From Bacteroidota bacterium (GTDB taxonomy: Bacteria; Bacteroidota; Bacteroidia; Bacteroidales; Prolixibacteraceae): DNA of 60,676 bases. The notes under the pieces are model-generated. The model saw only the letters and a list, made by a program, of their open reading frames with translations. It did not search any database and was not told the DNA's origin. The position numbers and the translations under genes are program-made. Location: positions 1-60,676 of the forward strand of contig JAJUGZ010000013.1 in assembly GCA_029265715.1 (NCBI GenBank). Reading direction: 5' to 3'. Position 1 is the first letter of the stretch; every line of letters begins with the position of its first letter. Positions 1 through 60,676 of this stretch are shown here, piece by piece.

Positions 1-346
1 AAATATTGATAATTCCACAATAGGCATTTAACTGATTGTTTTTCAAGTAATCCAATTTCCAGGCCGGATGTTCTCGATTAAAAACAAAGACATCTGAGTG
101 CATACTGAAAATCAACAGGTCGGAGGCAACTTTCAGCTCTGCCTCAAACAACGCCTTTTCCGAATAAACAGGCAAAACCTCTTCTGCCACCTTATCTTTC
201 AGGATATTCCGGTATTCAACACTCAAATCCTTTAAAACGTCTTTCAGTAAATTGAACGTGGCTAACGTTTGCCTGTAAACAGCCAGTTTGGTACTCGATT
301 TGATAATCAAATCCTGCAAATGACCATTGGTTGATGGGTCAGTCAT
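1..346 (-). CDS. Conserved-looking hypothetical protein, C-terminus cut off by window edge
   Basis: An open frame of 115 codons runs from an ATG at 346 off the left edge without a stop. The visible part has no signal peptide or membrane span. It reads as soluble and helical, with a charged segment around residues 35-75 and a WKLDYL motif at about 96-101. It starts 31 bases beyond the terminator hairpin that closes proS on the same strand, so it is probably a separate transcription unit. I do not recognise the family. The frame, codon use and length support a real gene. Confidence 0.65.
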   Translation of the reverse strand, partial: MTDPSTNGHLQDLIIKSSTKLAVYRQTLATFNLLKDVLKDLSVEYRNILKDKVAEEVLPVYSEKALFEAELKVASDLLIFSMHSDVFVFNREHPAWKLDYLKNNQLNAYCGIINI

Positions 347-376
347 GGGAATAAGTTTTTTGTTCTCCTAAAAATA

Positions 377-407
377 AGAAAAGCAGTCTGATCAAGACTG
401 CTTTTCT
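377..407 (-). terminator. Intrinsic terminator of proS
   Basis: A perfect 13-bp inverted repeat (arms 377-389 and 395-407, loop GATCA) lies 19 bases after the proS stop. Read on the minus strand, the distal arm ends in a T-rich run. Confidence 0.8.
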
Positions 408-425
408 GCTCTATGATATCAAATA

Positions 426-1901
426 TTAATACGCAATTGCAAACAAAACCCGCCCCTTCGATGGTTTTCCCGAATAAATACAGGTTCCTTCTTCCGGAAC
501 CTGGTCAAACGGGATACAGCGAATCGTCGCTTTGGTTTCTTCTTTAATGCGCTGCTCTGTTTCACTGGTCCCATCCCAGTGTGCCAGAACAAAACCACCT
601 TTGTTTTTCAGAACTTCTTTAAATTCGTCATACGAATCAACTTTGGTAGTCAGTTCGGTTCTTCGGGCCAATGCCTTATTAAAAATATTCGTTTGAATAT
701 CTTCCAGCAAATTCAGAATGTATTCATCAATACGATCCAAGGCAACAACTTCCTTCGTTAATGTATCACGACGGGCAACCTCGCCGGTTCCGTTCTCCAG
801 GTCGCGCGGCCCGATGGCAATGCGCACAGGAACACCTTTTAATTCATATTCTGCAAATTTCCATCCCGGTTTTTTGGTATCGTTGTTGTCGAATTTCACT
901 GAAATTCCGCGAGCCTTCAGTTTAGCTGTAATTTCCTTTACTTTTTCTGAAATGGCATCCAACTGCTCCATTTGTTTGTAAATTGGGACGATAACAACCT
1001 GATAAGGAGCCAACTTGGGAGGAAGGACCAACCCGTTATCGTCTGAATGGGCCATAATCAATGCCCCCATCAACCGGGTTGAGACACCCCACGAAGTAGC
1101 CCAGACATAATCCTCAATTCCTTCACGGGTTGCAAACCGCACATCGAAGGCTTTAGCGAAATTTTGCCCCAAAAAATGCGATGTCCCGGCCTGCAAAGCC
1201 TTTCCGTCCTGCATCATGGCCTCAATACAATATGTTTCAAGTGCGCCAGCAAAACGCTCGTTGGCCGATTTGGCGCCTTTTACAACCGGAACGGCCATAT
1301 ATTTTTCAGCAAATTCAGCATAAACATTCACCATACGCTCAGTCTCTTCCAAAGCTTCCTCTCTTGTGGCATGAGCCGTATGACCTTCCTGCCACAAAAA
1401 TTCGGCTGTACGTAAGAACAAGCGGGTACGCATCTCCCAGCGAACCACATTAGCCCACTGATTACACAGAATGGGAAGATCGCGGTATGATTGAATCCAG
1501 TTCTTATAAGTACTCCAGATAATGGTTTCTGATGTCGGGCGAACAATTAATTCTTCTTCCAGCTTAGCCTCCGGATCAACAACAACTCCGGCCCCATCCG
1601 GATTATTTTTTAACCGGTAATGGGTTACAACGGCACACTCTTTGGCAAACCCTTCCACATGATCAGCTTCTTTGCTGAAAAAGGATTTTGGAATAAAAAG
1701 AGGAAAATAAGCGTTTACATGACCGGTTTCTTTAAACATACGATCCAGTTCTGCCTGCATTTTTTCCCAGATTGCATAACCGTATGGTTTGATAACCATG
1801 CAGCCCCGTACGGCCGAATTCTCAGCAAGGTCGGCTTTTACAACAAGATCGTTGTACCACTGAGAATAATTCTCACTCCGTGAAGTTAATTCTTTCGCCA
1901 T
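426..1901 (-). CDS. proS: Prolyl-tRNA synthetase, archaeal/eukaryotic type (ProS type 3)
   Basis: Charges tRNA-Pro with proline in the cytoplasm. The 491-aa length matches the short archaeal/eukaryotic-type ProS rather than the roughly 570-aa bacterial type with an inserted editing domain. Class II motifs are visible: motif 1 around residues 33-70, motif 2 ([15 protein letters not shown], about 153-167) and motif 3 ([14 protein letters not shown], about 270-283). An anticodon-binding domain follows, then the C-terminal extension ending in a terminal tyrosine that is typical of this subtype. ProS3 is the usual form in Bacteroidota, so it is not by itself evidence of recent transfer. The gene is monocistronic, with a terminator at 377-407. 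Confidence 0.97.
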
Positions 1902-1906
1902 TTCTC

Positions 1907-1914
1907 TATTTTTG
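1907..1914 (+). promoter_or_regulatory. Candidate -7 promoter box for the Tyr-rich lipoprotein
   Basis: TATTTTTG matches the Bacteroidota TAnnTTTG consensus. It lies 87 bases before the start at 2002. No clear -33 element was found. Confidence 0.35.
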
Positions 1915-2001
1915 GTATGGTATTTGCTTTTTTGTTATAGTTTTATTGGCTACAAAGAAAGCAAATATTATTTGAAAATATAAAAAACAGGAGGGTGTGT
2001 T

Positions 2002-3429
2002 ATGAAAGCAAAAGTTACAGTTATCACGGCCCTGGTATTTTTAGCAACTGCGTGTACAACCGGGACGTATGTAACAAGAACGTATGACGATGATATTTAT
2101 TTCTCCCCCGGAGATGTCCCGCCACCAGTTCTTGTTGAAGAAAATACCCCACCGGCAGATAACAAGAAAAAAGGCAATGCTGATTCGCAACTGATCGTCA
2201 GCAAAATTGACACCAACGAAGACGGGTCAAAAACCATGAACAACTACATTTATGGTTCGGATGATGCAAAGGCCTATACCAATGCCCAGCGTTACAACAT
2301 GGACCAAATGGAATTGACCGGCTCTGACACAACCGTTTATTACAACGACGACGATATCAAATACGTCATTAATAATTATTACGAAGGCGACGATTTGGAT
2401 TACGCATATCGTATCCGCCGTTTCTATAACCCGTTTTTCTACGATCCGTTCTACTGGGACAACTGGTATTATAGCCCGTATTACTCCTGGAACTGGGGCT
2501 GGAGCTGGAGTATTGGCTGGGGCTGGGATCCCTGGTACTATGGCTGGTACTCACCCTATTATTCATGGTATTATCCATACTACGGTGGGTTCTACTCTCC
2601 GTTCTATTATGGTGGCTATCCTTATTACTGGGATGGGTTCTACGGATATTATGGTGGTTACTACGACAGGCACATTGAAAAACGCAGAGGCACCAATTAT
2701 GTTCCGTCGAACAACAGACGCACAGACAGGTATACAACTGTTTCCGGAGGCGGTGGCGCAGTCATGAGCGGAACATTAAAAGGAGGTTCAACAGTAACTT
2801 CTAACGAAACCAGAAATGTTACCTCTATTGACAACAGCGGACATCCAAGGACCAGGATTGTTTCTGACGGTGACAACAAGAGCGCAACAATCATTGATAA
2901 CCGCAGAACAGAGGTTGGCGCCACCACAACAGAAAGACCGGTTCGGAACAGTACGACTTCGGTTCAGGAAGGTACTACAAGAAGAGCGTATACTCCATCA
3001 ACAACAAGCAGAACCTACGAACAGCAGGGTACAACCAGAGAACGAGCCTATACGCCAAGTTACAACAGACCAAGAGTAGTTAATCAATCAAATTATAACA
3101 CCTATTCGAGGCCAAGTACCTCTACCGAATACACTGCTCCGGGCACCAGAAGTACACAGACAAACAACTCTTACTCCAGACCGCAAAGCTCTTCGAGTTA
3201 CAAGCAAACTTATCGGTCGAGTACAACTATGGGAAGAAGTAACTCAGGTGGTGAGCGGACAAGAAGCAGCAGTTATTCCAGCAGTCCATCAAGAAGCTAC
3301 AACTCTTCGTCAGGCGATGGTGCTGTAAGAAGTTCAAGTTATTCAGCCCCTGCTTCGTCAGGAGGTAATTATGGAGGCTCCTCATCACACAGCTCTGGAG
3401 GTGGCGGCAATTCAGGAAGAAGACGTTAA
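2002..3429 (+). CDS. Tyr/Trp-rich lipoprotein with a Ser/Thr/Arg-rich low-complexity tail
   Basis: A 475-aa exported lipoprotein: an N-terminal signal ends in a lipobox-like LATAC with Cys18. Residues of roughly 135-225 are extremely rich in Tyr, Trp, Gly, Pro and Phe, with repeated YYSPYYSW-like units. The last 200 residues are Ser/Thr/Arg/Tyr low complexity and end GGNSGRRR. Such composition suggests a surface-exposed, possibly aggregating or glycosylated protein, but the function is unknown. Similar Bacteroidota proteins have, as I recall, been mislabelled vitellogenin-like. The start is well supported by an AGGAGGG Shine-Dalgarno at 1989-1995, six bases upstream, which is unusual in this window. 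The gene is divergent from proS and closed by a terminator at 3436-3488. Confidence 0.85.
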   Translation: MKAKVTVITALVFLATACTTGTYVTRTYDDDIYFSPGDVPPPVLVEENTPPADNKKKGNADSQLIVSKIDTNEDGSKTMNNYIYGSDDAKAYTNAQRYNMDQMELTGSDTTVYYNDDDIKYVINNYYEGDDLDYAYRIRRFYNPFFYDPFYWDNWYYSPYYSWNWGWSWSIGWGWDPWYYGWYSPYYSWYYPYYGGFYSPFYYGGYPYYWDGFYGYYGGYYDRHIEKRRGTNYVPSNNRRTDRYTTVSGGGGAVMSGTLKGGSTVTSNETRNVTSIDNSGHPRTRIVSDGDNKSATIIDNRRTEVGATTTERPVRNSTTSVQEGTTRRAYTPSTTSRTYEQQGTTRERAYTPSYNRPRVVNQSNYNTYSRPSTSTEYTAPGTRSTQTNNSYSRPQSSSSYKQTYRSSTTMGRSNSGGERTRSSSYSSSPSRSYNSSSGDGAVRSSSYSAPASSGGNYGGSSSHSSGGGGNSGRRR

Positions 3430-3435
3430 CCCAAT

Positions 3436-3488
3436 GAAAAACAGCCAAGAATATTTACAGATCCATGATCTTCTGATGGCTGTTTTTC
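3436..3488 (+). terminator. Terminator of the Tyr-rich lipoprotein gene
   Basis: A perfect 12-bp inverted repeat (3436-3447 and 3477-3488, arms GAAAAACAGCCA / TGGCTGTTTTTC) starts seven bases after the stop and ends in a T-rich run. Confidence 0.7.
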
Positions 3489-3649
3489 TTTAACCAGATT
3501 TGTTCAGAAAATCAAAATAATTGAATACAGAAAACAAAATCGTAAAATCAAGTCTTATGAAACAAACATGTTGCTTCACGGTACCCATGGTATGATGATA
3601 ATATCCGGCAACATGGAGTTCCATACTACTAAAAACAAATTATTATCGT

Positions 3650-5167
3650 ATGAAAAAGCTCATATATTCATTCGGACTCATTTTATTCTCCAGCGGACTT
3701 TTTGCGCAGGACATGGTGGATGCGCTGCGGTATTCTGATTTCAAATTATCCGGAACTGCTCGTTCTGCAGCCATGGGAAATGCATTTGGCTCTCTCGGCG
3801 GCGACTTCACTTCGCTAAGTATAAACCCCGCCGGTGCTGCGGTATATCGCTCAGGAGAATTTACATTGACTCCCTCTTTGGGGAAAGTATCAATCGATGG
3901 GACTTATCTGGGTACAACAGCCAATGATTCAAAATTTAATTTCGGGATAAACAACGTTGGGTATGTTGCTACAATTCCTACAGGTAAAAGCAGTGAATCA
4001 GGGCTGGTAAGCCTGAGTTTTGGCGTGGGATACAATAAACTGGCAGATTTTTCATCTCACAGCATTGTTATCGGAGAAAATTCAAATTCTTCATTATTGG
4101 ACTATTTTACCAGGTACATTGCGCAAAACAACCTTCAGCTGAACGATTTCAGCGACTATTACGAAGGGCTTGCTTATGATACCTATCTGATTAATTATGA
4201 CGCAAATGCCGGAGAGTTTTACAACGACATCACAGATGCCAATTTTGGACAAACACAACGTAAAACGTTCGAAAAATCAGGAAGTATCAACGAGTATGTT
4301 TTGTCATTTGCTGCAAATTTCAACCACAAGGTTTACGTTGGCGCAACCCTGGGAATCCAGGATCTTTATTACAAGGAAAAATCCAGTCTGTTTGAATACG
4401 ATGCAAAGAGAAACATTCCGTATTTCGACGATTTCACCTACAACTCCTATTTGAGAACAACCGGAACTGGTTATAACTTTAAGTTAGGTGTTATTTACAA
4501 ACCGACCAACGAACTACGATTAGGCTTGTCTGTACACACTCCTACATTTTTCAGCTTGCAGGACACCTACGATAATAGTATGTCCTCGTCCATTACCTAC
4601 GATGATGGAGTAACTGAACACTACGATTCGACTCCTCAGCGCATGGGAGAATTCAATTATAAATTGGAAACTCCGTTTAAAACGGTATTGAGCGGAGCCT
4701 ATGTGATTGGCAAAGCAGGATTGATCAGCGTTGACTATGAAATTGTTGACTATTCAAGCATCAAGCTGAGAGACGGCGACTACAACGAAGATTTCTATAC
4801 TCAAAACCAGGAAATTGAAAACTCTTACAAAACGGTAGGTAATCTTCATATTGGAGGTGAGTATCGTGTAAATTCGAATGTTTCACTGCGGGCCGGATAT
4901 GAAAACTATCCCAGTGTTTACAGTAGTCTGAACAACGGTGCCCCAACCGATTCAAAATACTGGACTGCTTCAGGAGGTATTGGGTTTAAACAAGGAAACT
5001 TTTTCCTCGATATGACTTATAAATATGCAAACGGCACTTCATACAGCGGTTTGTACCCAGGAGCTAACTATTCGAACTATAATTCCGGGGTATATTCTGG
5101 TTATAAGCTTGCCAAATTTGAAACAAACCGGAATAATTTCCTCGTAACTTTAGGGTTTAAATTTTAA
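3650..5167 (+). CDS. Outer-membrane beta-barrel protein, OmpP1/FadL-like
   Basis: A 505-aa protein with a signal peptide cleaved after LFAQ (about residue 20). The mature start has the GTARSAAMGNAFGSLGGD...SINPAGAA pattern typical of Bacteroidota FadL/OmpP1-like and PorV-like barrels. The rest alternates short beta-strands and ends with a terminal Phe (VTLGFKF), as expected of a barrel recognised by the BAM machine. The likely role is passage of hydrophobic compounds across the outer membrane, but the substrate cannot be read from sequence. It is monocistronic, with a strong terminator at 5189-5220. A PorV/PorQ-type secretion role is an alternative. Confidence 0.8.
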   Translation: MKKLIYSFGLILFSSGLFAQDMVDALRYSDFKLSGTARSAAMGNAFGSLGGDFTSLSINPAGAAVYRSGEFTLTPSLGKVSIDGTYLGTTANDSKFNFGINNVGYVATIPTGKSSESGLVSLSFGVGYNKLADFSSHSIVIGENSNSSLLDYFTRYIAQNNLQLNDFSDYYEGLAYDTYLINYDANAGEFYNDITDANFGQTQRKTFEKSGSINEYVLSFAANFNHKVYVGATLGIQDLYYKEKSSLFEYDAKRNIPYFDDFTYNSYLRTTGTGYNFKLGVIYKPTNELRLGLSVHTPTFFSLQDTYDNSMSSSITYDDGVTEHYDSTPQRMGEFNYKLETPFKTVLSGAYVIGKAGLISVDYEIVDYSSIKLRDGDYNEDFYTQNQEIENSYKTVGNLHIGGEYRVNSNVSLRAGYENYPSVYSSLNNGAPTDSKYWTASGGIGFKQGNFFLDMTYKYANGTSYSGLYPGANYSNYNSGVYSGYKLAKFETNRNNFLVTLGFKF

Positions 5168-5188
5168 TATAATTTTGGTTTTACTTGG

Positions 5189-5220
5189 AGCCGGTTGAAA
5201 TTCAACCGGCTTTTTTTTTT
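5189..5220 (+). terminator. Terminator of the FadL-like gene
   Basis: A 9-bp GC-rich stem (5189-5197 with 5203-5211, arms AGCCGGTTG / CAACCGGCT) is followed by ten T residues. Confidence 0.9.
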
Positions 5221-5306
5221 ACTAATACCCCCCATTGTTTCGTATTTATTTTCATTCTTCCTGTAAAATTAACCTCGCAGGTGTTTCTTTTAAACCATAC
5301 TTGCCA

Positions 5307-5314
5307 TAACTTCG
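5307..5314 (+). promoter_or_regulatory. Candidate promoter box of the DUF4954-nagB cluster
   Basis: TAACTTCG is one base from TAnnTTTG and lies 12 bases before the ATG at 5327. It is the only candidate before four overlapping genes. Confidence 0.35.
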
Positions 5315-5326
5315 TGAAGAGAATTT

Positions 5327-5629
5327 ATGACCTTTATGGAAAAATTTAAATCGGTTGATTACGAATCTTCTATCGCACTTTTTGAGAAAGCAGAACTTAC
5401 TGGCGACCGGCTCAAATTGGGAGAGCTTGCAACATCAAAATGGCTTCAGGCTCAAAACATTAATTTAGACGATGTGGTTGAATTTTCCAAAAGTCTTCCA
5501 GACTCAAAGATTTTTATTATTGGCGCCGGAGTTTCACAAGGGTTTTACATTTATTCTCAAAAACAAAAAACATGTTTTAAATTTGAGCACGAAATAGCTG
5601 AATTTAAACCAGGTAATATTGTTTTATGA
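5327..5629 (+). CDS. Hypothetical protein, first gene of a four-gene overlapping cluster
   Basis: A 100-aa soluble protein of unknown function with no signal peptide or membrane span. The C-terminal half has beta-rich segments (KIFIIGAGVSQGFYIY, about 67-82) followed by a charged tail. Its stop overlaps the methyltransferase start in an ATGA arrangement at 5626-5629, implying translational coupling. A second in-frame ATG at 5336 is an alternative start. The tight coupling suggests a role linked to the downstream methyltransferase, but nothing in the sequence names it. Confidence 0.7.
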   Translation: MTFMEKFKSVDYESSIALFEKAELTGDRLKLGELATSKWLQAQNINLDDVVEFSKSLPDSKIFIIGAGVSQGFYIYSQKQKTCFKFEHEIAEFKPGNIVL

Positions 5630-6360
5630 CGCAACCATATGATGACCCGATTGGGCGGGCCGTTTTCGACTACCACTTTCATCAAATCAACCAGCCGGTT
5701 ATTGTTCATTCTGACGATTTTGACGATGACGTCATTGAAACATCTTATCTCTTCAGAAGTTTCAGGCAAATGCCCCCCCTCGAAAAAAAAGCGCTTCAGC
5801 TATGCCGCGGAACTGTACTGGACGTAGGCGCCTGCGCAGGAGCTCATACCCTATATCTTCAAAACAAAGGGTTCGAGGTTTCAGCAATTGAAACGTCAGG
5901 CTTATGCTGTCAGGTTTTAACAGACTTGGGGGTGAAAGAAGTAATCAATCAGGATATTTTTGAGTATTCGGGAAAAACGTTTGACACCATCCTCTTGCTA
6001 ATGAACGGAACCGGAATAGCCGGAAATTTATTGGGATTAGACAACTTGTTTAAGCATCTGAAAACACTGTTAAATCCCGAGGGGCAAATCCTGATTGATT
6101 CGTCAGACCTCATTTTCCTGTACGAAGACGAAGATGGCTCAGCATTGATTGACCTGAATGCTGAAACATATTACGGTGAACTAACATTCCAGACCGAATA
6201 CCGCACATGGAAAGGGAAACCTTTCCCCTGGCTTTATGTCGATAAAGAAACCTTTCAGATGCTCGCCGAAAAAAATGGGTTTAAAATAAATGCGTTTTTT
6301 GATGGTACTCATTACGATTATTTAGCACAACTAACATTTTCAAATGGAAAAACAAACTAA
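5626..6360 (+). CDS. Class I SAM-dependent methyltransferase
   Basis: A 244-aa Rossmann-type methyltransferase. Motif I is clear at residues 65-76 (LDVGACAGAHTL), followed by an acidic residue at the end of strand 2 (VSAIETS). A motif II/III-like DTILLLMNGTG segment comes later, where the catalytic-loop position reads MNGTG. The substrate is unknown. It starts inside the previous gene (ATGA overlap), and its last 17 bases overlap the DUF4954 gene, so all three are probably translated from one mRNA. It could modify a small molecule handled by the cluster or a protein partner; the sequence does not decide. Confidence 0.85.
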   Translation: MTQPYDDPIGRAVFDYHFHQINQPVIVHSDDFDDDVIETSYLFRSFRQMPPLEKKALQLCRGTVLDVGACAGAHTLYLQNKGFEVSAIETSGLCCQVLTDLGVKEVINQDIFEYSGKTFDTILLLMNGTGIAGNLLGLDNLFKHLKTLLNPEGQILIDSSDLIFLYEDEDGSALIDLNAETYYGELTFQTEYRTWKGKPFPWLYVDKETFQMLAEKNGFKINAFFDGTHYDYLAQLTFSNGKTN

Positions 6361-8389
6361 CCCACCATACCGGGCATTGGCTGCAACAGAAATTGATATT
6401 CTGGAGCGGCAAGGGTGCTCCGGACAACTTCACCGCATTTTTGTAAAAACCGGATTCGACGCCCGTTTCGTAAAACAAGTCCACTTCTCGGGCGAAAACT
6501 ACCTGGGAGCCAACTCGTGTACAATCACATTTCCCGGAGGGGTCGAGAAACAGTGTGGCATCTACCAGGCCAGTCTGCACAATTGCACTGTTGGCGATCG
6601 GGTTTTTATTAATCAGGTGCATAATTATCTGGCGAATTACCACATTGAAGACGATGTCGTTATTGAGAATATTGAATGTTGTACTATCGACAGCCCCACC
6701 AGTTTTGGCAATGGGACCAAGGTGGCTGTTCTGGACGAAACCGGCGGGCGCCAGGTAATGATTTACGATAAATTGTCGGCCCATCTGGCCTATGTTATGG
6801 CCTTTTACAAACACCGGCAAAAGATGGTAAATGAACTTGAGGCCATGATTTCAGCCTATTCCGAATCGCTAAAAGCAGATTATGGGCTCATCGGGCACCA
6901 TTCAAAAATCAGGAATTGCCGGCAGATTGTGAATATGAAAATAGGGCCCTATTCGCAAGTCGACGGGGCAATCCGTCTAAAAAACGGAACGCTGAACAGC
7001 AATGAATTTGCCCCGGTTGTCATTGGACAGGCTACTATTGCCGAGAATTTCATCGCTTCCTCCGGCTCCGAAATTTCGGACGGGGCGATCGTCTCGAACT
7101 GCTTTGTCGGGCAAGGATGTATTTTGGGCAAACAATATTCGGCTGAAAACTCATTATTTTTTGCCAATTGCCAGGGTTTTCACGGCGAAGCTTGTTCGGT
7201 TTTCGGCGGCCCATACACGGTGACCCACCATAAATCGACGCTGCTGATCGCCGGTATGTTTTCATTTTGTAATGCCGGCAGCGGGTCGAACCAAAGCAAC
7301 CACATGTACAAATTGGGGCCCATCCACCACGGGATTGTTGAGCGCGGATCAAAAACAACAAGCGACTCGTACATTCTTTGGCCTGCAAAAATTGGAGCTT
7401 TCACACTGGTTATGGGCCGCCACTATAAAAATACCGATACCTCCGACCTCCCGTTTTCTTATTTAATCGAAAACAAAGACGAAAGTTGGATTGCACCAGG
7501 CGTAAACCTACGCAGTGTTGGTACGATCCGCGACGTCATGAAATGGCCCAAGCGTGACCGGAGAAATGACCCGGAAAAACTGGATTCAGTAAATTTTAAC
7601 CTGCTCAGCCCGTTCACAATTCAAAAAATGCTGAAAGGATGTGAGATACTCAGCAATTTACGCCAGGTTTCCGGAGAAACCACCGATGTTTTCGCTTATC
7701 ACAACACCCGCATCAGTAAAAACTCACTGACCAGAGGCCTTGATCTTTACGAAAAAGCAATCTATAAATTTCTGGGCAATTCGGTTATTTCCCGGATTGA
7801 AAGATGCGACGTACCAGATTTTCAGGAAATGCTTTCTTGCCTGAAGCCCAAACATGAAATTGGGCTTGGCGAATGGAGTGACCTTTCGGGATTGATTGCT
7901 CCCAAAAAAGAAATCAACCGGATATTGAAAAGTATCGAAATGCAGGAATTTGAAAGCCTTGCGGAAGTCGAGTCAGCCTTTAAAAAGCTGCACGCCAACT
8001 ATTACGATTATGAGTGGACATGGGCTGCCAACCTTCTTGAAGAGAGAACAGGTAAAAAAATCGAGGATTTATCGGTTTCTGATTTAATTTTGCTGATCGA
8101 GAAATGGAAAGACAGCGTAGTCAGTTTAGACCGGATGCTTTATGATGACGCAAAAAAGGAATTCCGGCTCGATGCAATGACCGGGTTTGGAACCGACGGC
8201 AACAAAGCAACGCAGAAACTCGATTTCGAAAACGTCAGGGGCAGTTTTGAAAACAATGCCTTTATTCAGGAAATCGTTGACCACATCCGGAGAAAAACAG
8301 AACTTGGCGACAAAATAGTTGCAAAACTTATTTCAATTAATACCACAAACAAAGAAAACAATGCGATTAATTATTCAACCGGATTATGA
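6344..8389 (+). CDS. DUF4954 family protein with left-handed beta-helix-like core
   Basis: A 681-aa soluble protein that I assign to DUF4954, a family seen in Bacteroidota and some spirochaetes. The central part (about residues 180-380) has hexapeptide-like repeats as in acyl- and nucleotidyltransferase left-handed beta-helices ([36 protein letters not shown]). The last 250 residues are mainly helical. By analogy it may bind or modify sugar nucleotides, but no activity is established to my knowledge. It overlaps the methyltransferase by 17 bases and nagB by 29 bases. Linkage to nagB hints at amino-sugar metabolism. Confidence 0.8.
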
Positions 8390-9188
8390 GACAGCAACCC
8401 GATGGGCAGCAAATTATATTGCCCGCAAAATTGAGCTGGCTCAGCCGACCGAAAAAAAACCTTTTGTATTGGGACTTCCTACAGGCTCATCGCCGTTGGG
8501 CATTTACAAAGAATTGATTTTACTTTACAAAGCGGGGAAAGTCTCATTTAAACATGTCATTACGTTCAACATGGACGAGTATGTAGGGATCCCGAAAGAT
8601 CACCCACAAAGTTACCATACGTTTATGTGGACAAATTTCTTCAATCACATCGATATTCCTGAAGCCAATGTGAACATCCTGAACGGGAATGCCCCTGACA
8701 TTAAAAAAGAGTGCCAAGACTACGAAGACAAGATGAAGGCTGTTGGCGGAATCGATCTTTTTCTGGGTGGAATTGGCCCCGATGGACATATTGCCTTCAA
8801 TGAACCGGGATCGTCGCTGGTTTCACGCACCCGCGACAAAGAATTGACTTACGACACCAAGGTTGCCAACTCGCGCTTTTTCGAGGGCAACGTCGATAAA
8901 GTACCTGCTTCGGCCCTGACCGTAGGTGTTGGCACCGTTATGGATTCGAAAGAAGTGCTGATTATTGTTAATGGGTACAATAAAGCCCGAGCCTTACAAC
9001 ATGCGATAGAAGAAGGAGTTAACCACATGTGGACAATCAGCGCACTGCAATTGCACCCGAAAGGAATGATTGTTTGCGATGAGCCAGCAACCTACGAATT
9101 GAAAGTTGGTACGTACAAATATTTTAAAGACATTGAAAAAAACAATCTTGACCCGGAGAGTCTGAAAAATTCTTCTCTTGTCTGGTAG
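8361..9188 (+). CDS. nagB: Glucosamine-6-phosphate deaminase
   Basis: Converts glucosamine 6-phosphate to fructose 6-phosphate and ammonia, the last step of amino-sugar catabolism. The start at 8361 (MRLI) was chosen over an in-frame upstream ATG at 8319 because it aligns with E. coli NagB from residue 1 and gives 275 aa, near the family norm of about 266. Catalytic residues fall at E. coli positions: Asp72 in NMDEYVG, then Asp141, His143 and Glu148 in [11 protein letters not shown]. The start lies inside the DUF4954 gene (29-base overlap), so translation is probably coupled. The transcript ends at the hairpin at 9218-9257. Confidence 0.96.
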
Positions 9189-9217
9189 TAGAATCAGTTT
9201 TTGAAAATATCTTGTCG

Positions 9218-9257
9218 AAGACGGAGCTCAAAATTTCTTGAATTCCGTCTTTTTTTG
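9218..9257 (+). terminator. Terminator of the DUF4954-nagB cluster
   Basis: Stem AAGACGGA / TCCGTCTT (9218-9225 with 9244-9251) followed by a T run. Confidence 0.75.
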
Positions 9258-9268
9258 TGACCAAAAGT

Positions 9269-9276
9269 TACCTTCG
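9269..9276 (+). promoter_or_regulatory. Candidate promoter box of DUF2490 gene 1
   Basis: TACCTTCG (TAnnTTTG with one change) lies 17 bases before the ATG. Upstream TTTTTTGT at 9251-9258 is ten bases away, an arrangement also present before 46571. Confidence 0.4.
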
Positions 9277-9293
9277 CACAAAAAATCAAACCT

Positions 9294-9944
9294 GTGAAAA
9301 ACTTTCTTTTTGTCTTATTGCTGTTCTTTTCCACAGTCTGGGCATTTGCCCAAGACAATGAACCAGAAACATATTTCTGGAACACAACCAGCCTTTCAGG
9401 TTCGATTCATGAAAGATACAAATTTGTTTTTGGCCAGAAGATTCACTACAACCTAAATAATAACAAGTTGGAATACAGCCATTTCGACATGGCATGTTAC
9501 AAACAAATCTCATCGCACATTACGCTTGGGGCGGGGTTCAGAAATACCTATAGTAAAAAATCGTATGGCTGGCAAAACGAGCTTCGCTATATGGCTTACG
9601 GTATTTATTCCGGACAACTGAATGAGATAAAAACCCAAATAACAAACAGGCTTGAATACCGGACATTTGACATTGGAAAATCTCATTACCGATACTATAA
9701 CAAACTAAATGTCGAATTTCCATTAAGCGTTTCGGCCCATAACCTGAAACCCTATCTGACAGAAGAGCTCTTCATCAAGCTGAACGATGAAAATCTTCAC
9801 CTCGTTCGCTGGTATGCCGGCTTCTACCTTTTAGATACCAAACACGTTCAGTCTGACTTGTTTTATTGCTACAACATACAGAAAAGTTGGCCCCGGTGGA
9901 CCCGTGCGAATGTGGTTGGGCTAAATCTCCGGTTTGTAATTTAA
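9294..9944 (+). CDS. DUF2490 family outer-membrane beta-barrel protein
   Basis: A 216-aa protein with a signal peptide cleaved after VWAFAQ. The mature part consists of alternating amphipathic beta-strands (for example EYSHFDMACYKQISSHITLGAGFRN, shown here in part as HITLGAGFRN) and ends in a hydrophobic strand, as in the DUF2490 barrel family. Its function is unknown. It has its own promoter-like box and stands alone between nagB and a convergent outer-membrane gene. A second DUF2490 member lies at 35577-36218 in a polyphosphate-type operon. Confidence 0.75.
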   Translation: MKNFLFVLLLFFSTVWAFAQDNEPETYFWNTTSLSGSIHERYKFVFGQKIHYNLNNNKLEYSHFDMACYKQISSHITLGAGFRNTYSKKSYGWQNELRYMAYGIYSGQLNEIKTQITNRLEYRTFDIGKSHYRYYNKLNVEFPLSVSAHNLKPYLTEELFIKLNDENLHLVRWYAGFYLLDTKHVQSDLFYCYNIQKSWPRWTRANVVGLNLRFVI

Positions 9945-10021
9945 CGTGAGAACATAATACAAACGGGATAACGTACAATGTAATGCGCCTGCCACCTCGC
10001 TTACTATGATCAGGATCCCTG

Positions 10022-11863
10022 CTATTCAAACCGAAGTATCTCAGGCTCGCGTGGCTGAAAACTGTAAAACTGCGTTTTCAGTTGTTCTTCCATCGCAAAA
10101 CCGATCCCGCCAACATCAGCCGGATGATTAGGATAATAAGCTAATCTGATTTGCAAGGCATTAAACACTAAGTTTTCATTTCGGATCCGCATCCCAACAC
10201 CAATTCCGGAATAATAATCCTGAGTAAAAATAATCTTGCGGTTAGAACCGATAATCCCTAAATCGATAAACGGAAAGATGGCAATATTGAAATTCAGGAT
10301 CGATTTATTTTGAAATAAAACGGTTTCCAGGTTCAGGTTCAGTCGTTGTTTCCCTCGCGCTTCGGTACTTTCAAATCCGCGAATCCCGGTCCGGTATCTC
10401 AATAACATGTTTTCAACTTCAAAGCGGCGGATCCCCAAATCATAATTAAGCTTTACGAACTGGCGTGCTTTCACGGTTCCTATATCGAAAAGTTTTGATA
10501 TATAATCAATATCCACCTCCAGCATGCCCTGCTCAAACCTCCTCGAGTTGAAAAAACCACCAAATCCGGTTGCCGCAAATAAATAATCTTCACGGTATTT
10601 AAATATGTTTCCGGAAGATAGATACACATGAGAATACCATCGAGATGTAAATTCATTATTATCGTACCCAACGACAAATTCGTGCAAGAAGCCACGCGGG
10701 ATATCCTCGGTTATCCCATAGCTGTAAACCAATAAATCGCGGATATAGCGTCTTTGCGAAAAACTCAGGCTTGCCAGATAAAAGGTACTGTTGGCAAAAT
10801 ACTGCCGCCCGGTTTCATCGGCAGCCGGACGATCGGAAAAATGCATATCCCGGATTCGTCCGGAAAGCACGCACTGCAACCGGCTATCTTCGTTGGTCAG
10901 TCCCAATTTTATACGATGCCCATACCAAATATCGTAATACTGATAACTGAGGGGGTAGTCGGTCCGAACCGGATCGGACGGATAAATCCGGTCTGTCCGG
11001 AAAAACTGTTGCATAGCCACACCCCCGCCCCAACTGGTTGTCTGCCTTAAAAACTCTTTGGAATAACCAACCCCATACCCTTCTCTCAGGTACGTATTGG
11101 CATACCCGAAAGTCAGATTATTTAAAAAACCTTTCACCGCGTTTATTTTATAAAACAGCTCTACGCCCAGGTTCGGTTTTCGGGTGGTATGACCGACAAA
11201 ATTAACCGAAAGCTCGTGCCCTATCCCGAAAATATTCTTGTTATAAATATTGAGCGATCCGGTATCAATTTCTTTAAACTTGCCTGTAACCCCGAACGAA
11301 AAAACATCTTTGGTCAGAATCGTCACATCGACCAATTCCGGATTATTTACCTGACTGTCTAAAATAACACGGGCATCTTTCAAATACGGCAGACGACGCA
11401 AAAGGCGTTCATTGTCCATCAGGTTCTCAACACGAATAACCTGCCCTTCACGAATAAATAAATTTCGCCGGATCACGTTCAGGTTCGACTTGGTATGCAG
11501 CGAATTGGCCGCTTTTTCAATCCATATATTGGTTGTTTGAGTTGTATCGTCGAAACTCGGGCCAAAAACATCGAGCGGTTTAATGGTTATCGAAGCAATG
11601 ATTTTCCCTTCAAACTGCCGGTAATACTCGTACGATTTCAATTCGTGATCGTCCCAGCGGCGAGGCTCGCAAACCAGTATATCATAGAGCCACCCGGTTA
11701 ATGCATGCCGGTGCGCCCGTTGAAAGAGGCTATCGTAAAAAACTTTCGAATCGGTTATTGTTTTACTAATGCCCAGTGAATCGGTTGAAGGCAAACAAAA
11801 TGCAGTCGCCCGAACATTCAGGCAACAAAAACAGAATAAACCTATCCATCGCATTTTCATCAT
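10022..11863 (-). CDS. POTRA-domain outer-membrane protein, BamA/TamA-like (Omp85 superfamily)
   Basis: A protein of about 613 aa. After a signal peptide there is one clear POTRA-like segment around residues 115-185 (FIREGQVIRVENL...RRLPYLKDARVIL) and then a roughly 400-aa region of alternating beta-strands consistent with a surface-antigen barrel. With so few POTRA modules it is unlikely to be BamA itself; a TamA-like or lineage-specific transporter is more likely. The start at 11863 (or the adjacent ATG at 11860) follows GGAGGG; an in-frame ATG at 11908 would put about 15 charged residues before the signal peptide and was rejected. A TAGTTTTG box lies at 11906-11913. Confidence 0.75.
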   Translation of the reverse strand: MMKMRWIGLFCFCCLNVRATAFCLPSTDSLGISKTITDSKVFYDSLFQRAHRHALTGWLYDILVCEPRRWDDHELKSYEYYRQFEGKIIASITIKPLDVFGPSFDDTTQTTNIWIEKAANSLHTKSNLNVIRRNLFIREGQVIRVENLMDNERLLRRLPYLKDARVILDSQVNNPELVDVTILTKDVFSFGVTGKFKEIDTGSLNIYNKNIFGIGHELSVNFVGHTTRKPNLGVELFYKINAVKGFLNNLTFGYANTYLREGYGVGYSKEFLRQTTSWGGGVAMQQFFRTDRIYPSDPVRTDYPLSYQYYDIWYGHRIKLGLTNEDSRLQCVLSGRIRDMHFSDRPAADETGRQYFANSTFYLASLSFSQRRYIRDLLVYSYGITEDIPRGFLHEFVVGYDNNEFTSRWYSHVYLSSGNIFKYREDYLFAATGFGGFFNSRRFEQGMLEVDIDYISKLFDIGTVKARQFVKLNYDLGIRRFEVENMLLRYRTGIRGFESTEARGKQRLNLNLETVLFQNKSILNFNIAIFPFIDLGIIGSNRKIIFTQDYYSGIGVGMRIRNENLVFNALQIRLAYYPNHPADVGGIGFAMEEQLKTQFYSFQPREPEILRFE

Positions 11864-11905
11864 TCCCTCCAACTTACTTTTCAATCCACACGGGGGTCGG
11901 CCAAA

Positions 11906-11913
11906 CAAAACTA
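11906..11913 (-). promoter_or_regulatory. Candidate promoter box of the POTRA-barrel gene
   Basis: TAGTTTTG on the minus strand, 42 bases before the start and preceding the GGAGGG ribosome-binding site. Confidence 0.45.
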
Positions 11914-12107
11914 CACCTGCAATGTAAAGAAGATATCGGGCGAATGAGCCGCCTTGTGCTGTTAAATAGTGTTAAAAGCCCTAAGAAACCGATTGATGCA
12001 GGGCAACACACATTCCTGCTTCCCAGAGAAAACAGAAACTCCGGAAACTTTCAGGCAAAATATGTTGATTACCTCCGGCCAGCAAAGAGCAGGCTGTTGA
12101 TTTTTGC

Positions 12108-12115
12108 TAAATTTG
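12108..12115 (+). promoter_or_regulatory. Candidate promoter box of the TonB-like gene
   Basis: TAAATTTG ends only eight bases before the ATG at 12124, so the transcript would have almost no leader. It supports 12124 over the upstream in-frame start at 11776. Confidence 0.5.
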
Positions 12116-12123
12116 CGACCACA

Positions 12124-12861
12124 ATGGCACGCATATCGGAGATATATAAAAAGCATGTTTACGGAATTATGGGAACGTTGATTTTCCATATTCTGATCGT
12201 ATCCGGATTTCTGGTTGCCGAAATCAATGTCAAGAAAGAAGCAAAAGAAGAAGCCATTCTGATAGACTTTTCGAACATTCCGGAAAAACCGGAAGAAGTC
12301 AGCCCGGAGAAAAAGCAAACACCGGAAGAAAAAAGCGCAACCGAGGGCCAGACCCAACCAACCACCCGTTCTTCATCGAGTAATCAGGCAGTCAATGATG
12401 CGCTGAAAAAAGACAAGTTCTTCGACAAAGCTTATCAGCAGGAAATTCAGGATGCACAAAAATTAGTTTCCGACGTCAACAAGCAGCTTGCAAAGAAGAT
12501 TCCCGAGAAAAAATCGTTCAGCATGCCCGAAGTAACAACCGAAGGGCAAGATCCGGATTCGGTAAAAAATACCGTATATTCCGGCAAAAGTAACATCCAC
12601 TATTTTCTGGAGAACCGTCATCACGTCCGGTTACCTGTGCCGGTTTATTTAGCTAAAGGCGGCGGGATCGTCGTTGTTGACATTGTTGTAGACCGATCAG
12701 GCCGGGTAATCAAAGCTGCGACAAGGCCAAGCCCCGGCATCAAAGACCCAATGCTGCCGGAATATGCCCAGCAGGCGGCAGAAAACACAGTTTTCAATGC
12801 CGACGCCAAGGCTCCGGCTGCACAAAAAGGCACAATTACCTACACCTTCGTGCCCCAATAA
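12124..12861 (+). CDS. TonB-like energy transducer, orphan
   Basis: A 245-aa protein with the TonB layout: a short cytoplasmic N-terminus; one membrane anchor at about 14-34 that contains His22, comparable to the functional histidine of the TonB anchor; a charged Pro/Glu/Lys-rich periplasmic linker (about 45-160); and a C-terminal TonB-like domain (about 165-245, GGGIVVVDIVVDRSGRVIKA). Known TonB proteins couple the inner-membrane proton gradient to outer-membrane receptors. No exbB or exbD gene is adjacent, so its partners must be encoded elsewhere. The frame opens upstream to 11776, but that part overlaps the divergent outer-membrane gene and its promoter and lacks a signal. Confidence 0.85.
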   Translation: MARISEIYKKHVYGIMGTLIFHILIVSGFLVAEINVKKEAKEEAILIDFSNIPEKPEEVSPEKKQTPEEKSATEGQTQPTTRSSSSNQAVNDALKKDKFFDKAYQQEIQDAQKLVSDVNKQLAKKIPEKKSFSMPEVTTEGQDPDSVKNTVYSGKSNIHYFLENRHHVRLPVPVYLAKGGGIVVVDIVVDRSGRVIKAATRPSPGIKDPMLPEYAQQAAENTVFNADAKAPAAQKGTITYTFVPQ

Positions 12862-12901
12862 CATTGAGATAACATTAACGGTGCAAATAATTCAAAAACA
12901 G

Positions 12902-12946
12902 TTAACGTTTAATTGACATAAAATTGCACTGCCGAACCTACCTTTG
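12902..12946 (+). promoter_or_regulatory. Promoter region of small RNA unit 1
   Basis: TACCTTTG at 12939-12946 is an exact TAnnTTTG box. TTG at 12913-12915 is a possible -33 element, 23 bases upstream. TTAACG at 12902-12907 sits 37 bases before the -7 box, exactly as in unit 2. Confidence 0.7.
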
Positions 12947-12950
12947 CAGT

Positions 12951-13028
12951 ACATTTTTTTCATAAGTTTAGGTTTAGTTAGGTTAGTTAGTTTAAGAGAG
13001 GAAAGGTAGGTGTTGACCTACCTTTTTT
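12951..13028 (+). ncRNA. Candidate small RNA, copy 1 of a tandem pair
   Basis: A transcript of about 78 nt is predicted from a start just after the TACCTTTG box to the T run of a strong terminator. The 5' part has a U run. The middle (12962 to about 13016) contains no C at all and carries five UAG repeats. The 3' part is a 10-bp terminator hairpin with loop GUUG. A 73-base core, 12961-13033, is identical to 13146-13218. There is no start codon with a useful frame, so a peptide is unlikely. The gene boundaries are inferred; expression is untested. Confidence 0.65.
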
Positions 13029-13033
13029 ATTTT
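12961..13033 (+). repeat. Direct repeat copy 1 (73 identical bases)
   Basis: Identical to 13146-13218 over 73 bases. Similarity extends left through the T run (seven versus eight T) and GTACA to the TACCTTTG box. The unit spacing is 185 bases. Confidence 0.97.
13002..13028 (+). terminator. Terminator of small RNA unit 1
   Basis: A 10-bp perfect stem (13002-13011 with 13016-13025), loop GTTG, followed by a T run. Confidence 0.85.
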
Positions 13034-13085
13034 TCCCCCTCAGATTAGATCCCTTCCGGGTAGTTAAAGTAAATTTTAACATCAA

Positions 13086-13130
13086 TTAACGAATATTTTC
13101 AGTTTTTCACTTCTCCATGGCTTACCTTTG
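13086..13130 (+). promoter_or_regulatory. Promoter region of small RNA unit 2
   Basis: TACCTTTG at 13123-13130. TTAACG at 13086-13091 lies 37 bases before it, the same spacing as in unit 1. The sequence between them is otherwise largely different. Confidence 0.7.
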
Positions 13131-13134
13131 TGGT

Positions 13135-13213
13135 ACATTTTTTTTCATAAGTTTAGGTTTAGTTAGGTTAGTTAGTTTAAGAGAGGAAAGGTAGGTGTTG
13201 ACCTACCTTTTTT
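13135..13213 (+). ncRNA. Candidate small RNA, copy 2 of a tandem pair
   Basis: Same architecture as copy 1: promoter box, U run (eight instead of seven T), identical C-free UAG-repeat core, identical terminator. The sequence before the promoter and after the terminator differs from copy 1. The identity is therefore confined to the predicted transcript plus the promoter boxes, which argues for selection or recent duplication of the transcribed part. Confidence 0.65.
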
Positions 13214-13218
13214 ATTTT
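13146..13218 (+). repeat. Direct repeat copy 2 (73 identical bases)
   Basis: Second copy of the 73-base core found at 12961-13033. Confidence 0.97.
13187..13213 (+). terminator. Terminator of small RNA unit 2
   Basis: The same 10-bp stem, loop and T run as in unit 1 (13187-13196 with 13201-13210). Confidence 0.85.
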
Positions 13219-13349
13219 CTGTAAATGAACCGGATGAAACAACAAAAAACAACTATCTGACCACTCCTTTTATCCGTAATGCCTCAGAAATAAAAAATCC
13301 TACCGATTTTTCAGAAAAAATCACGCAAGAAAAGCTCTTCGCATAAGCT

Positions 13350-14054
13350 TTATGCAGCTCCGATGATAAAGATGGTAGGCCGTTTTTGAATGTCAGGGAT
13401 ATGTTTTGCCCAATAAGCCATGCTTTTGGTAAGAATGAACTCCGACTCCAGAGTTATGTCGGTTGCGATACACAACAATGTTTGCGGATCGCAGGTCTTT
13501 AATAAATCATCTAACAATTGCAGATTCCGGTATGGCGCTTCTATAAAAATCTGACATTGCTTTTCCTGATAAGCCCGCCGCTCCAACATTTTCAAGTGCT
13601 TTGACTTATCTGGATTTTTGATCGGCAAATATCCGTTAAACGCGAAATTCTGCCCGTTCATCCCCGATGCCATCAATGCCAGTAATATTGAAGATGGGCC
13701 AACCAACGGAACTACTCTTACCCCTTTGGTATGTGCTAAAGCCACCACCTCGGCGCCAGGATCTGCTACCCCGGGACAACCTGCTTCTGAAATAATTCCC
13801 GTATCAGAACCAGCCAATGCCGGTTCGAGAAACCGAGCCAGCTCCGCTTTATTGGTATGTTTATTCAACTCGAAAAATGTAAGTTCATCGATGTTTATCT
13901 CGGGGTTTACTTTTTTTAAAAACCGACGGGCAGTACGCAGATTTTCAACCACAAAGACTTTTACCGACGAAATAATGCTGGTCAAATCAGGAGGCAATAC
14001 ACGTCCCAACTCAGAATCCCCAAGGGTTGTCGGTATTAAGAAAAGTTTGGCCAT
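13350..14054 (-). CDS. RsmI-like SAM-dependent methyltransferase, short variant
   Basis: A 234-aa protein of the tetrapyrrole methylase/RsmI fold. The N-terminal LFLIPTTLGD and the SEAGCPGVADPG loop at residues 89-100 correspond to the VATPIGNL and DAGTPLISDPG motifs of RsmI, the 16S rRNA cytidine 2'-O-methyltransferase. It is about 50 residues shorter than typical RsmI, lacking the C-terminal extension, and several motif positions differ. It may be a paralog with another substrate. A TATTTTTG box lies 15 bases upstream. It faces the small RNA units with its 3' end. Confidence 0.8.
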   Translation of the reverse strand: MAKLFLIPTTLGDSELGRVLPPDLTSIISSVKVFVVENLRTARRFLKKVNPEINIDELTFFELNKHTNKAELARFLEPALAGSDTGIISEAGCPGVADPGAEVVALAHTKGVRVVPLVGPSSILLALMASGMNGQNFAFNGYLPIKNPDKSKHLKMLERRAYQEKQCQIFIEAPYRNLQLLDDLLKTCDPQTLLCIATDITLESEFILTKSMAYWAKHIPDIQKRPTIFIIGAA

Positions 14055-14069
14055 ACATTAAAATTTCTC

Positions 14070-14077
14070 CAAAAATA
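14070..14077 (-). promoter_or_regulatory. Candidate promoter box of the RsmI-like gene
   Basis: TATTTTTG on the minus strand, 15 bases before the ATG. It sits back to back with the plus-strand box at 14112-14119. Confidence 0.5.
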
Positions 14078-14111
14078 GGCAAAAACCATTCGGCAGACAG
14101 GGTGCATTCGT

Positions 14112-14119
14112 TATTTTTG
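14112..14119 (+). promoter_or_regulatory. Candidate promoter box of the PhnP-like gene
   Basis: TATTTTTG, 19 bases before the TTG start at 14139. Confidence 0.5.
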
Positions 14120-14138
14120 TAAATCAAAATTTTTCTAC

Positions 14139-14900
14139 TTGAAACTTCGATTTCTTGGCACAGGAACTTCACAGGGCGTCCCGGTTGTAGCATGCAGCTG
14201 TCCGGTTTGCCAGTCGACCGATCCCAAAGATAAACGCTTGCGGTCGTCTGTATTGATTGAGACCGATGGTCAAACATTTGTGATCGACGCAGGGCCGGAC
14301 TTCCGCCAACAAATGCTTGCAAACCAAGTTAAACACATGACGGCTATTTTACTCACTCACGAACACACCGACCATTTGTTCGGACTCGACGATATCCGGG
14401 CATTTAACTGGGTACAGCAACAACCGACCGACATTTATGCCGAAGTTCGGGTCCAAGAAGCAATCCGACGAATTTTCAATTATGTGTTTGCACGGTATAA
14501 ATATCCCGGCATCCCCCAGATGAACCTTCATCCAATTGAAAATGCTCCGTTTTACATTGGACCGACCAAAATTGTTCCGATCCGGGGCTTGCATTATAAA
14601 TTGCCGGTTTTCGGATTTCGCTTTAACTCGTTGGCTTACCTGACCGACATGAACTTTCTGGCCCCGGAAGAAAAAGAAAAACTTATTGGGGTAAAAACGC
14701 TTATTGTCAACGCGCTCCGGAAAGAGGAACACATCTCTCACTTTAACCTCGAGGGTGCATTAAAACTAATTCAGGAGGTAAAACCAGAGAAGGCATATTT
14801 AACCCATTTATCGCATCAAATGGGGTTTCATGAAAAAGTTCAAAAAGAACTTCCGGAGAACGTTTTTCTGGCTTACGACGAATTATTGATCGACTGTTAA
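14139..14900 (+). CDS. PhnP-like metallo-beta-lactamase-fold hydrolase
   Basis: A 253-aa cytoplasmic MBL-fold enzyme, probably a phosphodiesterase. The zinc motif HEHTDH is at residues 74-79, and the PhnP-type structural cysteines appear as Cys19, Cys21 and Cys24 (CSCPVC). PhnP hydrolyses cyclic ribose phosphates in phosphonate use, but no phn genes are nearby, so the substrate here is open. The start codon is TTG, chosen because MKLRFLGTGTSQG aligns with the family N-terminus and a promoter box lies 19 bases upstream. The stop overlaps the convergent DUF3124 gene by four bases. Confidence 0.88.
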   Translation: MKLRFLGTGTSQGVPVVACSCPVCQSTDPKDKRLRSSVLIETDGQTFVIDAGPDFRQQMLANQVKHMTAILLTHEHTDHLFGLDDIRAFNWVQQQPTDIYAEVRVQEAIRRIFNYVFARYKYPGIPQMNLHPIENAPFYIGPTKIVPIRGLHYKLPVFGFRFNSLAYLTDMNFLAPEEKEKLIGVKTLIVNALRKEEHISHFNLEGALKLIQEVKPEKAYLTHLSHQMGFHEKVQKELPENVFLAYDELLIDC

Positions 14901-15406
14901 TTTTTCACCGGAATCCCTTCGGTTAAAAACGAGATTCCCTGCTGCCCGGAGGTCCCAATCATCACACATTGCACATAAGGCCTTTGATTCGTATCTTTTA
15001 AAGTTCCCCATTCTACAATAAAATTTGCCCCCACTCCACCCGTATCATCCTTATTTTCAACAACAAACTCAATTGACTCGAGCGGATTTAGCAAAAAAAC
15101 CGTGCTGGCATACCCCCTGATCTTTTCTCCTCTCGAATTATAATAATCGACCCGCCCAATAAACAAGCTATCGGTTTCAGAAACGTTCCGGATACTGAGG
15201 GTTGCCGTCAAGGGGAAGGTATGCCGGGCATCGATATGGTAAATATCGCTATAAACCGGCACATAAAGCTTTTCTCGCTTCAACATCGAATCAAACGAAA
15301 TTTCGGAAAAATGATACTCGGAATGATGTTTGGTGATCTTTTCCGGCGCCTGCCGGCAGGAAAAAAATACAGCAAATACAAGCAGTATGAAGAACAACCT
15401 TTTCAT
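14897..15406 (-). CDS. DUF3124 family lipoprotein
   Basis: A 169-aa lipoprotein. The signal peptide ends at FFSC with Cys17 as the lipidation site. Residues 48-160 are beta-rich and match the pattern I associate with DUF3124 (LYVPVYSDIYH, followed by LTATLSIRN). Its function is unknown. It is convergent and overlaps the PhnP-like gene by four bases at the stop codons. A TATCTTTG box lies 41 bases upstream. Confidence 0.75.
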   Translation of the reverse strand: MKRLFFILLVFAVFFSCRQAPEKITKHHSEYHFSEISFDSMLKREKLYVPVYSDIYHIDARHTFPLTATLSIRNVSETDSLFIGRVDYYNSRGEKIRGYASTVFLLNPLESIEFVVENKDDTGGVGANFIVEWGTLKDTNQRPYVQCVMIGTSGQQGISFLTEGIPVKN

Positions 15407-15447
15407 AGTCAGTATTTATTACACCATTAAAAACAATGGCTTTTACC

Positions 15448-15455
15448 CAAAGATA
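15448..15455 (-). promoter_or_regulatory. Candidate promoter box of the DUF3124 gene
   Basis: TATCTTTG on the minus strand, 41 bases before the ATG at 15406. Confidence 0.45.
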
Positions 15456-15512
15456 AAACATTTTGCAAAATGCCACTTATCGTAAACCAAATGCACGACA
15501 AGAATTGTCTGA

Positions 15513-16067
15513 TTACAAGCCAAGATCGGCGCTAATTTTTTGCATGGCCCCCAGCGCCAGCTCAGCAAAATCAGTTAGCGAAAGTCCTATTTTTTCACAT
15601 TCCAGAATATTTTCTCGTTTCACCGAAGCAGCAAAGGCTTTTTCCTTCATGCGTTTAGTTATCGATTTGGTTTTTACCGATGCAAGCTTTTTGTCGGGAT
15701 ATACCAAGGCTGTCGCCATAATTAAGCCAGTAATGGTTTCGCCGGCAGCCAGAGCATGCTGAAACAATAATGTACGTTCCAAACCGGTTGCCTGTTCATT
15801 ATGCATCACAATCGCATCCAGGGCCTCCGTGGTTAGCATGCCTTCCAGTAAATTTCGGGCATAAGGCCCATGAGTTAATGGATCGCCCTTGGTAATTTCC
15901 ACGTCGATATCGTGCAGCAGGCCGGCCAACCCCCATTCATCTGCATCAGCACCTAACTTGCCGGCCAACGTGCGCATAACAGCTTCGCTGGCCAGACAAT
16001 GGCGTTTCATATTTTCGTTGGCAATGTACTTATCCAAAAGAATCAAAGCTTCATCCCGTGAAATCAT
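15513..16067 (-). CDS. HD-domain phosphohydrolase
   Basis: A 184-aa soluble HD-superfamily protein. His23 and the His52-Asp53 pair (GLLHDID) form the expected metal site; a further His (HGPYAR) and a later MHNE motif fit the HDIG-type arrangement. Such proteins hydrolyse nucleotides or other phosphate esters; the substrate is not determined. It is divergent from the CYTH gene, with 53 bases between the starts. Confidence 0.85.
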   Translation of the reverse strand: MISRDEALILLDKYIANENMKRHCLASEAVMRTLAGKLGADADEWGLAGLLHDIDVEITKGDPLTHGPYARNLLEGMLTTEALDAIVMHNEQATGLERTLLFQHALAAGETITGLIMATALVYPDKKLASVKTKSITKRMKEKAFAASVKRENILECEKIGLSLTDFAELALGAMQKISADLGL

Positions 16068-16079
16068 GGTCGTTGTTTT

Positions 16080-16087
16080 TAATTTTG
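16080..16087 (+). promoter_or_regulatory. Candidate promoter box of the CYTH gene
   Basis: TAATTTTG, 33 bases before the ATG at 16121. Confidence 0.45.
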
Positions 16088-16120
16088 CATGAAAATATAA
16101 AATCTAACCTGAATAAATCC

Positions 16121-16582
16121 ATGGCATTCGAAATTGAACGTAAGTTTTTAGTCAACACTGCGTTGTGTGAGTTGCCCTCCAAAGGCAAATTTTTATCACA
16201 AGCCTATTTAAGTGTAGATCCTCTCCCAACTGTCAGAATAAGGATTTCCGGCGAACAGGCTTTTTTAACTATCAAGGGCCCATCGGATACCATTTCTCGT
16301 CCGGAGTTTGAATATGAAATTCCGGTTGGAGAAGCATCCGAACTAATGAAGCTTGCGATAGCCGGGCCAGTCGAGAAAACTCGATATGAAATTGAATACG
16401 GAGGGAAATGTTGGGAAATTGATGTTTTTTCGGGGAAAAACAGCGGACTGGTTCTTGCCGAGATCGAACTTGAATCGGCAGATGAAACATTTTGCAAACC
16501 AGTATGGTTACTGGACGAGGTTTCGGGCGACAAACGTTATTACAACTCCTATCTCGCCCGGCATCCATACCAAAACTGGTAG
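16121..16582 (+). CDS. CYTH-domain triphosphatase/adenylyl cyclase-like protein
   Basis: A 153-aa single CYTH domain. The signature ExExK is visible at the N-terminus (FEIERKFLV). Basic residues on successive strands (TVRIRI, FLTIKGP) and acidic partners (EIDVF, LAEIELES) line the tunnel typical of triphosphate-binding enzymes. Bacterial family members are mostly inorganic triphosphatases, and a few are adenylyl cyclases. The start at 16121 was chosen over an in-frame ATG at 16058 because the domain begins there. A VTC polyphosphate protein at 34138 shares the tunnel fold. Confidence 0.88.
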   Translation: MAFEIERKFLVNTALCELPSKGKFLSQAYLSVDPLPTVRIRISGEQAFLTIKGPSDTISRPEFEYEIPVGEASELMKLAIAGPVEKTRYEIEYGGKCWEIDVFSGKNSGLVLAEIELESADETFCKPVWLLDEVSGDKRYYNSYLARHPYQNW

Positions 16583-16667
16583 CACTTGGCCTGCTTTTTG
16601 AATCTCCCGGCATAACATCCGTCGAAAATTTCCGTTTTGCGTGAAAAGCCAAATATAACGAATAGAT

Positions 16668-18656
16668 ATGATGAGAAAAGTATTCCTTGCAGGGATGATT
16701 ATTACGTTGTGTTCTTCGATTTTTACAAAAGGACAAAATTTATTACGCGACAGAAAAAAAGAAACAATTGAAGCCGACAGTGTCCAAAACGGGATTCTGT
16801 ACCTAAAAAAATTTCTGGATTCATCGGGACCATGGAAAATTGAGAATCCGGTCCTGCAAAAATCGATTAACGGGTTGATCCATTTTGCCGAAGATGAAAA
16901 AATCGATAGTGTTTTGATCCGGCTAAACCGGCTGCAACGTTACGGACAAGACAACTACGTGGTTCGCAATCCCCTGCTGATACCCGATAGTCTTTCGGTT
17001 CCCGGGTACCAGCCTTATGCGAAAATCCTCGAAAACATGAAACAACTTGACCGGCAAATCTGGAACGGTGTCGACCTGAACTCAATTCCGGTACCCGACG
17101 AACTGATTACCAATGTAGTCCGTAAATTACCGTTACTAAAACAAGGAGACTACACGGTTCTGATTCAAAAACGATTGGTCCGGATGCCCGATAGTTTAAA
17201 AAATGCAGGTGCCGTGGCCGATTCGCTGATGCGTACCCCCAAAGACCTGGCCCGAGCCCGGAGGCTCGACAGTTTAAGAACGTCGATTTTTGAAGCAGCC
17301 CGATTGAGGTACAACGAACAAATGATCAAGTATATCACCGACTCGGTAAAATTAGATTACCGTCAATATGCCGTTCGGGTTTATTCCGATTCGTTGCAAA
17401 ACCACCTGAAAGACTCACTTCAAAACCTGAACAAACAAAGGCTTACCGCATACAACACCCAGATCGTTACCCAGGTAAACGACTCAATCCGCCGATATGT
17501 AAATATCCTGAGAAAGCTTGCCGAACGCGATTCGGTTGCCCTTTGGGTGCACAACCTGACCAATGACTCGACCCAAGTTTGGTTACGGAACAACAAACGA
17601 ACATACAGCCGGATGTTTATCAAGAACGAGCAAAACGATTCGTTGGGAGTAAAATTCATGAACCTCAGCAAAAACTCAATCCGGATGATGATTGATGACG
17701 GGGTAACCTTTCAGCGCATATCACAACGACAACGACGTGATTTTGACTTTAACCAGTTCAATTCGCCCAAAAAAAACCTGGAACAAATCAACTCCAGATA
17801 CAAAATCGTAACCCCTTGGACTTTAGCCGGAAACGGAAATTTTGGATTCACTCAAACCTACCTGAACAACTGGAAAAAAGGGGGGAAAAGCTCGCTGGCC
17901 TTTCTCACGGTCCTGAAAGGATCAGCGAACTATTCTCAGGGAAAAGTAAAATGGGAAAACAGCGCCGAAATACGAAGTGGATGGATCAGACAGGGCGGCG
18001 ACAGCATTATCCAGAAAAACGATGATAAGTTTGAGGTTATTTCCCGCGTCGGATACAGCGCTTTCAAAAAATGGTATTATTCATCCGAAATTGATTTTGA
18101 AACCCAGTTATTTAACGGGTATAATTATCCAAACACAAAAACCCCGATCTCCGGGTTCCTGTCGCCGGCCACAACAACGATCAAGGTAGGTCTCGACTAT
18201 AAACCAAACAACAATTTTTCGTTGTTTATCTCCCCGCTAACGGCCAAGTCCATTTTCGTCCGCGATACTGCCCGCATCGACCAAACCAAGTACGGCATCG
18301 ACAAAGACAAGCGTACTTATTGGAAACCCGGTCTGAATGCCGACCTCAGTTATAAAAAGAATTTTGGCACCAATCTGACGTATGAAACCAAATACAAAAT
18401 GTTCATCAATTATACAAAATTATCAAGTTTTGATGTGAACTGGGAAAATACGCTCACGGCCAAATTGACAAACGTCATTAACATGACCATGATGCTGAAT
18501 ATGATCTACGACGACGATGTAACTTTTGCCACCAACCGCGTCGATTCTAACGGGAAAACTATTTATAAACCCAAATGGCAAACCAAAGAATTGATAACCA
18601 TAGGCTTTACCTACAAGCTAAACAAAAATGTCTACCGCAGAAAAGATGTAAATTAA
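16668..18656 (+). CDS. DUF3078 family exported protein
   Basis: A 662-aa protein with a signal peptide (cleavage near KGQ, about residue 23). Residues 30-380 are helical and charged, with repeated DSL motifs that suggest a coiled, periplasmic stalk. The C-terminal third (about 380-655) is the DUF3078 barrel-like region (WTLAGNGNFGFTQTYLNNW...GGKSSLAFL), rich in aromatic beta-strands. DUF3078 proteins are typical Bacteroidota outer-membrane or periplasmic proteins of unknown role. The usual length is nearer 300 to 550 aa, so the N-terminal extension is long here. A terminator follows at 18688-18724. Confidence 0.82.
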   Translation: MMRKVFLAGMIITLCSSIFTKGQNLLRDRKKETIEADSVQNGILYLKKFLDSSGPWKIENPVLQKSINGLIHFAEDEKIDSVLIRLNRLQRYGQDNYVVRNPLLIPDSLSVPGYQPYAKILENMKQLDRQIWNGVDLNSIPVPDELITNVVRKLPLLKQGDYTVLIQKRLVRMPDSLKNAGAVADSLMRTPKDLARARRLDSLRTSIFEAARLRYNEQMIKYITDSVKLDYRQYAVRVYSDSLQNHLKDSLQNLNKQRLTAYNTQIVTQVNDSIRRYVNILRKLAERDSVALWVHNLTNDSTQVWLRNNKRTYSRMFIKNEQNDSLGVKFMNLSKNSIRMMIDDGVTFQRISQRQRRDFDFNQFNSPKKNLEQINSRYKIVTPWTLAGNGNFGFTQTYLNNWKKGGKSSLAFLTVLKGSANYSQGKVKWENSAEIRSGWIRQGGDSIIQKNDDKFEVISRVGYSAFKKWYYSSEIDFETQLFNGYNYPNTKTPISGFLSPATTTIKVGLDYKPNNNFSLFISPLTAKSIFVRDTARIDQTKYGIDKDKRTYWKPGLNADLSYKKNFGTNLTYETKYKMFINYTKLSSFDVNWENTLTAKLTNVINMTMMLNMIYDDDVTFATNRVDSNGKTIYKPKWQTKELITIGFTYKLNKNVYRRKDVN

Positions 18657-18687
18657 AACCCCATCGCCAGAGAGTGCTCGCCATACA

Positions 18688-18724
18688 AAAAAGTCTTGTC
18701 CTTCCCGGGCAAGACTTTTTTTTT
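18688..18724 (+). terminator. Terminator of the DUF3078 gene
   Basis: A perfect 11-bp stem (18688-18698 with 18710-18720, AAAAAGTCTTG / CAAGACTTTTT) followed by a T run. Confidence 0.85.
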
Positions 18725-18830
18725 GTATCCAGGACAAAATCAGATTCAATTTTATTCCTGAAGTTCATTTTTTGCAGTTATTTTTACTCCTGATTTAAAC
18801 CTATAACATAAACAACTAAACAAATTAACG

Positions 18831-19703
18831 ATGAGGACATCTACAAATTTCCACAGCATTGTTCTTGTAGCATTTTTGGCCATATTCGTATTCGGAAATT
18901 TATCGGCCAAAACTCCGACAGCCAAACACAAACAAATCGGGATCCAACTTTGGTCAGTTCGCGACGACATGCAGAAAGACCCGGTTGGAACAATCGAAAA
19001 ACTCGGCAAGATGGGCTATAAACTGGTTGAAGCAGCCGGCTATTCAGACGGCAAATTTTACGGGATGACGCCTGCCGAATTTAAAGCCCTGTGCAATAAA
19101 AACGGCTTAAACTTTTTCTCGTCTCATACTGGGCATCCGGTGCCAACCAAAGAAAACTGGGATGAAACCATGAAATGGTGGGATACGTGTATTGCCGCCC
19201 ATAAAGCAGCCGGCGTAAAATACATCGTTCAGCCATCGATGGACAAAGTTGGTTACGAAAGCATTGAAGGCATCCAACGTTATTGCGACTATTTCAATGC
19301 AGTTGGCGAAAAATGCAATAAAAACGGAATCCGCTTTGGTTATCACAACCACAATGCCGAATTTACAACCGTACACAACGGACAAACGGTATATGACTAT
19401 ATGCTGACCCACACCGATCCGAAAAAAGTAATGTTCCAGTTAGACCTCTACTGGATTGCCCAAGGAGGAAAAAATGCCGTTGACTATTTCAACAAGTACC
19501 CCAAACGATTCGAACTGTGGCACATTAAAGACGAGAAAGAACTGGGCGCCAGCGGTACCATGGATTTCAAAACACCATTTGCAAATGCAGCCAAAGCCGG
19601 CATGAAAAACTACATCGTTGAAGTGGAACGATATGATTTTGAACCGCTGGTAAGCGTTCAGAGAAGCCTTGAATTCCTTCAAAATGCCGATTACGTCAAA
19701 TAA
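18831..19703 (+). CDS. Exported sugar phosphate isomerase/epimerase-like TIM barrel protein
   Basis: A 290-aa protein with a signal peptide (cleavage near LSAK, about residue 25) followed by an AP-endonuclease-2-type TIM barrel. Characteristic strand ends are visible: GIQLWSVRDDM, a metal-ligand Glu in KLVEAAGY, GYHNHNAEF, MFQLDLYW and IVEVERYD. Exported members in Bacteroidota often occur with carbohydrate genes; the substrate is unknown. The gene stands alone, with a terminator at 19730-19764. Confidence 0.85.
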   Translation: MRTSTNFHSIVLVAFLAIFVFGNLSAKTPTAKHKQIGIQLWSVRDDMQKDPVGTIEKLGKMGYKLVEAAGYSDGKFYGMTPAEFKALCNKNGLNFFSSHTGHPVPTKENWDETMKWWDTCIAAHKAAGVKYIVQPSMDKVGYESIEGIQRYCDYFNAVGEKCNKNGIRFGYHNHNAEFTTVHNGQTVYDYMLTHTDPKKVMFQLDLYWIAQGGKNAVDYFNKYPKRFELWHIKDEKELGASGTMDFKTPFANAAKAGMKNYIVEVERYDFEPLVSVQRSLEFLQNADYVK

Positions 19704-19729
19704 ACAAAACAGCGAAGCCCAATAAGAGA

Positions 19730-19764
19730 AAACCATCTTCTGCATTTCAGAAGGTGGTTTTTTT
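19730..19764 (+). terminator. Terminator of the sugar isomerase-like gene
   Basis: A 13-bp stem with one G-U pair (19730-19742 with 19748-19760), followed by a T run. Confidence 0.85.
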
Positions 19765-19842
19765 ATGTCAAAAAACAGAAATTTGTCGGTTCTGATTACC
19801 TTCAAATGACAAAAGTCAACCAGATTTTCGGTCCGTAACATT

Positions 19843-19850
19843 TACCTTTG
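19843..19850 (+). promoter_or_regulatory. Candidate promoter box of the YitT-HAD pair
   Basis: TACCTTTG, 17 bases before the ATG. It is the same box and downstream CAG as in small RNA unit 1. Confidence 0.55.
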
Positions 19851-19867
19851 CAGCAAATATTTTTATC

Positions 19868-20791
19868 ATGGTTTTTCTGCCAAACGAAAAAATTTTCAGT
19901 CTGAAATGGTTTAAGGATTATAGCCTCATCTTGATTGGCTCTTTTATTCTGGCTGTCGGTTTTGTTTTTTTCATCTCGCCCCACCGCATTGTTCCTGGCG
20001 GGGTTTACGGCATTGCCATCGTTGTCCACTACATGACGGCGGGCGTGTTCCGGTTTTGGCCCGATGGGATCCCGATCGGTTTATTCGGGTTAATACTGAA
20101 CATTCCGTTAACCATTGCCGGTATAAAAATTCTTGGCCCGCGTTTTGGCGTAAAAACAGTGGTTGGTTTTGTTTTGTCGTCGGTTTTCATGGATATGATC
20201 ACTTATATGAGAGTCGACGGCGATGCGCCACTGGTTCAGGATGTATTGCTCTCGTGCGTTTTTGGAGGCGTCTTGGTTGGATTTGGGCTTGGCCTGATTT
20301 TTAAAGCCCGGGCAACATCCGGAGGCTCTGACATCATTGCCATGATCATCGCCAAATACACGCACCTGCAATTGGGGCAATTGATGATTTATGTCGATTC
20401 GGCCATTGTTTTATGCGGGTTGGTCGCTTTTAAAGATTGGCAAATCCCGCTTTATTCGTGGGTGGTTATTTACATCACCGGAAAAGCCATCGATATAACC
20501 CTTGAAGGAAGTGATTACAACAAGGCCTTGCTAATTATCTCTGAAAAACACGAAGAAATTAAACACAAAATCCTGATTGACCTGGAACGAGGTGGCACCT
20601 ACCTGAATGGGACCGGCATGTATACCGGCGAACAAAAACAAATTATTTATACCGTCGTTAGCCGCCGCGAAGTTGCTATTTTGGAAGAGTTTATAAGTAA
20701 AATCGACCCGGATGCTTTTATCACGGTCATGGATGCACGCGAAATCCTTGGAGAAGGGTTCCAATCGCTTAAACACAAAGTAGAAGAGTAA
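19868..20791 (+). CDS. YitT family membrane protein (DUF161 plus DUF2179)
   Basis: A 307-aa inner-membrane protein. About five to six hydrophobic spans occupy residues 17-205, including the GGVYGIAIVVHY and FKARATSGGSDIIAM motifs of the YitT family. A cytoplasmic DUF2179 domain follows (about 235-295, ISKIDPDAFITVMDA). The transport substrate of the family is not firmly known. The HAD phosphatase gene begins 32 bases downstream with no terminator between, so the two are probably co-transcribed. Confidence 0.9.
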   Translation: MVFLPNEKIFSLKWFKDYSLILIGSFILAVGFVFFISPHRIVPGGVYGIAIVVHYMTAGVFRFWPDGIPIGLFGLILNIPLTIAGIKILGPRFGVKTVVGFVLSSVFMDMITYMRVDGDAPLVQDVLLSCVFGGVLVGFGLGLIFKARATSGGSDIIAMIIAKYTHLQLGQLMIYVDSAIVLCGLVAFKDWQIPLYSWVVIYITGKAIDITLEGSDYNKALLIISEKHEEIKHKILIDLERGGTYLNGTGMYTGEQKQIIYTVVSRREVAILEEFISKIDPDAFITVMDAREILGEGFQSLKHKVEE

Positions 20792-20823
20792 CTAAAATCA
20801 ATAACCCTACGTTTCAGCCCGCG

Positions 20824-21468
20824 ATGATCGAAGCAGTTATTTTTGATATGGATGGCGTTTTAGCCGATACAGAACCGTTTCACAAACAGGTCGAGCAACT
20901 GGTTTTTGCCGAAGCAGGCCTTCAGATTGAAGAAAAAGAACATTGGGATTATTCGGGTGTTGCTACCGATGTCATGTGGCAAATGATCGCACAACACCAC
21001 CAACTCCCAAGAACAATCGAAGAAATGGTCATCCGCAATTCAGAAGTTTGCTTCGATTTCTTCTCGAATCTGGAACACATCGAACCCATGCCGGGATTGG
21101 TCAATATCCTTCAGAAAATAAAAGACAAAGGTTACAAAATGGGGGTTGGGACATCTTCGGTACCCGAAATTATCGAAATTGTCCTGAACCGCTGCGGTAT
21201 TCGTCAATATTTTGAAGCGATAGCCAACAGCGGCGAAGCTGGAAAGAGCAAACCGGCTCCGGATGTTTTCTTACTGGCAGCCCAAAAGTTGGGAGTTGAC
21301 CCGCAAAACTGCATCGTTGTTGAAGATTCGAAAAATGGGATTGCTGCAGCCAAAGCAGCCAACATGTATTGCGTAGCCTATTGTCCCGCTTCGTCAAACC
21401 AAGATGTAAGTAAGGCCGACACGGTTATCAGCCACTACAACGAATTAGCCTGCATATTAAACATTTAG
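20824..21468 (+). CDS. HAD-superfamily phosphatase, beta-phosphoglucomutase-like
   Basis: A 214-aa soluble enzyme. Motif I FDMDGVLAD places the nucleophile at Asp8 and the general acid/base at Asp10. Motif II is the GTSS stretch (GVGTSSVPE), motif III is the Lys in GKSKPAPD, and motif IV is VVEDSKNG. The cap domain lies between motifs I and II. This is the pattern of beta-phosphoglucomutase/sugar-phosphatase relatives; the substrate is not determinable. Probably co-transcribed with the YitT gene. Confidence 0.9.
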   Translation: MIEAVIFDMDGVLADTEPFHKQVEQLVFAEAGLQIEEKEHWDYSGVATDVMWQMIAQHHQLPRTIEEMVIRNSEVCFDFFSNLEHIEPMPGLVNILQKIKDKGYKMGVGTSSVPEIIEIVLNRCGIRQYFEAIANSGEAGKSKPAPDVFLLAAQKLGVDPQNCIVVEDSKNGIAAAKAANMYCVAYCPASSNQDVSKADTVISHYNELACILNI

Positions 21469-21511
21469 AGGGAAGATTAACTAAACTCCCCTCCAAATGC
21501 TTTTTTAATTT

Positions 21512-24316
21512 CTAATATCCCAAATCCAGCCCTTTTCTCGTCGCCGGGATTCCGAAACGCATCCACTCAGGCATCGGTTCTCCTTTCAGATAATGATCAA
21601 AAAAACCTTTCATCCGGATAGTCAAATCCATGCGGTTTCCCCAGCTTTCGGCTTTCAGGTTGTGGGGTTCGTTGTTATAGGTCAACATCCAAACTGGTTT
21701 TCGCAGCCTGCGCAAAGCGGTAAACAATTCAATGCCCTGATACCAGGGAACTGCCCCATCGTTATCGTTGTGCATGATTAATAACGGTGTCTGAATTTTG
21801 GGAGCAAAAAACAAAGGTGAGTTTTCAATGTAATTCAGCGGCTTATCCCACAGAGAAGCCCCGATCCGGCTTTGCTCCCGTTCGTACTGGAACATTCGTG
21901 AAAGACCCGACTCCCACCGGATACCGCCATAAGCGCTCGTCATGTTGCTCACCGGAGCCCCGGCCATGGCCGCTGCAAACATATTGGTCTGAGTTATCAG
22001 CCATGCCGTTTGATAACCGCCCCAGCTTTGGCCCTGTATCCCGATGCGATCGCGATCTACAAACTGAAACATGTTGCAAACAAACTGGGTTCCGCTGATC
22101 ACCGCATTAAACGCGCTTTGTCCGGGATACCCTTCGGTATACGTAATATCAGGAACAAAAACCAGGTAATCGTTACTCACAAAGAATGTTTTATTGATCG
22201 TTGACCGACTGGGGGCCGGCGCCGAATACTGGTGTAAATTATCGGCATTCCGTTCGTAGAAATACACGATCATCGGGTACTTCTTCCCCAGGTCGATGTT
22301 ATTCGGGAAATAGAGCAAACCTTCCATTTCTTCGCCGGAAAATGCCCGCCAGTGCACCAACCGAACGCCGCACCATTTATATTTCTTTTGCTGCGGATTG
22401 GCATCGGTTATTTTCCGCGGCTTCTCAAAATTGCTTGCACTGAGCCAGTAATCCGGGAATTCGTCGACCGACTCACGCGTCCAGATCAGCTGATCGGCAT
22501 TTTTTGCTTTCTTCGGATTGCCAAAACGAACGGCATCCATGGTCAGCATTCTCGGGTCGATGTAACTACGAAAGTCTCCGACAAAAAATCCCGACGACTT
22601 GCTACGTTCGTCAAACGCACTTAGTAAAACCGGCTTTGATGTATCTATGTTTTCTTCTTCCGGATCGAGTTTCACATAGCGAAGTTTTACAAAATTTTTG
22701 CGCCCGAAATTGCGGGTGGCGTTCACCGGAACTTTCGAACCATCCGGATCAAGCCGCCAGATGTCGTATCGGTCGTAAATAAACACAGCACGGTCGCCCT
22801 CTGCCCATCCGGCGATACCATACGGATTGGCTTCGGTGGGAACGTCTTTGCGCTCGTCATAAAAAGCGACCGGGATATTTTTTGTCAGGTTTAGAACTTC
22901 AGCCGAAGTGAGTACCGTTGAGCGGGCATAATAACTGCTGTCGGCCGGGTCGAACCAAAGCACGTAGTTTCCCTGAGGCGAAAGTGTTACCAACGATTTG
23001 GCTTTTACGACCAACCGTTTAATCCCGGTTTCAATGTCAATCAGATAATAGTCGCCATCTTCCAGGCCAGTCCACGAAGCCGAAAGCTTATAGGGTGTTT
23101 CATCTTTTCCCAGCGCATATTTGCCATTCCCTTTTTGCTGGTACTTCACATCGCGGACCATCGGATCGGCCAGCTGAATAAACTTCTGTTTTTCGATCAG
23201 ATAAACAGCCAGATACGTTCTCTTCTTTTCCTTATCAACTTTCATTTTCTGTTCGGACTGTAATTCCATATCCTGCCAACTCCACACATCTAAGGTTGCT
23301 TTTTCGTCATCGGCCAGCGTATCTTTGGGCTCCGGTGCCGGGATCCGGGCTGTTCCGAAGAAAATGCGCTGCCCGTTTTGCGAAAACTTTAACTCTCCGT
23401 TTTCGGAAGGAGCCCAGCCAATTGGCATCCCCTGGGTCGATTTATTGACGGCTTCAACCGGATTGCCCAGTATCAACGATCCGAAATACATGGCAAACGT
23501 CTTATTTTTAGTGGTATCTGGCGAAAACAGGAAGGCATATTTACCACCTTCATCATCGGTTGTTACCTGTTTAACAGTTCCTGCTCCGGAGAAAATAGAA
23601 CGGGATTTGCCGGATTCTGTGTCAAAAATGTAAACATCGGAACGAATCATTGAATCGGCCATGGTGACCACATAAGAAATGCTGTGACCTTTTCGGGCAT
23701 AATGAAAATCAGAAACATGCTGAATTGAAAGCGTATCGGCAGTTGCAGTGTTAAGCAAGACCAATGTTGATGTTTCTTCTGCCTTAGGCCAGCCTTTTTT
23801 TCTTTTATCATCCGGTTTTTCATCCTTTTTCTTTTCCGGAGTTGTTAAGAAAGCAATCCACCGGGCATTTTCTTCCGGGATATCATAACTTTTCAACCGT
23901 GGATATGTATACACTTTGTGCGATTTCAGGATTAAAACGCCCAGACTATCCTGGGGCATTTGTTCTTTTTTCAGTTTTTTAATTTTCGCGGCCCGGAGTG
24001 TATCGAGCGGGGTTTTGATTTTATAAACCAAATAGTCGTTATCCGGAGAAATTTTGGCATCGTACCCTCTGGCCAGCGTATCGTTTTTTTTCCCTTCCAG
24101 GTACTTTAAAACCAAGTTCCCGTCGCCATGCTGCGGATTGATTTCAAAAGCAGCCAGCTGGCCGTTATTCGAGATGCTGGCGCCATCAATGGTTTTCCAT
24201 AAAGCAAAATCACCATAGGTCAATGTTTTTTTCTCAACGGCCTGCCCGAATGAGAAGAATGGGCTCCATATCACAATCAAAAAAGCGTACAGAACAAAAA
24301 CTGAGTGTTTCTTCAT
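21512..24316 (-). CDS. Prolyl oligopeptidase family (S9) peptidase, exported
   Basis: About 934 aa with a signal peptide ending near FSFGQ. Residues 30-640 form a beta-propeller-like region with WD-type repeats. The C-terminal alpha/beta-hydrolase domain carries Ser764 (GQSWGGY), Asp853 (HNDNDGAVPW) and His885 (NEPHN). The likely role is periplasmic cleavage of peptides after specific residues, as in DPP-type enzymes. An unusual Lys/Asp/Pro-rich insertion (TTPEKKKDEKPDDKRKKG) occurs around residues 145-170. The start is the MKKHS methionine at 24316; the in-frame ATG at 24325 adds three residues. Confidence 0.92.
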   Translation of the reverse strand: MKKHSVFVLYAFLIVIWSPFFSFGQAVEKKTLTYGDFALWKTIDGASISNNGQLAAFEINPQHGDGNLVLKYLEGKKNDTLARGYDAKISPDNDYLVYKIKTPLDTLRAAKIKKLKKEQMPQDSLGVLILKSHKVYTYPRLKSYDIPEENARWIAFLTTPEKKKDEKPDDKRKKGWPKAEETSTLVLLNTATADTLSIQHVSDFHYARKGHSISYVVTMADSMIRSDVYIFDTESGKSRSIFSGAGTVKQVTTDDEGGKYAFLFSPDTTKNKTFAMYFGSLILGNPVEAVNKSTQGMPIGWAPSENGELKFSQNGQRIFFGTARIPAPEPKDTLADDEKATLDVWSWQDMELQSEQKMKVDKEKKRTYLAVYLIEKQKFIQLADPMVRDVKYQQKGNGKYALGKDETPYKLSASWTGLEDGDYYLIDIETGIKRLVVKAKSLVTLSPQGNYVLWFDPADSSYYARSTVLTSAEVLNLTKNIPVAFYDERKDVPTEANPYGIAGWAEGDRAVFIYDRYDIWRLDPDGSKVPVNATRNFGRKNFVKLRYVKLDPEEENIDTSKPVLLSAFDERSKSSGFFVGDFRSYIDPRMLTMDAVRFGNPKKAKNADQLIWTRESVDEFPDYWLSASNFEKPRKITDANPQQKKYKWCGVRLVHWRAFSGEEMEGLLYFPNNIDLGKKYPMIVYFYERNADNLHQYSAPAPSRSTINKTFFVSNDYLVFVPDITYTEGYPGQSAFNAVISGTQFVCNMFQFVDRDRIGIQGQSWGGYQTAWLITQTNMFAAAMAGAPVSNMTSAYGGIRWESGLSRMFQYEREQSRIGASLWDKPLNYIENSPLFFAPKIQTPLLIMHNDNDGAVPWYQGIELFTALRRLRKPVWMLTYNNEPHNLKAESWGNRMDLTIRMKGFFDHYLKGEPMPEWMRFGIPATRKGLDLGY

Positions 24317-24471
24317 AATCTGCAAAAATTTTCTTCGTCAGGATGATCTCCCGGATGTATTACAATTTTCGGGAAATACCTCGTTATAACAATTTAACAG
24401 GGTAGTTACCATTACCGAAATAACGAAAAAAAACAGCGAAACAGATATGTTGTTAAACTCATCACGAAAAG

Positions 24472-25743
24472 CTAAAATCCTTTCAGGAAATAAGCCAATG
24501 CAATTCCCAGGTAGTTCCCGAAAACATAGCCCAAAATGCCGGTGGTAAGTCCGGAAAGAATAATGTCGCGGTTACGGAGCGCCCCGGCTACGACCGGCAC
24601 AAACGGCGGAGAAAAGGTAAGGGCCGTAATGGTAACGATCGTGGTATCGGTATCGACCCTGAAAATATACGACAGCCCCACGTGAATAATCATTGACCCA
24701 AAAACACCCAACACAACAAACAGAAACAGGCTCAGAAATTCAATCCGGAACATACCCAACAGGTTCGCCATCGACGAAACAACCAACGAGAATACAATAA
24801 TCAGGTACATGCCCAGCTGAAACGTTTTCTCCAGCCGGTTTACCCACTTGATCGTGCTGAAAGCCAGTCCAAGCGTTGTGATGGTGAGGATAACGGTAAC
24901 CATTCTGGCTTTTTCCGGAACAACCAATCCAAGCCCGCCCCCGGCTGCGACAATTAAAATAGCGAGCCCCAATGCTTTTGCCAGTTGGATGCCCACTGAA
25001 CGGGTCAGCATACCAATATAGTTATCAACACCTTCGGCTTCCTGCACAATATTTTTCAGATTAACATGCCGGTGGCTCTCACTGAAATGCGGTAAGAACC
25101 GGTTGAACAACCGCTGCGCGCTGGTAAGCAAAAAAAGAAGGCAAACGGCCCCCAGAACCAGGTCGTAGGTATGGGTCAGGATAAAAATAGTGGGGTTCAC
25201 TTCGAGCGCCGTGCTGATGGCAGCCAGGTTAGGTGTGCCACCGGTATAAATGCCAACCAGCATTCCAGAAACTTTCCAGGCTCCATCGATGCTGTTTTTG
25301 AAAAGAAAATACCCGACAATAACGACAATCAGCAACGAAATTACGCCAAGCGCCAATGAAAGCATGGCTTCGCGGGCCAGCTTGAGCCAGCGTTTCAAAT
25401 CGAGCGAAAAAAGCAACAACGGGATAGCCAGCGGAATAACGATCGTTATAATGTTATTTTGAATCGATGAGATCTCGTTTCTAAACACATCGCCAGGAGT
25501 GATAACGCCATCCTGTAGCAACTTTGTGACCTGATCGCCGGGCAGCGACGATTTGCCGGCAACAAGCGCGCTGTAGGCTTCGGTGGCTGTTGGAAATAAT
25601 CCTGAATTTCCGACCAGTAACCCAATTGCATAGGCCATTACTACAGCACCAATCTTGTTGGCCAGCTTCGAGATGTGTGTCAGATAAACAATCAGCGCAG
25701 GTGTCAGAAAATAAAACAACACCAGTATGGAAGCCAGAATCAT
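24472..25743 (-). CDS. DUF819 family membrane protein
   Basis: A 423-aa inner-membrane protein with about eleven hydrophobic spans. The motifs GIYTGGTPNLAAISTAL (about 165-182) and AYAIGLLVGN near the N-terminus match DUF819, a transporter-like family related to Na+-dependent carriers; the substrate is unknown. A TATCTTTG box lies 27 bases upstream, and the exchanger gene ends 81 bases before its start on the same strand. Confidence 0.88.
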   Translation of the reverse strand: MILASILVLFYFLTPALIVYLTHISKLANKIGAVVMAYAIGLLVGNSGLFPTATEAYSALVAGKSSLPGDQVTKLLQDGVITPGDVFRNEISSIQNNIITIVIPLAIPLLLFSLDLKRWLKLAREAMLSLALGVISLLIVVIVGYFLFKNSIDGAWKVSGMLVGIYTGGTPNLAAISTALEVNPTIFILTHTYDLVLGAVCLLFLLTSAQRLFNRFLPHFSESHRHVNLKNIVQEAEGVDNYIGMLTRSVGIQLAKALGLAILIVAAGGGLGLVVPEKARMVTVILTITTLGLAFSTIKWVNRLEKTFQLGMYLIIVFSLVVSSMANLLGMFRIEFLSLFLFVVLGVFGSMIIHVGLSYIFRVDTDTTIVTITALTFSPPFVPVVAGALRNRDIILSGLTTGILGYVFGNYLGIALAYFLKGF

Positions 25744-25770
25744 GAACCCGGGTTTTAGTTTTCAGCGAGG

Positions 25771-25778
25771 CAAAGATA
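25771..25778 (-). promoter_or_regulatory. Candidate promoter box of the DUF819 gene
   Basis: TATCTTTG on the minus strand, 27 bases before the ATG at 25743. Confidence 0.55.
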
Positions 25779-25823
25779 GGAAAAATGCCTTCGGCTGGCC
25801 CCATTCATTTTCTCGGGTGGATG

Positions 25824-26780
25824 CTATACCTCTTTCCCTATCAGATAGGCCATGTACAAAAAAAAGAAAACAAACAAAAGTCCGGCCTCCCAACGGTCAA
25901 TCTTTTTACGCCGACCGGTAAACATTGCAACAAACAAGAAAACAGACCCACCCAGCAGCAGGAAAAGGTCGAAATTAAAGTTTGTTCCAACCGGAACCGG
26001 GCGGATCAGTGAGCTAACCGACAAGATCAACAGGATATTGAAAATATTGGACCCGATCACATTCCCGATAATAAGGTCACTGTTTTTGCGGAGCGCCGCA
26101 ACAACCGCCGTAACCAATTCGGGCAATGATGTGCCGGCTGCCAGGATGGTCAACCCGATCATTTTTTCGCTGACGCCCAGTTTCGACGCAACAACCACCG
26201 CGTTCTGAACCACCACTTTCCCGCCAATAATTAATCCGGAGAGACCAAGTACGATAAGCCCCCAAATCATCCAGGCCGGCTTTTCTGAAGAAAGGATCTT
26301 TTCATCGTCCTCATCACTTTTCATCCGAAAAACAACCAGATAGAAAAAGCAGACAAACCCGACCAGCAACAGGATTCCGTCCAGTCTCGAAAGCCGGGCC
26401 CCGCCACCTAGAAAAAAATCGTTACCTAGTAACAGCAGGCCAATCGTCGCCACAACCGAAATGGGAATTTCTCTCCAAACCGTTATTGATTTTACAGTGA
26501 TTGGCAAGATGATGCCCGATATGCCCAAGATCATGAATAAATTGAAGATGTTGCTGCCGATAATATTTCCCAGAACAAAGTCGACCCGGCCCTGCCACGA
26601 AGCAATCGTATTAACCACCAGTTCGGGGGCCGAAGTGCCGAAAGCAACGACAGTCAGCCCGATCATTAAATCAGAAACGCCATATTTTTTTGCCAGGGCC
26701 ACCGAACCATCGACCAGCCAATCGGCTCCTTTGATCAGGATAGCAAAACCTAAAACAATTAAAAACGACGCCAGTACCAT
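25824..26780 (-). CDS. Calcium/sodium antiporter, YrbG-like (CaCA superfamily)
   Basis: A 318-aa inner-membrane exchanger with about ten spans and two inverted alpha-repeats. The repeats are GLTVVAFGTSAPELVVN (about 41-57) with GNIIGSNIFN, and GLTILAAGTSLPELVTA with GNVIGSNIFN in the second half; each carries the cation-binding Glu. It probably exchanges Ca2+ for Na+ or H+. The start at 26780 follows a good AGGAGGG ribosome-binding site; the longer frame from 26858 adds 26 residues without membrane character and was rejected. Confidence 0.93.
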   Translation of the reverse strand: MVLASFLIVLGFAILIKGADWLVDGSVALAKKYGVSDLMIGLTVVAFGTSAPELVVNTIASWQGRVDFVLGNIIGSNIFNLFMILGISGIILPITVKSITVWREIPISVVATIGLLLLGNDFFLGGGARLSRLDGILLLVGFVCFFYLVVFRMKSDEDDEKILSSEKPAWMIWGLIVLGLSGLIIGGKVVVQNAVVVASKLGVSEKMIGLTILAAGTSLPELVTAVVAALRKNSDLIIGNVIGSNIFNILLILSVSSLIRPVPVGTNFNFDLFLLLGGSVFLFVAMFTGRRKKIDRWEAGLLFVFFFLYMAYLIGKEV

Positions 26781-26962
26781 TTGTCCCTCCTGCCTTAAAA
26801 TTAAACGACATGAAGGTATAACATTTGGATGTATAAAATGGATTACAACAAGCCCCAAAATATGGTTTTTCAGACAAGAAACCTAAATCCTCAATCAGAG
26901 GACAGGCGAAATAAATCAGATGAGGTTATAATTCGGCCCAAAGACATCATGCAATCCGTTCT

Positions 26963-27367
26963 TCACGATTTTTCTGCATACTCCTCATCCGAAACGGGCC
27001 CATACCACACAACGGCATTTTTACTGGCTTGTGTGGTGATGCCCAAATGCACAAATTCGCTGTGTGGCGCAGCGCCATGCCAATGCACCACATTGGGCTT
27101 GATCTCTACCACATCGCCGGCTTTGAGCACTTGGACAGGTTTGCCTTTTTCCTGATAATACCCTTCGCCCGATGTGCAAAGCAAAATCTGTCCCCCGGGG
27201 TGCAAATGCCAGTAGTTGCGACTGCCCGGGGAAAAGGTGACGTTATAAACCATCGCATCGAAGTTGGCTACATCATTCGAAAGCATCTCCACCCATGCGT
27301 CACCAATAAAATTGCCGGTTACTTTCTGTCCTTTGGGGAATATCTCAGTTGTTCTCATTGTAATCAT
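26963..27367 (-). CDS. Small cupin-domain protein
   Basis: A 134-aa single cupin barrel. Motif 1 supplies His54 and His56 (WHLHPGGQ) and Gln60; motif 2 supplies His95 (VVHWH). It resembles carboxymuconolactone- or quercetinase-type small cupins that bind a metal; the substrate is unknown. It is the last gene of a three-gene run with the alcohol dehydrogenase and acetyltransferase (14-base gap). An alternative start, three codons in, lies at 27358. Confidence 0.88.
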   Translation of the reverse strand: MITMRTTEIFPKGQKVTGNFIGDAWVEMLSNDVANFDAMVYNVTFSPGSRNYWHLHPGGQILLCTSGEGYYQEKGKPVQVLKAGDVVEIKPNVVHWHGAAPHSEFVHLGITTQASKNAVVWYGPVSDEEYAEKS

Positions 27368-27381
27368 GTATTTAAATATAA

Positions 27382-27936
27382 CTAAATGGTGCTTTTAACC
27401 ACTCTCGCCGGAACTCCTCCAACCACTGTATTCGCCGGAACATCTTTCGTGACTACTGCTCCGGCGGCAACTACTGAATTTTCGCCAATGGTTACTCCGG
27501 GTAAAATGGTTGCCCCTGCCCCAATCCAGGCATTTTGCTTAATTACTACCGGTTTTGCCAGTAGCTTTCTCCTTTCCTTTGGATCGAGCGGATGGCTCTC
27601 GGTAGTTATACAAACTTTGGGGCCAATCAGGACATCGTCTTCAATGGTTATCCCGCCCATATCCAGAAAAGTACAATCGTGATTGATAAACACATTTTTA
27701 CCAATTCGGGTGAATTTACCTAAGTTGATTTGAAATGGTAAGAACAGCATTGTGCTTGAATCAATGGTTTGACCGGTTATTTTGCTAAGTATTTTCCGTA
27801 CCTCGGAGCTATCGGCAGAAGCGTTAAGCTCTGCCAATAGCCTCATGGTACGCGACACAATTCCGAAAATTTCAGCATACTGTGGGTCGTTGAATGAAAC
27901 TGATTCTCCGGCTTGCAATCGTTCGAATATATCCAT
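27382..27936 (-). CDS. Maltose/galactoside O-acetyltransferase-like enzyme (LbH fold)
   Basis: A 184-aa hexapeptide-repeat acyltransferase. The first 55 residues are helical, then left-handed beta-helix repeats run to the end ([43 protein letters not shown], shown in parts). The catalytic His is in the SHPLD motif. It would transfer acetyl from acetyl-CoA to a sugar or similar alcohol. The start at 27936 (MDIFERL) lies 19 bases after the dehydrogenase stop; the in-frame ATG at 27978 would lie inside that gene and adds residues unlike the family. Confidence 0.9.
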
Positions 27937-27955
27937 ATATTTGATTTCCAAATCC

Positions 27956-29104
27956 TTATTTTGAATTTTCGAGAACAATCCTGATCATTTCTTTAGAGTA
28001 AAGCGCTTCGGATCCCCACATTTTCACAACTGCCGACAATTTTTCAACCAACATTGGAATATCTTCTTCCGGAATGTTGCCTTCTTTTAATGTTACCGGA
28101 GCCCCAATTTTGCGGTACCACTGTTTCAATGCTTCAATTCCGGCATCAGCACCATCTACGTTAAACATGTTTTTTGCGAATTGCACAAAACGCTCCGGCT
28201 GATTGTTCTTTTGCCATTTCATCCAGGCAGGCATAAGGATTGATAGTCCGGCCCCATGGGCGATGTTGTATTCGGCTGAAAGGGTGTGTTCAAGGAAGTG
28301 GGTATCGTAGCGATTGTTTTCTACTCCGCAAAACGTGGTGAAATTCAGAGCCTGAGTGGCAGTCCAGGCAAATTCAGCCCGTGCTTCATAATTGTTTGCA
28401 TCGGTTAAAAGGATTTCCGTAGTTCGGATAACCGTTTTCAGGATATTTTCAACATATCCGGCTATATATTCAGGCAAATAGGTGACCGATAAATACATAT
28501 CCAAACTGTGCGCAAAAATATCGGCGGCTGAATATGCCAGATATTCGTTGGTTACGGTTGCCTGCAATTCGGGGTTGATTACCGAAACTGTTGGATAAGT
28601 TGCAGGTCCTGCCAGACTGAATTTTTCCTTGGTTTCTTCTTTCGTCACTACGGCGAAATTATTCATCTCGCTGCCCGTTGCCGCCAGGGTCATAATATCA
28701 AAAATCCTAAGTGCTTTGCTTGGAACAGCTTTGTAAGTGAAGAAATCCCACACATCGCCTTCGTAAACAGCTCCGGCGGCGATAGCTTTGGACGAGTCAA
28801 GCACAGAGCCGCCGCCAACGGCCAATACCGCTTCGGCACCAGTTGATTTAGCCAGGGCCACACCTTCGTAAACTTTGCTCAAAACTGGGTTGCTTTGTAC
28901 ACCGCCCAATGCCTCGAAACTGATTTTATTGTCAGCCAACGACTTTGTTACCGTATCGAATAAACCGCTCTTTTTGATTCGTTCCGAACCATAAACAATC
29001 AATACTCTTTCTACGCCATATTCTGAGATGTACTGCCCGATGTTTCTTTCCTTACCTTTCCCAAATTCGATTCGGGTAGGATTGTAATGAGTGAAATTTT
29101 TCAT
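27956..29104 (-). CDS. Iron-containing alcohol dehydrogenase (BDH/YqhD type)
   Basis: A 382-aa NAD(P)H-dependent, metal-dependent alcohol/aldehyde oxidoreductase. The nucleotide-binding GGGSVLDS is at 97-104. Metal ligands match YqhD: Asp195, His199, His269 and His283. YqhD-type enzymes reduce toxic or fermentative aldehydes. It is the first gene of an operon with the acetyltransferase and cupin, divergent from an AraC-type regulator 188 bases away. In E. coli yqhD is also controlled by a divergent AraC-type regulator (YqhC), so the same logic is plausible here. Confidence 0.93.
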
Positions 29105-29257
29105 TCGTTTTTCAATTTTTCTGTTTATAACTTTTTTAACAAATCCAACACTGCAAATTTCGATGGAAAAATCAGGAACGAATTACCCAAATTACAGAGA
29201 AATCTACCATTATTACTGAATCTGTAATTGTGCCTACCTTTTTAAAAATGAGTTTGT

Positions 29258-29265
29258 TACTTTTG
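29258..29265 (+). promoter_or_regulatory. Candidate promoter box of the AraC-type regulator
   Basis: TACTTTTG, 27 bases before the ATG at 29293. It favours that start over the frame opening at 29230, which would begin upstream of the promoter. Confidence 0.5.
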
Positions 29266-29292
29266 TTTCGAAATTCAAACAAAATCGTTGTA

Positions 29293-30186
29293 ATGAGCAA
29301 AATAACCCGAATAAATACCGTTACCGAATACAACAACCTGGTCGGAATAGAAACGCTGCACCCTCTGATCAGTATTATTGATTTTGAAAAGACGGAGCCC
29401 TTTTGCTATTTCAGGAGTCAGTTGGGGCTCTATGCCATTTTTTTAAAAGATGTGAAATGCGGTAACATGAGCTATGGACTGAGCACTTACGATTACGAGG
29501 AAGGCACGTTGATATTTATCGCCCCGGGCCAGGTTTATGGAATAGAAAGCGACGTTAAACAAAAAGGAGCAGGCAGGGCCCTAATATTTCATCCCGACCT
29601 GATACACGGAACTCAGTTGGGGCGAAATATTAAAGACTACACGTTCTTCTCGTACGAAGTAAACGAAGCCTTACACCTTTCAGCAAGAGAAAGGGCAATC
29701 ATAACTGACTGTTTGGAGAATATACAATACGAACTGGAGCACGCCATCGATATGCATAGTAAAACGCTGATCGTTTCTTATATTGAACTGTTCCTCAATT
29801 ATTGCAAGCGTTTTTACGACCGTCAGTTCATTACCCGAAACCCCGTAAACAAAGATTTGCTGGCCCGGTTCGAAAAGATACTTGACGAATATTTTGCATC
29901 GGGCATGACAATCGAATCAGGACTTCCATCAGTTCGTTACTGCGCCGAAAAATTGTTTTTATCCCCAAACTATCTGGGCGACCTTCTGAAAAAGGAAACC
30001 GGCAAATCGGCCCAGGAACATATTCAGCTGAAACTTATTGAGGTAGCCAAAGAAAGAATCTATGACACCAGCAAATCGATCAGCGAAATTGCTTATGAAC
30101 TGGGGTTTAAATATCCGCAGCATTTTACCCGGATGTTTAAGAAAAACACGGGATTATCCCCAAACGACTTCCGAATCTTAAATTAA
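29293..30186 (+). CDS. AraC-family transcriptional regulator
   Basis: A 297-aa regulator with an N-terminal cupin-like sensing domain (about 30-150, EEGTLIFIAPGQVYGI) and a C-terminal pair of AraC helix-turn-helix motifs (about 195-295). The second HTH contains SISEIAYELGFKYPQHFTRMFKKNTG, shown in parts here (IAYELGFKYPQHFTRMFKK). It is divergent from the alcohol dehydrogenase operon and is its likely regulator, by position. The start at 29293 follows the promoter box. Confidence 0.9.
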   Translation: MSKITRINTVTEYNNLVGIETLHPLISIIDFEKTEPFCYFRSQLGLYAIFLKDVKCGNMSYGLSTYDYEEGTLIFIAPGQVYGIESDVKQKGAGRALIFHPDLIHGTQLGRNIKDYTFFSYEVNEALHLSARERAIITDCLENIQYELEHAIDMHSKTLIVSYIELFLNYCKRFYDRQFITRNPVNKDLLARFEKILDEYFASGMTIESGLPSVRYCAEKLFLSPNYLGDLLKKETGKSAQEHIQLKLIEVAKERIYDTSKSISEIAYELGFKYPQHFTRMFKKNTGLSPNDFRILN

Positions 30187-30202
30187 ACAACAGGCCATTT
30201 TC

Positions 30203-32368
30203 TTATTTCAGAGAAACTTCCACCTTAAATTCCGGCACCCGCAACTGTTCGGGCAGGTTATTCAGGTCGGCCGTCGAAACCCGTACCGAATTTTCGGGCA
30301 GTCCTTCCGAGGTAACCAGAAAATCGCGGACCTGCTGGTCCCGTTTTTCCAGCAATGCTGCAAACCGGTTGTCAACCCTCGACGCTGCAATCATTTGCAG
30401 GCAAGCTTTTCCCATGCCCAGCGAATCAACAGCCGCAACATGCTGCCTGACGTAAGCCTTAAACCCGGCTTCCAGACTGTCGGCAGGCAAAGACTGTCCT
30501 TGCAGCGACGCCCGGTAATCTTCTTCGGCCAGTTTGACCGCCAGCAGTTGTTTTTCTCCCGCCACATCAGTGTGTTGAACCATTTCAATAACTAATTCGT
30601 TTTTTTTCTTCAAAATAGTGGCCAGTTTAGAAAGTTTCGCGCATTGAGCCTGTGTCAGCGAATCTTGTGCCAGTTCGAACTGCAAGCGTTCTATGCTTTC
30701 CGGGTTAGCACCTACCAGTCCGGCCAATGCCTTAAACGGCGATGCCGCGGTTTTCACCATCAAATTACCTAAGGTCTTCCAGATAAGTTTGCCCAGCTTA
30801 AACTGCGGATCGGAAGGATTACCTTTTACCGGCAGATCAATCGAAATGATATCGTTCACATCTTTCATAATATACAGAGCCAAACGCACCGGCACTTTAA
30901 TAATAGCCGTCGTGTCCTTGGTCCGTTTGCCAAATTCCAGTTCCTCGATCCGGATTTTGTTCTGGTTCACCAGCGAAGTCGGGCTCATCTTCACCTGCAA
31001 ATCGTAATTTAACCATCCCTGCGTAACCGGCGACGCGATATAATACTCCGAATACGGCGAGAAACTCACTACATCCAGCCGTTTCAGTTTCCCGTCAAAT
31101 TCCAGGTTCATCGGCTCCATCATATTCAGTACCGTTTTGCCTTCCAGCGTTCCACGGTTGCCAAGCCTGGCCGAAAATGTCAGCGGAATCCGTTCCGAAC
31201 TCCCGGTCAGTCTTTCCATCGTCAGGTTCAGGTCGTTCACCGTGTAATTAAACGGACGGTTCAGCGTATGATCGGCAATCGCAATTTCGCCGTTGTTAAT
31301 CCGGAGCGTATCAATGGCATACGTTGTTTCAATTGCTCCAGACGTTGTGTCGGCCACAACCGTTGCAATCGAATCGCTCCGGAAATACGGCAGGAAGAAA
31401 CGTTCCAGGTTTGTCATATCCTTGTCGCGGGCGACAACCAGATGCGGATGATCGGCCTCGATCGCCGAGAACCCGAAATGAAAGGTTTTCAGGTTCACCT
31501 CAGCAATCCGCACCCGCACTTCCGGAGCCGATAAGATCTTTTCCGAACGCCCGTCGATGGCTGAGAAACCGGTCACTTTTCCCTGGCCGCTTATCGTTAT
31601 ATTCATCAAATCGTTCATGTCTCCGGATATCCGGATTTCCGAGGTCAGCAGCCCTTCCAGCGACGAAACATCCATGTAGTCCTTCAGGTAATTGGTCACC
31701 GGGTTCAGCGACACATCAGTCGTTTTCACATCAACCTGGTATGTCCTCGTCTGATTATCGGCCAGAGCTTTTACCATCACTTTCCCCTTCTCCCCGATCG
31801 TAAAGGTTGCGCCCATGTCCGACTGGTTGCTGTTCCAGGCAATCAGCGGCAAGTCCAGGCTCAGGTTATTCAGCACGACATGATTGTTGATTTGCTGGTC
31901 GGTGTACGAAAATTCACCATTGGTCAGCTGGATATTGTAAATACTGAACTTAACTGCCTTCGAGGTCGAATCAGGTTCTGCCACCCGCGTGCTGTCTTCC
32001 TCGGGCAACAGGTCGTCGAAGTTAAAATGGTCGCCATTCTGAATAATCTGCACATACGGCTGATCAATCCGGATTTCCGACAAGGAATATTCGCGGCCCA
32101 GCAGTTTCCAGGGACTAAAGTCGATGTACAACTCGCGAAACGACACAAACCGATCGGTACCGTTTGCCTCGTAAAGCACAACGTCTTTGGCATGCACCGC
32201 TACTTTCGCGTAATTAAAATGCAGCTCGCCAATATCAAGTTTTCGCCCGATGAGTGATTCACTGTTTTTCACCAGCCAGTTTTTTACCATTGTCGAAAGG
32301 AAAAACAAAACCACGCATACAATTAAAATGATAATTCCGGCAATCCAGTAACGCTTTTTAATCCTCAT
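30203..32368 (-). CDS. DUF748 / AsmA-like envelope protein
   Basis: A 721-aa protein with an N-terminal membrane anchor (about 8-30) and a long periplasmic beta-rich region starting with the AsmA-like IGRKLDIGELHFN motif. The DUF748 signature lies around 360-560. The C-terminal 150 residues (LSKLATILKKKNELVIEMVQHTD) resemble the OmpA-like end of DUF748 proteins. AsmA-like proteins are thought to move phospholipids between membranes. It converges on the AraC gene with a 16-base gap. A near-consensus TATCTTTA box lies at 32385-32392. Confidence 0.85.
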   Translation of the reverse strand: MRIKKRYWIAGIIILIVCVVLFFLSTMVKNWLVKNSESLIGRKLDIGELHFNYAKVAVHAKDVVLYEANGTDRFVSFRELYIDFSPWKLLGREYSLSEIRIDQPYVQIIQNGDHFNFDDLLPEEDSTRVAEPDSTSKAVKFSIYNIQLTNGEFSYTDQQINNHVVLNNLSLDLPLIAWNSNQSDMGATFTIGEKGKVMVKALADNQTRTYQVDVKTTDVSLNPVTNYLKDYMDVSSLEGLLTSEIRISGDMNDLMNITISGQGKVTGFSAIDGRSEKILSAPEVRVRIAEVNLKTFHFGFSAIEADHPHLVVARDKDMTNLERFFLPYFRSDSIATVVADTTSGAIETTYAIDTLRINNGEIAIADHTLNRPFNYTVNDLNLTMERLTGSSERIPLTFSARLGNRGTLEGKTVLNMMEPMNLEFDGKLKRLDVVSFSPYSEYYIASPVTQGWLNYDLQVKMSPTSLVNQNKIRIEELEFGKRTKDTTAIIKVPVRLALYIMKDVNDIISIDLPVKGNPSDPQFKLGKLIWKTLGNLMVKTAASPFKALAGLVGANPESIERLQFELAQDSLTQAQCAKLSKLATILKKKNELVIEMVQHTDVAGEKQLLAVKLAEEDYRASLQGQSLPADSLEAGFKAYVRQHVAAVDSLGMGKACLQMIAASRVDNRFAALLEKRDQQVRDFLVTSEGLPENSVRVSTADLNNLPEQLRVPEFKVEVSLK

Positions 32369-32420
32369 CTTGTTTAATTTTTTGTAAAGATAACAACAGA
32401 TATGTTCTCTATTTCAGTTT

Positions 32421-32467
32421 TGGCTAAATCAAGATGCATGTTTAAAACATGCATCTTGATTTAGCCA
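32421..32467. repeat. 47-nt perfect inverted repeat (23-bp arms, 1-nt centre)
   Basis: The arms 32421-32443 and 32445-32467 are exact complements around A32444, beginning TGGCTAAATC and ending GATTTAGCCA. It lies in the divergent region between DUF748 (start 32368) and rlmD (start 32552). Neither outer side has a T run and no gene ends here, so it is not a terminator. Confidence 0.95.
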
Positions 32468-32524
32468 GGCAAGCAACGGGCAGCAATGAATTGTGTTTAC
32501 GTCCGCTTGTTTCGGCGAATTGAT

Positions 32525-32532
32525 TATTTTTG
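32525..32532 (+). promoter_or_regulatory. Candidate promoter box of rlmD
   Basis: TATTTTTG, 19 bases before the ATG at 32552. Confidence 0.5.
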
Positions 32533-32551
32533 CGGAAATTTTAGAACGATC

Positions 32552-33961
32552 ATGGGAAGAAGCCGCAAAAGCAAACCGCATTACGAAGCCGTTAAGATAA
32601 CCGATGTAGGCGCCGAAGGAAAAGCCATTGCCCGGGTAAACGATGTGGTGGTGTTTACCACGCATGTCATTCCGGGCGATGTGGTCGACCTGCAGGTAAC
32701 CAGAAAACGCAAAAATTATCAGGAAGCCTACGTGACCAAAATCCGCGAGTATGCGCCCGACCGTGTCCCGGCTTTTTGCGAACATTTCGAGGTATGCGGC
32801 GGCTGCAAATGGCAATTCCTCCCCTACGAGAAGCAACTGTTTTATAAACAAAAGCAGGTGTCAGACCAGCTTCGCCGCATCGGGAAAGTACAACTTCCGG
32901 AGCTCCTGCCCATATTAGGATCGGCCAGGACCACTTTTTACAGGAATAAACTCGAGTTCAGTTTCTCGAACAAACGCTGGCTCACGTTCGACGAAGTGAA
33001 TAAGAAATCGGACGAGATGGATATGAACGCCCTGGGCTTCCACATTCCCGGCATGTTCGATAAGATTGTCGACATCCGGAAATGCTGGCTGCAACCCGAT
33101 CCGTCGAACGACATCCGCAACTTTATCCGCGAGTTTGCACTATCGCATCAAATGCCGTTTTTTGCGCCGAAAGAGCAAACCGGCCTGCTCCGGAATATGA
33201 TTGTCAGAACGGCCTCGACAGGCGAAATCATGCTGATCGTGGTCTTCTTTAACGACGAACCCGAAAGCCGCAAGCTGCTGCTCGATGCCGTTGCCGAACG
33301 CTTCCCCGAGATAACCTCGTTGATGTATGTCGTCAACAACAAAGCCAACGACACACTGACCGATCAGGAAATTATTGTTTATGCCGGACGCAATCATATC
33401 TTCGAAGAAATGGAAGGCCTGAAATTCAAGATCGGCCCCAAAAGTTTTTACCAGACCAACTCCGGACAAGCTTACGAACTGTATAAAGTGGCCCGCAATT
33501 TTGCTGCCCTTTCCGGAAACGAGATTGTTTACGACCTGTACACCGGCACCGGCACCATTGCCAATTTTGTAGCCCACTCAGCTCAAAAAGTAATTGGAAT
33601 CGAGTATGTTCCGGAGGCAATTGAAGATGCCAGGATCAACTCGGCTATCAACAACATAACCAACACAACATTCTATGCCGGCGACATGAAGAACATTCTG
33701 AATGCTGATTTCATTGCAGCCCATGGCCGTCCGGATGTTATCATTACCGACCCTCCGCGCGCCGGTATGCACGACGATGTGGTGAAAACCATCGTGGAAG
33801 CAGCACCCGAAAAAGTGGTTTACGTAAGTTGCAACCCCGCCACACAGGCCCGCGACCTCGCTCTAATGGACGAACGCTACCGCGTTGAAAAAATCCAGCC
33901 GGTCGACATGTTCCCGCACACGCACCACGTTGAAAACGTTGTGCTCCTGAAAAAACGATAA
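32552..33961 (+). CDS. rlmD: 23S rRNA (uracil-5-)-methyltransferase, RlmD/RumA type
   Basis: A 469-aa enzyme that makes 5-methyluridine in RNA. An N-terminal TRAM domain (about 10-65) is followed by the four iron-sulfur cysteines Cys76, Cys82, Cys85 and Cys178. The SAM motif is YDLYTGTGTIANF, then DPPRAG, and the catalytic nucleophile is Cys427 in YVSCNP. Residues suit RlmD, RlmC or TrmA-like paralogs; the exact target base cannot be fixed. The start at 32552 is preferred to an in-frame ATG at 32486 because the latter precedes the promoter box and adds non-family residues. Confidence 0.93.
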   Translation: MGRSRKSKPHYEAVKITDVGAEGKAIARVNDVVVFTTHVIPGDVVDLQVTRKRKNYQEAYVTKIREYAPDRVPAFCEHFEVCGGCKWQFLPYEKQLFYKQKQVSDQLRRIGKVQLPELLPILGSARTTFYRNKLEFSFSNKRWLTFDEVNKKSDEMDMNALGFHIPGMFDKIVDIRKCWLQPDPSNDIRNFIREFALSHQMPFFAPKEQTGLLRNMIVRTASTGEIMLIVVFFNDEPESRKLLLDAVAERFPEITSLMYVVNNKANDTLTDQEIIVYAGRNHIFEEMEGLKFKIGPKSFYQTNSGQAYELYKVARNFAALSGNEIVYDLYTGTGTIANFVAHSAQKVIGIEYVPEAIEDARINSAINNITNTTFYAGDMKNILNADFIAAHGRPDVIITDPPRAGMHDDVVKTIVEAAPEKVVYVSCNPATQARDLALMDERYRVEKIQPVDMFPHTHHVENVVLLKKR

Positions 33962-33990
33962 ACAACAGAAATCACCTATAAAGAACAAAA

Positions 33991-34026
33991 AAGCCTGAAC
34001 GCCGCATGTGTTCAGGCCTTTTTTGC
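33991..34026 (+). terminator. Terminator of rlmD
   Basis: Stem AAAAGCCTGAAC with GTTCAGGCCTTTT (33991-34002 / 34012-34024, one bulged C) and a T run. Confidence 0.8.
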
Positions 34027-34137
34027 TTTTAAACATGGTCGGCAGGTAGGGTAACCAGCAGGCAAAGTGTATAAATGTTACAATTTGATTAAACGAATTA
34101 AAAAATGATTAGCTTAGCATAACTTTCAAAGAACACA

Positions 34138-34890
34138 ATGAACGCCGTTGCTAACCATATCGACCTTTTTGAACGAGTTTCGCTCGCCGAAATGGACAGC
34201 GTAAAACTCATGAACCGCACCGATAAAAAGTTTTGCCTGCACCTAAGCCAGCTTCCGGAAATCCTGAACAACATCACGCCCTATTATAACGTGTTAGCCA
34301 TTCAGGATAAAACAATCATGCCTTATGACACGGTTTATTTCGACACCCCGGATGACCAAATGTACTTGTGCCACCAAAACGGGAAGTTGAACCGGTACAA
34401 GGTTCGCTCCAGAAAGTATGTCGTTTCTGATGACACTTTTCTCGAGATCAAATTCAAAAATAACAAAGGACGAACACTAAAAGAGCGCATCAGCCGGAAG
34501 GACGATTCGCTTTCGTTATATCCTGACGAGCTGGCTTTTTTAAACGACGGCACCCCGTATAACTCTACGCTATTAGTTCCGAAAATCAGGAGTTTATTTA
34601 ATCGCATTACGCTGGTTAATAAAGAATTTACCGACCGGGTCACGATCGACCTGCTTCCGGGTTTCGACAACGGAACCGCATCTGTTCAACTAAAAAACCT
34701 GGTAATCGTTGAAGTAAAACAAAGCAAAAGTTCCCGCCCGGCCCGCATTGTTGAAGAGCTACAACAACACAAAATCAGGATGGCCGGATTTAGTAAATAC
34801 TGCATGGGAAGAGCCCTGCTCGAACCTAAACTCAAAAAAAACAACTTTAAACCGCAATTACTTCGCATTCATAAAGATTTTTCAAATTAA
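34138..34890 (+). CDS. VTC-domain protein (polyphosphate polymerase-like)
   Basis: A 250-aa cytoplasmic protein with the VTC tunnel domain of the CYTH-like superfamily. Basic tunnel residues appear in RYKVRSRKY, EIKFKNNKGRTLKERI and RVTID, and an acidic residue is in VIVEVKQSK. Yeast Vtc4 polymerises polyphosphate from ATP; bacterial VTC-domain proteins occur with DUF4956 membrane proteins, as here, and their role is less well known. The next gene starts four bases after the stop. The VTC-DUF4956-DUF2490 order suggests a membrane-linked polyphosphate or envelope function. Confidence 0.88.
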   Translation: MNAVANHIDLFERVSLAEMDSVKLMNRTDKKFCLHLSQLPEILNNITPYYNVLAIQDKTIMPYDTVYFDTPDDQMYLCHQNGKLNRYKVRSRKYVVSDDTFLEIKFKNNKGRTLKERISRKDDSLSLYPDELAFLNDGTPYNSTLLVPKIRSLFNRITLVNKEFTDRVTIDLLPGFDNGTASVQLKNLVIVEVKQSKSSRPARIVEELQQHKIRMAGFSKYCMGRALLEPKLKKNNFKPQLLRIHKDFSN

Positions 34891-34894
34891 TCGT

Positions 34895-35566
34895 ATGGCT
34901 TATTTATCTTTTATTCTGACCTCGGTGAATAGCTTTATTGAGGATTATCGTTTCTTGGGCATCAAACTCCTAAATGGCGAAGACCTGGCCGAACTGGTGC
35001 TCCGTTTTTTACTGAACACGGTGGTGATTTCAGTTTTAGTAGTTGGCCTGTATGCAAAAAACAGCAAACGTAAAGACTTTTACTTCAGCTACTATGCCGT
35101 AAGCATTGTTGTGTTCCTGCTGTGTATTCTGCTTGAAAATGTAAAACTTGAACTGGGTTTTGCTCTCGGTTTGTTTGCCATCTTCGGAATTATCAGGTAC
35201 CGCACCGACGCCATTCCAATCAAGGAAATGACATACCTTTTTGTTGTAATTGCTGTTTCGGTAATCAATGCGCTGGCTAATAAAAAAGTCAGCTATGCCG
35301 AGCTTATTTCGACCAACCTGTTTGTCATCGGCACACTTTGGGCCTTAGAAAAAGTATTGATGCTTCGACAGGAAATCAGCCAGCAAATTATCTATGAAAA
35401 GATTGAAAACATCCATGCCGACCGCCAAAACGAACTGCTTGAAGACCTGAAAGCGCGTACCGGAATCAACATCAAACGGGCAGAAATTGTAAAAATCGAT
35501 TTCCTCCGGGATATCTGCCTCATCAATATTTATTACGATGTCAACGGGAGCAAAAAGAAACAATAA
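34895..35566 (+). CDS. DUF4956 membrane protein
   Basis: A 223-aa inner-membrane protein with about four spans (roughly residues 40-60, 70-90, 95-112 and 120-155), containing the family motif FALGLFAIFGIIRYRTDAIP. A cytoplasmic C-terminal domain (150-223) is helical and then beta-rich. DUF4956 is regularly linked to VTC-domain genes and is thought to be its membrane partner. The start at 34895 lies four bases after the VTC stop; the frame extends upstream inside the VTC gene but without membrane character. Confidence 0.9.
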   Translation: MAYLSFILTSVNSFIEDYRFLGIKLLNGEDLAELVLRFLLNTVVISVLVVGLYAKNSKRKDFYFSYYAVSIVVFLLCILLENVKLELGFALGLFAIFGIIRYRTDAIPIKEMTYLFVVIAVSVINALANKKVSYAELISTNLFVIGTLWALEKVLMLRQEISQQIIYEKIENIHADRQNELLEDLKARTGINIKRAEIVKIDFLRDICLINIYYDVNGSKKKQ

Positions 35567-35576
35567 TACCGCCCTT

Positions 35577-36218
35577 ATGAAGAAACTAGTATTCATTTTT
35601 ACAATCATTCTGTTAACCGGAGCAACAGTCAAAGCACAAGATGGCCTGTACACCTGGTATGCGATCGAAGCATCAAAAAAAATTACCTCGAATTTGAAAT
35701 TCGAGATTACACCGGAATTGCGGTTTGAACCAGGACTTTCCCTGTCGGAATATATCATCGAAAGCGGTTTGTCGTACAAAGTGATAAAAAAACTAACCGT
35801 AGGCGGCTACTACCGGTATTCCGGCGAAGAAAAAAAGAAAGGGACCCAAACGTCAAACCGGTTTGCCTTCGATGCAAAATCAGGATTTGACCTTAACCGA
35901 CTGGCATTCAGCTTTCGCCTGCGATACACCAATTCGACCGACAACTACAACGAAGAAACCGACCATTCTTCATTTTTCAGGTACCGCATAAAAATCGATT
36001 ACGATATTCCCAAATCCAAATTCGAACCATTTGCCTCGGTCGAACTTTTTCACAATCTGAAAGCCGGAGAAATTAGCAAAACCCGTTACACCGGCGGATT
36101 ATCGTACGCCTTTAACAAGAAAAACGAACTAAGCCTTTATTACCGGATCCAGGATTTTAATGCAGCCGATGACCCGACAAATCACATTATAGGCGTTGGC
36201 TACAGCATTCAATTTTAA
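35577..36218 (+). CDS. DUF2490 family outer-membrane beta-barrel protein
   Basis: A 213-aa protein with a signal peptide (ATVKAQ, about residue 20) and alternating beta-strands ending in a terminal Phe (VGYSIQF), a barrel hallmark. Third gene of the VTC-DUF4956 operon (10-base gap from DUF4956). It would place an outer-membrane component beside an inner-membrane polyphosphate-like machine; this is inference. The start at 35577 opens directly on the signal peptide; the in-frame ATG at 35538 does not. Confidence 0.82.
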   Translation: MKKLVFIFTIILLTGATVKAQDGLYTWYAIEASKKITSNLKFEITPELRFEPGLSLSEYIIESGLSYKVIKKLTVGGYYRYSGEEKKKGTQTSNRFAFDAKSGFDLNRLAFSFRLRYTNSTDNYNEETDHSSFFRYRIKIDYDIPKSKFEPFASVELFHNLKAGEISKTRYTGGLSYAFNKKNELSLYYRIQDFNAADDPTNHIIGVGYSIQF

Positions 36219-36266
36219 AATTGAAAATAGATTACGAAATAATCGACTTATTGATTTCAATGGAAG

Positions 36267-36296
36267 GACTCCGGTCAACCCGGAGTCTTTTTATTT
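36267..36296 (+). terminator. Terminator of the VTC-DUF4956-DUF2490 operon
   Basis: An 8-bp GC-rich stem (36267-36274 with 36280-36287, GACTCCGG / CCGGAGTC), followed by a T run. Confidence 0.85.
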
Positions 36297-36343
36297 TAAT
36301 CTGAGAGGGAACTATCAGGGCAGTCTTCTGCCAAAAATTACGT

Positions 36344-36351
36344 TATCTTCG
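36344..36351 (+). promoter_or_regulatory. Candidate promoter box of kdsA
   Basis: TATCTTCG (one base from TAnnTTTG), 15 bases before the ATG. Confidence 0.4.
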
Positions 36352-36366
36352 TAAAAAATTCATGTT

Positions 36367-37176
36367 ATGATCCCAAAACTCAAGTACGAAGGCTCAAATT
36401 TTTTGCTTTTGGCCGGTCCCTGCGTAATCGAAAGCGAACAAATGGCTCTCGAAATTGCCGAACGCATCGTGACAATTACCGACAAACTCCGGATTCCTTA
36501 TGTCTTTAAAGGTTCGTACCGGAAAGCAAACCGCTCGCGCATCGACTCGTTTTCCGGAATTGGCGACGAAAAAGCCCTGAACATTCTCCGAAAAGTTGGC
36601 GAAACATTCAACATCCCGACCGTTACCGATATCCACAGCGCCCCCGAAGCGGCGATGGCCGCGCCGTATGTCGATGTATTACAGATTCCGGCGTTCCTTT
36701 GCCGCCAAACTGATATTCTGATGGCCGCAGCGCAAACCGGGAAAGTAGTGAATATAAAAAAAGGACAGTTTTTATCGGCAGAAGCCATGCAATTTGCCGT
36801 AGCGAAGGTTCGCGACTGCGGTAACAATCAGGTCATGATTACCGAACGCGGAACAACATTTGGGTATCAGGATTTAGTGGTTGACTATCGCGGCATCCCC
36901 GTCATGCAGAAAACCAGTAACTGCCCGGTTATCCTCGATATAACCCACTCGCTGCAACAACCCAACCAAGCAAGCGGAGTAACCGGTGGACAACCAGCCC
37001 TTATCGAAACCATTGCCCGGGCCGGAATAGCCGTTGGCGCCGATGGCATTTTTATCGAAACCCATCCGAATCCATCCATTGCTAAATCGGATGGCGCGAA
37101 CATGCTGCCGCTCGATTTACTGGAAGGACTGTTATCGAAGCTGGTCCAAATCAGACAGGTAGTTGCCAAATTCTAG
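36367..37176 (+). CDS. kdsA: 3-deoxy-8-phosphooctulonate synthase, metal-dependent type
   Basis: Condenses phosphoenolpyruvate and arabinose 5-phosphate into Kdo-8-phosphate for lipopolysaccharide core. 269 aa, slightly shorter than E. coli KdsA (284). Cys19 in LLAGPCVIES is at the metal-ligand position, where metal-independent enzymes such as E. coli KdsA have Asn, so this one is predicted to need a divalent metal. The phosphate loop reads FKGSYRKANRSR rather than FKASFDKANRSS. It is monocistronic, ended by the hairpin at 37194-37233. Confidence 0.93.
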   Translation: MIPKLKYEGSNFLLLAGPCVIESEQMALEIAERIVTITDKLRIPYVFKGSYRKANRSRIDSFSGIGDEKALNILRKVGETFNIPTVTDIHSAPEAAMAAPYVDVLQIPAFLCRQTDILMAAAQTGKVVNIKKGQFLSAEAMQFAVAKVRDCGNNQVMITERGTTFGYQDLVVDYRGIPVMQKTSNCPVILDITHSLQQPNQASGVTGGQPALIETIARAGIAVGADGIFIETHPNPSIAKSDGANMLPLDLLEGLLSKLVQIRQVVAKF

Positions 37177-37193
37177 AAACCAAAACCCAGCGG

Positions 37194-37233
37194 GAAAAGC
37201 CTGAATAGAAGCCATCGCTCATTCAGGCTTTTC
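37194..37233. terminator. Terminator between kdsA and the BFD-like gene, probably bidirectional
   Basis: A perfect 13-bp stem (37194-37206 with 37221-37233, GAAAAGCCTGAAT / ATTCAGGCTTTTC) lies between two convergent genes. The T runs are modest on both strands. Confidence 0.75.
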
Positions 37234-37238
37234 TTTAG

Positions 37239-37448
37239 CTAAAAATCAAATTTTTGTTGCGGATCGGGCTTTCTGTTTCGGTTAAACTCGTCAACCATTG
37301 TGTCGATTTCAACCAAACACTTGCCACAATTAGTCCCGGCGCCAGTCTTGTTTTGAATGCCTTCGGTCGTGCAGGCACCTGCGCTGAGCGCAGCCTCAAT
37401 TTCTGCTGACGTGACCATATTGCAAAGACAAACTAATTTTTTCTTCAT
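37239..37448 (-). CDS. BFD-like [2Fe-2S] protein
   Basis: A 69-aa cytoplasmic protein. Cys7, Cys9, Cys41 and Cys44 follow the C-x-C-x31-C-x2-C pattern of the BFD (bacterioferritin-associated ferredoxin) domain, and the helical spacer GACTTEGIQNKTGAGTNCGKC, given in part, fits the family (GAGTNCGKC). BFD proteins pass electrons to release iron from bacterioferritin; stand-alone small domains also serve in other redox chains. No ferritin gene is adjacent. A TACTTTTG box lies 38 bases upstream. Confidence 0.88.
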   Translation of the reverse strand: MKKKLVCLCNMVTSAEIEAALSAGACTTEGIQNKTGAGTNCGKCLVEIDTMVDEFNRNRKPDPQQKFDF

Positions 37449-37486
37449 TTTCTGATCGTCTGATTTACTGTTGAAAATTGTGTTGG

Positions 37487-37494
37487 CAAAAGTA
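37487..37494 (-). promoter_or_regulatory. Candidate promoter box of the BFD-like gene
   Basis: TACTTTTG on the minus strand, 38 bases before the ATG at 37448. Confidence 0.45.
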
Positions 37495-37720
37495 ACCAGC
37501 CAAACGAATATTCAAAACCGAAGCCACACAAGGGTAAAAACTTTTCGTGTTTCGGCCCCGATTTTTACTCATTTTTCCCTGAGTTTTTGAAATTCGAAGA
37601 TAAGAATTTGCATTTTTCCGTTTTTATGAACATATTTAACCAGCAAATTAAGGTACATCAATCAAACATGTAACTTAAAGCACTTGAGGGAACGATTCTA
37701 AAACGGAATAACATTTCGCA

Positions 37721-38296
37721 ATGATTACCTATTCGAACCAGGAGCTTCTTAATGGCATTCTTCGGAATGATAGTATTGTATTGCAGTATATTTATAAAAA
37801 CTTCTACTATAAAATTAACTCTTTCATCAAAAAAAACAGTGGAGATGATGATGATGCCAACGACGTTTTTCAAGAAGCAATTATTATCATCTACCGCAAG
37901 CTGAAAGCGAACGAATTGCTTCTTGACTGCTCATTCGAAACCTATTTATATTCTGTTTGTCGATTTCTATGGCTAAAACAGCTCGAAAAACGAAAAGCTG
38001 AAAAAGAAAAAATTCAGGATAACCACGAGTACGACGACAACATTTATGACGATGCGTTTGAAAAAACCGTTGACTTAAACGAACGATATCGCTTATACCA
38101 AAAGCATTTTGCAAACCTGGGTAAAGATTGTCAGAAAATTCTCCAGATGTTTTTTGATAAAGTTCCGTTGAAGCACATCGCCCAGATCATGGGATTTAAA
38201 GGCGAAAAGTATGCTAAGAAACGTAAATACAAATGCAAAGAGTACCTGATCAAGAGTATCAAACAAGACTTGGAATACAAGAAGATTTTTGAATAA
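37721..38296 (+). CDS. ECF-type sigma-70 family RNA polymerase sigma factor
   Basis: A 191-aa sigma factor with regions 2 and 4 only. Region 2 spans about 12-90 (DVFQEAIIIIYRKLKAN marks 2.2); region 4 spans about 125-185 (CQKILQMFFDKVPLKHIAQIMG helix-turn-helix, quoted in part as VPLKHIAQIMG). The linker is rich in Lys and Asp. No anti-sigma factor or SusC/D pair follows, since the next gene is convergent, so its control must be elsewhere or by its own level. Confidence 0.88.
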   Translation: MITYSNQELLNGILRNDSIVLQYIYKNFYYKINSFIKKNSGDDDDANDVFQEAIIIIYRKLKANELLLDCSFETYLYSVCRFLWLKQLEKRKAEKEKIQDNHEYDDNIYDDAFEKTVDLNERYRLYQKHFANLGKDCQKILQMFFDKVPLKHIAQIMGFKGEKYAKKRKYKCKEYLIKSIKQDLEYKKIFE

Positions 38297-38317
38297 TAAC
38301 TCGTGTTGCCATGTATT

Positions 38318-39223
38318 CTATTTCAAATGCGAGCCAATCGTAATCAGGATAATCCCCAATAAAATACCAGCCAGGTACAAGCCTTTTTTCACGATGTTTT
38401 TCTCAGTAAAAATCAACGTTCCGATCAAAAAAGAAATGACGACGCCGCCCCTCCGCAACGCTGAAATCATTGAAATCATTGAATCTTCGTAACTCAGGGC
38501 ATAGAAATAAACAAAATCAGACATTACCAGAAACAAACCAATTGCCGGAATCGACCAGCGAAATTCAAATTTATCGCGCTTTTCGAAAGGTTTCTTCCAA
38601 TAATTAACAGCCAAAACCGGTACCATGATCAGCGATTGGTAGAACGAAAACCAAGCCTGTACGGCCATTCGGTCGACCTGTCGCATAATATACTTATCGT
38701 ACAAACTACTCCCGGCACCCAGCAAGGTCCCGACAAGGATGAAAATAACCCATCTGTTCGTTGTGAAATAAATCCCTTCCAACTTACCGGCCGTGGAAAG
38801 CATATAAAAAAAGAACAAGGTAATTAAAACACCAACCCACTGAAAACCATTCAAATGTTCACCGAAAATAGCGATGGCGCCCAGCAGAACCCAAAGCGGA
38901 CCAGTTCCCCGAATCGGCGAAACAATTGTGATCGGCAAGTACTTCATTGCATAAAACGCGAATATCCAACTGGATACAACAATTATCGATTTGATAAAAA
39001 TTAATACCTGTTGATATGCGCTAACCGATGGCACAAAAAACGAAGCGTTCACCCAATCCGGAAAATAATAAGAGAGAATAACCAAAGGCAGAAAAATGGC
39101 CGAGCTTGTGAGCGTCGAGATAAACAAAACCGGTAAAACCGCATTATTATTCAGGGCCAATTTCTTAAAAACATCGTAAACTCCCAGCAATACAGCTGAA
39201 ACCAACGCCAGAACAACCCACAT
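38318..39223 (-). CDS. EamA/DMT-family transporter
   Basis: A 301-aa inner-membrane protein with ten predicted spans in two EamA repeats. The motif VSPIRGTGPLWVLLGAIAIF ends the first repeat and SALRRGGVVISFLIGTLIF ends the second. DMT proteins export or import metabolites such as amino acids or nucleotide sugars; the substrate is unknown. It is convergent with the sigma factor gene. A TAGTTTTG box is 17 bases upstream. Confidence 0.9.
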   Translation of the reverse strand: MWVVLALVSAVLLGVYDVFKKLALNNNAVLPVLFISTLTSSAIFLPLVILSYYFPDWVNASFFVPSVSAYQQVLIFIKSIIVVSSWIFAFYAMKYLPITIVSPIRGTGPLWVLLGAIAIFGEHLNGFQWVGVLITLFFFYMLSTAGKLEGIYFTTNRWVIFILVGTLLGAGSSLYDKYIMRQVDRMAVQAWFSFYQSLIMVPVLAVNYWKKPFEKRDKFEFRWSIPAIGLFLVMSDFVYFYALSYEDSMISMISALRRGGVVISFLIGTLIFTEKNIVKKGLYLAGILLGIILITIGSHLK

Positions 39224-39240
39224 CTTTTTCTTTTTGCGTG

Positions 39241-39248
39241 CAAAACTA
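39241..39248 (-). promoter_or_regulatory. Candidate promoter box of the EamA gene
   Basis: TAGTTTTG on the minus strand, 17 bases before the ATG at 39223. Confidence 0.55.
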
Positions 39249-39393
39249 TAAACAGTTTGCAGGCAATCGATATTCTCGCTCGATCCGTTAAATAAATTGA
39301 CCGAAACTTAATAAAAACTGATTGGCCCTGCTTTTTAAACAATCTTTGCACATCTTTACGCAAAATTTCGATTAGGTAATAACAAACGATACG

Positions 39394-40404
39394 ATGAAAA
39401 CAGTTTTAGTCTTTGCACTTGCAATCCTCCTCGCTGCAGGATGCCAGCAAAAAAAATATGAATACAAAAAAATAGCCGGCTTTGCCCAGGGAACCAATTA
39501 CCACATAACCTACGAAAATTCGACAGGCAAAGACTATTCGGATGCGATTGATTCCATTCTGAAAGCATTTGACAAGTCACTGTCGATTTACGATTCAACG
39601 TCAATTATCTCCAGAATAAACAACAACGAACCGGATGTTGTTCTGGACGAGTGGTTTACCACAGTCTTCAACAAATCGGTTGAAGTGAACAAACTATCCG
39701 GAGGGGCATTTGATATCACCGTTGGGCCAGTTGTCAGAGCCTGGGGATTTGGGAATGGTCCTGAAGCCAAACACGACACTGCATATATCGACAGTCTGAT
39801 GACTTTTGTCGGGATGGACAAAGCCCGCCTCGAAAATGGTAAAATCATAAAAGCCTATCCCGGCGTAAAATTAGATGTAAACGCCATTGCACAAGGCTTT
39901 TCGGTTGACATTGTATGTGATTTTCTGGCAGCCCGGGGCATAAAAAACTATCTGGTCGAAATTGGAGGCGAAGTTCGCGGGGTAGGCCGCAATGCTTCGG
40001 GAAACCTGTGGCGGGTCGGTATCGACAAGCCAGAAGACGGGAATATGTCGCCAGGAACTGATCTTCAGGCAATTATCAACTTAGATAACAAAGCCTTGGC
40101 CACATCGGGTAATTACCGGAAGTTTTACGTTGAAAACGGGGTGAAATATTCACATACAATCGACCCCCAAACGGGATTCCCGGCACGTAATACGTTATTA
40201 AGCGCAACGGTAATCGCGACGGATTGCATCACGGCCGATGCCCTGGCTACCAGTTTCATGGTATTGGGCTTAGATAAAAGCAAAAAGTTACTTGAAACAT
40301 TACCGGGCATCGAAGTTTATTTTGTTTATACCAACGACAAAGGCAATTACGAAGTTTATTTTTCGCCCGGTCTTGCAAGAATGATCGTTGAATCGCAGGA
40401 ATAG
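39394..40404 (+). CDS. apbE: FAD:protein FMN transferase, lipoprotein
   Basis: A 336-aa periplasmic lipoprotein (lipobox LAAGC, Cys17) that attaches FMN to threonines of flavoproteins such as NqrB/NqrC or RnfD/RnfG. Family motifs: GTNYHITYE near the N-terminus, the GGAFDITVGPVVRAWGFG core (about 103-120), the KLDVNAIAQGFSVD segment, and ATSGNYRKFY, then SHTIDPQTGFPA with the metal-binding residues. No Nqr or Rnf genes lie in the window. It ends at a hairpin shared with the convergent sensor gene. Confidence 0.93.
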   Translation: MKTVLVFALAILLAAGCQQKKYEYKKIAGFAQGTNYHITYENSTGKDYSDAIDSILKAFDKSLSIYDSTSIISRINNNEPDVVLDEWFTTVFNKSVEVNKLSGGAFDITVGPVVRAWGFGNGPEAKHDTAYIDSLMTFVGMDKARLENGKIIKAYPGVKLDVNAIAQGFSVDIVCDFLAARGIKNYLVEIGGEVRGVGRNASGNLWRVGIDKPEDGNMSPGTDLQAIINLDNKALATSGNYRKFYVENGVKYSHTIDPQTGFPARNTLLSATVIATDCITADALATSFMVLGLDKSKKLLETLPGIEVYFVYTNDKGNYEVYFSPGLARMIVESQE

Positions 40405-40432
40405 GCCCGAAAATCAAGATTATAGGCACAAC

Positions 40433-40469
40433 GAAAAGGCGGGCAGGCATCAGGCATGTTCGCCTTTTC
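40433..40469. terminator. Hairpin between apbE and the hybrid sensor gene
   Basis: A 9-bp stem GAAAAGGCG / CGCCTTTTC (40433-40441 with 40461-40469) straddles the 3' end of the sensor gene. The T runs are short, so efficiency is uncertain. Confidence 0.5.
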
Positions 40470-43400
40470 CTTTGCATTCAGAAGGCAACCGGTTGTACTT
40501 TTCTTTGAAATATCGGGAGAAATACCGTGGATTGTTAAAACCTACTTTATAGGCAACCTCTGACACCGATAGCTGGCTTTTCTCCAGCAAAACCACAGCA
40601 TGCTCGAGGCGGATATCTCGAATAAACTCAACCGGGGTTTTCCCGGTGAGCGACAACAGTTTTTTATACAAATGAACACGGCTCATCCCCAACTCACGAC
40701 TGAGCTCTTCGACCGAGAAATCAGGATTTTCGAGATGTTTCCCGACCAACGAAACGGCTTTCCCGATCAGTTTTTCATCCAGTGATACAACGGGTATTTC
40801 AGCCGGTTCAATTTCTATTCGTTTATTGAACGATTCGCGCAGTTGGGCCCGCAGCCTGATCAGGTTCTCAATTCGCGGCTCTAATAATTTCGAGTCGAAT
40901 GGTTTAGTTATGTAATCATCAGCGCCGCTTTGCAACCCCTCCAGTTTTTGCTCGTCCGAAATCCTGGCAGTCAACAATATAACCGGAATGTGCGAGGTTC
41001 TCGGATCGGTTTTTATTTTATTGCACAGCGTCAAACCATCCATCAATGGCATGGCAACATCGCTCACCACCAAATCGGGCACAAAATTGAGACACTTTTT
41101 CCAACCCGCTTTCCCGTTTTCGGCTTCAAGGATATGGTAGTTGTGAGAAAGATTATCCTTTAAATAAAACCGAAAATCATCGTTATCCTCAACCAATAGG
41201 ACTGTGTTCTTTTTCGGACCAGGTTTATTCTTTCCAATCGGTTCAATTACCGGTTCTACAGAGGCAGATTGACTGTTCAGAGCAACATCCTGTTTTTCAA
41301 CAACAACGCCAGCATCCTGCCTGCTATATTGTTTTACGGGCAGTTCAACCGTAAAACAACTTCCTTGGCCAACCTCGCTTTTAACAGATATCCGTCCACC
41401 CAGCAATCGCAGAAATTCAGCAACCAGCGATAAGCCAATCCCGGTTCCCTGATTGACAACTGCAGCCGGGATATCATCCTGAAAAAAGCGTTCAAAAATG
41501 CGGTCGAGTTTATCGGCCGGGATTCCAATTCCTGAATCTTCTACAGAAACGACAAGTGTTTTGTCAGCCTCCGGCAGAACATCGGCATTTTCAGGGTTCA
41601 CTTCCACATCTTTTAGCGAAACAGAAACCGTTACCCTCCCGTTTTCCGGAGTAAACTTGTGCGCATTCGAGAGAAGGTTGAACAGGATTTTTTCGAGTTT
41701 ATCCCGGTCAAAACGGGTATAAAACTCGTCAACCGTGGTTTCAAAACAAAAATGTATCCCCTTTTTCTCCGACAAGTCGGTAAAAGCATACGATGTTTCC
41801 CGGATAAAACCAATTATCTCGCCCAACGACCGGGCGACTTTCAAATCCTGAAACTCCATTTTCCGGAAATCAAGCAACTGGTTCACCATGTTCAGCAACC
41901 GGCGTGCATTTCGATGGACCAGGCCCAACTGGGCCCGCTGCCTGGGATCTGTAGCCTCATCCAGCATTTTTTCGACCGGGGCAAGAATCAACGAAAGCGG
42001 CGTTCGGAACTCATGGCTCACATTGGTAAAAAAACGGGTTTTCAACCGATCGAGATTGGCCACCCGTTCGGCTTCCTGATGTTCCTGCTGTGCCCTGAAT
42101 TTCAGGCGTTCGCGCTCAAGGATCGAATGCCTCAAAAAAACGAGGACCGCCCCCAGCAAAATCACATAAAGGACAAAAGCTAAATGGGTACGCCAGAACG
42201 GTGGCCTGACAACAATTTTGAGCGAAGGCGACAGCTCGCGTTGCCGGCCAAACTGATCGGTTACCCGGACCCGGAAACGATATTCGCCCGGATCAAGGTT
42301 TGTATAGGTCGCCAGCTTATTTTTCGATTCATCGGTCAGCCAGGTGGTATTGAAACCCTCCAGCTTATATTCATACCGGTACTTCTCCGGATAAAAATAA
42401 TCCAACGCTGTAAACTGAATTGAAAACACATTTTCGCGGTATTTCAGTTCAATTTCTGAAAGTCCGGTTACCACTTTATCGAGGATCACGCGCCCATTCA
42501 GCCGTTCATGCACCGCAACTTTTTTGTTGAACACCAATAAATCGGTCAACACCACATTGGGGACATAATCAATCGGCCTGATTTCGCCAGGATTTAAAAT
42601 GTTGAACCCGTTCGGCCCTCCAAATATCAGCTCCCCGTTTCTTGTCCGGAAAGCCGCCTGGGTATTAAATTCTTTTCCCTGCAACCCATCGGTCGTATCA
42701 AAATTTACGATCTGAAACGCACGATTTTTCTTAAAATCGGCAGAAACCCGGATATTCGACAACCCATTGCCGGTGCTTGCCCACATCGAACCGTTTTTGT
42801 CTTGCAGAATTGTCAGGACCGACTCATCTGGCAGTCCTTCTTTCCGTCCAATCCGGGTAAAACTTCCGGCTTCTGGATCTAAAATGGTTAACCCCTGGCG
42901 GGTACAAACCCAGAGCAAATGCCGCGAATCTTCCACAACCCAATAAACATTGTTATTGCTCAGCGAATTTGTGTTACCCGGCTCGTTCCCGTAATGCGTA
43001 AACCGTCCGGTCGCTTTATCCAGACAATCGAGGCCGTCGGAAGTGCCAAACCAGACATTTTCGCGGCTGTCGATACAAACTGAAAATACGAAGTTCGAAC
43101 GGACCGAGTTTTCCGGGCTTGACAGATAATCGAGAAAACTTCCGGTTTTCGGATTAAAATATTTTGCCCCATTACCCATTGTGGCCAGCCAGAAATTTCC
43201 GTTCCGATCCTCGCAGATGTCCCAAACACTGGCTCCGGTATTCCCCTTCTCTCCTCCTGAAACCGGATAACGAATAAAATTTTTGCCATCGAACCGATTT
43301 AAACCGCCCAGATAAGTGCCAATCCATAAATCATTGTTGCGGTCGGCATACAACGAAACGATTACATTGCTGCTTAAGCTGTTGGGATCATCCGGATTGC

Positions 43401-44625
43401 TTAGATACTGCCGAAATTCGTTTTTGCGCCGATCAAAACAAATCAGCCCCCCGCCATTGGTCCCAATCCATAAATTACCCAACAGGTCTTCTTCAAAGCA
43501 ATCCACATCGCTAAACATCAAACTTTTATCATTCGAAGGCAAATGTTTGTAATGCTGAAAGCTGATTAAGCCTTCATGGTAATAAGATATACCCATCTTG
43601 AAGGTGCCGGCCCAGATCGTTCCCAGATCATCCTTATAAAGTGCTGTGACTGAATTTTGAGACAAGGATGTCTCATCGTCCGGGTTATTCCACAAATATC
43701 GGATACTGAAATCCGGCTTGCAGATCAGGTTTATCCCGCCATGATCGGTCGAGACCCAAATCACTCCTTTATCGTCCTGAACAACCGCCGATACTAAGTT
43801 CGAGCTCAATCCGCCAGCTGGTTTTTCCGACTTCACCAAATGTTTGACCGAGCCTGATTTGGTATTCAGGAAAACTAAACCAGCTGGCACGTTTCGGGAA
43901 TAGACCCAAACATCCTGATCTGCATCGGCCATGATCCGGCACGAATTACTTCCGACGGGGATATAGCCGGTCAAATCCCATCGCCGAACGACCTTTAAGG
44001 TCAAGGGGTCTATTTTCTCGACCATTCCCGCACCATGAACAATCCAGATTCCACCAGAACGATCAGCCGAAATTCCGCTCACGTTATTATCGCAAACCGA
44101 CTGCGGATCACCGGACGAATTCAACGCATTGATAACCTTCCCGGATTTTACCTCATACTTGTACAGGCCCGACTGGCTGTTGGCTACCCAAAAATTACCA
44201 TCCCGGTCGCGTATAACCTGCGAAACGTTTTCAACCGGAACCTGATCGGTTTTAAAAAACAAATCGGATTGAACGCTAAAACGTTCCGTTTCAGGGTCAA
44301 AAACAGAATAAGCAACAGCCGATTGGATCCAGATCTTTCCGGTTTCATCTTCGAAAAGAGAGGTAATCTGGTTGTCGGGCAATGAACCAGCCACCGCCGG
44401 GTCGTTCCGAAATACCAAAAATCTGGAGCCATCAAACCGGTTCAATCCATTCGCCGTACCAAACCAAATAAAGCCACGGCTATCTTTCAGAATGGCATTC
44501 ACCTGGTTATTCGACAAACCATTTGCAATATCCAGATGCCTGAATTTATACGAGCCAGTCTGCCCCCAACAAGGAAAGGAGAACAGGCAGGCCATCAAGA
44601 CTGTTATGAAAACAGATTTATGCAC
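40450..44625 (-). CDS. Hybrid two-component sensor kinase/response regulator (HTCS)
   Basis: A 1391-aa one-protein two-component system. Order: signal peptide (to about 22); two periplasmic seven-bladed reg_prop propellers (about 25-720, with repeats like IWIGTNGGGLICFD); Y_Y_Y domain (about 740-805); membrane span (about 815-835); HisKA with His871 (NVSHEFRTPL); HATPase; receiver domain with Asp1189 (DLVVSDVAMP); and a C-terminal AraC-type DNA-binding domain (about 1285-1385). HTCS proteins sense oligosaccharides and switch on glycan-use genes. The GH51 gene just upstream on the same strand is the natural target, suggesting an arabinan signal. Confidence 0.95.
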   Translation of the reverse strand: MHKSVFITVLMACLFSFPCWGQTGSYKFRHLDIANGLSNNQVNAILKDSRGFIWFGTANGLNRFDGSRFLVFRNDPAVAGSLPDNQITSLFEDETGKIWIQSAVAYSVFDPETERFSVQSDLFFKTDQVPVENVSQVIRDRDGNFWVANSQSGLYKYEVKSGKVINALNSSGDPQSVCDNNVSGISADRSGGIWIVHGAGMVEKIDPLTLKVVRRWDLTGYIPVGSNSCRIMADADQDVWVYSRNVPAGLVFLNTKSGSVKHLVKSEKPAGGLSSNLVSAVVQDDKGVIWVSTDHGGINLICKPDFSIRYLWNNPDDETSLSQNSVTALYKDDLGTIWAGTFKMGISYYHEGLISFQHYKHLPSNDKSLMFSDVDCFEEDLLGNLWIGTNGGGLICFDRRKNEFRQYLSNPDDPNSLSSNVIVSLYADRNNDLWIGTYLGGLNRFDGKNFIRYPVSGGEKGNTGASVWDICEDRNGNFWLATMGNGAKYFNPKTGSFLDYLSSPENSVRSNFVFSVCIDSRENVWFGTSDGLDCLDKATGRFTHYGNEPGNTNSLSNNNVYWVVEDSRHLLWVCTRQGLTILDPEAGSFTRIGRKEGLPDESVLTILQDKNGSMWASTGNGLSNIRVSADFKKNRAFQIVNFDTTDGLQGKEFNTQAAFRTRNGELIFGGPNGFNILNPGEIRPIDYVPNVVLTDLLVFNKKVAVHERLNGRVILDKVVTGLSEIELKYRENVFSIQFTALDYFYPEKYRYEYKLEGFNTTWLTDESKNKLATYTNLDPGEYRFRVRVTDQFGRQRELSPSLKIVVRPPFWRTHLAFVLYVILLGAVLVFLRHSILERERLKFRAQQEHQEAERVANLDRLKTRFFTNVSHEFRTPLSLILAPVEKMLDEATDPRQRAQLGLVHRNARRLLNMVNQLLDFRKMEFQDLKVARSLGEIIGFIRETSYAFTDLSEKKGIHFCFETTVDEFYTRFDRDKLEKILFNLLSNAHKFTPENGRVTVSVSLKDVEVNPENADVLPEADKTLVVSVEDSGIGIPADKLDRIFERFFQDDIPAAVVNQGTGIGLSLVAEFLRLLGGRISVKSEVGQGSCFTVELPVKQYSRQDAGVVVEKQDVALNSQSASVEPVIEPIGKNKPGPKKNTVLLVEDNDDFRFYLKDNLSHNYHILEAENGKAGWKKCLNFVPDLVVSDVAMPLMDGLTLCNKIKTDPRTSHIPVILLTARISDEQKLEGLQSGADDYITKPFDSKLLEPRIENLIRLRAQLRESFNKRIEIEPAEIPVVSLDEKLIGKAVSLVGKHLENPDFSVEELSRELGMSRVHLYKKLLSLTGKTPVEFIRDIRLEHAVVLLEKSQLSVSEVAYKVGFNNPRYFSRYFKEKYNRLPSECKGKGEHA

Positions 44626-44755
44626 AAATTACCTCCGGGAAATAATTGATCAAAAAAAAACTCTGCCGAAATTTATTGATTATTCGGGAAGCAGAAAAAC
44701 CAGTCAGGGGTTTATAAGAAAAACATTGCTGCACAATAAACCTATTTTTAAAGCA

Positions 44756-44795
44756 GAAAGCCTCCCCGGAACACAAACATTCCGGGGAGGCTTTC
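44756..44795 (-). terminator. Terminator of the GH51 gene
   Basis: A perfect 15-bp stem (44756-44770 with 44781-44795) with a GC-rich core CCTCCCCGGA. It lies 39 bases past the GH51 stop on the minus strand and before the sensor gene start. Confidence 0.88.
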
Positions 44796-44833
44796 AAAAT
44801 ATGATATAAAAACCGGTTTTTGGAAGACAGGGA

Positions 44834-46381
44834 TTATTCTACCTCCAGAACCACGATCGATTTTGCAGGAAGAGTCACAGTCAGGCTATTGTCTCCAGCT
44901 TTTTTATAGTTTTTGAATTCAGCCGGGGCAATCACGTTCGGCTTATCAAACGAGTTGAATGAATTTATCGCAGGAGCAGTCAAAACAGTTGCTGAGTTTA
45001 CTTTTTTGATATTTTTCCCATTGAGTTTTACCGCCAGTTGGATCTCCTTGTTGGGGTTCACATTGCTCAGCGAAATATGTATTTTCCCATTTTTATCGAT
45101 TGAAGACGAACTGCTGATTGCCGGAATTTCTTCTTCGCCAAATTTATATTTTTCACAAGTCAGCTTGTCTTTCAGCAGATTTGCATCCTGATGCACGGCA
45201 TACATCTTAAACACATGGTAAGTCGGGGTGAGGACCATTTTATCGCCCCGGGTTAAAATCATAGCTTGCAAAACATTTACCATTTGGGCAATATTGGCCA
45301 TCTTCACACGGTCGCTATGGTGATTAAAAATATCCATTGTTTCGGAGGCAATCAACGCGTCGCGCATGGTATTCTGCTGGAACAAATGGCCTGGTTCGGT
45401 TCCCGGTTCAACATCGGTCCAGATCCCCCATTCATCGACAAAAAGGCCGATCCGTTTCTGAGGGTCCTTCTCGTCCATGATCTGTGAACTCTTCGTTACG
45501 ATCTCGTCCATCTTCAAAGCCTGTTTCAGCCCGCCAAAATACAGGTCCTCACCAAATCCGGTTGCCGATCGTTTATCTTCCCATTTTCCGGTAGCAATGG
45601 TATAATAATGAAGCGACAACGCATCCATACTCCCGCGGCCTTTTTCCATCAACACGCTGGTCCAGTTGTAATCAGGACCGTTTGATCCGCAACCAACACG
45701 TTGGAATTTGGTTCCTCCGTACATTTTAGCGTAAACCGAGAACTGGCGCAATTTATCGGCATAAAACTCCGGGGTCATGTCACCACCGCATCCCCAGCTT
45801 TCGTTACCAATTCCAAGGAACTTAACATTGGTCCATGGTTCTTCGCGACCATTCTGACGGCGCCAGTTAGCCATCGGAACATCATCGTCCGATGTCATAT
45901 ATTCAATCCAATCAACCATTTCACCAACCGTTCCGCTGCCAACGTTGGCCGAAATGTAGGCATCGCAACCCAGCATCTCGCACAAATTGAGGAATTCATG
46001 TGTTCCAAACTCGTTGTTTTCAACGGTACCTCCCCAGAAAACATTTTTAATTTTCGGACGGTCGGCAACCGGGCCAACTCCATTTTTCCAGTGGTAGGTG
46101 TCGGCAAAACAACCTCCGGGCCAACGTAACACCGGGACATGCAAAGCCTGCAACGCTTCAAGCAGATCTTTCCGGTAACCGTTTATATTTGGAATTTTCG
46201 AATCTTTACCAACCCAAATACCATCATAAATACAGCGCCCCAAATGTTCGGCAAACTGCCCATAAATATTTTTACTGATTTGCTGAGTCGAACCTTCAGC
46301 ATTAATTTCCAAAGTATTAACCTGCGCATATCCGATTAATCCCAGAAAAAGAAAAGATACAATTAACCATGATTTTCTCAT
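44834..46381 (-). CDS. GH51 alpha-L-arabinofuranosidase, exported
   Basis: A 515-aa glycoside hydrolase that removes arabinofuranosyl side groups from arabinan or arabinoxylan. A signal peptide (to GYAQ, about 20) precedes a (beta/alpha)8 barrel. The acid/base Glu194 is in FLGIGNESWGCG and the nucleophile Glu317 is in FVDEWGIW. A C-terminal beta domain follows (about 400-515). The start at 46381 (MRKSW) was chosen because the signal peptide begins there; the in-frame ATG at 46552 adds 57 residues unlike the family. The hybrid sensor gene lies downstream on the same strand, separated by a terminator. Confidence 0.94.
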   Translation of the reverse strand: MRKSWLIVSFLFLGLIGYAQVNTLEINAEGSTQQISKNIYGQFAEHLGRCIYDGIWVGKDSKIPNINGYRKDLLEALQALHVPVLRWPGGCFADTYHWKNGVGPVADRPKIKNVFWGGTVENNEFGTHEFLNLCEMLGCDAYISANVGSGTVGEMVDWIEYMTSDDDVPMANWRRQNGREEPWTNVKFLGIGNESWGCGGDMTPEFYADKLRQFSVYAKMYGGTKFQRVGCGSNGPDYNWTSVLMEKGRGSMDALSLHYYTIATGKWEDKRSATGFGEDLYFGGLKQALKMDEIVTKSSQIMDEKDPQKRIGLFVDEWGIWTDVEPGTEPGHLFQQNTMRDALIASETMDIFNHHSDRVKMANIAQMVNVLQAMILTRGDKMVLTPTYHVFKMYAVHQDANLLKDKLTCEKYKFGEEEIPAISSSSSIDKNGKIHISLSNVNPNKEIQLAVKLNGKNIKKVNSATVLTAPAINSFNSFDKPNVIAPAEFKNYKKAGDNSLTVTLPAKSIVVLEVE

Positions 46382-46570
46382 CGCATTTAGTTTAATTAGT
46401 TTATAAATTGACTTTTTGTTTTTCTTAGGTGTCGAATATACACTTAAAAATAACATTGCACAAGAGATTTTTAAAACAATCAGCAGAAAAACTCCGGTCC
46501 GGATTGTTATTCTCCCGTTATTTTCAAAAGAAAGCCTGCCTGGTGGTTCCAATTTTTTGTGCAGCTTTTA

Positions 46571-46578
46571 TAATTTTG
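46571..46578 (+). promoter_or_regulatory. Candidate promoter box very close to a start codon
   Basis: TAATTTTG ends four bases before the ATG at 46583, so the transcript would begin at or next to the start codon (leaderless). Confidence 0.5.
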
Positions 46579-46582
46579 CGCC

Positions 46583-46981
46583 ATGCTTACATTAATTATC
46601 ACACTAACTGCACTGTTTGCGGTTATGGTAATCGGGACAAAAGTTTCCCAGTTACTAAAAAAGAAAAAAGGCACAGAGGCTCAGTCCGAGATTAAGGAGG
46701 TTGCATCAGACTGCTGCGGCGCGCACGAAGTATGCGAGTTCGATCAAATGCTCCTTCCCAATAGCGAGATTGTCTATTTTGATGATGAAGAGCTGGATGC
46801 TTACAAGAATATGCCCGCCGAAGAATATTCGGACAACCAAATTGAAGAATTCAGGGATGTTTTGTACACGCTGAAACCCAACGAAATCAGGAAATGGCTG
46901 ATCAGTATCAATCGCCGGAATATTGTATTGCCGGCCATTATCCAGGAAGAAGCCCGCGACCTGCTCGCCAATGCCCGCTGA
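46583..46981 (+). CDS. Small membrane-anchored hypothetical protein with a CCGAHEVC motif
   Basis: A 132-aa protein with an N-terminal span (about 2-20), then a Lys-rich stretch, then a cysteine cluster Cys44, Cys45 and Cys51 (CCGAHEVC). The rest (55-132) is acidic and helical. I do not know a function. The cysteine motif could bind a metal or iron-sulfur group, but the pattern is not a standard one to me. The frame is convergent with the SIMPL gene, 10 bases between stops. Confidence 0.75.
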   Translation: MLTLIITLTALFAVMVIGTKVSQLLKKKKGTEAQSEIKEVASDCCGAHEVCEFDQMLLPNSEIVYFDDEELDAYKNMPAEEYSDNQIEEFRDVLYTLKPNEIRKWLISINRRNIVLPAIIQEEARDLLANAR

Positions 46982-46991
46982 ACCGCAACTC

Positions 46992-47693
46992 CTATTTCAG
47001 TGAAAAAACAGCCGAAACGGTTACTTTGATGTTTTTCCGGCGCGAACTGGTATCGTAAATTCCATAACCGGCAACCTCGGTCGATAACGGTTCGGTGATC
47101 TGAAACACCCCGGCTTTGGCCGAAATCAGTTTATCGATTTTCATGTCTGTCGTTTCGATGATTTTAGCCGCGCGTTCCCGTGCATTCTGAGTCGCCTGCG
47201 ACAGCAAGTCAACTTTAATCGCATCGATGGCACTACTAAAAAATTCAATCTGTGACGAATTAAACGCCAGGCCTTTTTTTACAAACAATTCCGGATTGAC
47301 CGCTATTTTCTCGATTTCATTAATTGCGTTCGATACAATGTAGATGCGCTGCTCAACCAAATATCCATTTTTCTGACCATTCCCGTATTCGTCCATCACG
47401 CTGACCGGAAATACCTTAAACTCGGTTGAAGGGATACCGGCTGAAGCCCAGATGTCCCGAAAAAGATTCAATTCTTTGGCAAGCCGTTCGTACCCTTCGG
47501 GCAAATCGGTCAACCCAACCCGGACAGATAAACTGACCGTCCATTTAACAATATCACTTTCAAAATCTTTACCAGCAAAGCCAATTACCTGGACTGTTTG
47601 CTGTGTTTGTCTCGACTGGTAAAAAAAGATACCAAACACGATTGATGAGACGATAATTGCAATTCCGATTATTACAGAAGCTGTTGTTTTCAT
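46992..47693 (-). CDS. SIMPL (DUF541) domain protein
   Basis: A 233-aa protein with an N-terminal signal or anchor (about 1-25) and a periplasmic SIMPL domain (about 30-230). The family pattern shows in VQVIGFAGKDFESDIVKWTVSLSV, quoted in part (DFESDIVKWTVSLSV), and in the helix DLLSQATQNARERAAKII. SIMPL proteins are linked to envelope and oxidative stress, but no activity is firmly known. The start at 47693 begins the signal; the ATG at 47732 adds 13 residues. A TAATTTTG box lies 36 bases upstream. Confidence 0.87.
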   Translation of the reverse strand: MKTTASVIIGIAIIVSSIVFGIFFYQSRQTQQTVQVIGFAGKDFESDIVKWTVSLSVRVGLTDLPEGYERLAKELNLFRDIWASAGIPSTEFKVFPVSVMDEYGNGQKNGYLVEQRIYIVSNAINEIEKIAVNPELFVKKGLAFNSSQIEFFSSAIDAIKVDLLSQATQNARERAAKIIETTDMKIDKLISAKAGVFQITEPLSTEVAGYGIYDTSSRRKNIKVTVSAVFSLK

Positions 47694-47729
47694 AAGTAAC
47701 ACTTTATAATGTTTCTGTTTTCTGATTAT

Positions 47730-47737
47730 CAAAATTA
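47730..47737 (-). promoter_or_regulatory. Candidate promoter box of the SIMPL gene
   Basis: TAATTTTG on the minus strand, 36 bases before the ATG at 47693. Confidence 0.45.
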
Positions 47738-47797
47738 AAAAATTTATGTATCGGGAAAACTACCAGGTTAAACTATTCCGATGCTGTCGGGTTTTCT

Positions 47798-47805
47798 TAT
47801 TTTTG
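47798..47805 (+). promoter_or_regulatory. Candidate promoter box of the BatA-like gene
   Basis: TATTTTTG, 19 bases before the ATG at 47825. Confidence 0.5.
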
Positions 47806-47824
47806 TTTCAGAAAATACACGCGT

Positions 47825-49882
47825 ATGAAGTTCCTCTATCCAACATTTTTAATTGCACTGCTGGTTTTGGCTCTGCCAATCATCATTCATTTTTTCAATT
47901 TCAAGAGGTATAAAACAGTTTATTTCAGTAATGTTGGATTCCTGAAACACATTCAGCAGGAAACCCGGAAGAAATCTCAACTCAAGCACCTGCTTATTCT
48001 TTTATCGCGAATCCTGGCGCTGGCAGCATTGGTACTGGCCTTCAGCCGGCCTTATATTCCGCTGAGCGGGCGCGGCAAGCAATCACCCCGCCAAACGGTC
48101 GCTATTTATGTCGACAACTCGTTCAGTATGAAAGCCACAGCATCGGAAGGCCCGTTACTGGAAACAGCCAAAAAAAAAGCAGTAGAAATTGCCGAATCGT
48201 ACGGGGGCGGAACACGGTTTTTGTTATTAACCAACGATTTTTTGCCACAACACCAGTATTTTCTGAGCAAGGACCAATTTATCCAGGAAGTAACCGAAAT
48301 TAAGGGAAGTTCGCAACCGGTCACATTTTCGCAATTATACAACCGGGCCAGCCTGGCCCTGAAAGGACAAAACAAACGCACGGATAAAACGCTGTACTAT
48401 CTGTCCGATTTTCAAAAAATTTCGTTTGATCCGGAAAAGGTAAAAACAGATACGTCCCTGTGGGCTTACCTGATCCCTTTTGAGGCACCCGAAACCGGAA
48501 ACCTCTTTATCGATTCGTGCTGGTTCGAAACGCCGGGCCGGAAATTAATGCAGGCCGAAAAGCTGTTTGTCAGGGTAAGAAATAATTCGTCCCAGGCATT
48601 TCAGAATATACCGGTCAAACTGTTAATCAACGATTCGGTCAAAGCCATTGCCAACCTGACCATCGAGCCCAACCAGAAAGAAAATATCGAGCTCAATTAC
48701 ACCAACACCTCTCCGGGCATCCAACTCGGACAGGTAACTTTAAACGACTACCCGGTTGTTTACGACAATAACTGGTTTCTCAGCTACCAAACACAAAGCT
48801 CTACCAAGGTGCTGGGTATCTATACTCCCGAAAATAATGGGTCCGGGTTTCTGAAAGCGCTTTTTGCCAACGACGAATACATTTCGTATGAAGAATCGAC
48901 CGCAAACAACATACAGGTCAGCCAGTTGAAAAACTACCAGTGCATTTTTCTGCTGAACCTGCAAGAAATCAGTTCCGGATTGCAGAACGAGCTGAAGGAA
49001 TTTGTACTGAAAGGCGGAACACTGGCCATTTTCCCGGCGCCCCACTGCAACCAGGAAAGTTACAACCAGCTATATGGCGATTTACAAGCCAACCTGATCT
49101 CCGGATTTTCGGCCGACAACATACAACTCTCAGAAATCAACTATCAGGATTTACTGTATAAAGAAGCTTTTTCAAAACAAGAAGAGGAAGCCGACCTTCC
49201 GCAAATCAGCAACCGGTTTTCTTTCCATGAAAGGCCCGAGGTCAGGGAAACCAGCCTCCTGAAATTCAGAAACGGGGAAATCGCCCTTGCCCGCACACCG
49301 GCCGGCAACGGAAATGTTTACAGTTTTGCCTTCCCGCTCGATCAGAGTAACCTTGAATTTGCCCGGCACATTATATTTGTGCCAACCATCTACAACCTGG
49401 CACTAAACAGCAGTGAATCGCAGGTTTACTCGCGGACCATTATAAATCCGAACATCGTAAATTTTGATGCAGGCGTTTTACCTTCATCCGGGAACCTCAA
49501 GCTGGTCAATACCCAATCAAAATCAGCATATATCTTAGCCCCGGAAATGTTTGGAAACGGGCAAACCCGACTGAACCTTACCGACGAAATTTCGGAGGCA
49601 GGGCATTACCTGATTTATGACGGACAAACCCCCGTCGTGCCCCTCTCCTATAATTATTCGCGACAGGAATCTGATTTGGCGGCATGGCACCCCAACGAAA
49701 TAACCAACCTGATAAAACAAAAAGGATTAAAAAAAACCGAATGTCTGGATGTTCAAAAAGATGCCTTTCAGGAGACCCTGAAAGAATTGAATTCGGGCAA
49801 ACAACTGTGGCCCTGGTTTATCTGGCTAACCATCCTGTTCGTCCTTTGCGAATTTGCCATCATCCTTTTCTGGAAAAGTTAA
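47825..49882 (+). CDS. BatA-domain membrane protein with a VWA-like domain
   Basis: A 685-aa membrane protein. The N-terminal BatA domain has two spans (about 3-22 and 55-74) around FFNFKRYKTVYFSNVGFL. A von Willebrand A-like domain follows with Asp97, Ser99 and Ser101 of the metal-binding DxSxS motif (VDNSFSM). A middle region and then a glutamine-amidotransferase-like fold segment (about 330-440, FLLNLQEISSGL) precede a C-terminal span (about 660-682). Bat proteins are tied to aerotolerance in Bacteroides; here the gene is alone, without batB-E. Confidence 0.88.
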   Translation: MKFLYPTFLIALLVLALPIIIHFFNFKRYKTVYFSNVGFLKHIQQETRKKSQLKHLLILLSRILALAALVLAFSRPYIPLSGRGKQSPRQTVAIYVDNSFSMKATASEGPLLETAKKKAVEIAESYGGGTRFLLLTNDFLPQHQYFLSKDQFIQEVTEIKGSSQPVTFSQLYNRASLALKGQNKRTDKTLYYLSDFQKISFDPEKVKTDTSLWAYLIPFEAPETGNLFIDSCWFETPGRKLMQAEKLFVRVRNNSSQAFQNIPVKLLINDSVKAIANLTIEPNQKENIELNYTNTSPGIQLGQVTLNDYPVVYDNNWFLSYQTQSSTKVLGIYTPENNGSGFLKALFANDEYISYEESTANNIQVSQLKNYQCIFLLNLQEISSGLQNELKEFVLKGGTLAIFPAPHCNQESYNQLYGDLQANLISGFSADNIQLSEINYQDLLYKEAFSKQEEEADLPQISNRFSFHERPEVRETSLLKFRNGEIALARTPAGNGNVYSFAFPLDQSNLEFARHIIFVPTIYNLALNSSESQVYSRTIINPNIVNFDAGVLPSSGNLKLVNTQSKSAYILAPEMFGNGQTRLNLTDEISEAGHYLIYDGQTPVVPLSYNYSRQESDLAAWHPNEITNLIKQKGLKKTECLDVQKDAFQETLKELNSGKQLWPWFIWLTILFVLCEFAIILFWKS

Positions 49883-50001
49883 TTTGGAAATAAACAACGG
49901 TTTTCGACAGTTCTTTTCCCTTTTCTTAAACAGTTCGGGCCACTTTGAAAAAGAACGAAATTTAGTTAACTCTGTGTAGTGAAAAACTAATTATCGTTTC
50001 T

Positions 50002-51219
50002 ATGCAAACACTCACTTCAAAAGACTACATGGACCGTGAAGCCCGGTTTGGGGCACACAACTACCATCCTATCCCGGTTGTCCTCGAACGGGGCGAAGGC
50101 GTTTTTGTCTGGGATGTTGAAGGGAAAAAATACTACGATTTCCTGGCTGCCTATTCCGCTGTCAATCAAGGGCACTGCCATCCCAAAATCATCAAGGCGA
50201 TGATCGATCAGGCCCAAAAACTGACCTTAACTTCCCGGGCCTTTTACAACAATGTGCTGGGCGAATGGGAAGAATACATGTCAAAATTATTTGGCTACGA
50301 CAAAATGCTCCCGATGAACTCAGGCGCCGAAGCCGACGAAACGGCCCTGAAACTGATCCGCAAATGGGCATACAAAGTAAAAGGCATCCCGAAACTTCAG
50401 GCCAAAATCATTGTCTGCAACGGGAATTTCCACGGGCGCACAATCACCATTATTTCCATGTCGTCGGATCCCGATGCATACAACGATTACGGCCCATACA
50501 CCCCCGGCTTCATCAACATCCCGTACAACAACATCCCCGAATTGGAAAAAGCGCTGGCCGATCCGAATGTGGCTGGTTTTCTGGTTGAACCAATTCAGGC
50601 AGAAGCCGGAGTTTACGTTCCGGAAGAGGGGTTCCTGAAAAAAGCATACGACTTGTGCAAAAAACACAATGTCTTGTTTGTGGCAGACGAAGTTCAGACC
50701 GGGCTGGGGAGAACCGGGCGCATGCTGGCCTGCGATCACGAAAATGTCAGGCCCGACATCCTGATTTTGGGCAAAGCAATTTCGGGAGGAACGATGCCCG
50801 TTTCGTGCGTACTGGCCGACAATGAAATCATGCTCACCATCAAACCCGGCGAACATGGCTCAACCTACGGAGGAAACCCGCTGGCTGCACAGGTGTCCAT
50901 GGCTGCCCTCGATGTAATTCAGGAAGAAAGATTAGCCGAAAACGCTGAAACGCTCGGAAAAATATTCCGCAAGGAAATGAAAAAAATAAACTCGGAACTG
51001 ATTGAAGTTGTCCGGGGCAAAGGCTTACTGAATGCGGTTGCCATTAAGCCAACAAATGGTAAAACTGCCTGGGACGTTTGCCTGGCCATGAAAGAAAATG
51101 GTATTTTGGCCAAGCCGACCCACGAGCATATTATCCGGTTCACACCCCCACTAATCATTACCGAAGATCAGCTTTACGATGCACTGGAACGGATCAAAAA
51201 AACATTCATGGAGCTATAA
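50002..51219 (+). CDS. rocD: Ornithine--oxo-acid transaminase
   Basis: A 405-aa class-III PLP aminotransferase that moves the delta-amino group of ornithine to 2-oxoglutarate, giving glutamate-5-semialdehyde, in arginine/ornithine breakdown or proline supply. PLP lysine is Lys258 in [10 protein letters not shown]; the cofactor Asp lies in [16 protein letters not shown], where the family signature is also visible. The N-terminal [23 protein letters not shown] fits OAT (in part: [17 protein letters not shown]). It stands alone with a terminator at 51247-51283. An acetylornithine aminotransferase is a less likely alternative. Confidence 0.95.
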
Positions 51220-51246
51220 ACCCTGTCAATCATCACATTAAAAACC

Positions 51247-51283
51247 AAGCTGCTTTTATCTGTAAAAAGCAGCTTTTTTATTT
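51247..51283 (+). terminator. Terminator of rocD
   Basis: Stem AAGCTGCTTTT / AAAAGCAGCTT (51247-51257 with 51265-51275) and a T run. Confidence 0.88.
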
Positions 51284-51354
51284 TAAATAAGCAACTTTTT
51301 TGCAAAATTCGGGTCTGCATTGTTGTTTACAAAAACGGCTGTAACCCGACAAAA

Positions 51355-54300
51355 ATGAGCTCAAGATTATCCCAAATATCAAAAGTTTTGATCTGGTCCA
51401 TATCCGGGCTTGTTGGATTACTGGTTTTGGCTTATGTCGGGCTCTATTTCCAGGCACAAAACTACCTCAACAACCACCTCCCTCAGTTAATCAACGAGAA
51501 ATCAAAAGGAAAGTACGAACTCCGGTTCGAAAAGATCAAACTCGATTTTCCGGGCTTTGGTTTTACAATCAGCGATGTGTCGCTCAACCCGGTTCCGGAA
51601 GTAATCGAAAAACTTTCGCCACAAAACCGGCCGGCCCAGCTCTACCAATTTTATGCCAGGTCGGTCCGGATCAGGAACATTGCCCTGCTCAGCTTCTTCC
51701 ACAACAGGCACCTGACGATCAACACCATTCAAATTCAGGAACCGGATTTTAAAATTGTGGGGCGATCGACTCCCTTGAACAACGGAAAGGAAAATCTGAA
51801 CAGTTTTTTCCAGGAGCTTAAACCGGTATTGAGCAAGTCGGTAAAATCAATCCGGGTAAAGCATATCATCCTGGAGAATGCCAATTACAACTTATACAAT
51901 TTGCTGGGCGACACACGCAAGGTATCGAATGCCGAAAACATTTCGATCGGGATTGAGAACTTCTACACCGATTCGGTACTTCTTCCCAACCCCGGCAAAC
52001 TCTTTGATGCCGACGACATTTACATACGGTTACAAAATTACGAAAATCACCTGGCCGACAGTGTCCATATTTTAACAGCTGTGGATATTCGCTACTCGCT
52101 GAGCCACGCCCGGATTGAAGCCAAAAATGTTGATTTAAAGCCCGGAATCAGTTATTCTCCGAATAAATCGCTTTATCTTGTCCATGTTCCTGAAGTTCTG
52201 ATTACCAACGAAAAGAAAGACGAGACTTACCAAACCGACTCGGTCCGGATCGACAGCCTGGTGCTGAAAGGAGCAACAATCAGCTTTCGTCCACGCGAAT
52301 ACAACCGGGGAAAAGCGGTAGAACTCATCCGGAATTTCAACCTGTTTGATTTGGTCAAAAATGAGTTCAAAAGCGTGTCGATCCGGACCTTTGCATTGAA
52401 AGAGGCCAACCTGAAACTCTATAAAAACCAAAAAGACACTGCCGACCAGCAAGAATTTGGACGATTGAGCGTACAACTGAACAACTTTTACTTAGATTCT
52501 CTTTCAGGCAGCAATCCGGCAAAAATATTCTATTCGGACCAAATAAAACTGGCCGTTGACAACTATGAACTAACATTGGGCGATGGGTTGCACCGCCTAA
52601 AAACAGCGCGTCTCCGCGCCTCAACCACCGACAGCACACTGACAATAAACAACATAACCTTATACCCTATCCGAACGCAATCGCCCGGATGGAAAAACAA
52701 AACTGCAATCAACGTAACCTGTGACAGTGTGAAACTTTCGGGAACCGATTTCTTGTCGGCTTTTCATTCGCGGAAACTCCTTTTGCAACAGGTTTCAATT
52801 TTTAACCCGCAAATCCGGCTCGATGATCAGGAAAACCAAAATCCGGCCAACAAAAATACCTGCCCAAGCCTGATTTACCAGCTTATATCGGTTTACATGA
52901 AAGCCATTTATGCCACCCACATTTCTGTCGGATCCGGCAATCTGGAATACAACACCTTGAGCGGCAAGGAGAAAAAAGGGAGCATCAAATCCGAATTCAA
53001 ATTTTCGCTGACAAACTTTGCCCTTGACTCCATCAGTGCTGCGAAATCAGAAAACCTGTTTTATGCCAACAACATCGACCTGGAGTTTTCGGATTACCGT
53101 ATGAAATTACTCGACCAGGTCCACCAACTGACGATCGGTAAAATAGAAGTATCCAGCTTTTTGCGAAAGGCCGAAATCAGAAATTTGCATTTATCGCCTG
53201 TACTTAGCGAAAATGTGGCAGCTTTGCTCGAAAAGAACAAACACTCGGAACTGTATAACTGCAAAGCGCCTTCCATCATTTTTCAAAATACTAATATCCA
53301 CAAAGCTTTCTTTAATAAAAAGCTGGATGTCGGGACCATCCGGATTGAACAGCCGGAATTCTATTTCGAAAACTTCGCTTTTCTAAAAAAGGAAACCAAT
53401 AAATCCGGGATCGACGAATTTTACCAGTTACTTTCAAATTATCTGACCGATATCCATATCGAAAAGTTAGACGTTCCGGAGGCCAATGTAAAAGTGGTTA
53501 ACCACAGCAGGAAAGGGAAAACCATTTCGGTCGACAACAAACTGTCGCTCGGGTTGGAAAACTTCAGGCTCAACGCCGATGAGCTAAACAGCCGGAAGCT
53601 CCTGTTTTCCGACCAGGTTGAGTTATCGATTCACAACCACATGTTTCGTCTGTCAGATAACGTCCACGTCCTGAGAGCCGGCGAACTTGGCTTTTCAACC
53701 AAGACCAGCGAAGCGTTTGTCAGCGGGGCATTGCTTTACCCGGATGTGAATTCGCCCGATTACAACCGCATCCCGTGGCACCTCCAGGTGTCGGTCCCGG
53801 AAATCAGGCTAATTGGAGTCGACCTGATCAAGGCCGTTTACGATCGCGAATTGCAGGTAAACAACTTCCTGATCAAAAACCCGGAGATCAAATTTTACAA
53901 AAAAAATTCCGGACAAAAAGGGAACGGAATCAAACAACTCACCATTCCGGTCCCGAACGAAATAAAACTACTGAGTATCAACTCGTTTATCCTAAACAAC
54001 GGGAACCTGAAAATTTATACCGAAGAAGGAGCCAAACAATATCTGCTGGCCCAATCAAAACTAAAGATGCAATCGTCACTGATTACCGTCGCCCGATCGG
54101 AAACCGGAAATTACGCCGAATTTCACAGTGGCGAATTTTCAACAGAATTAACTGCCTTCTCGCTAATTCCGGAAATCAGAAAACAACAAATTGGCATCGA
54201 CCGGATTTACTTCTCGACCGCCAGCCGGTCTATCGAAGCACAAAATATTTCGATCGGCCCCAAAGCTAAAAGCACAACAGAGAACCAATTTGACATTCAT

Positions 54301-55641
54301 ATTCCGGCCATCAGCCTGACCGGGTTTGACCTCGACGCGGCTTACCGTGCCGATGAGTACCTGTTTGACCGAATCAGCCTTTCAAACCCCAGCTTTACCA
54401 TCACGAAAAACCGCGCCGACAGCCTGTCGTTTAATCCGTTCAAGGTCAACCTGTATCCCTATTTTGAGCGGTTTGCCAACGTTTTTGCAGCCCGCACTGT
54501 TTCGATAACCGATGCCACTGTCGTTCAGAACGGCCCGGCAAAACCGTTCAAACAAAACCAGATTTCAGTTGACCTGAAAAATTTCAAAGTAGATAAAAAC
54601 CTGCCGGCTGGATTACTGCATGCTTCGGATTATTCGTTCCGGATCAACAACCTGAAATGGGAAGATAAAAAAGGCTACTACGGAATTATCGCCGACAAGC
54701 TTGAATACTCGTCAGCAAACGGATTGCTATCGGCTTCAAATATTGCAATCAAACCAACTTATACTGCCGAGCAATTTTCCAGGATAATTCCGTATCAAAC
54801 CGATTATTTTTCAGGTTCTATCGGTCAAATACGGCTTAACAAACCGCAACTGGACCGTTGGTTTGAGAAACGGGAACTAAACGGGAACGAACTCTGTATC
54901 GACCGGCTAAACCTGGATATTTTCAGAAATAAATTAATGCCATTTAACCACAACCAACGGCCCTTAATGCCTCAGGACCTGCTCAAAACAATGAAAACAG
55001 GGCTAAACTTCGACTCGCTTTGTTTGATCAACTCAACCATAGCCTATTCCGAACGAATTGATGCAAATAGTCCGGATGGAAGAATCGAGTTTAGCAAAAT
55101 CAAGGCAACGATAAAACCCTTTTCGAATCAGAAAACAACCCAGAATAAATATCCCGATTTGTTTCTGAAGGCCAGCGCAAGTCTTATGAATGAAGCAAAC
55201 GTACAGACTTCGATGAGATTCAACATGAATTCGTCCGACAATTCGTTCTACGCCGAAGGAAACGTTTCGCCTTTTTCGATAAACTGCCTCAACCCCATGT
55301 TAGAGCCAGCCACCAAAGTATCCATCCGATCGGGCATTACCAACCGGTTCGAGTTTCAGTTCTCGGCAAACAACAAACAAGCAACCGGACATTTGTTTTT
55401 TGGCTACGACGACCTGAAGGTTTCGGTGCTTGAATTTACCGACGAAGGGGCTCGCGAAGCAAAATTTGCCAGTTTTATAGCCAACAGCCTGTTGCTCCGC
55501 TCCCGAAACCCGCGCGGGAAAGAATTGGAAGCCGACCCGATCCTGTTTCAGCGCGACCAGGAACGGTCTATTCTGAATTACTGGTGGAAGACAGTTTTCA
55601 GCGGGGTAAAAAACACGTTGGGCATTAAAGAAAACAAATAA
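51355..55641 (+). CDS. Giant AsmA-like envelope protein with a repeated module
   Basis: A 1428-aa protein with an N-terminal span (about 12-34) and a very long periplasmic beta-rich region starting with AsmA-like LDFPGFGFTISDVSLNP. A module of about 60 residues recurs near residues 206-263, 380-439, 557-615 and 739-798, with weaker copies near 919-972 and 1072-1134. Each includes LFYSDQIKLAVDNY-like and ISIGP/LTLYP-like ends. Such repeats suit a long lipid-transfer channel of the AsmA/TamB class, but that is inference. The C-terminus (LLLRSRNPRGKELEADPILFQRD, in part) is DUF748/AsmA-like. It converges on the DUF1080 gene with a 5-base gap. Confidence 0.85.
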   Translation: MSSRLSQISKVLIWSISGLVGLLVLAYVGLYFQAQNYLNNHLPQLINEKSKGKYELRFEKIKLDFPGFGFTISDVSLNPVPEVIEKLSPQNRPAQLYQFYARSVRIRNIALLSFFHNRHLTINTIQIQEPDFKIVGRSTPLNNGKENLNSFFQELKPVLSKSVKSIRVKHIILENANYNLYNLLGDTRKVSNAENISIGIENFYTDSVLLPNPGKLFDADDIYIRLQNYENHLADSVHILTAVDIRYSLSHARIEAKNVDLKPGISYSPNKSLYLVHVPEVLITNEKKDETYQTDSVRIDSLVLKGATISFRPREYNRGKAVELIRNFNLFDLVKNEFKSVSIRTFALKEANLKLYKNQKDTADQQEFGRLSVQLNNFYLDSLSGSNPAKIFYSDQIKLAVDNYELTLGDGLHRLKTARLRASTTDSTLTINNITLYPIRTQSPGWKNKTAINVTCDSVKLSGTDFLSAFHSRKLLLQQVSIFNPQIRLDDQENQNPANKNTCPSLIYQLISVYMKAIYATHISVGSGNLEYNTLSGKEKKGSIKSEFKFSLTNFALDSISAAKSENLFYANNIDLEFSDYRMKLLDQVHQLTIGKIEVSSFLRKAEIRNLHLSPVLSENVAALLEKNKHSELYNCKAPSIIFQNTNIHKAFFNKKLDVGTIRIEQPEFYFENFAFLKKETNKSGIDEFYQLLSNYLTDIHIEKLDVPEANVKVVNHSRKGKTISVDNKLSLGLENFRLNADELNSRKLLFSDQVELSIHNHMFRLSDNVHVLRAGELGFSTKTSEAFVSGALLYPDVNSPDYNRIPWHLQVSVPEIRLIGVDLIKAVYDRELQVNNFLIKNPEIKFYKKNSGQKGNGIKQLTIPVPNEIKLLSINSFILNNGNLKIYTEEGAKQYLLAQSKLKMQSSLITVARSETGNYAEFHSGEFSTELTAFSLIPEIRKQQIGIDRIYFSTASRSIEAQNISIGPKAKSTTENQFDIHIPAISLTGFDLDAAYRADEYLFDRISLSNPSFTITKNRADSLSFNPFKVNLYPYFERFANVFAARTVSITDATVVQNGPAKPFKQNQISVDLKNFKVDKNLPAGLLHASDYSFRINNLKWEDKKGYYGIIADKLEYSSANGLLSASNIAIKPTYTAEQFSRIIPYQTDYFSGSIGQIRLNKPQLDRWFEKRELNGNELCIDRLNLDIFRNKLMPFNHNQRPLMPQDLLKTMKTGLNFDSLCLINSTIAYSERIDANSPDGRIEFSKIKATIKPFSNQKTTQNKYPDLFLKASASLMNEANVQTSMRFNMNSSDNSFYAEGNVSPFSINCLNPMLEPATKVSIRSGITNRFEFQFSANNKQATGHLFFGYDDLKVSVLEFTDEGAREAKFASFIANSLLLRSRNPRGKELEADPILFQRDQERSILNYWWKTVFSGVKNTLGIKENK

Positions 55642-55646
55642 CCCAA

Positions 55647-57116
55647 TCAGCCTGTAATCTGATCGGGAAGGCCTTTCAACAAAACAGGTTTCTTGTTTTG
55701 AGGTTTGGGCATAAACATATCCTTGTAAGTTAAGCCAAGCTTTTCTTTCATCTCCAGCGAATAATCCAATTGTCCCAGATCGGCGCCCGTATTATTGGTC
55801 CCAAAGGTGAACTTAACGCCGGCGTCTTTGGCTTTACGAAGTATTTTTTCTGACGGGAGCTTGTACCGCGAATTGATTTCGAGCGCAATGTTGTTTTTCA
55901 CCAGAACCGCAACGAGCCGGTCGATCCGCTTATCGGTCCAGAGTTCGTCATATTTTGCCGCAATTTTTTCGGGCAGGAATGTCGGGTTTACGTAAATATC
56001 AACAGGTTCTTTCGAAAATTCGCTTTCAATTTTGTCGAGCAATTCATCCATAAATTGTTGTTCATCGTCCACAAAAACCTCATCAGGCATCCAAAGGCGC
56101 ATTCGCCGTCCCTTGTGGTCGGTCCAGGTCATCGCGTCGGTAAACACATAATCGAACCGGGCAACCGCTTCCGGAGAGAATAAGGTTACCCACTCGCGCC
56201 CTTCGGCCTGCATGCCCCTGAAAATCGGTTTACGTTGCACCGTATCCAGATAAGCGTTCAACGATTGATCGTCGGTTACCGGGAACTTTAGCCCGCAATT
56301 GGGCGCTATACCATAATTAATGCCCAGCCTGACGGAATTTTCACAGGCCTGTTCAATGCTCAAACCACCTTTCAGGTGAACATGAAAATCGATAACCGGG
56401 AAATTCTCTTTGCACAACTTCGTTATTTTCGTGTCCCATTCCTTGCTAACCGGAACTGCGAATTTCGCTGTTTTCGGCAGTGGTTTCACCTGAATGCTTT
56501 TGAAATAAACCTTGCTATTTTTGTCATGGCACTGCAATGCAATCAGGCCCGACGAAAATATTTGCCACTTATCGTTCTTCGGACGCCACGGATCGTCAGG
56601 CTGAATGTAATCGACCACTTTTGTACCATTCACAAAAATGGTGACCCGATTTTCAACAACTTTAAAAGAAAGCTCGAACCATTCGTCATCTTTGACTGTC
56701 GGATAATACACATTGCGGATACCATACAAACTTCCGGTTTTTTTGAGCTCACGAAAATCGCCATCCCCTTCGTACGAGTTATTTATCTGAACTTCATAGC
56801 CTCGGAGTAAATATCCACGATCTTGTTTCTGGGTATGAAATATAATTCCAGAATTACTGTGCGGTGCCGTTTTTACCTGAGCTTTTAGCTCGAAATTGTG
56901 GAAGACCCCATTATTAAAACCACCGGTATAAAACAAATGGCTCCGTGGCCCATCGGCAACAAGCAGGCCATCTTCCACATTGAACGAGCCCGGATTTTCA
57001 ATGGCCGCCCATCCGGAAAGATCTTTCCCATTGAAAAGTTCAATCCATTCGGACGATTTATTCTGGCAAGATGTAACCAGAAAGATTAGTCCGGACAAAA
57101 TAGTTAGAATTTTCAT
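55647..57116 (-). CDS. Lipoprotein fusing DUF1080 with a PHP-like domain
   Basis: A 489-aa lipoprotein (lipobox LVTSC, Cys17). Residues 22-212 form a DUF1080 (3-keto-disaccharide hydrolase-type, LamG-like) domain with WIELFNGKDLSGW and the NSGIIFHTQ motif. Residues of about 238-470 resemble a PHP metallohydrolase: VIDFHVHLKGG supplies Asp243, His245 and His247. Where PHP proteins usually have a late SDSH-type motif, this one has FGTNNTG, so the metal site may be incomplete. The protein probably acts on a glycan or its fragments at the cell envelope. A TAATTTTG box lies 28 bases upstream. Confidence 0.82.
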   Translation of the reverse strand: MKILTILSGLIFLVTSCQNKSSEWIELFNGKDLSGWAAIENPGSFNVEDGLLVADGPRSHLFYTGGFNNGVFHNFELKAQVKTAPHSNSGIIFHTQKQDRGYLLRGYEVQINNSYEGDGDFRELKKTGSLYGIRNVYYPTVKDDEWFELSFKVVENRVTIFVNGTKVVDYIQPDDPWRPKNDKWQIFSSGLIALQCHDKNSKVYFKSIQVKPLPKTAKFAVPVSKEWDTKITKLCKENFPVIDFHVHLKGGLSIEQACENSVRLGINYGIAPNCGLKFPVTDDQSLNAYLDTVQRKPIFRGMQAEGREWVTLFSPEAVARFDYVFTDAMTWTDHKGRRMRLWMPDEVFVDDEQQFMDELLDKIESEFSKEPVDIYVNPTFLPEKIAAKYDELWTDKRIDRLVAVLVKNNIALEINSRYKLPSEKILRKAKDAGVKFTFGTNNTGADLGQLDYSLEMKEKLGLTYKDMFMPKPQNKKPVLLKGLPDQITG

Positions 57117-57144
57117 TGCACTCAGGTTTAGTTGTTCGCATTCA

Positions 57145-57152
57145 CAAAATTA
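57145..57152 (-). promoter_or_regulatory. Candidate promoter box of the DUF1080-PHP gene
   Basis: TAATTTTG on the minus strand, 28 bases before the ATG at 57116. Confidence 0.5.
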
Positions 57153-57200
57153 GGAAACTACCAGAGAAATGCTAATCATTTCCGAATTTCGACGGATCGA

Positions 57201-57231
57201 AAAAGGCGCCCTCCGGAGGAAAGCGCCTTTT
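57201..57231 (-). terminator. Terminator of the cytochrome bd operon
   Basis: A 9-bp stem (57201-57209 with 57223-57231, AAAAGGCGC / GCGCCTTTT) starts two bases after the 48-aa gene stop on the minus strand and ends in a T run. The loop contains a second small palindrome CCTCCGGAGG. Confidence 0.88.
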
Positions 57232-57233
57232 AC

Positions 57234-57380
57234 TTATGATTCGACATGTTCTTCTTTCTTTTTTACATGTTCCAGGACCGGTTCGTACTTTTTCAGAAGA
57301 AATTTTATAACCTGGTAAGAAAGTACAATAAAAGCCGGCCAGCTTATAAACCACAAAATTGAACTTAAATACATATTCAT
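57234..57380 (-). CDS. 48-aa single-span protein at the end of the cyd operon (candidate CydX-like subunit)
   Basis: An open frame of 48 codons starts 12 bases after the cydB stop and ends two bases before the operon terminator. It predicts one membrane span (about 5-30, with Trp10 and Trp14), followed by a charged C-terminus ending KKEEHVES. E. coli CydX, a 37-aa accessory subunit of cytochrome bd, also has an N-terminal span and an EHVES stretch, so an equivalent role is plausible; the match is short and may be chance. An alternative start two codons in lies at 57374. The coordinates were translated by hand and the frame is clean. Confidence 0.75.
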   Translation of the reverse strand: MNMYLSSILWFISWPAFIVLSYQVIKFLLKKYEPVLEHVKKKEEHVES

Positions 57381-57392
57381 TTAAATATCAAG

Positions 57393-58523
57393 TTAATACA
57401 AATGATGTTCTTCGCTCAGTTCCTTCTCGTCGATTGGTTTGCGGTTCATCGACTTCCAGGCATACCAGATGTAAGCCAGAACGAACGGCACAAACAGCGA
57501 AACATAACTCATCGCGGTCAGGGTAAACTGACTGGAAGAAGCATTCCGGATTGTCAGCGAAGACTGCAAATCGTAAATAGAGGGGTAAAATGCCGTATTG
57601 TTATAACCGGCCAGAAGGAACAACGCCCAAACAGTTAAAACAGTGCCAGGACCGGCAAACCATATTCCTTTTGTCCCGGGTTTTAACACAGAAGAAATAA
57701 TTCCCCACAAAACGCCAACTACGCCAACCAACATGATAACAGTCACAAGCGGCAAGGCAACGATGTTGTGCAGATATTTGAACTCTTCAACAAATACCTC
57801 TCCTGTTTCGGGATTATAGGCAAACCCGTCTTTCAAAACCAGGGCAATCAGGAAATAAAGGAAAAATACCAGAAACGGAATGGCATTGTACAGCAGGTGC
57901 TTTTGTGAGCGTTCCATGATGTTGCTGTTTGATACCGAGTTCATGAAGTACAGCAATCCCAGCACACGGGCCAAAAAGAAAACCGACAGACCCAGTGCCA
58001 CATTGTGAAACGTCAGAACAGCTTCTAATCCGCGAAACGGCGTTGCCCAGGTAACATGGTTCATCTCGTCGAGGCTAAACATGGCCCCGTTAAAGAATGT
58101 GCCAACAGCTGTCCCGACCAGGATTGTTCCGAAAAGCCCGTTCAGAACCAGGAAAACTTCGTAGGTCTTTGCACCCAAAAAATTATCGGGTTTCTTTCTG
58201 AACTCGTACGAAACAGCCTGAATCACGAAAAATACCAGAATGGCAAACCATACCCAGTAAGCCCCGCCAAACGAAGTGGCATAAAACAGCGGGAATGAGG
58301 CAAAAAAGGCGCCTCCAAAAGTGACTAAGGTCGTAAAAGTAAATTCCCATTTGCGCCCAAGGGTATTAACAAGCAACGTACGCTCGGTTTCATTTTTGGC
58401 AATGGTATACAGTAGCGTTTGTCCGCCCTGAACAAAGGTCAGAAAAACAAACAACGCGCCCAGCAACGATACAATTGCCCACCAGTATTGCTGTAATGTA
58501 AAGTATGATAATGCTTCAAACAT
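57393..58523 (-). CDS. cydB: Cytochrome bd ubiquinol oxidase subunit II
   Basis: A 376-aa inner-membrane subunit with eight to nine spans, partner of CydA in the quinol oxidase that reduces oxygen at low concentration. Family landmarks include the N-terminal QQYWWAIVSLLGALFVFLTF (in part), GGAFFASFPLFYATSFGGAYW, and the late SPSIYD-like FYPSIYDLQSSLTIRNASSS. The start shares its A with the cydA stop (TGATG), preceded by GGAGGG, so translation is coupled. The gene is of normal length. Confidence 0.95.
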   Translation of the reverse strand: MFEALSYFTLQQYWWAIVSLLGALFVFLTFVQGGQTLLYTIAKNETERTLLVNTLGRKWEFTFTTLVTFGGAFFASFPLFYATSFGGAYWVWFAILVFFVIQAVSYEFRKKPDNFLGAKTYEVFLVLNGLFGTILVGTAVGTFFNGAMFSLDEMNHVTWATPFRGLEAVLTFHNVALGLSVFFLARVLGLLYFMNSVSNSNIMERSQKHLLYNAIPFLVFFLYFLIALVLKDGFAYNPETGEVFVEEFKYLHNIVALPLVTVIMLVGVVGVLWGIISSVLKPGTKGIWFAGPGTVLTVWALFLLAGYNNTAFYPSIYDLQSSLTIRNASSSQFTLTAMSYVSLFVPFVLAYIWYAWKSMNRKPIDEKELSEEHHLY

Positions 58524-60094
58524 CAGTTGTGCCCTCCTTCTGATTTAGGTCCGATTTTAATTTGCCGCGTCATGATTTTGATTTCGGCGATCAACAACGT
58601 AGTGAAAACCACCGCAAACAGCCAGAATGTTACCTGAACGGCACCTGAACTAATCCGGGTTACAGCTGCCATGGTCGGCATCAAATCCTGAATAACCCAG
58701 GGCTGACGGCCAACTTCGGCAACAATCCATCCGGCCTGACTGGCGACATACGCCAATGGGATTGTCCAGATTGCGATCTTCAGAAACGTGCGTTTTTTAT
58801 GTATTTTACCACGGATGACATACATGAAGGCAAAAACAAAAAAGATCAGAAAGTAGAAGCCAAGTCCCACCATGATGTGGAAGCTGTAAAACGACAACGG
58901 CACACTCGGGACCAATGTTTTCGGGTCGCTGATATAACCGTATCCGAAATATTTGAAATAATCTTTCTGAAAATCAGCGCTCATAAATTCCGTTTTCAGT
59001 GAATCGGCAAGTTGTACCTGCCCAGCATCTTTCGCTGTTTTAAACTCTTTCAGCTTGGCAATCGCGATTTGTCCCCTTCTTATTTTTTCAGCCGACGCCA
59101 TGATGCCATATTTTTCATTTCCGTCAATCAAATCATGAATTCCCGGAACAAATGCGTCCCATTTCATAAAGGCCATATACGACAAAAAATTGGGGATCTC
59201 AATTTTCATGGTAAAATCTTTCAGGTTTTCGTTTTTGGGATCAGACGAATTGGTCGACATAAATCCCAGGGCAACCAAACCTGCGCCCTCGCTCCCATTG
59301 TACAAACCTTCGAACGCAGCAAATTTCATGGGCTGGTGGTGTGCGATATCGCGGGCCGAACTATCGCCGGCAAAAATAGTATAGATTGAAGCCAGAAAGC
59401 CAAACACCGAGGCGATTAAAATGCTTTTGCGCGCAAAAACAAGCTCTCTCTTTTTCAGGATGAACCAGGCCGAAACACCAATCACAAAGATGGCAGCCAA
59501 CACAAATGCCGATGTGGTTGTATGGATAAACTTATGAACAGCCATCGGCGAAAAAAGCACGTCCCAGAAACTAACCATCTCGTTCCGGGCCGTTTCCGGA
59601 TTAAACTGCATCCCGACCGGCAATTGCATCCATCCGTTTGCCACCAGGATCCATAAAGCAGAAAGGTTGGCGCCAATGGCCGTGAGCCAGGTCGAAAGCA
59701 AGTGAAATTTTTTGCTGACCTTGTTCCAGCCAAAAAACATGATGGCAATAAATGTCGATTCCATGAAGAAGGCCAGAATACCTTCGATGGCCAACGGGGC
59801 CCCAAAAATGTCGCCCACAAACCAGGAATAGTTTGACCAGTTTGTTCCAAACTCAAATTCGAGGATTATCCCGGTAGCAACACCTACGGCAAAGTTTATC
59901 CCGAAAAGGGTCATCCAGAATTTGGTAACCCGTTTCCATTCCGGATTGCCCGTTTTTACGTAAATCGTCTCCATAATGGCAATCAGGATCGAGATTCCCA
60001 GTGTCAACGGAACGAAAATCCAATGGTACATGGCCGTCAGGGCAAACTGTGCCCTCGACCAGTTTACTAAAGCTAAGTCGATTCCTTCAAACAT
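58523..60094 (-). CDS. cydA: Cytochrome bd ubiquinol oxidase subunit I
   Basis: A 523-aa inner-membrane subunit that binds hemes b558, b595 and d and oxidises quinol. The N-terminal His (about residue 24, TAMYHWIFVPLTLG) is at the heme-ligand position of E. coli His19. The GWIVAEVGRQPW motif near the C-terminus is typical. A moderate periplasmic Q-loop region (about 250-330) holds the charged segment NENLKDFTMKIEIP. The length is close to E. coli CydA (522). It lies six bases after the DUF4492 gene. Confidence 0.96.
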   Translation of the reverse strand: MFEGIDLALVNWSRAQFALTAMYHWIFVPLTLGISILIAIMETIYVKTGNPEWKRVTKFWMTLFGINFAVGVATGIILEFEFGTNWSNYSWFVGDIFGAPLAIEGILAFFMESTFIAIMFFGWNKVSKKFHLLSTWLTAIGANLSALWILVANGWMQLPVGMQFNPETARNEMVSFWDVLFSPMAVHKFIHTTTSAFVLAAIFVIGVSAWFILKKRELVFARKSILIASVFGFLASIYTIFAGDSSARDIAHHQPMKFAAFEGLYNGSEGAGLVALGFMSTNSSDPKNENLKDFTMKIEIPNFLSYMAFMKWDAFVPGIHDLIDGNEKYGIMASAEKIRRGQIAIAKLKEFKTAKDAGQVQLADSLKTEFMSADFQKDYFKYFGYGYISDPKTLVPSVPLSFYSFHIMVGLGFYFLIFFVFAFMYVIRGKIHKKRTFLKIAIWTIPLAYVASQAGWIVAEVGRQPWVIQDLMPTMAAVTRISSGAVQVTFWLFAVVFTTLLIAEIKIMTRQIKIGPKSEGGHN

Positions 60095-60100
60095 TGATTT

Positions 60101-60325
60101 TTATTTATGAGGTTGTGTTAAATTTTCCAGCACGTGATTGCTTCGTTGTGCATCGGTTGAAAAATTGGTTTTGAGATAATTTGGAAAGAAAAAAAGCTTC
60201 AGAATAAAAAACATAATAAACAGTTTCACCAAAATTACAATCCAAACTTGCTTTCCCCACGAAGAAAGATTTTTAAAACCCTCAACATAAAACTTCCAGA
60301 TTTTGGTAAAAATTGTTTGCTTCAT
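60101..60325 (-). CDS. DUF4492 family membrane protein
   Basis: A 74-aa protein with one span (about 26-46), basic on the N-terminal side (FTKIWKFYVEGFKNLSSWGK). I assign it to DUF4492, a small Bacteroidota/Campylobacterota family linked to cydA. It is the first gene of DUF4492-cydA-cydB-48 aa, with a six-base gap to cydA. Its function is unknown; an assembly or accessory role in cytochrome bd is inferred from the fixed linkage. Confidence 0.85.
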   Translation of the reverse strand: MKQTIFTKIWKFYVEGFKNLSSWGKQVWIVILVKLFIMFFILKLFFFPNYLKTNFSTDAQRSNHVLENLTQPHK

Positions 60326-60439
60326 ACCTGTTAGAAAACTTATAATGAATCAATTAAACAAAGAACATTGTTATTAAACAACAACAGGCAATAGCTCCCG
60401 ACACTTGCTCTGCACACAATTCTCAGACTATTGCTTTTT

Positions 60440-60453
60440 TGATCATATTCAAA
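60440..60453. promoter_or_regulatory. FNR/CRP-like site near the cyd promoter
   Basis: TTGATcataTTCAA matches the TTGATnnnnATCAA FNR consensus at nine of ten positions. It overlaps the candidate -7 box at 60451-60458. Confidence 0.35.
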
Positions 60454-60458
60454 TATAT
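60451..60458 (-). promoter_or_regulatory. Candidate promoter box of the cytochrome bd operon
   Basis: TATATTTG on the minus strand, 125 bases before the DUF4492 start, implying a long leader. Confidence 0.4.
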
Positions 60459-60623
60459 AAAATCATTAATTTATATATAATACTACGATCCTCTTTTTAA
60501 ACACAATGGGTACCCCTGTTTTTTTACACTTTTCATTAAACATTAAGCTGGAAAAATTGTTTGGAATCTCAACAAAACAGAATCATTCTAAATAATTCCT
60601 GACAGCACAACAGAACAAACTAA

Positions 60624-60644
60624 ACTAAAAACTAAAAACTAAAA
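60624..60644 (+). repeat. Three tandem ACTAAAA repeats directly before a start codon
   Basis: Exact 7-base units at 60624-60630, 60631-60637 and 60638-60644, followed at once by ATG. They make the leader A-rich. Confidence 0.9.
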
Positions 60645-60676
60645 ATGAACACGTTACAACGTATTTTCTTCACGGT
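60645..60676 (+). CDS. Start of an unidentified gene, cut by the window edge
   Basis: Ten codons and part of an eleventh are visible (MNTLQRIFFT). The A-rich leader and position divergent to the cyd operon suggest a true start, but the product cannot be identified. Confidence 0.4.
   Translation, partial: MNTLQRIFFT

Follow-up and report, generated by a model that had tools for sequence, protein, structure and literature searches.

A putative tandem small RNA gene, conserved in Prolixibacteraceae and complementary to SusC start regions

The range of polysaccharides open to Bacteroidota is set by their SusC/TonB importers, and in the literature that we found, control of these importers by RNA is described for one gut species. 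What, then, are the two closely similar units that lie between a plus-strand gene (12124-12861) and a minus-strand gene (13350-14054) in a Prolixibacteraceae genome? We analysed the 60,676-nt stretch of DNA that carries them (the window). A sequence-only reading of this DNA had proposed a duplicated gene for a roughly 78-nt RNA, each copy with its own promoter and terminator, and had recognised no described family.

The two units and their common box, 184-185 bases apart in that reading, were recovered by a mechanical repeat search. An 80-nt core is shared with 100% identity (12954-13033 and 13139-13218, spacing 185); the identity claimed for it was correct, and the 73 bases given as its length fell short. 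The TACCTTTGCAGTACATTTTTTT repeat (12939-12960 and 13123-13144) is 91% identical at a spacing of 184, the one-base shift being due to one extra T in copy 2. Chance cannot account for an exact repeat of 80 nt. As had also been proposed, each core ends in a terminator (Table 1), which forms the 3' end of the predicted RNA; the 5' end of copy 1 is placed near 12950-12951.

Table 1. Features of the tandem units and of the gene directly upstream (window coordinates)
Feature	Position	Strand	Remarks
Divergent TonB-like protein gene (putative), directly upstream	12124..12861	+	TIGR01352 26.5 bits, cut-off 27.1
Upstream element of copy 1, degenerate (TTCAAAAACAGTTAAC)	12891..12906	+	differs from TTTAACATCATTTAAC at 4 positions, counted by hand
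-7 box TACCTTTG of copy 1	12939..12946	+	family copies: 22-24 nt before CAT in 75/78
Predicted sRNA copy 1	12950..13028	+	covariance-model match 12950-13027, 90.9 bits; both copies were among the sequences used to build the model
5' part of copy 1, predicted unpaired and complementary to the starts of SusC genes (CAU over AUG)	12951..12998	+	
Intrinsic terminator of copy 1	12999..13028	+	13 pairs; two-sided changes in relatives
Upstream element of copy 2, TTTAACATCAATTAAC	13075..13090	+	1 mismatch; begins 48 nt before box
-7 box TACCTTTG of copy 2	13123..13130	+	
Predicted sRNA copy 2	13134..13213	+	covariance-model match 13135-13212, 94.5 bits; same model
Intrinsic terminator of copy 2	13184..13213	+	13 pairs

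Two terminator-like sites were found where shuffled sequences gave an expectation of 0.6. Fold prediction left the 5' half unpaired (fold z -2.17; 7 of 200 shuffles folded equally well). No ATG occurs inside either unit, and a protein-coding unit was rejected on this ground. A scan of the window against Rfam at the gathering threshold returned 0 matches, and a tRNA/tmRNA search found none.

Conservation beyond its own genome had been set beforehand as a test of the RNA gene, and it is present. Within the genome itself (4.2 Mb, 200 contigs), clear copies occur on contig C192 (the two in the window), C57 and C64; the 80-nt stretch of copy 2 recurs identically on C57, and the units thus form a multi-copy paralogous family. 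A further pair (C98:48783-49044; L218, L223) gave weak covariance matches (E 0.40 and 0.73) and carries TACCTTTG boxes with a TTAAC element at -48 (2 and 3 mismatches). With blastn (E<=0.001), 37/37 family genomes matched, a few of them by short stretches only, compared with 2/24 other genomes of the order, where "order" presumably means Bacteroidales as defined by GTDB (in the NCBI taxonomy, Prolixibacteraceae belong to Marinilabiliales). A covariance model built from 25 copies (R1; E<=1e-4) matched 99 of 100 family genomes and all 23 genera, with 1-8 matches per matching genome. The hairpin consensus of these 25 copies has 13 pairs, 6 of which show two-sided changes. An exact 35-mer was found in 68 stretches of named genomes, including Draconibacterium, Maribellus, Mariniphaga and Tangfeifania, although some titles (Chitinophaga pinensis, Odoribacter, Chlorobiota) may be mislabelled. 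Taken together, these comparisons indicate that the units belong to a conserved family of putative small RNAs. Tandem copies recur in relatives; one genome has five tandem units, 235-271 nt apart (G394 C1:2859693-2860750).

In an order-wide search, R1 matched 61/295 genomes at E<=0.01, part of which may be false since a TAnnTTTG box lay within 60 nt upstream in just 13 of the 25 outside loci inspected (L228-L253 without L242). A second model, R2, built from 21 sequences across the order without any FopS sequence above the Rfam threshold, matched 5/395 genomes of the phylum at E<=0.001, four of them in the same order. The only match outside it (L382; G722 C7:21708-21775) may be real, because TACATTTG lies 48 nt before the unit.

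Copying alone might in principle produce such a pattern, the units being a repeat or mobile element spread without regulatory function. An identical 80-nt stretch at three places of the genome and the five tandem units of a relative would fit this, as would a FopS sequence reported from a phage in the part of the FopS paper that we draw on (PMC11697453). We regard this explanation as highly improbable, given the presence of the units in 99/100 genomes, the two-sided hairpin changes, the fixed promoter parts and the conserved neighbour described below, and given that relatives show neither random placement nor decaying seeds. A mobile origin was also rejected on a separate search, in which the interval 12861-13349 had no match in phage and plasmid collections.

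The promoter region was surveyed in the 100 nt upstream of 78 unique copies with a near-perfect core (<=1 substitution in 21 bases); these copies include relatives and so are not independent. TAnnTTTG, the Bacteroidota -7 element, begins 22-24 nt before CAT in 75/78, and by this position the units have a canonical sigma-ABfr promoter, as FopS genes do. Along with the hairpin changes and the 99/100 family genomes, the fixed place of the box supports the duplicated RNA gene of the sequence-only reading, with a predicted length of about 79 nt. Farther upstream, a TTTAACATCATTTAAC-like element (<=4 mismatches) is present in 75/78 copies, always 47-49 nt before the box and in 74 of the surveyed copies at -48/-49; in shuffled upstream regions it matched anywhere in 42/1560. 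The element of copy 1 likewise begins 48 nt before its box. When 2 mismatches are allowed, the genome holds 12 such sites, and 5 with the pattern reversed; a box follows at 48 nt in just two of the 12, both of them at sRNA units, a result that counts against the explanation favoured below. Among 13 loci from other, non-FopS families of the order, the element (<=4 mismatches) stands at -47..-50 in 6, and at least one TTAAC is found at -47, -38, -37, -27 or -17 in 10. We also noted TTTAACACTATTTAAC at window positions 11961-11976 (minus strand), followed 63 nt on by TAGTTTTG. This arrangement precedes the gene 10022-11908 on that strand, which may be under the same regulator at a different spacing.

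The gene directly upstream putatively encodes a divergent TonB-like protein, which narrowly misses the NCBIfam cut-off (Table 1) and clearly misses that of Pfam TonB_C (15.2 versus 24.6). Among the 76 unique copies for which 500 nt or more of upstream sequence is available, 57 have a homologue of it that ends before CAT on the same strand; tblastn found 55 of these, at 75-316 nt, and the remaining two, which were entered manually, are those of the window. The gene is absent at the C57, C64 and C98 copies, and in 41 loci, 38 of them outside the family, no match to it was seen beside the units at E<=0.01. On the other side, the gene at 13350-14054 resembles a 16S rRNA (cytidine 1402-2'-O) methyltransferase (107.9 bits, NCBIfam cut-off 167.9); none of the 97 relative loci that were searched gave a match to it.

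The reverse complement of the sRNA 5' half reads CTAACCTAACTAAACCTAAACTTATGAAAAAAAATGT, which resembles a SusC start. This resemblance could be taken to mean that the minus strand matters, as a susC-like leader or a small peptide-coding gene derived by copying a SusC start, and three weak R1 matches in this genome (L215, L216, L222) do lie antisense to long frames beginning at SusC starts. The conserved box, the upstream element and the T-tail, however, all belong to the plus strand, and in five copies from the family the reverse frame from the ATG runs for 8, 1, 17, 28 and 5 aa, so that we give a minus-strand function very little credence. A reverse-strand peptide was rejected because its frame is not conserved.

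Complementarity to importer starts was measured in the window's own genome, where 54 SusC genes exceed the TIGR04056 cut-off. A seed-blind rule (distance of the ATG from the domain) placed the start in 51; it could not do so in three genes (L039, L040, L043), which were left out of the energy test. The 31 genes whose frame stays open for over 330 nt ahead of the domain are called long-type, and the other 20 short-type. Long-type SusC is the STN type: 8/8 of those tested, out of the 31, had an STN match (6 over cut-off), compared with 0/2 short-type genes. Next-gene starts were found in 27/30 loci, and the background comprised 214 genes of 20 stretches plus the window. Duplexes of the 47-nt 5' part with positions -40..+20 had an energy of -22.9 kcal/mol for long-type SusC, -17.2 for short-type SusC, -16.4 for the next genes (SusD-type) and -13.4 for background. 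All 51 SusC starts, which are not independent because SusC genes are paralogues, differed from background (p 7.6e-17), from 21 background genes of MKK/MKR type (p 7.6e-6) and from the next genes (p 2e-4). None of 200 dinucleotide-shuffled seeds reached the native seed in any of four measures, mean energy included.

Contiguous pairing through CAU:AUG, with G-U allowed, separated these classes further. Runs of at least 10 pairs were found in 30/31 long-type and 10/20 short-type SusC starts, 11/27 next genes, 23/214 background genes and 11/21 MKK/MKR genes; with at least 12 pairs the counts were 28/31, 5/20, 1/27, 6/214 and 2/21. CAU lay on AUG in the best duplex of 30/31 long-type and 14/20 short-type starts, 20/27 next genes and 16/21 MKK/MKR genes; as it did so in 103/214 background genes too, the register alone is a weak criterion and long contiguous pairing the strong one. 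SusC starts are A-rich, which counts against the pairing reading given the scores of the MKK/MKR background. The RNA could accordingly be a general antisense to A-rich starts (secreted proteins beginning with MKK), with SusC as its strongest class, as the above-background scores of next genes and MKK/MKR genes would allow; or it could be a decoy for an RRM protein, since the genome has two RRM_1 proteins and RbpB is reported to bind the 5' parts of FopS (PMC11697453, in part). We judge this pair of explanations unlikely, the contrast of 28/31 long-type SusC with 2/21 MKK/MKR genes at 12 or more pairs arguing against it. One of the RRM_1 protein genes lies some 2 kb ahead of a SusC start (G000 C53:33992-34201; L119).

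On its own long-type SusC starts the window seed gave z -7.3. As a positive control we took a genome that carries FopS; on 20 of the SusC starts there, the FopS seed gave z -5.0. This control is not fully clean in that the same seed gave z -2.7 on the background of our genome. Species-specific co-variation of seed and SusC starts was not seen, which speaks against the pairing reading. In G030, whose sRNA reads ACGTTTATTTTCAT, 28 SusC starts showed no matching change, and its long-type starts pair less well with their own seed (-15.5) than with the window seed (-17.4); in the window genome, the G324 seed (-24.6) beats the native one (-22.0).

It has been reported that FopS is a paralogous sRNA family of Bacteroides thetaiotaomicron (Rfam RF04319), that the binding site of FopS-10 on susC BT_3983 adjoins the start codon, that this RNA abolishes translation of the importer in vitro, and that RbpB counters FopS-10 (PMC11697453, in the parts drawn on here). 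FopS is also reported to respond to bile salts. FopS and the present units both have an unpaired 5' part with a U-run and CAU followed by a Rho-independent terminator, align over their full length, occur in several copies, pair with susC start regions (here by computation) and start 12 nt after the start of a -7-type box (8/8 FopS loci; about 12 here). FopS, which the sequence-only reading had mentioned as an example of multi-copy small RNA families in Bacteroides, is the closest described kind for units that this reading could place in no family, and they do fall far below the Rfam threshold. Differences lie in length (FopS about 65-70 nt, about 79 nt here), in the seed after CAU, in the best predicted targets, which here are long-type SusC, and in the TTAAC-repeat element and TonB-like gene upstream.

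Might the units simply be FopS, an orthologue of the Bacteroides family that escapes the Rfam model on account of a narrow seed alignment? In bits, FopS scores highest of the Rfam matches to both copies, over the full length 1-71. These scores are 20.6 and 19.6 bits against a threshold of 56, and the match alone (E 0.25) is not significant because three unrelated families have lower E-values. FopS exceeds its threshold in 55/295 genomes of the order, whereas 0 of 4 family genomes drawn (G000, G023, G032, G302) had a FopS match at E<=0.01. Model R2, for its part, gave 22.0-28.2 bits at 8/8 FopS loci, more than its best background match (18.6), although with E-values of just 0.02-0.24. With the terminator kept and the 5' part shuffled, only 0-2 of 250 shuffles equalled each of the eight FopS units, which are near-identical and hence not independent. 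Sub-threshold FopS matches at 3 of 20 loci scanned (L228, L233, L237), all found with R1, are intermediates that hint at kinship. The seeds share UUUUUCAU and parts of UUAG-UUUA-AGGUUA and differ in the rest; at -47..-50 the eight FopS promoters differ from the upstream element by 5-11 bases, and the FopS seed is weak on our long-type SusC starts (z -1.7). We treat the units as a variant of the FopS kind and not as a member of RF04319, and consider outright identity with FopS possible but doubtful.

Other known RNAs are more distant. GibS also places an unstructured 5' seed over target start codons and shares what is there called R1 with FopS; it differs in its length of about 145 nt, its PM2 promoter, a second seed R2 and other targets (PMC7366714, in part), whereas the units here have a TAnnTTTG box and a predicted length of about 79 nt. 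OmrA/B, Qrr and LhrC are likewise sets of several near-identical sRNA genes, in other phyla (PMC11697453, in part), and Rfp18 of Flavobacterium is another sRNA (PMC9723704, in part). In the literature searched, the present branch is not described beyond the FopS and GibS papers.

The best explanation, which we hold to be likely, is an RNA encoded in several copies that acts in trans and blocks translation of SusC in the manner of FopS. Each unit would be a gene for a trans-acting RNA of about 79 nt, transcribed from its own Bacteroidota -7 promoter, probably with the help of an activator reading TTAAC repeats about 10 bp apart, and ending at the intrinsic terminator. The unstructured 5' half (ACAUUUUUUUCAUAAGUUUAGGUUUAGUUAGG...) would pair with the starts of many SusC-type outer-membrane importers (...AAACUU-AUG-AAAAAAAAU...), with CAU on AUG. 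By analogy with FopS-10 on susC BT_3983, the RNA should mask the AUG of importer mRNAs and keep ribosomes off, lowering importer synthesis at many uptake loci together; several copies may raise dosage. Since the 5' half is complementary to dozens of importer-gene starts, the RNA is probably a shared off-switch. Gene anatomy, conservation and the complementarity of the starts are computed results; expression, binding and repression, as well as the activator and any role of an RRM protein, are inferred.

A broader reading, which we put forward tentatively and think rather less than evenly likely, is an order-wide superfamily of start-codon antisense RNAs in which FopS is one twig. The Prolixibacteraceae branch would then be a dedicated brake on STN-type SusC with its own TTAAC-repeat regulator (repeats every 10 bp) and a gene order tying it to the TonB-like protein, and importer number would be matched to energising capacity. 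In one bacterial family that includes named strains (Draconibacterium, Maribellus, Mariniphaga) there are now a defined seed, predicted targets in register with the start codon, a promoter element and a neighbouring gene that is conserved. How general FopS-like control is, and what the reason is for several copies per cell, thereby become directly testable.

Two further arrangements were noted along the way. An extra FopS-like unit (L257:934-1003; 39.7 bits with model R2) lies near a FopS gene, and a tandem FopS-like pair is found in another family of the order (L237:1373-1444 and 1501-1571).
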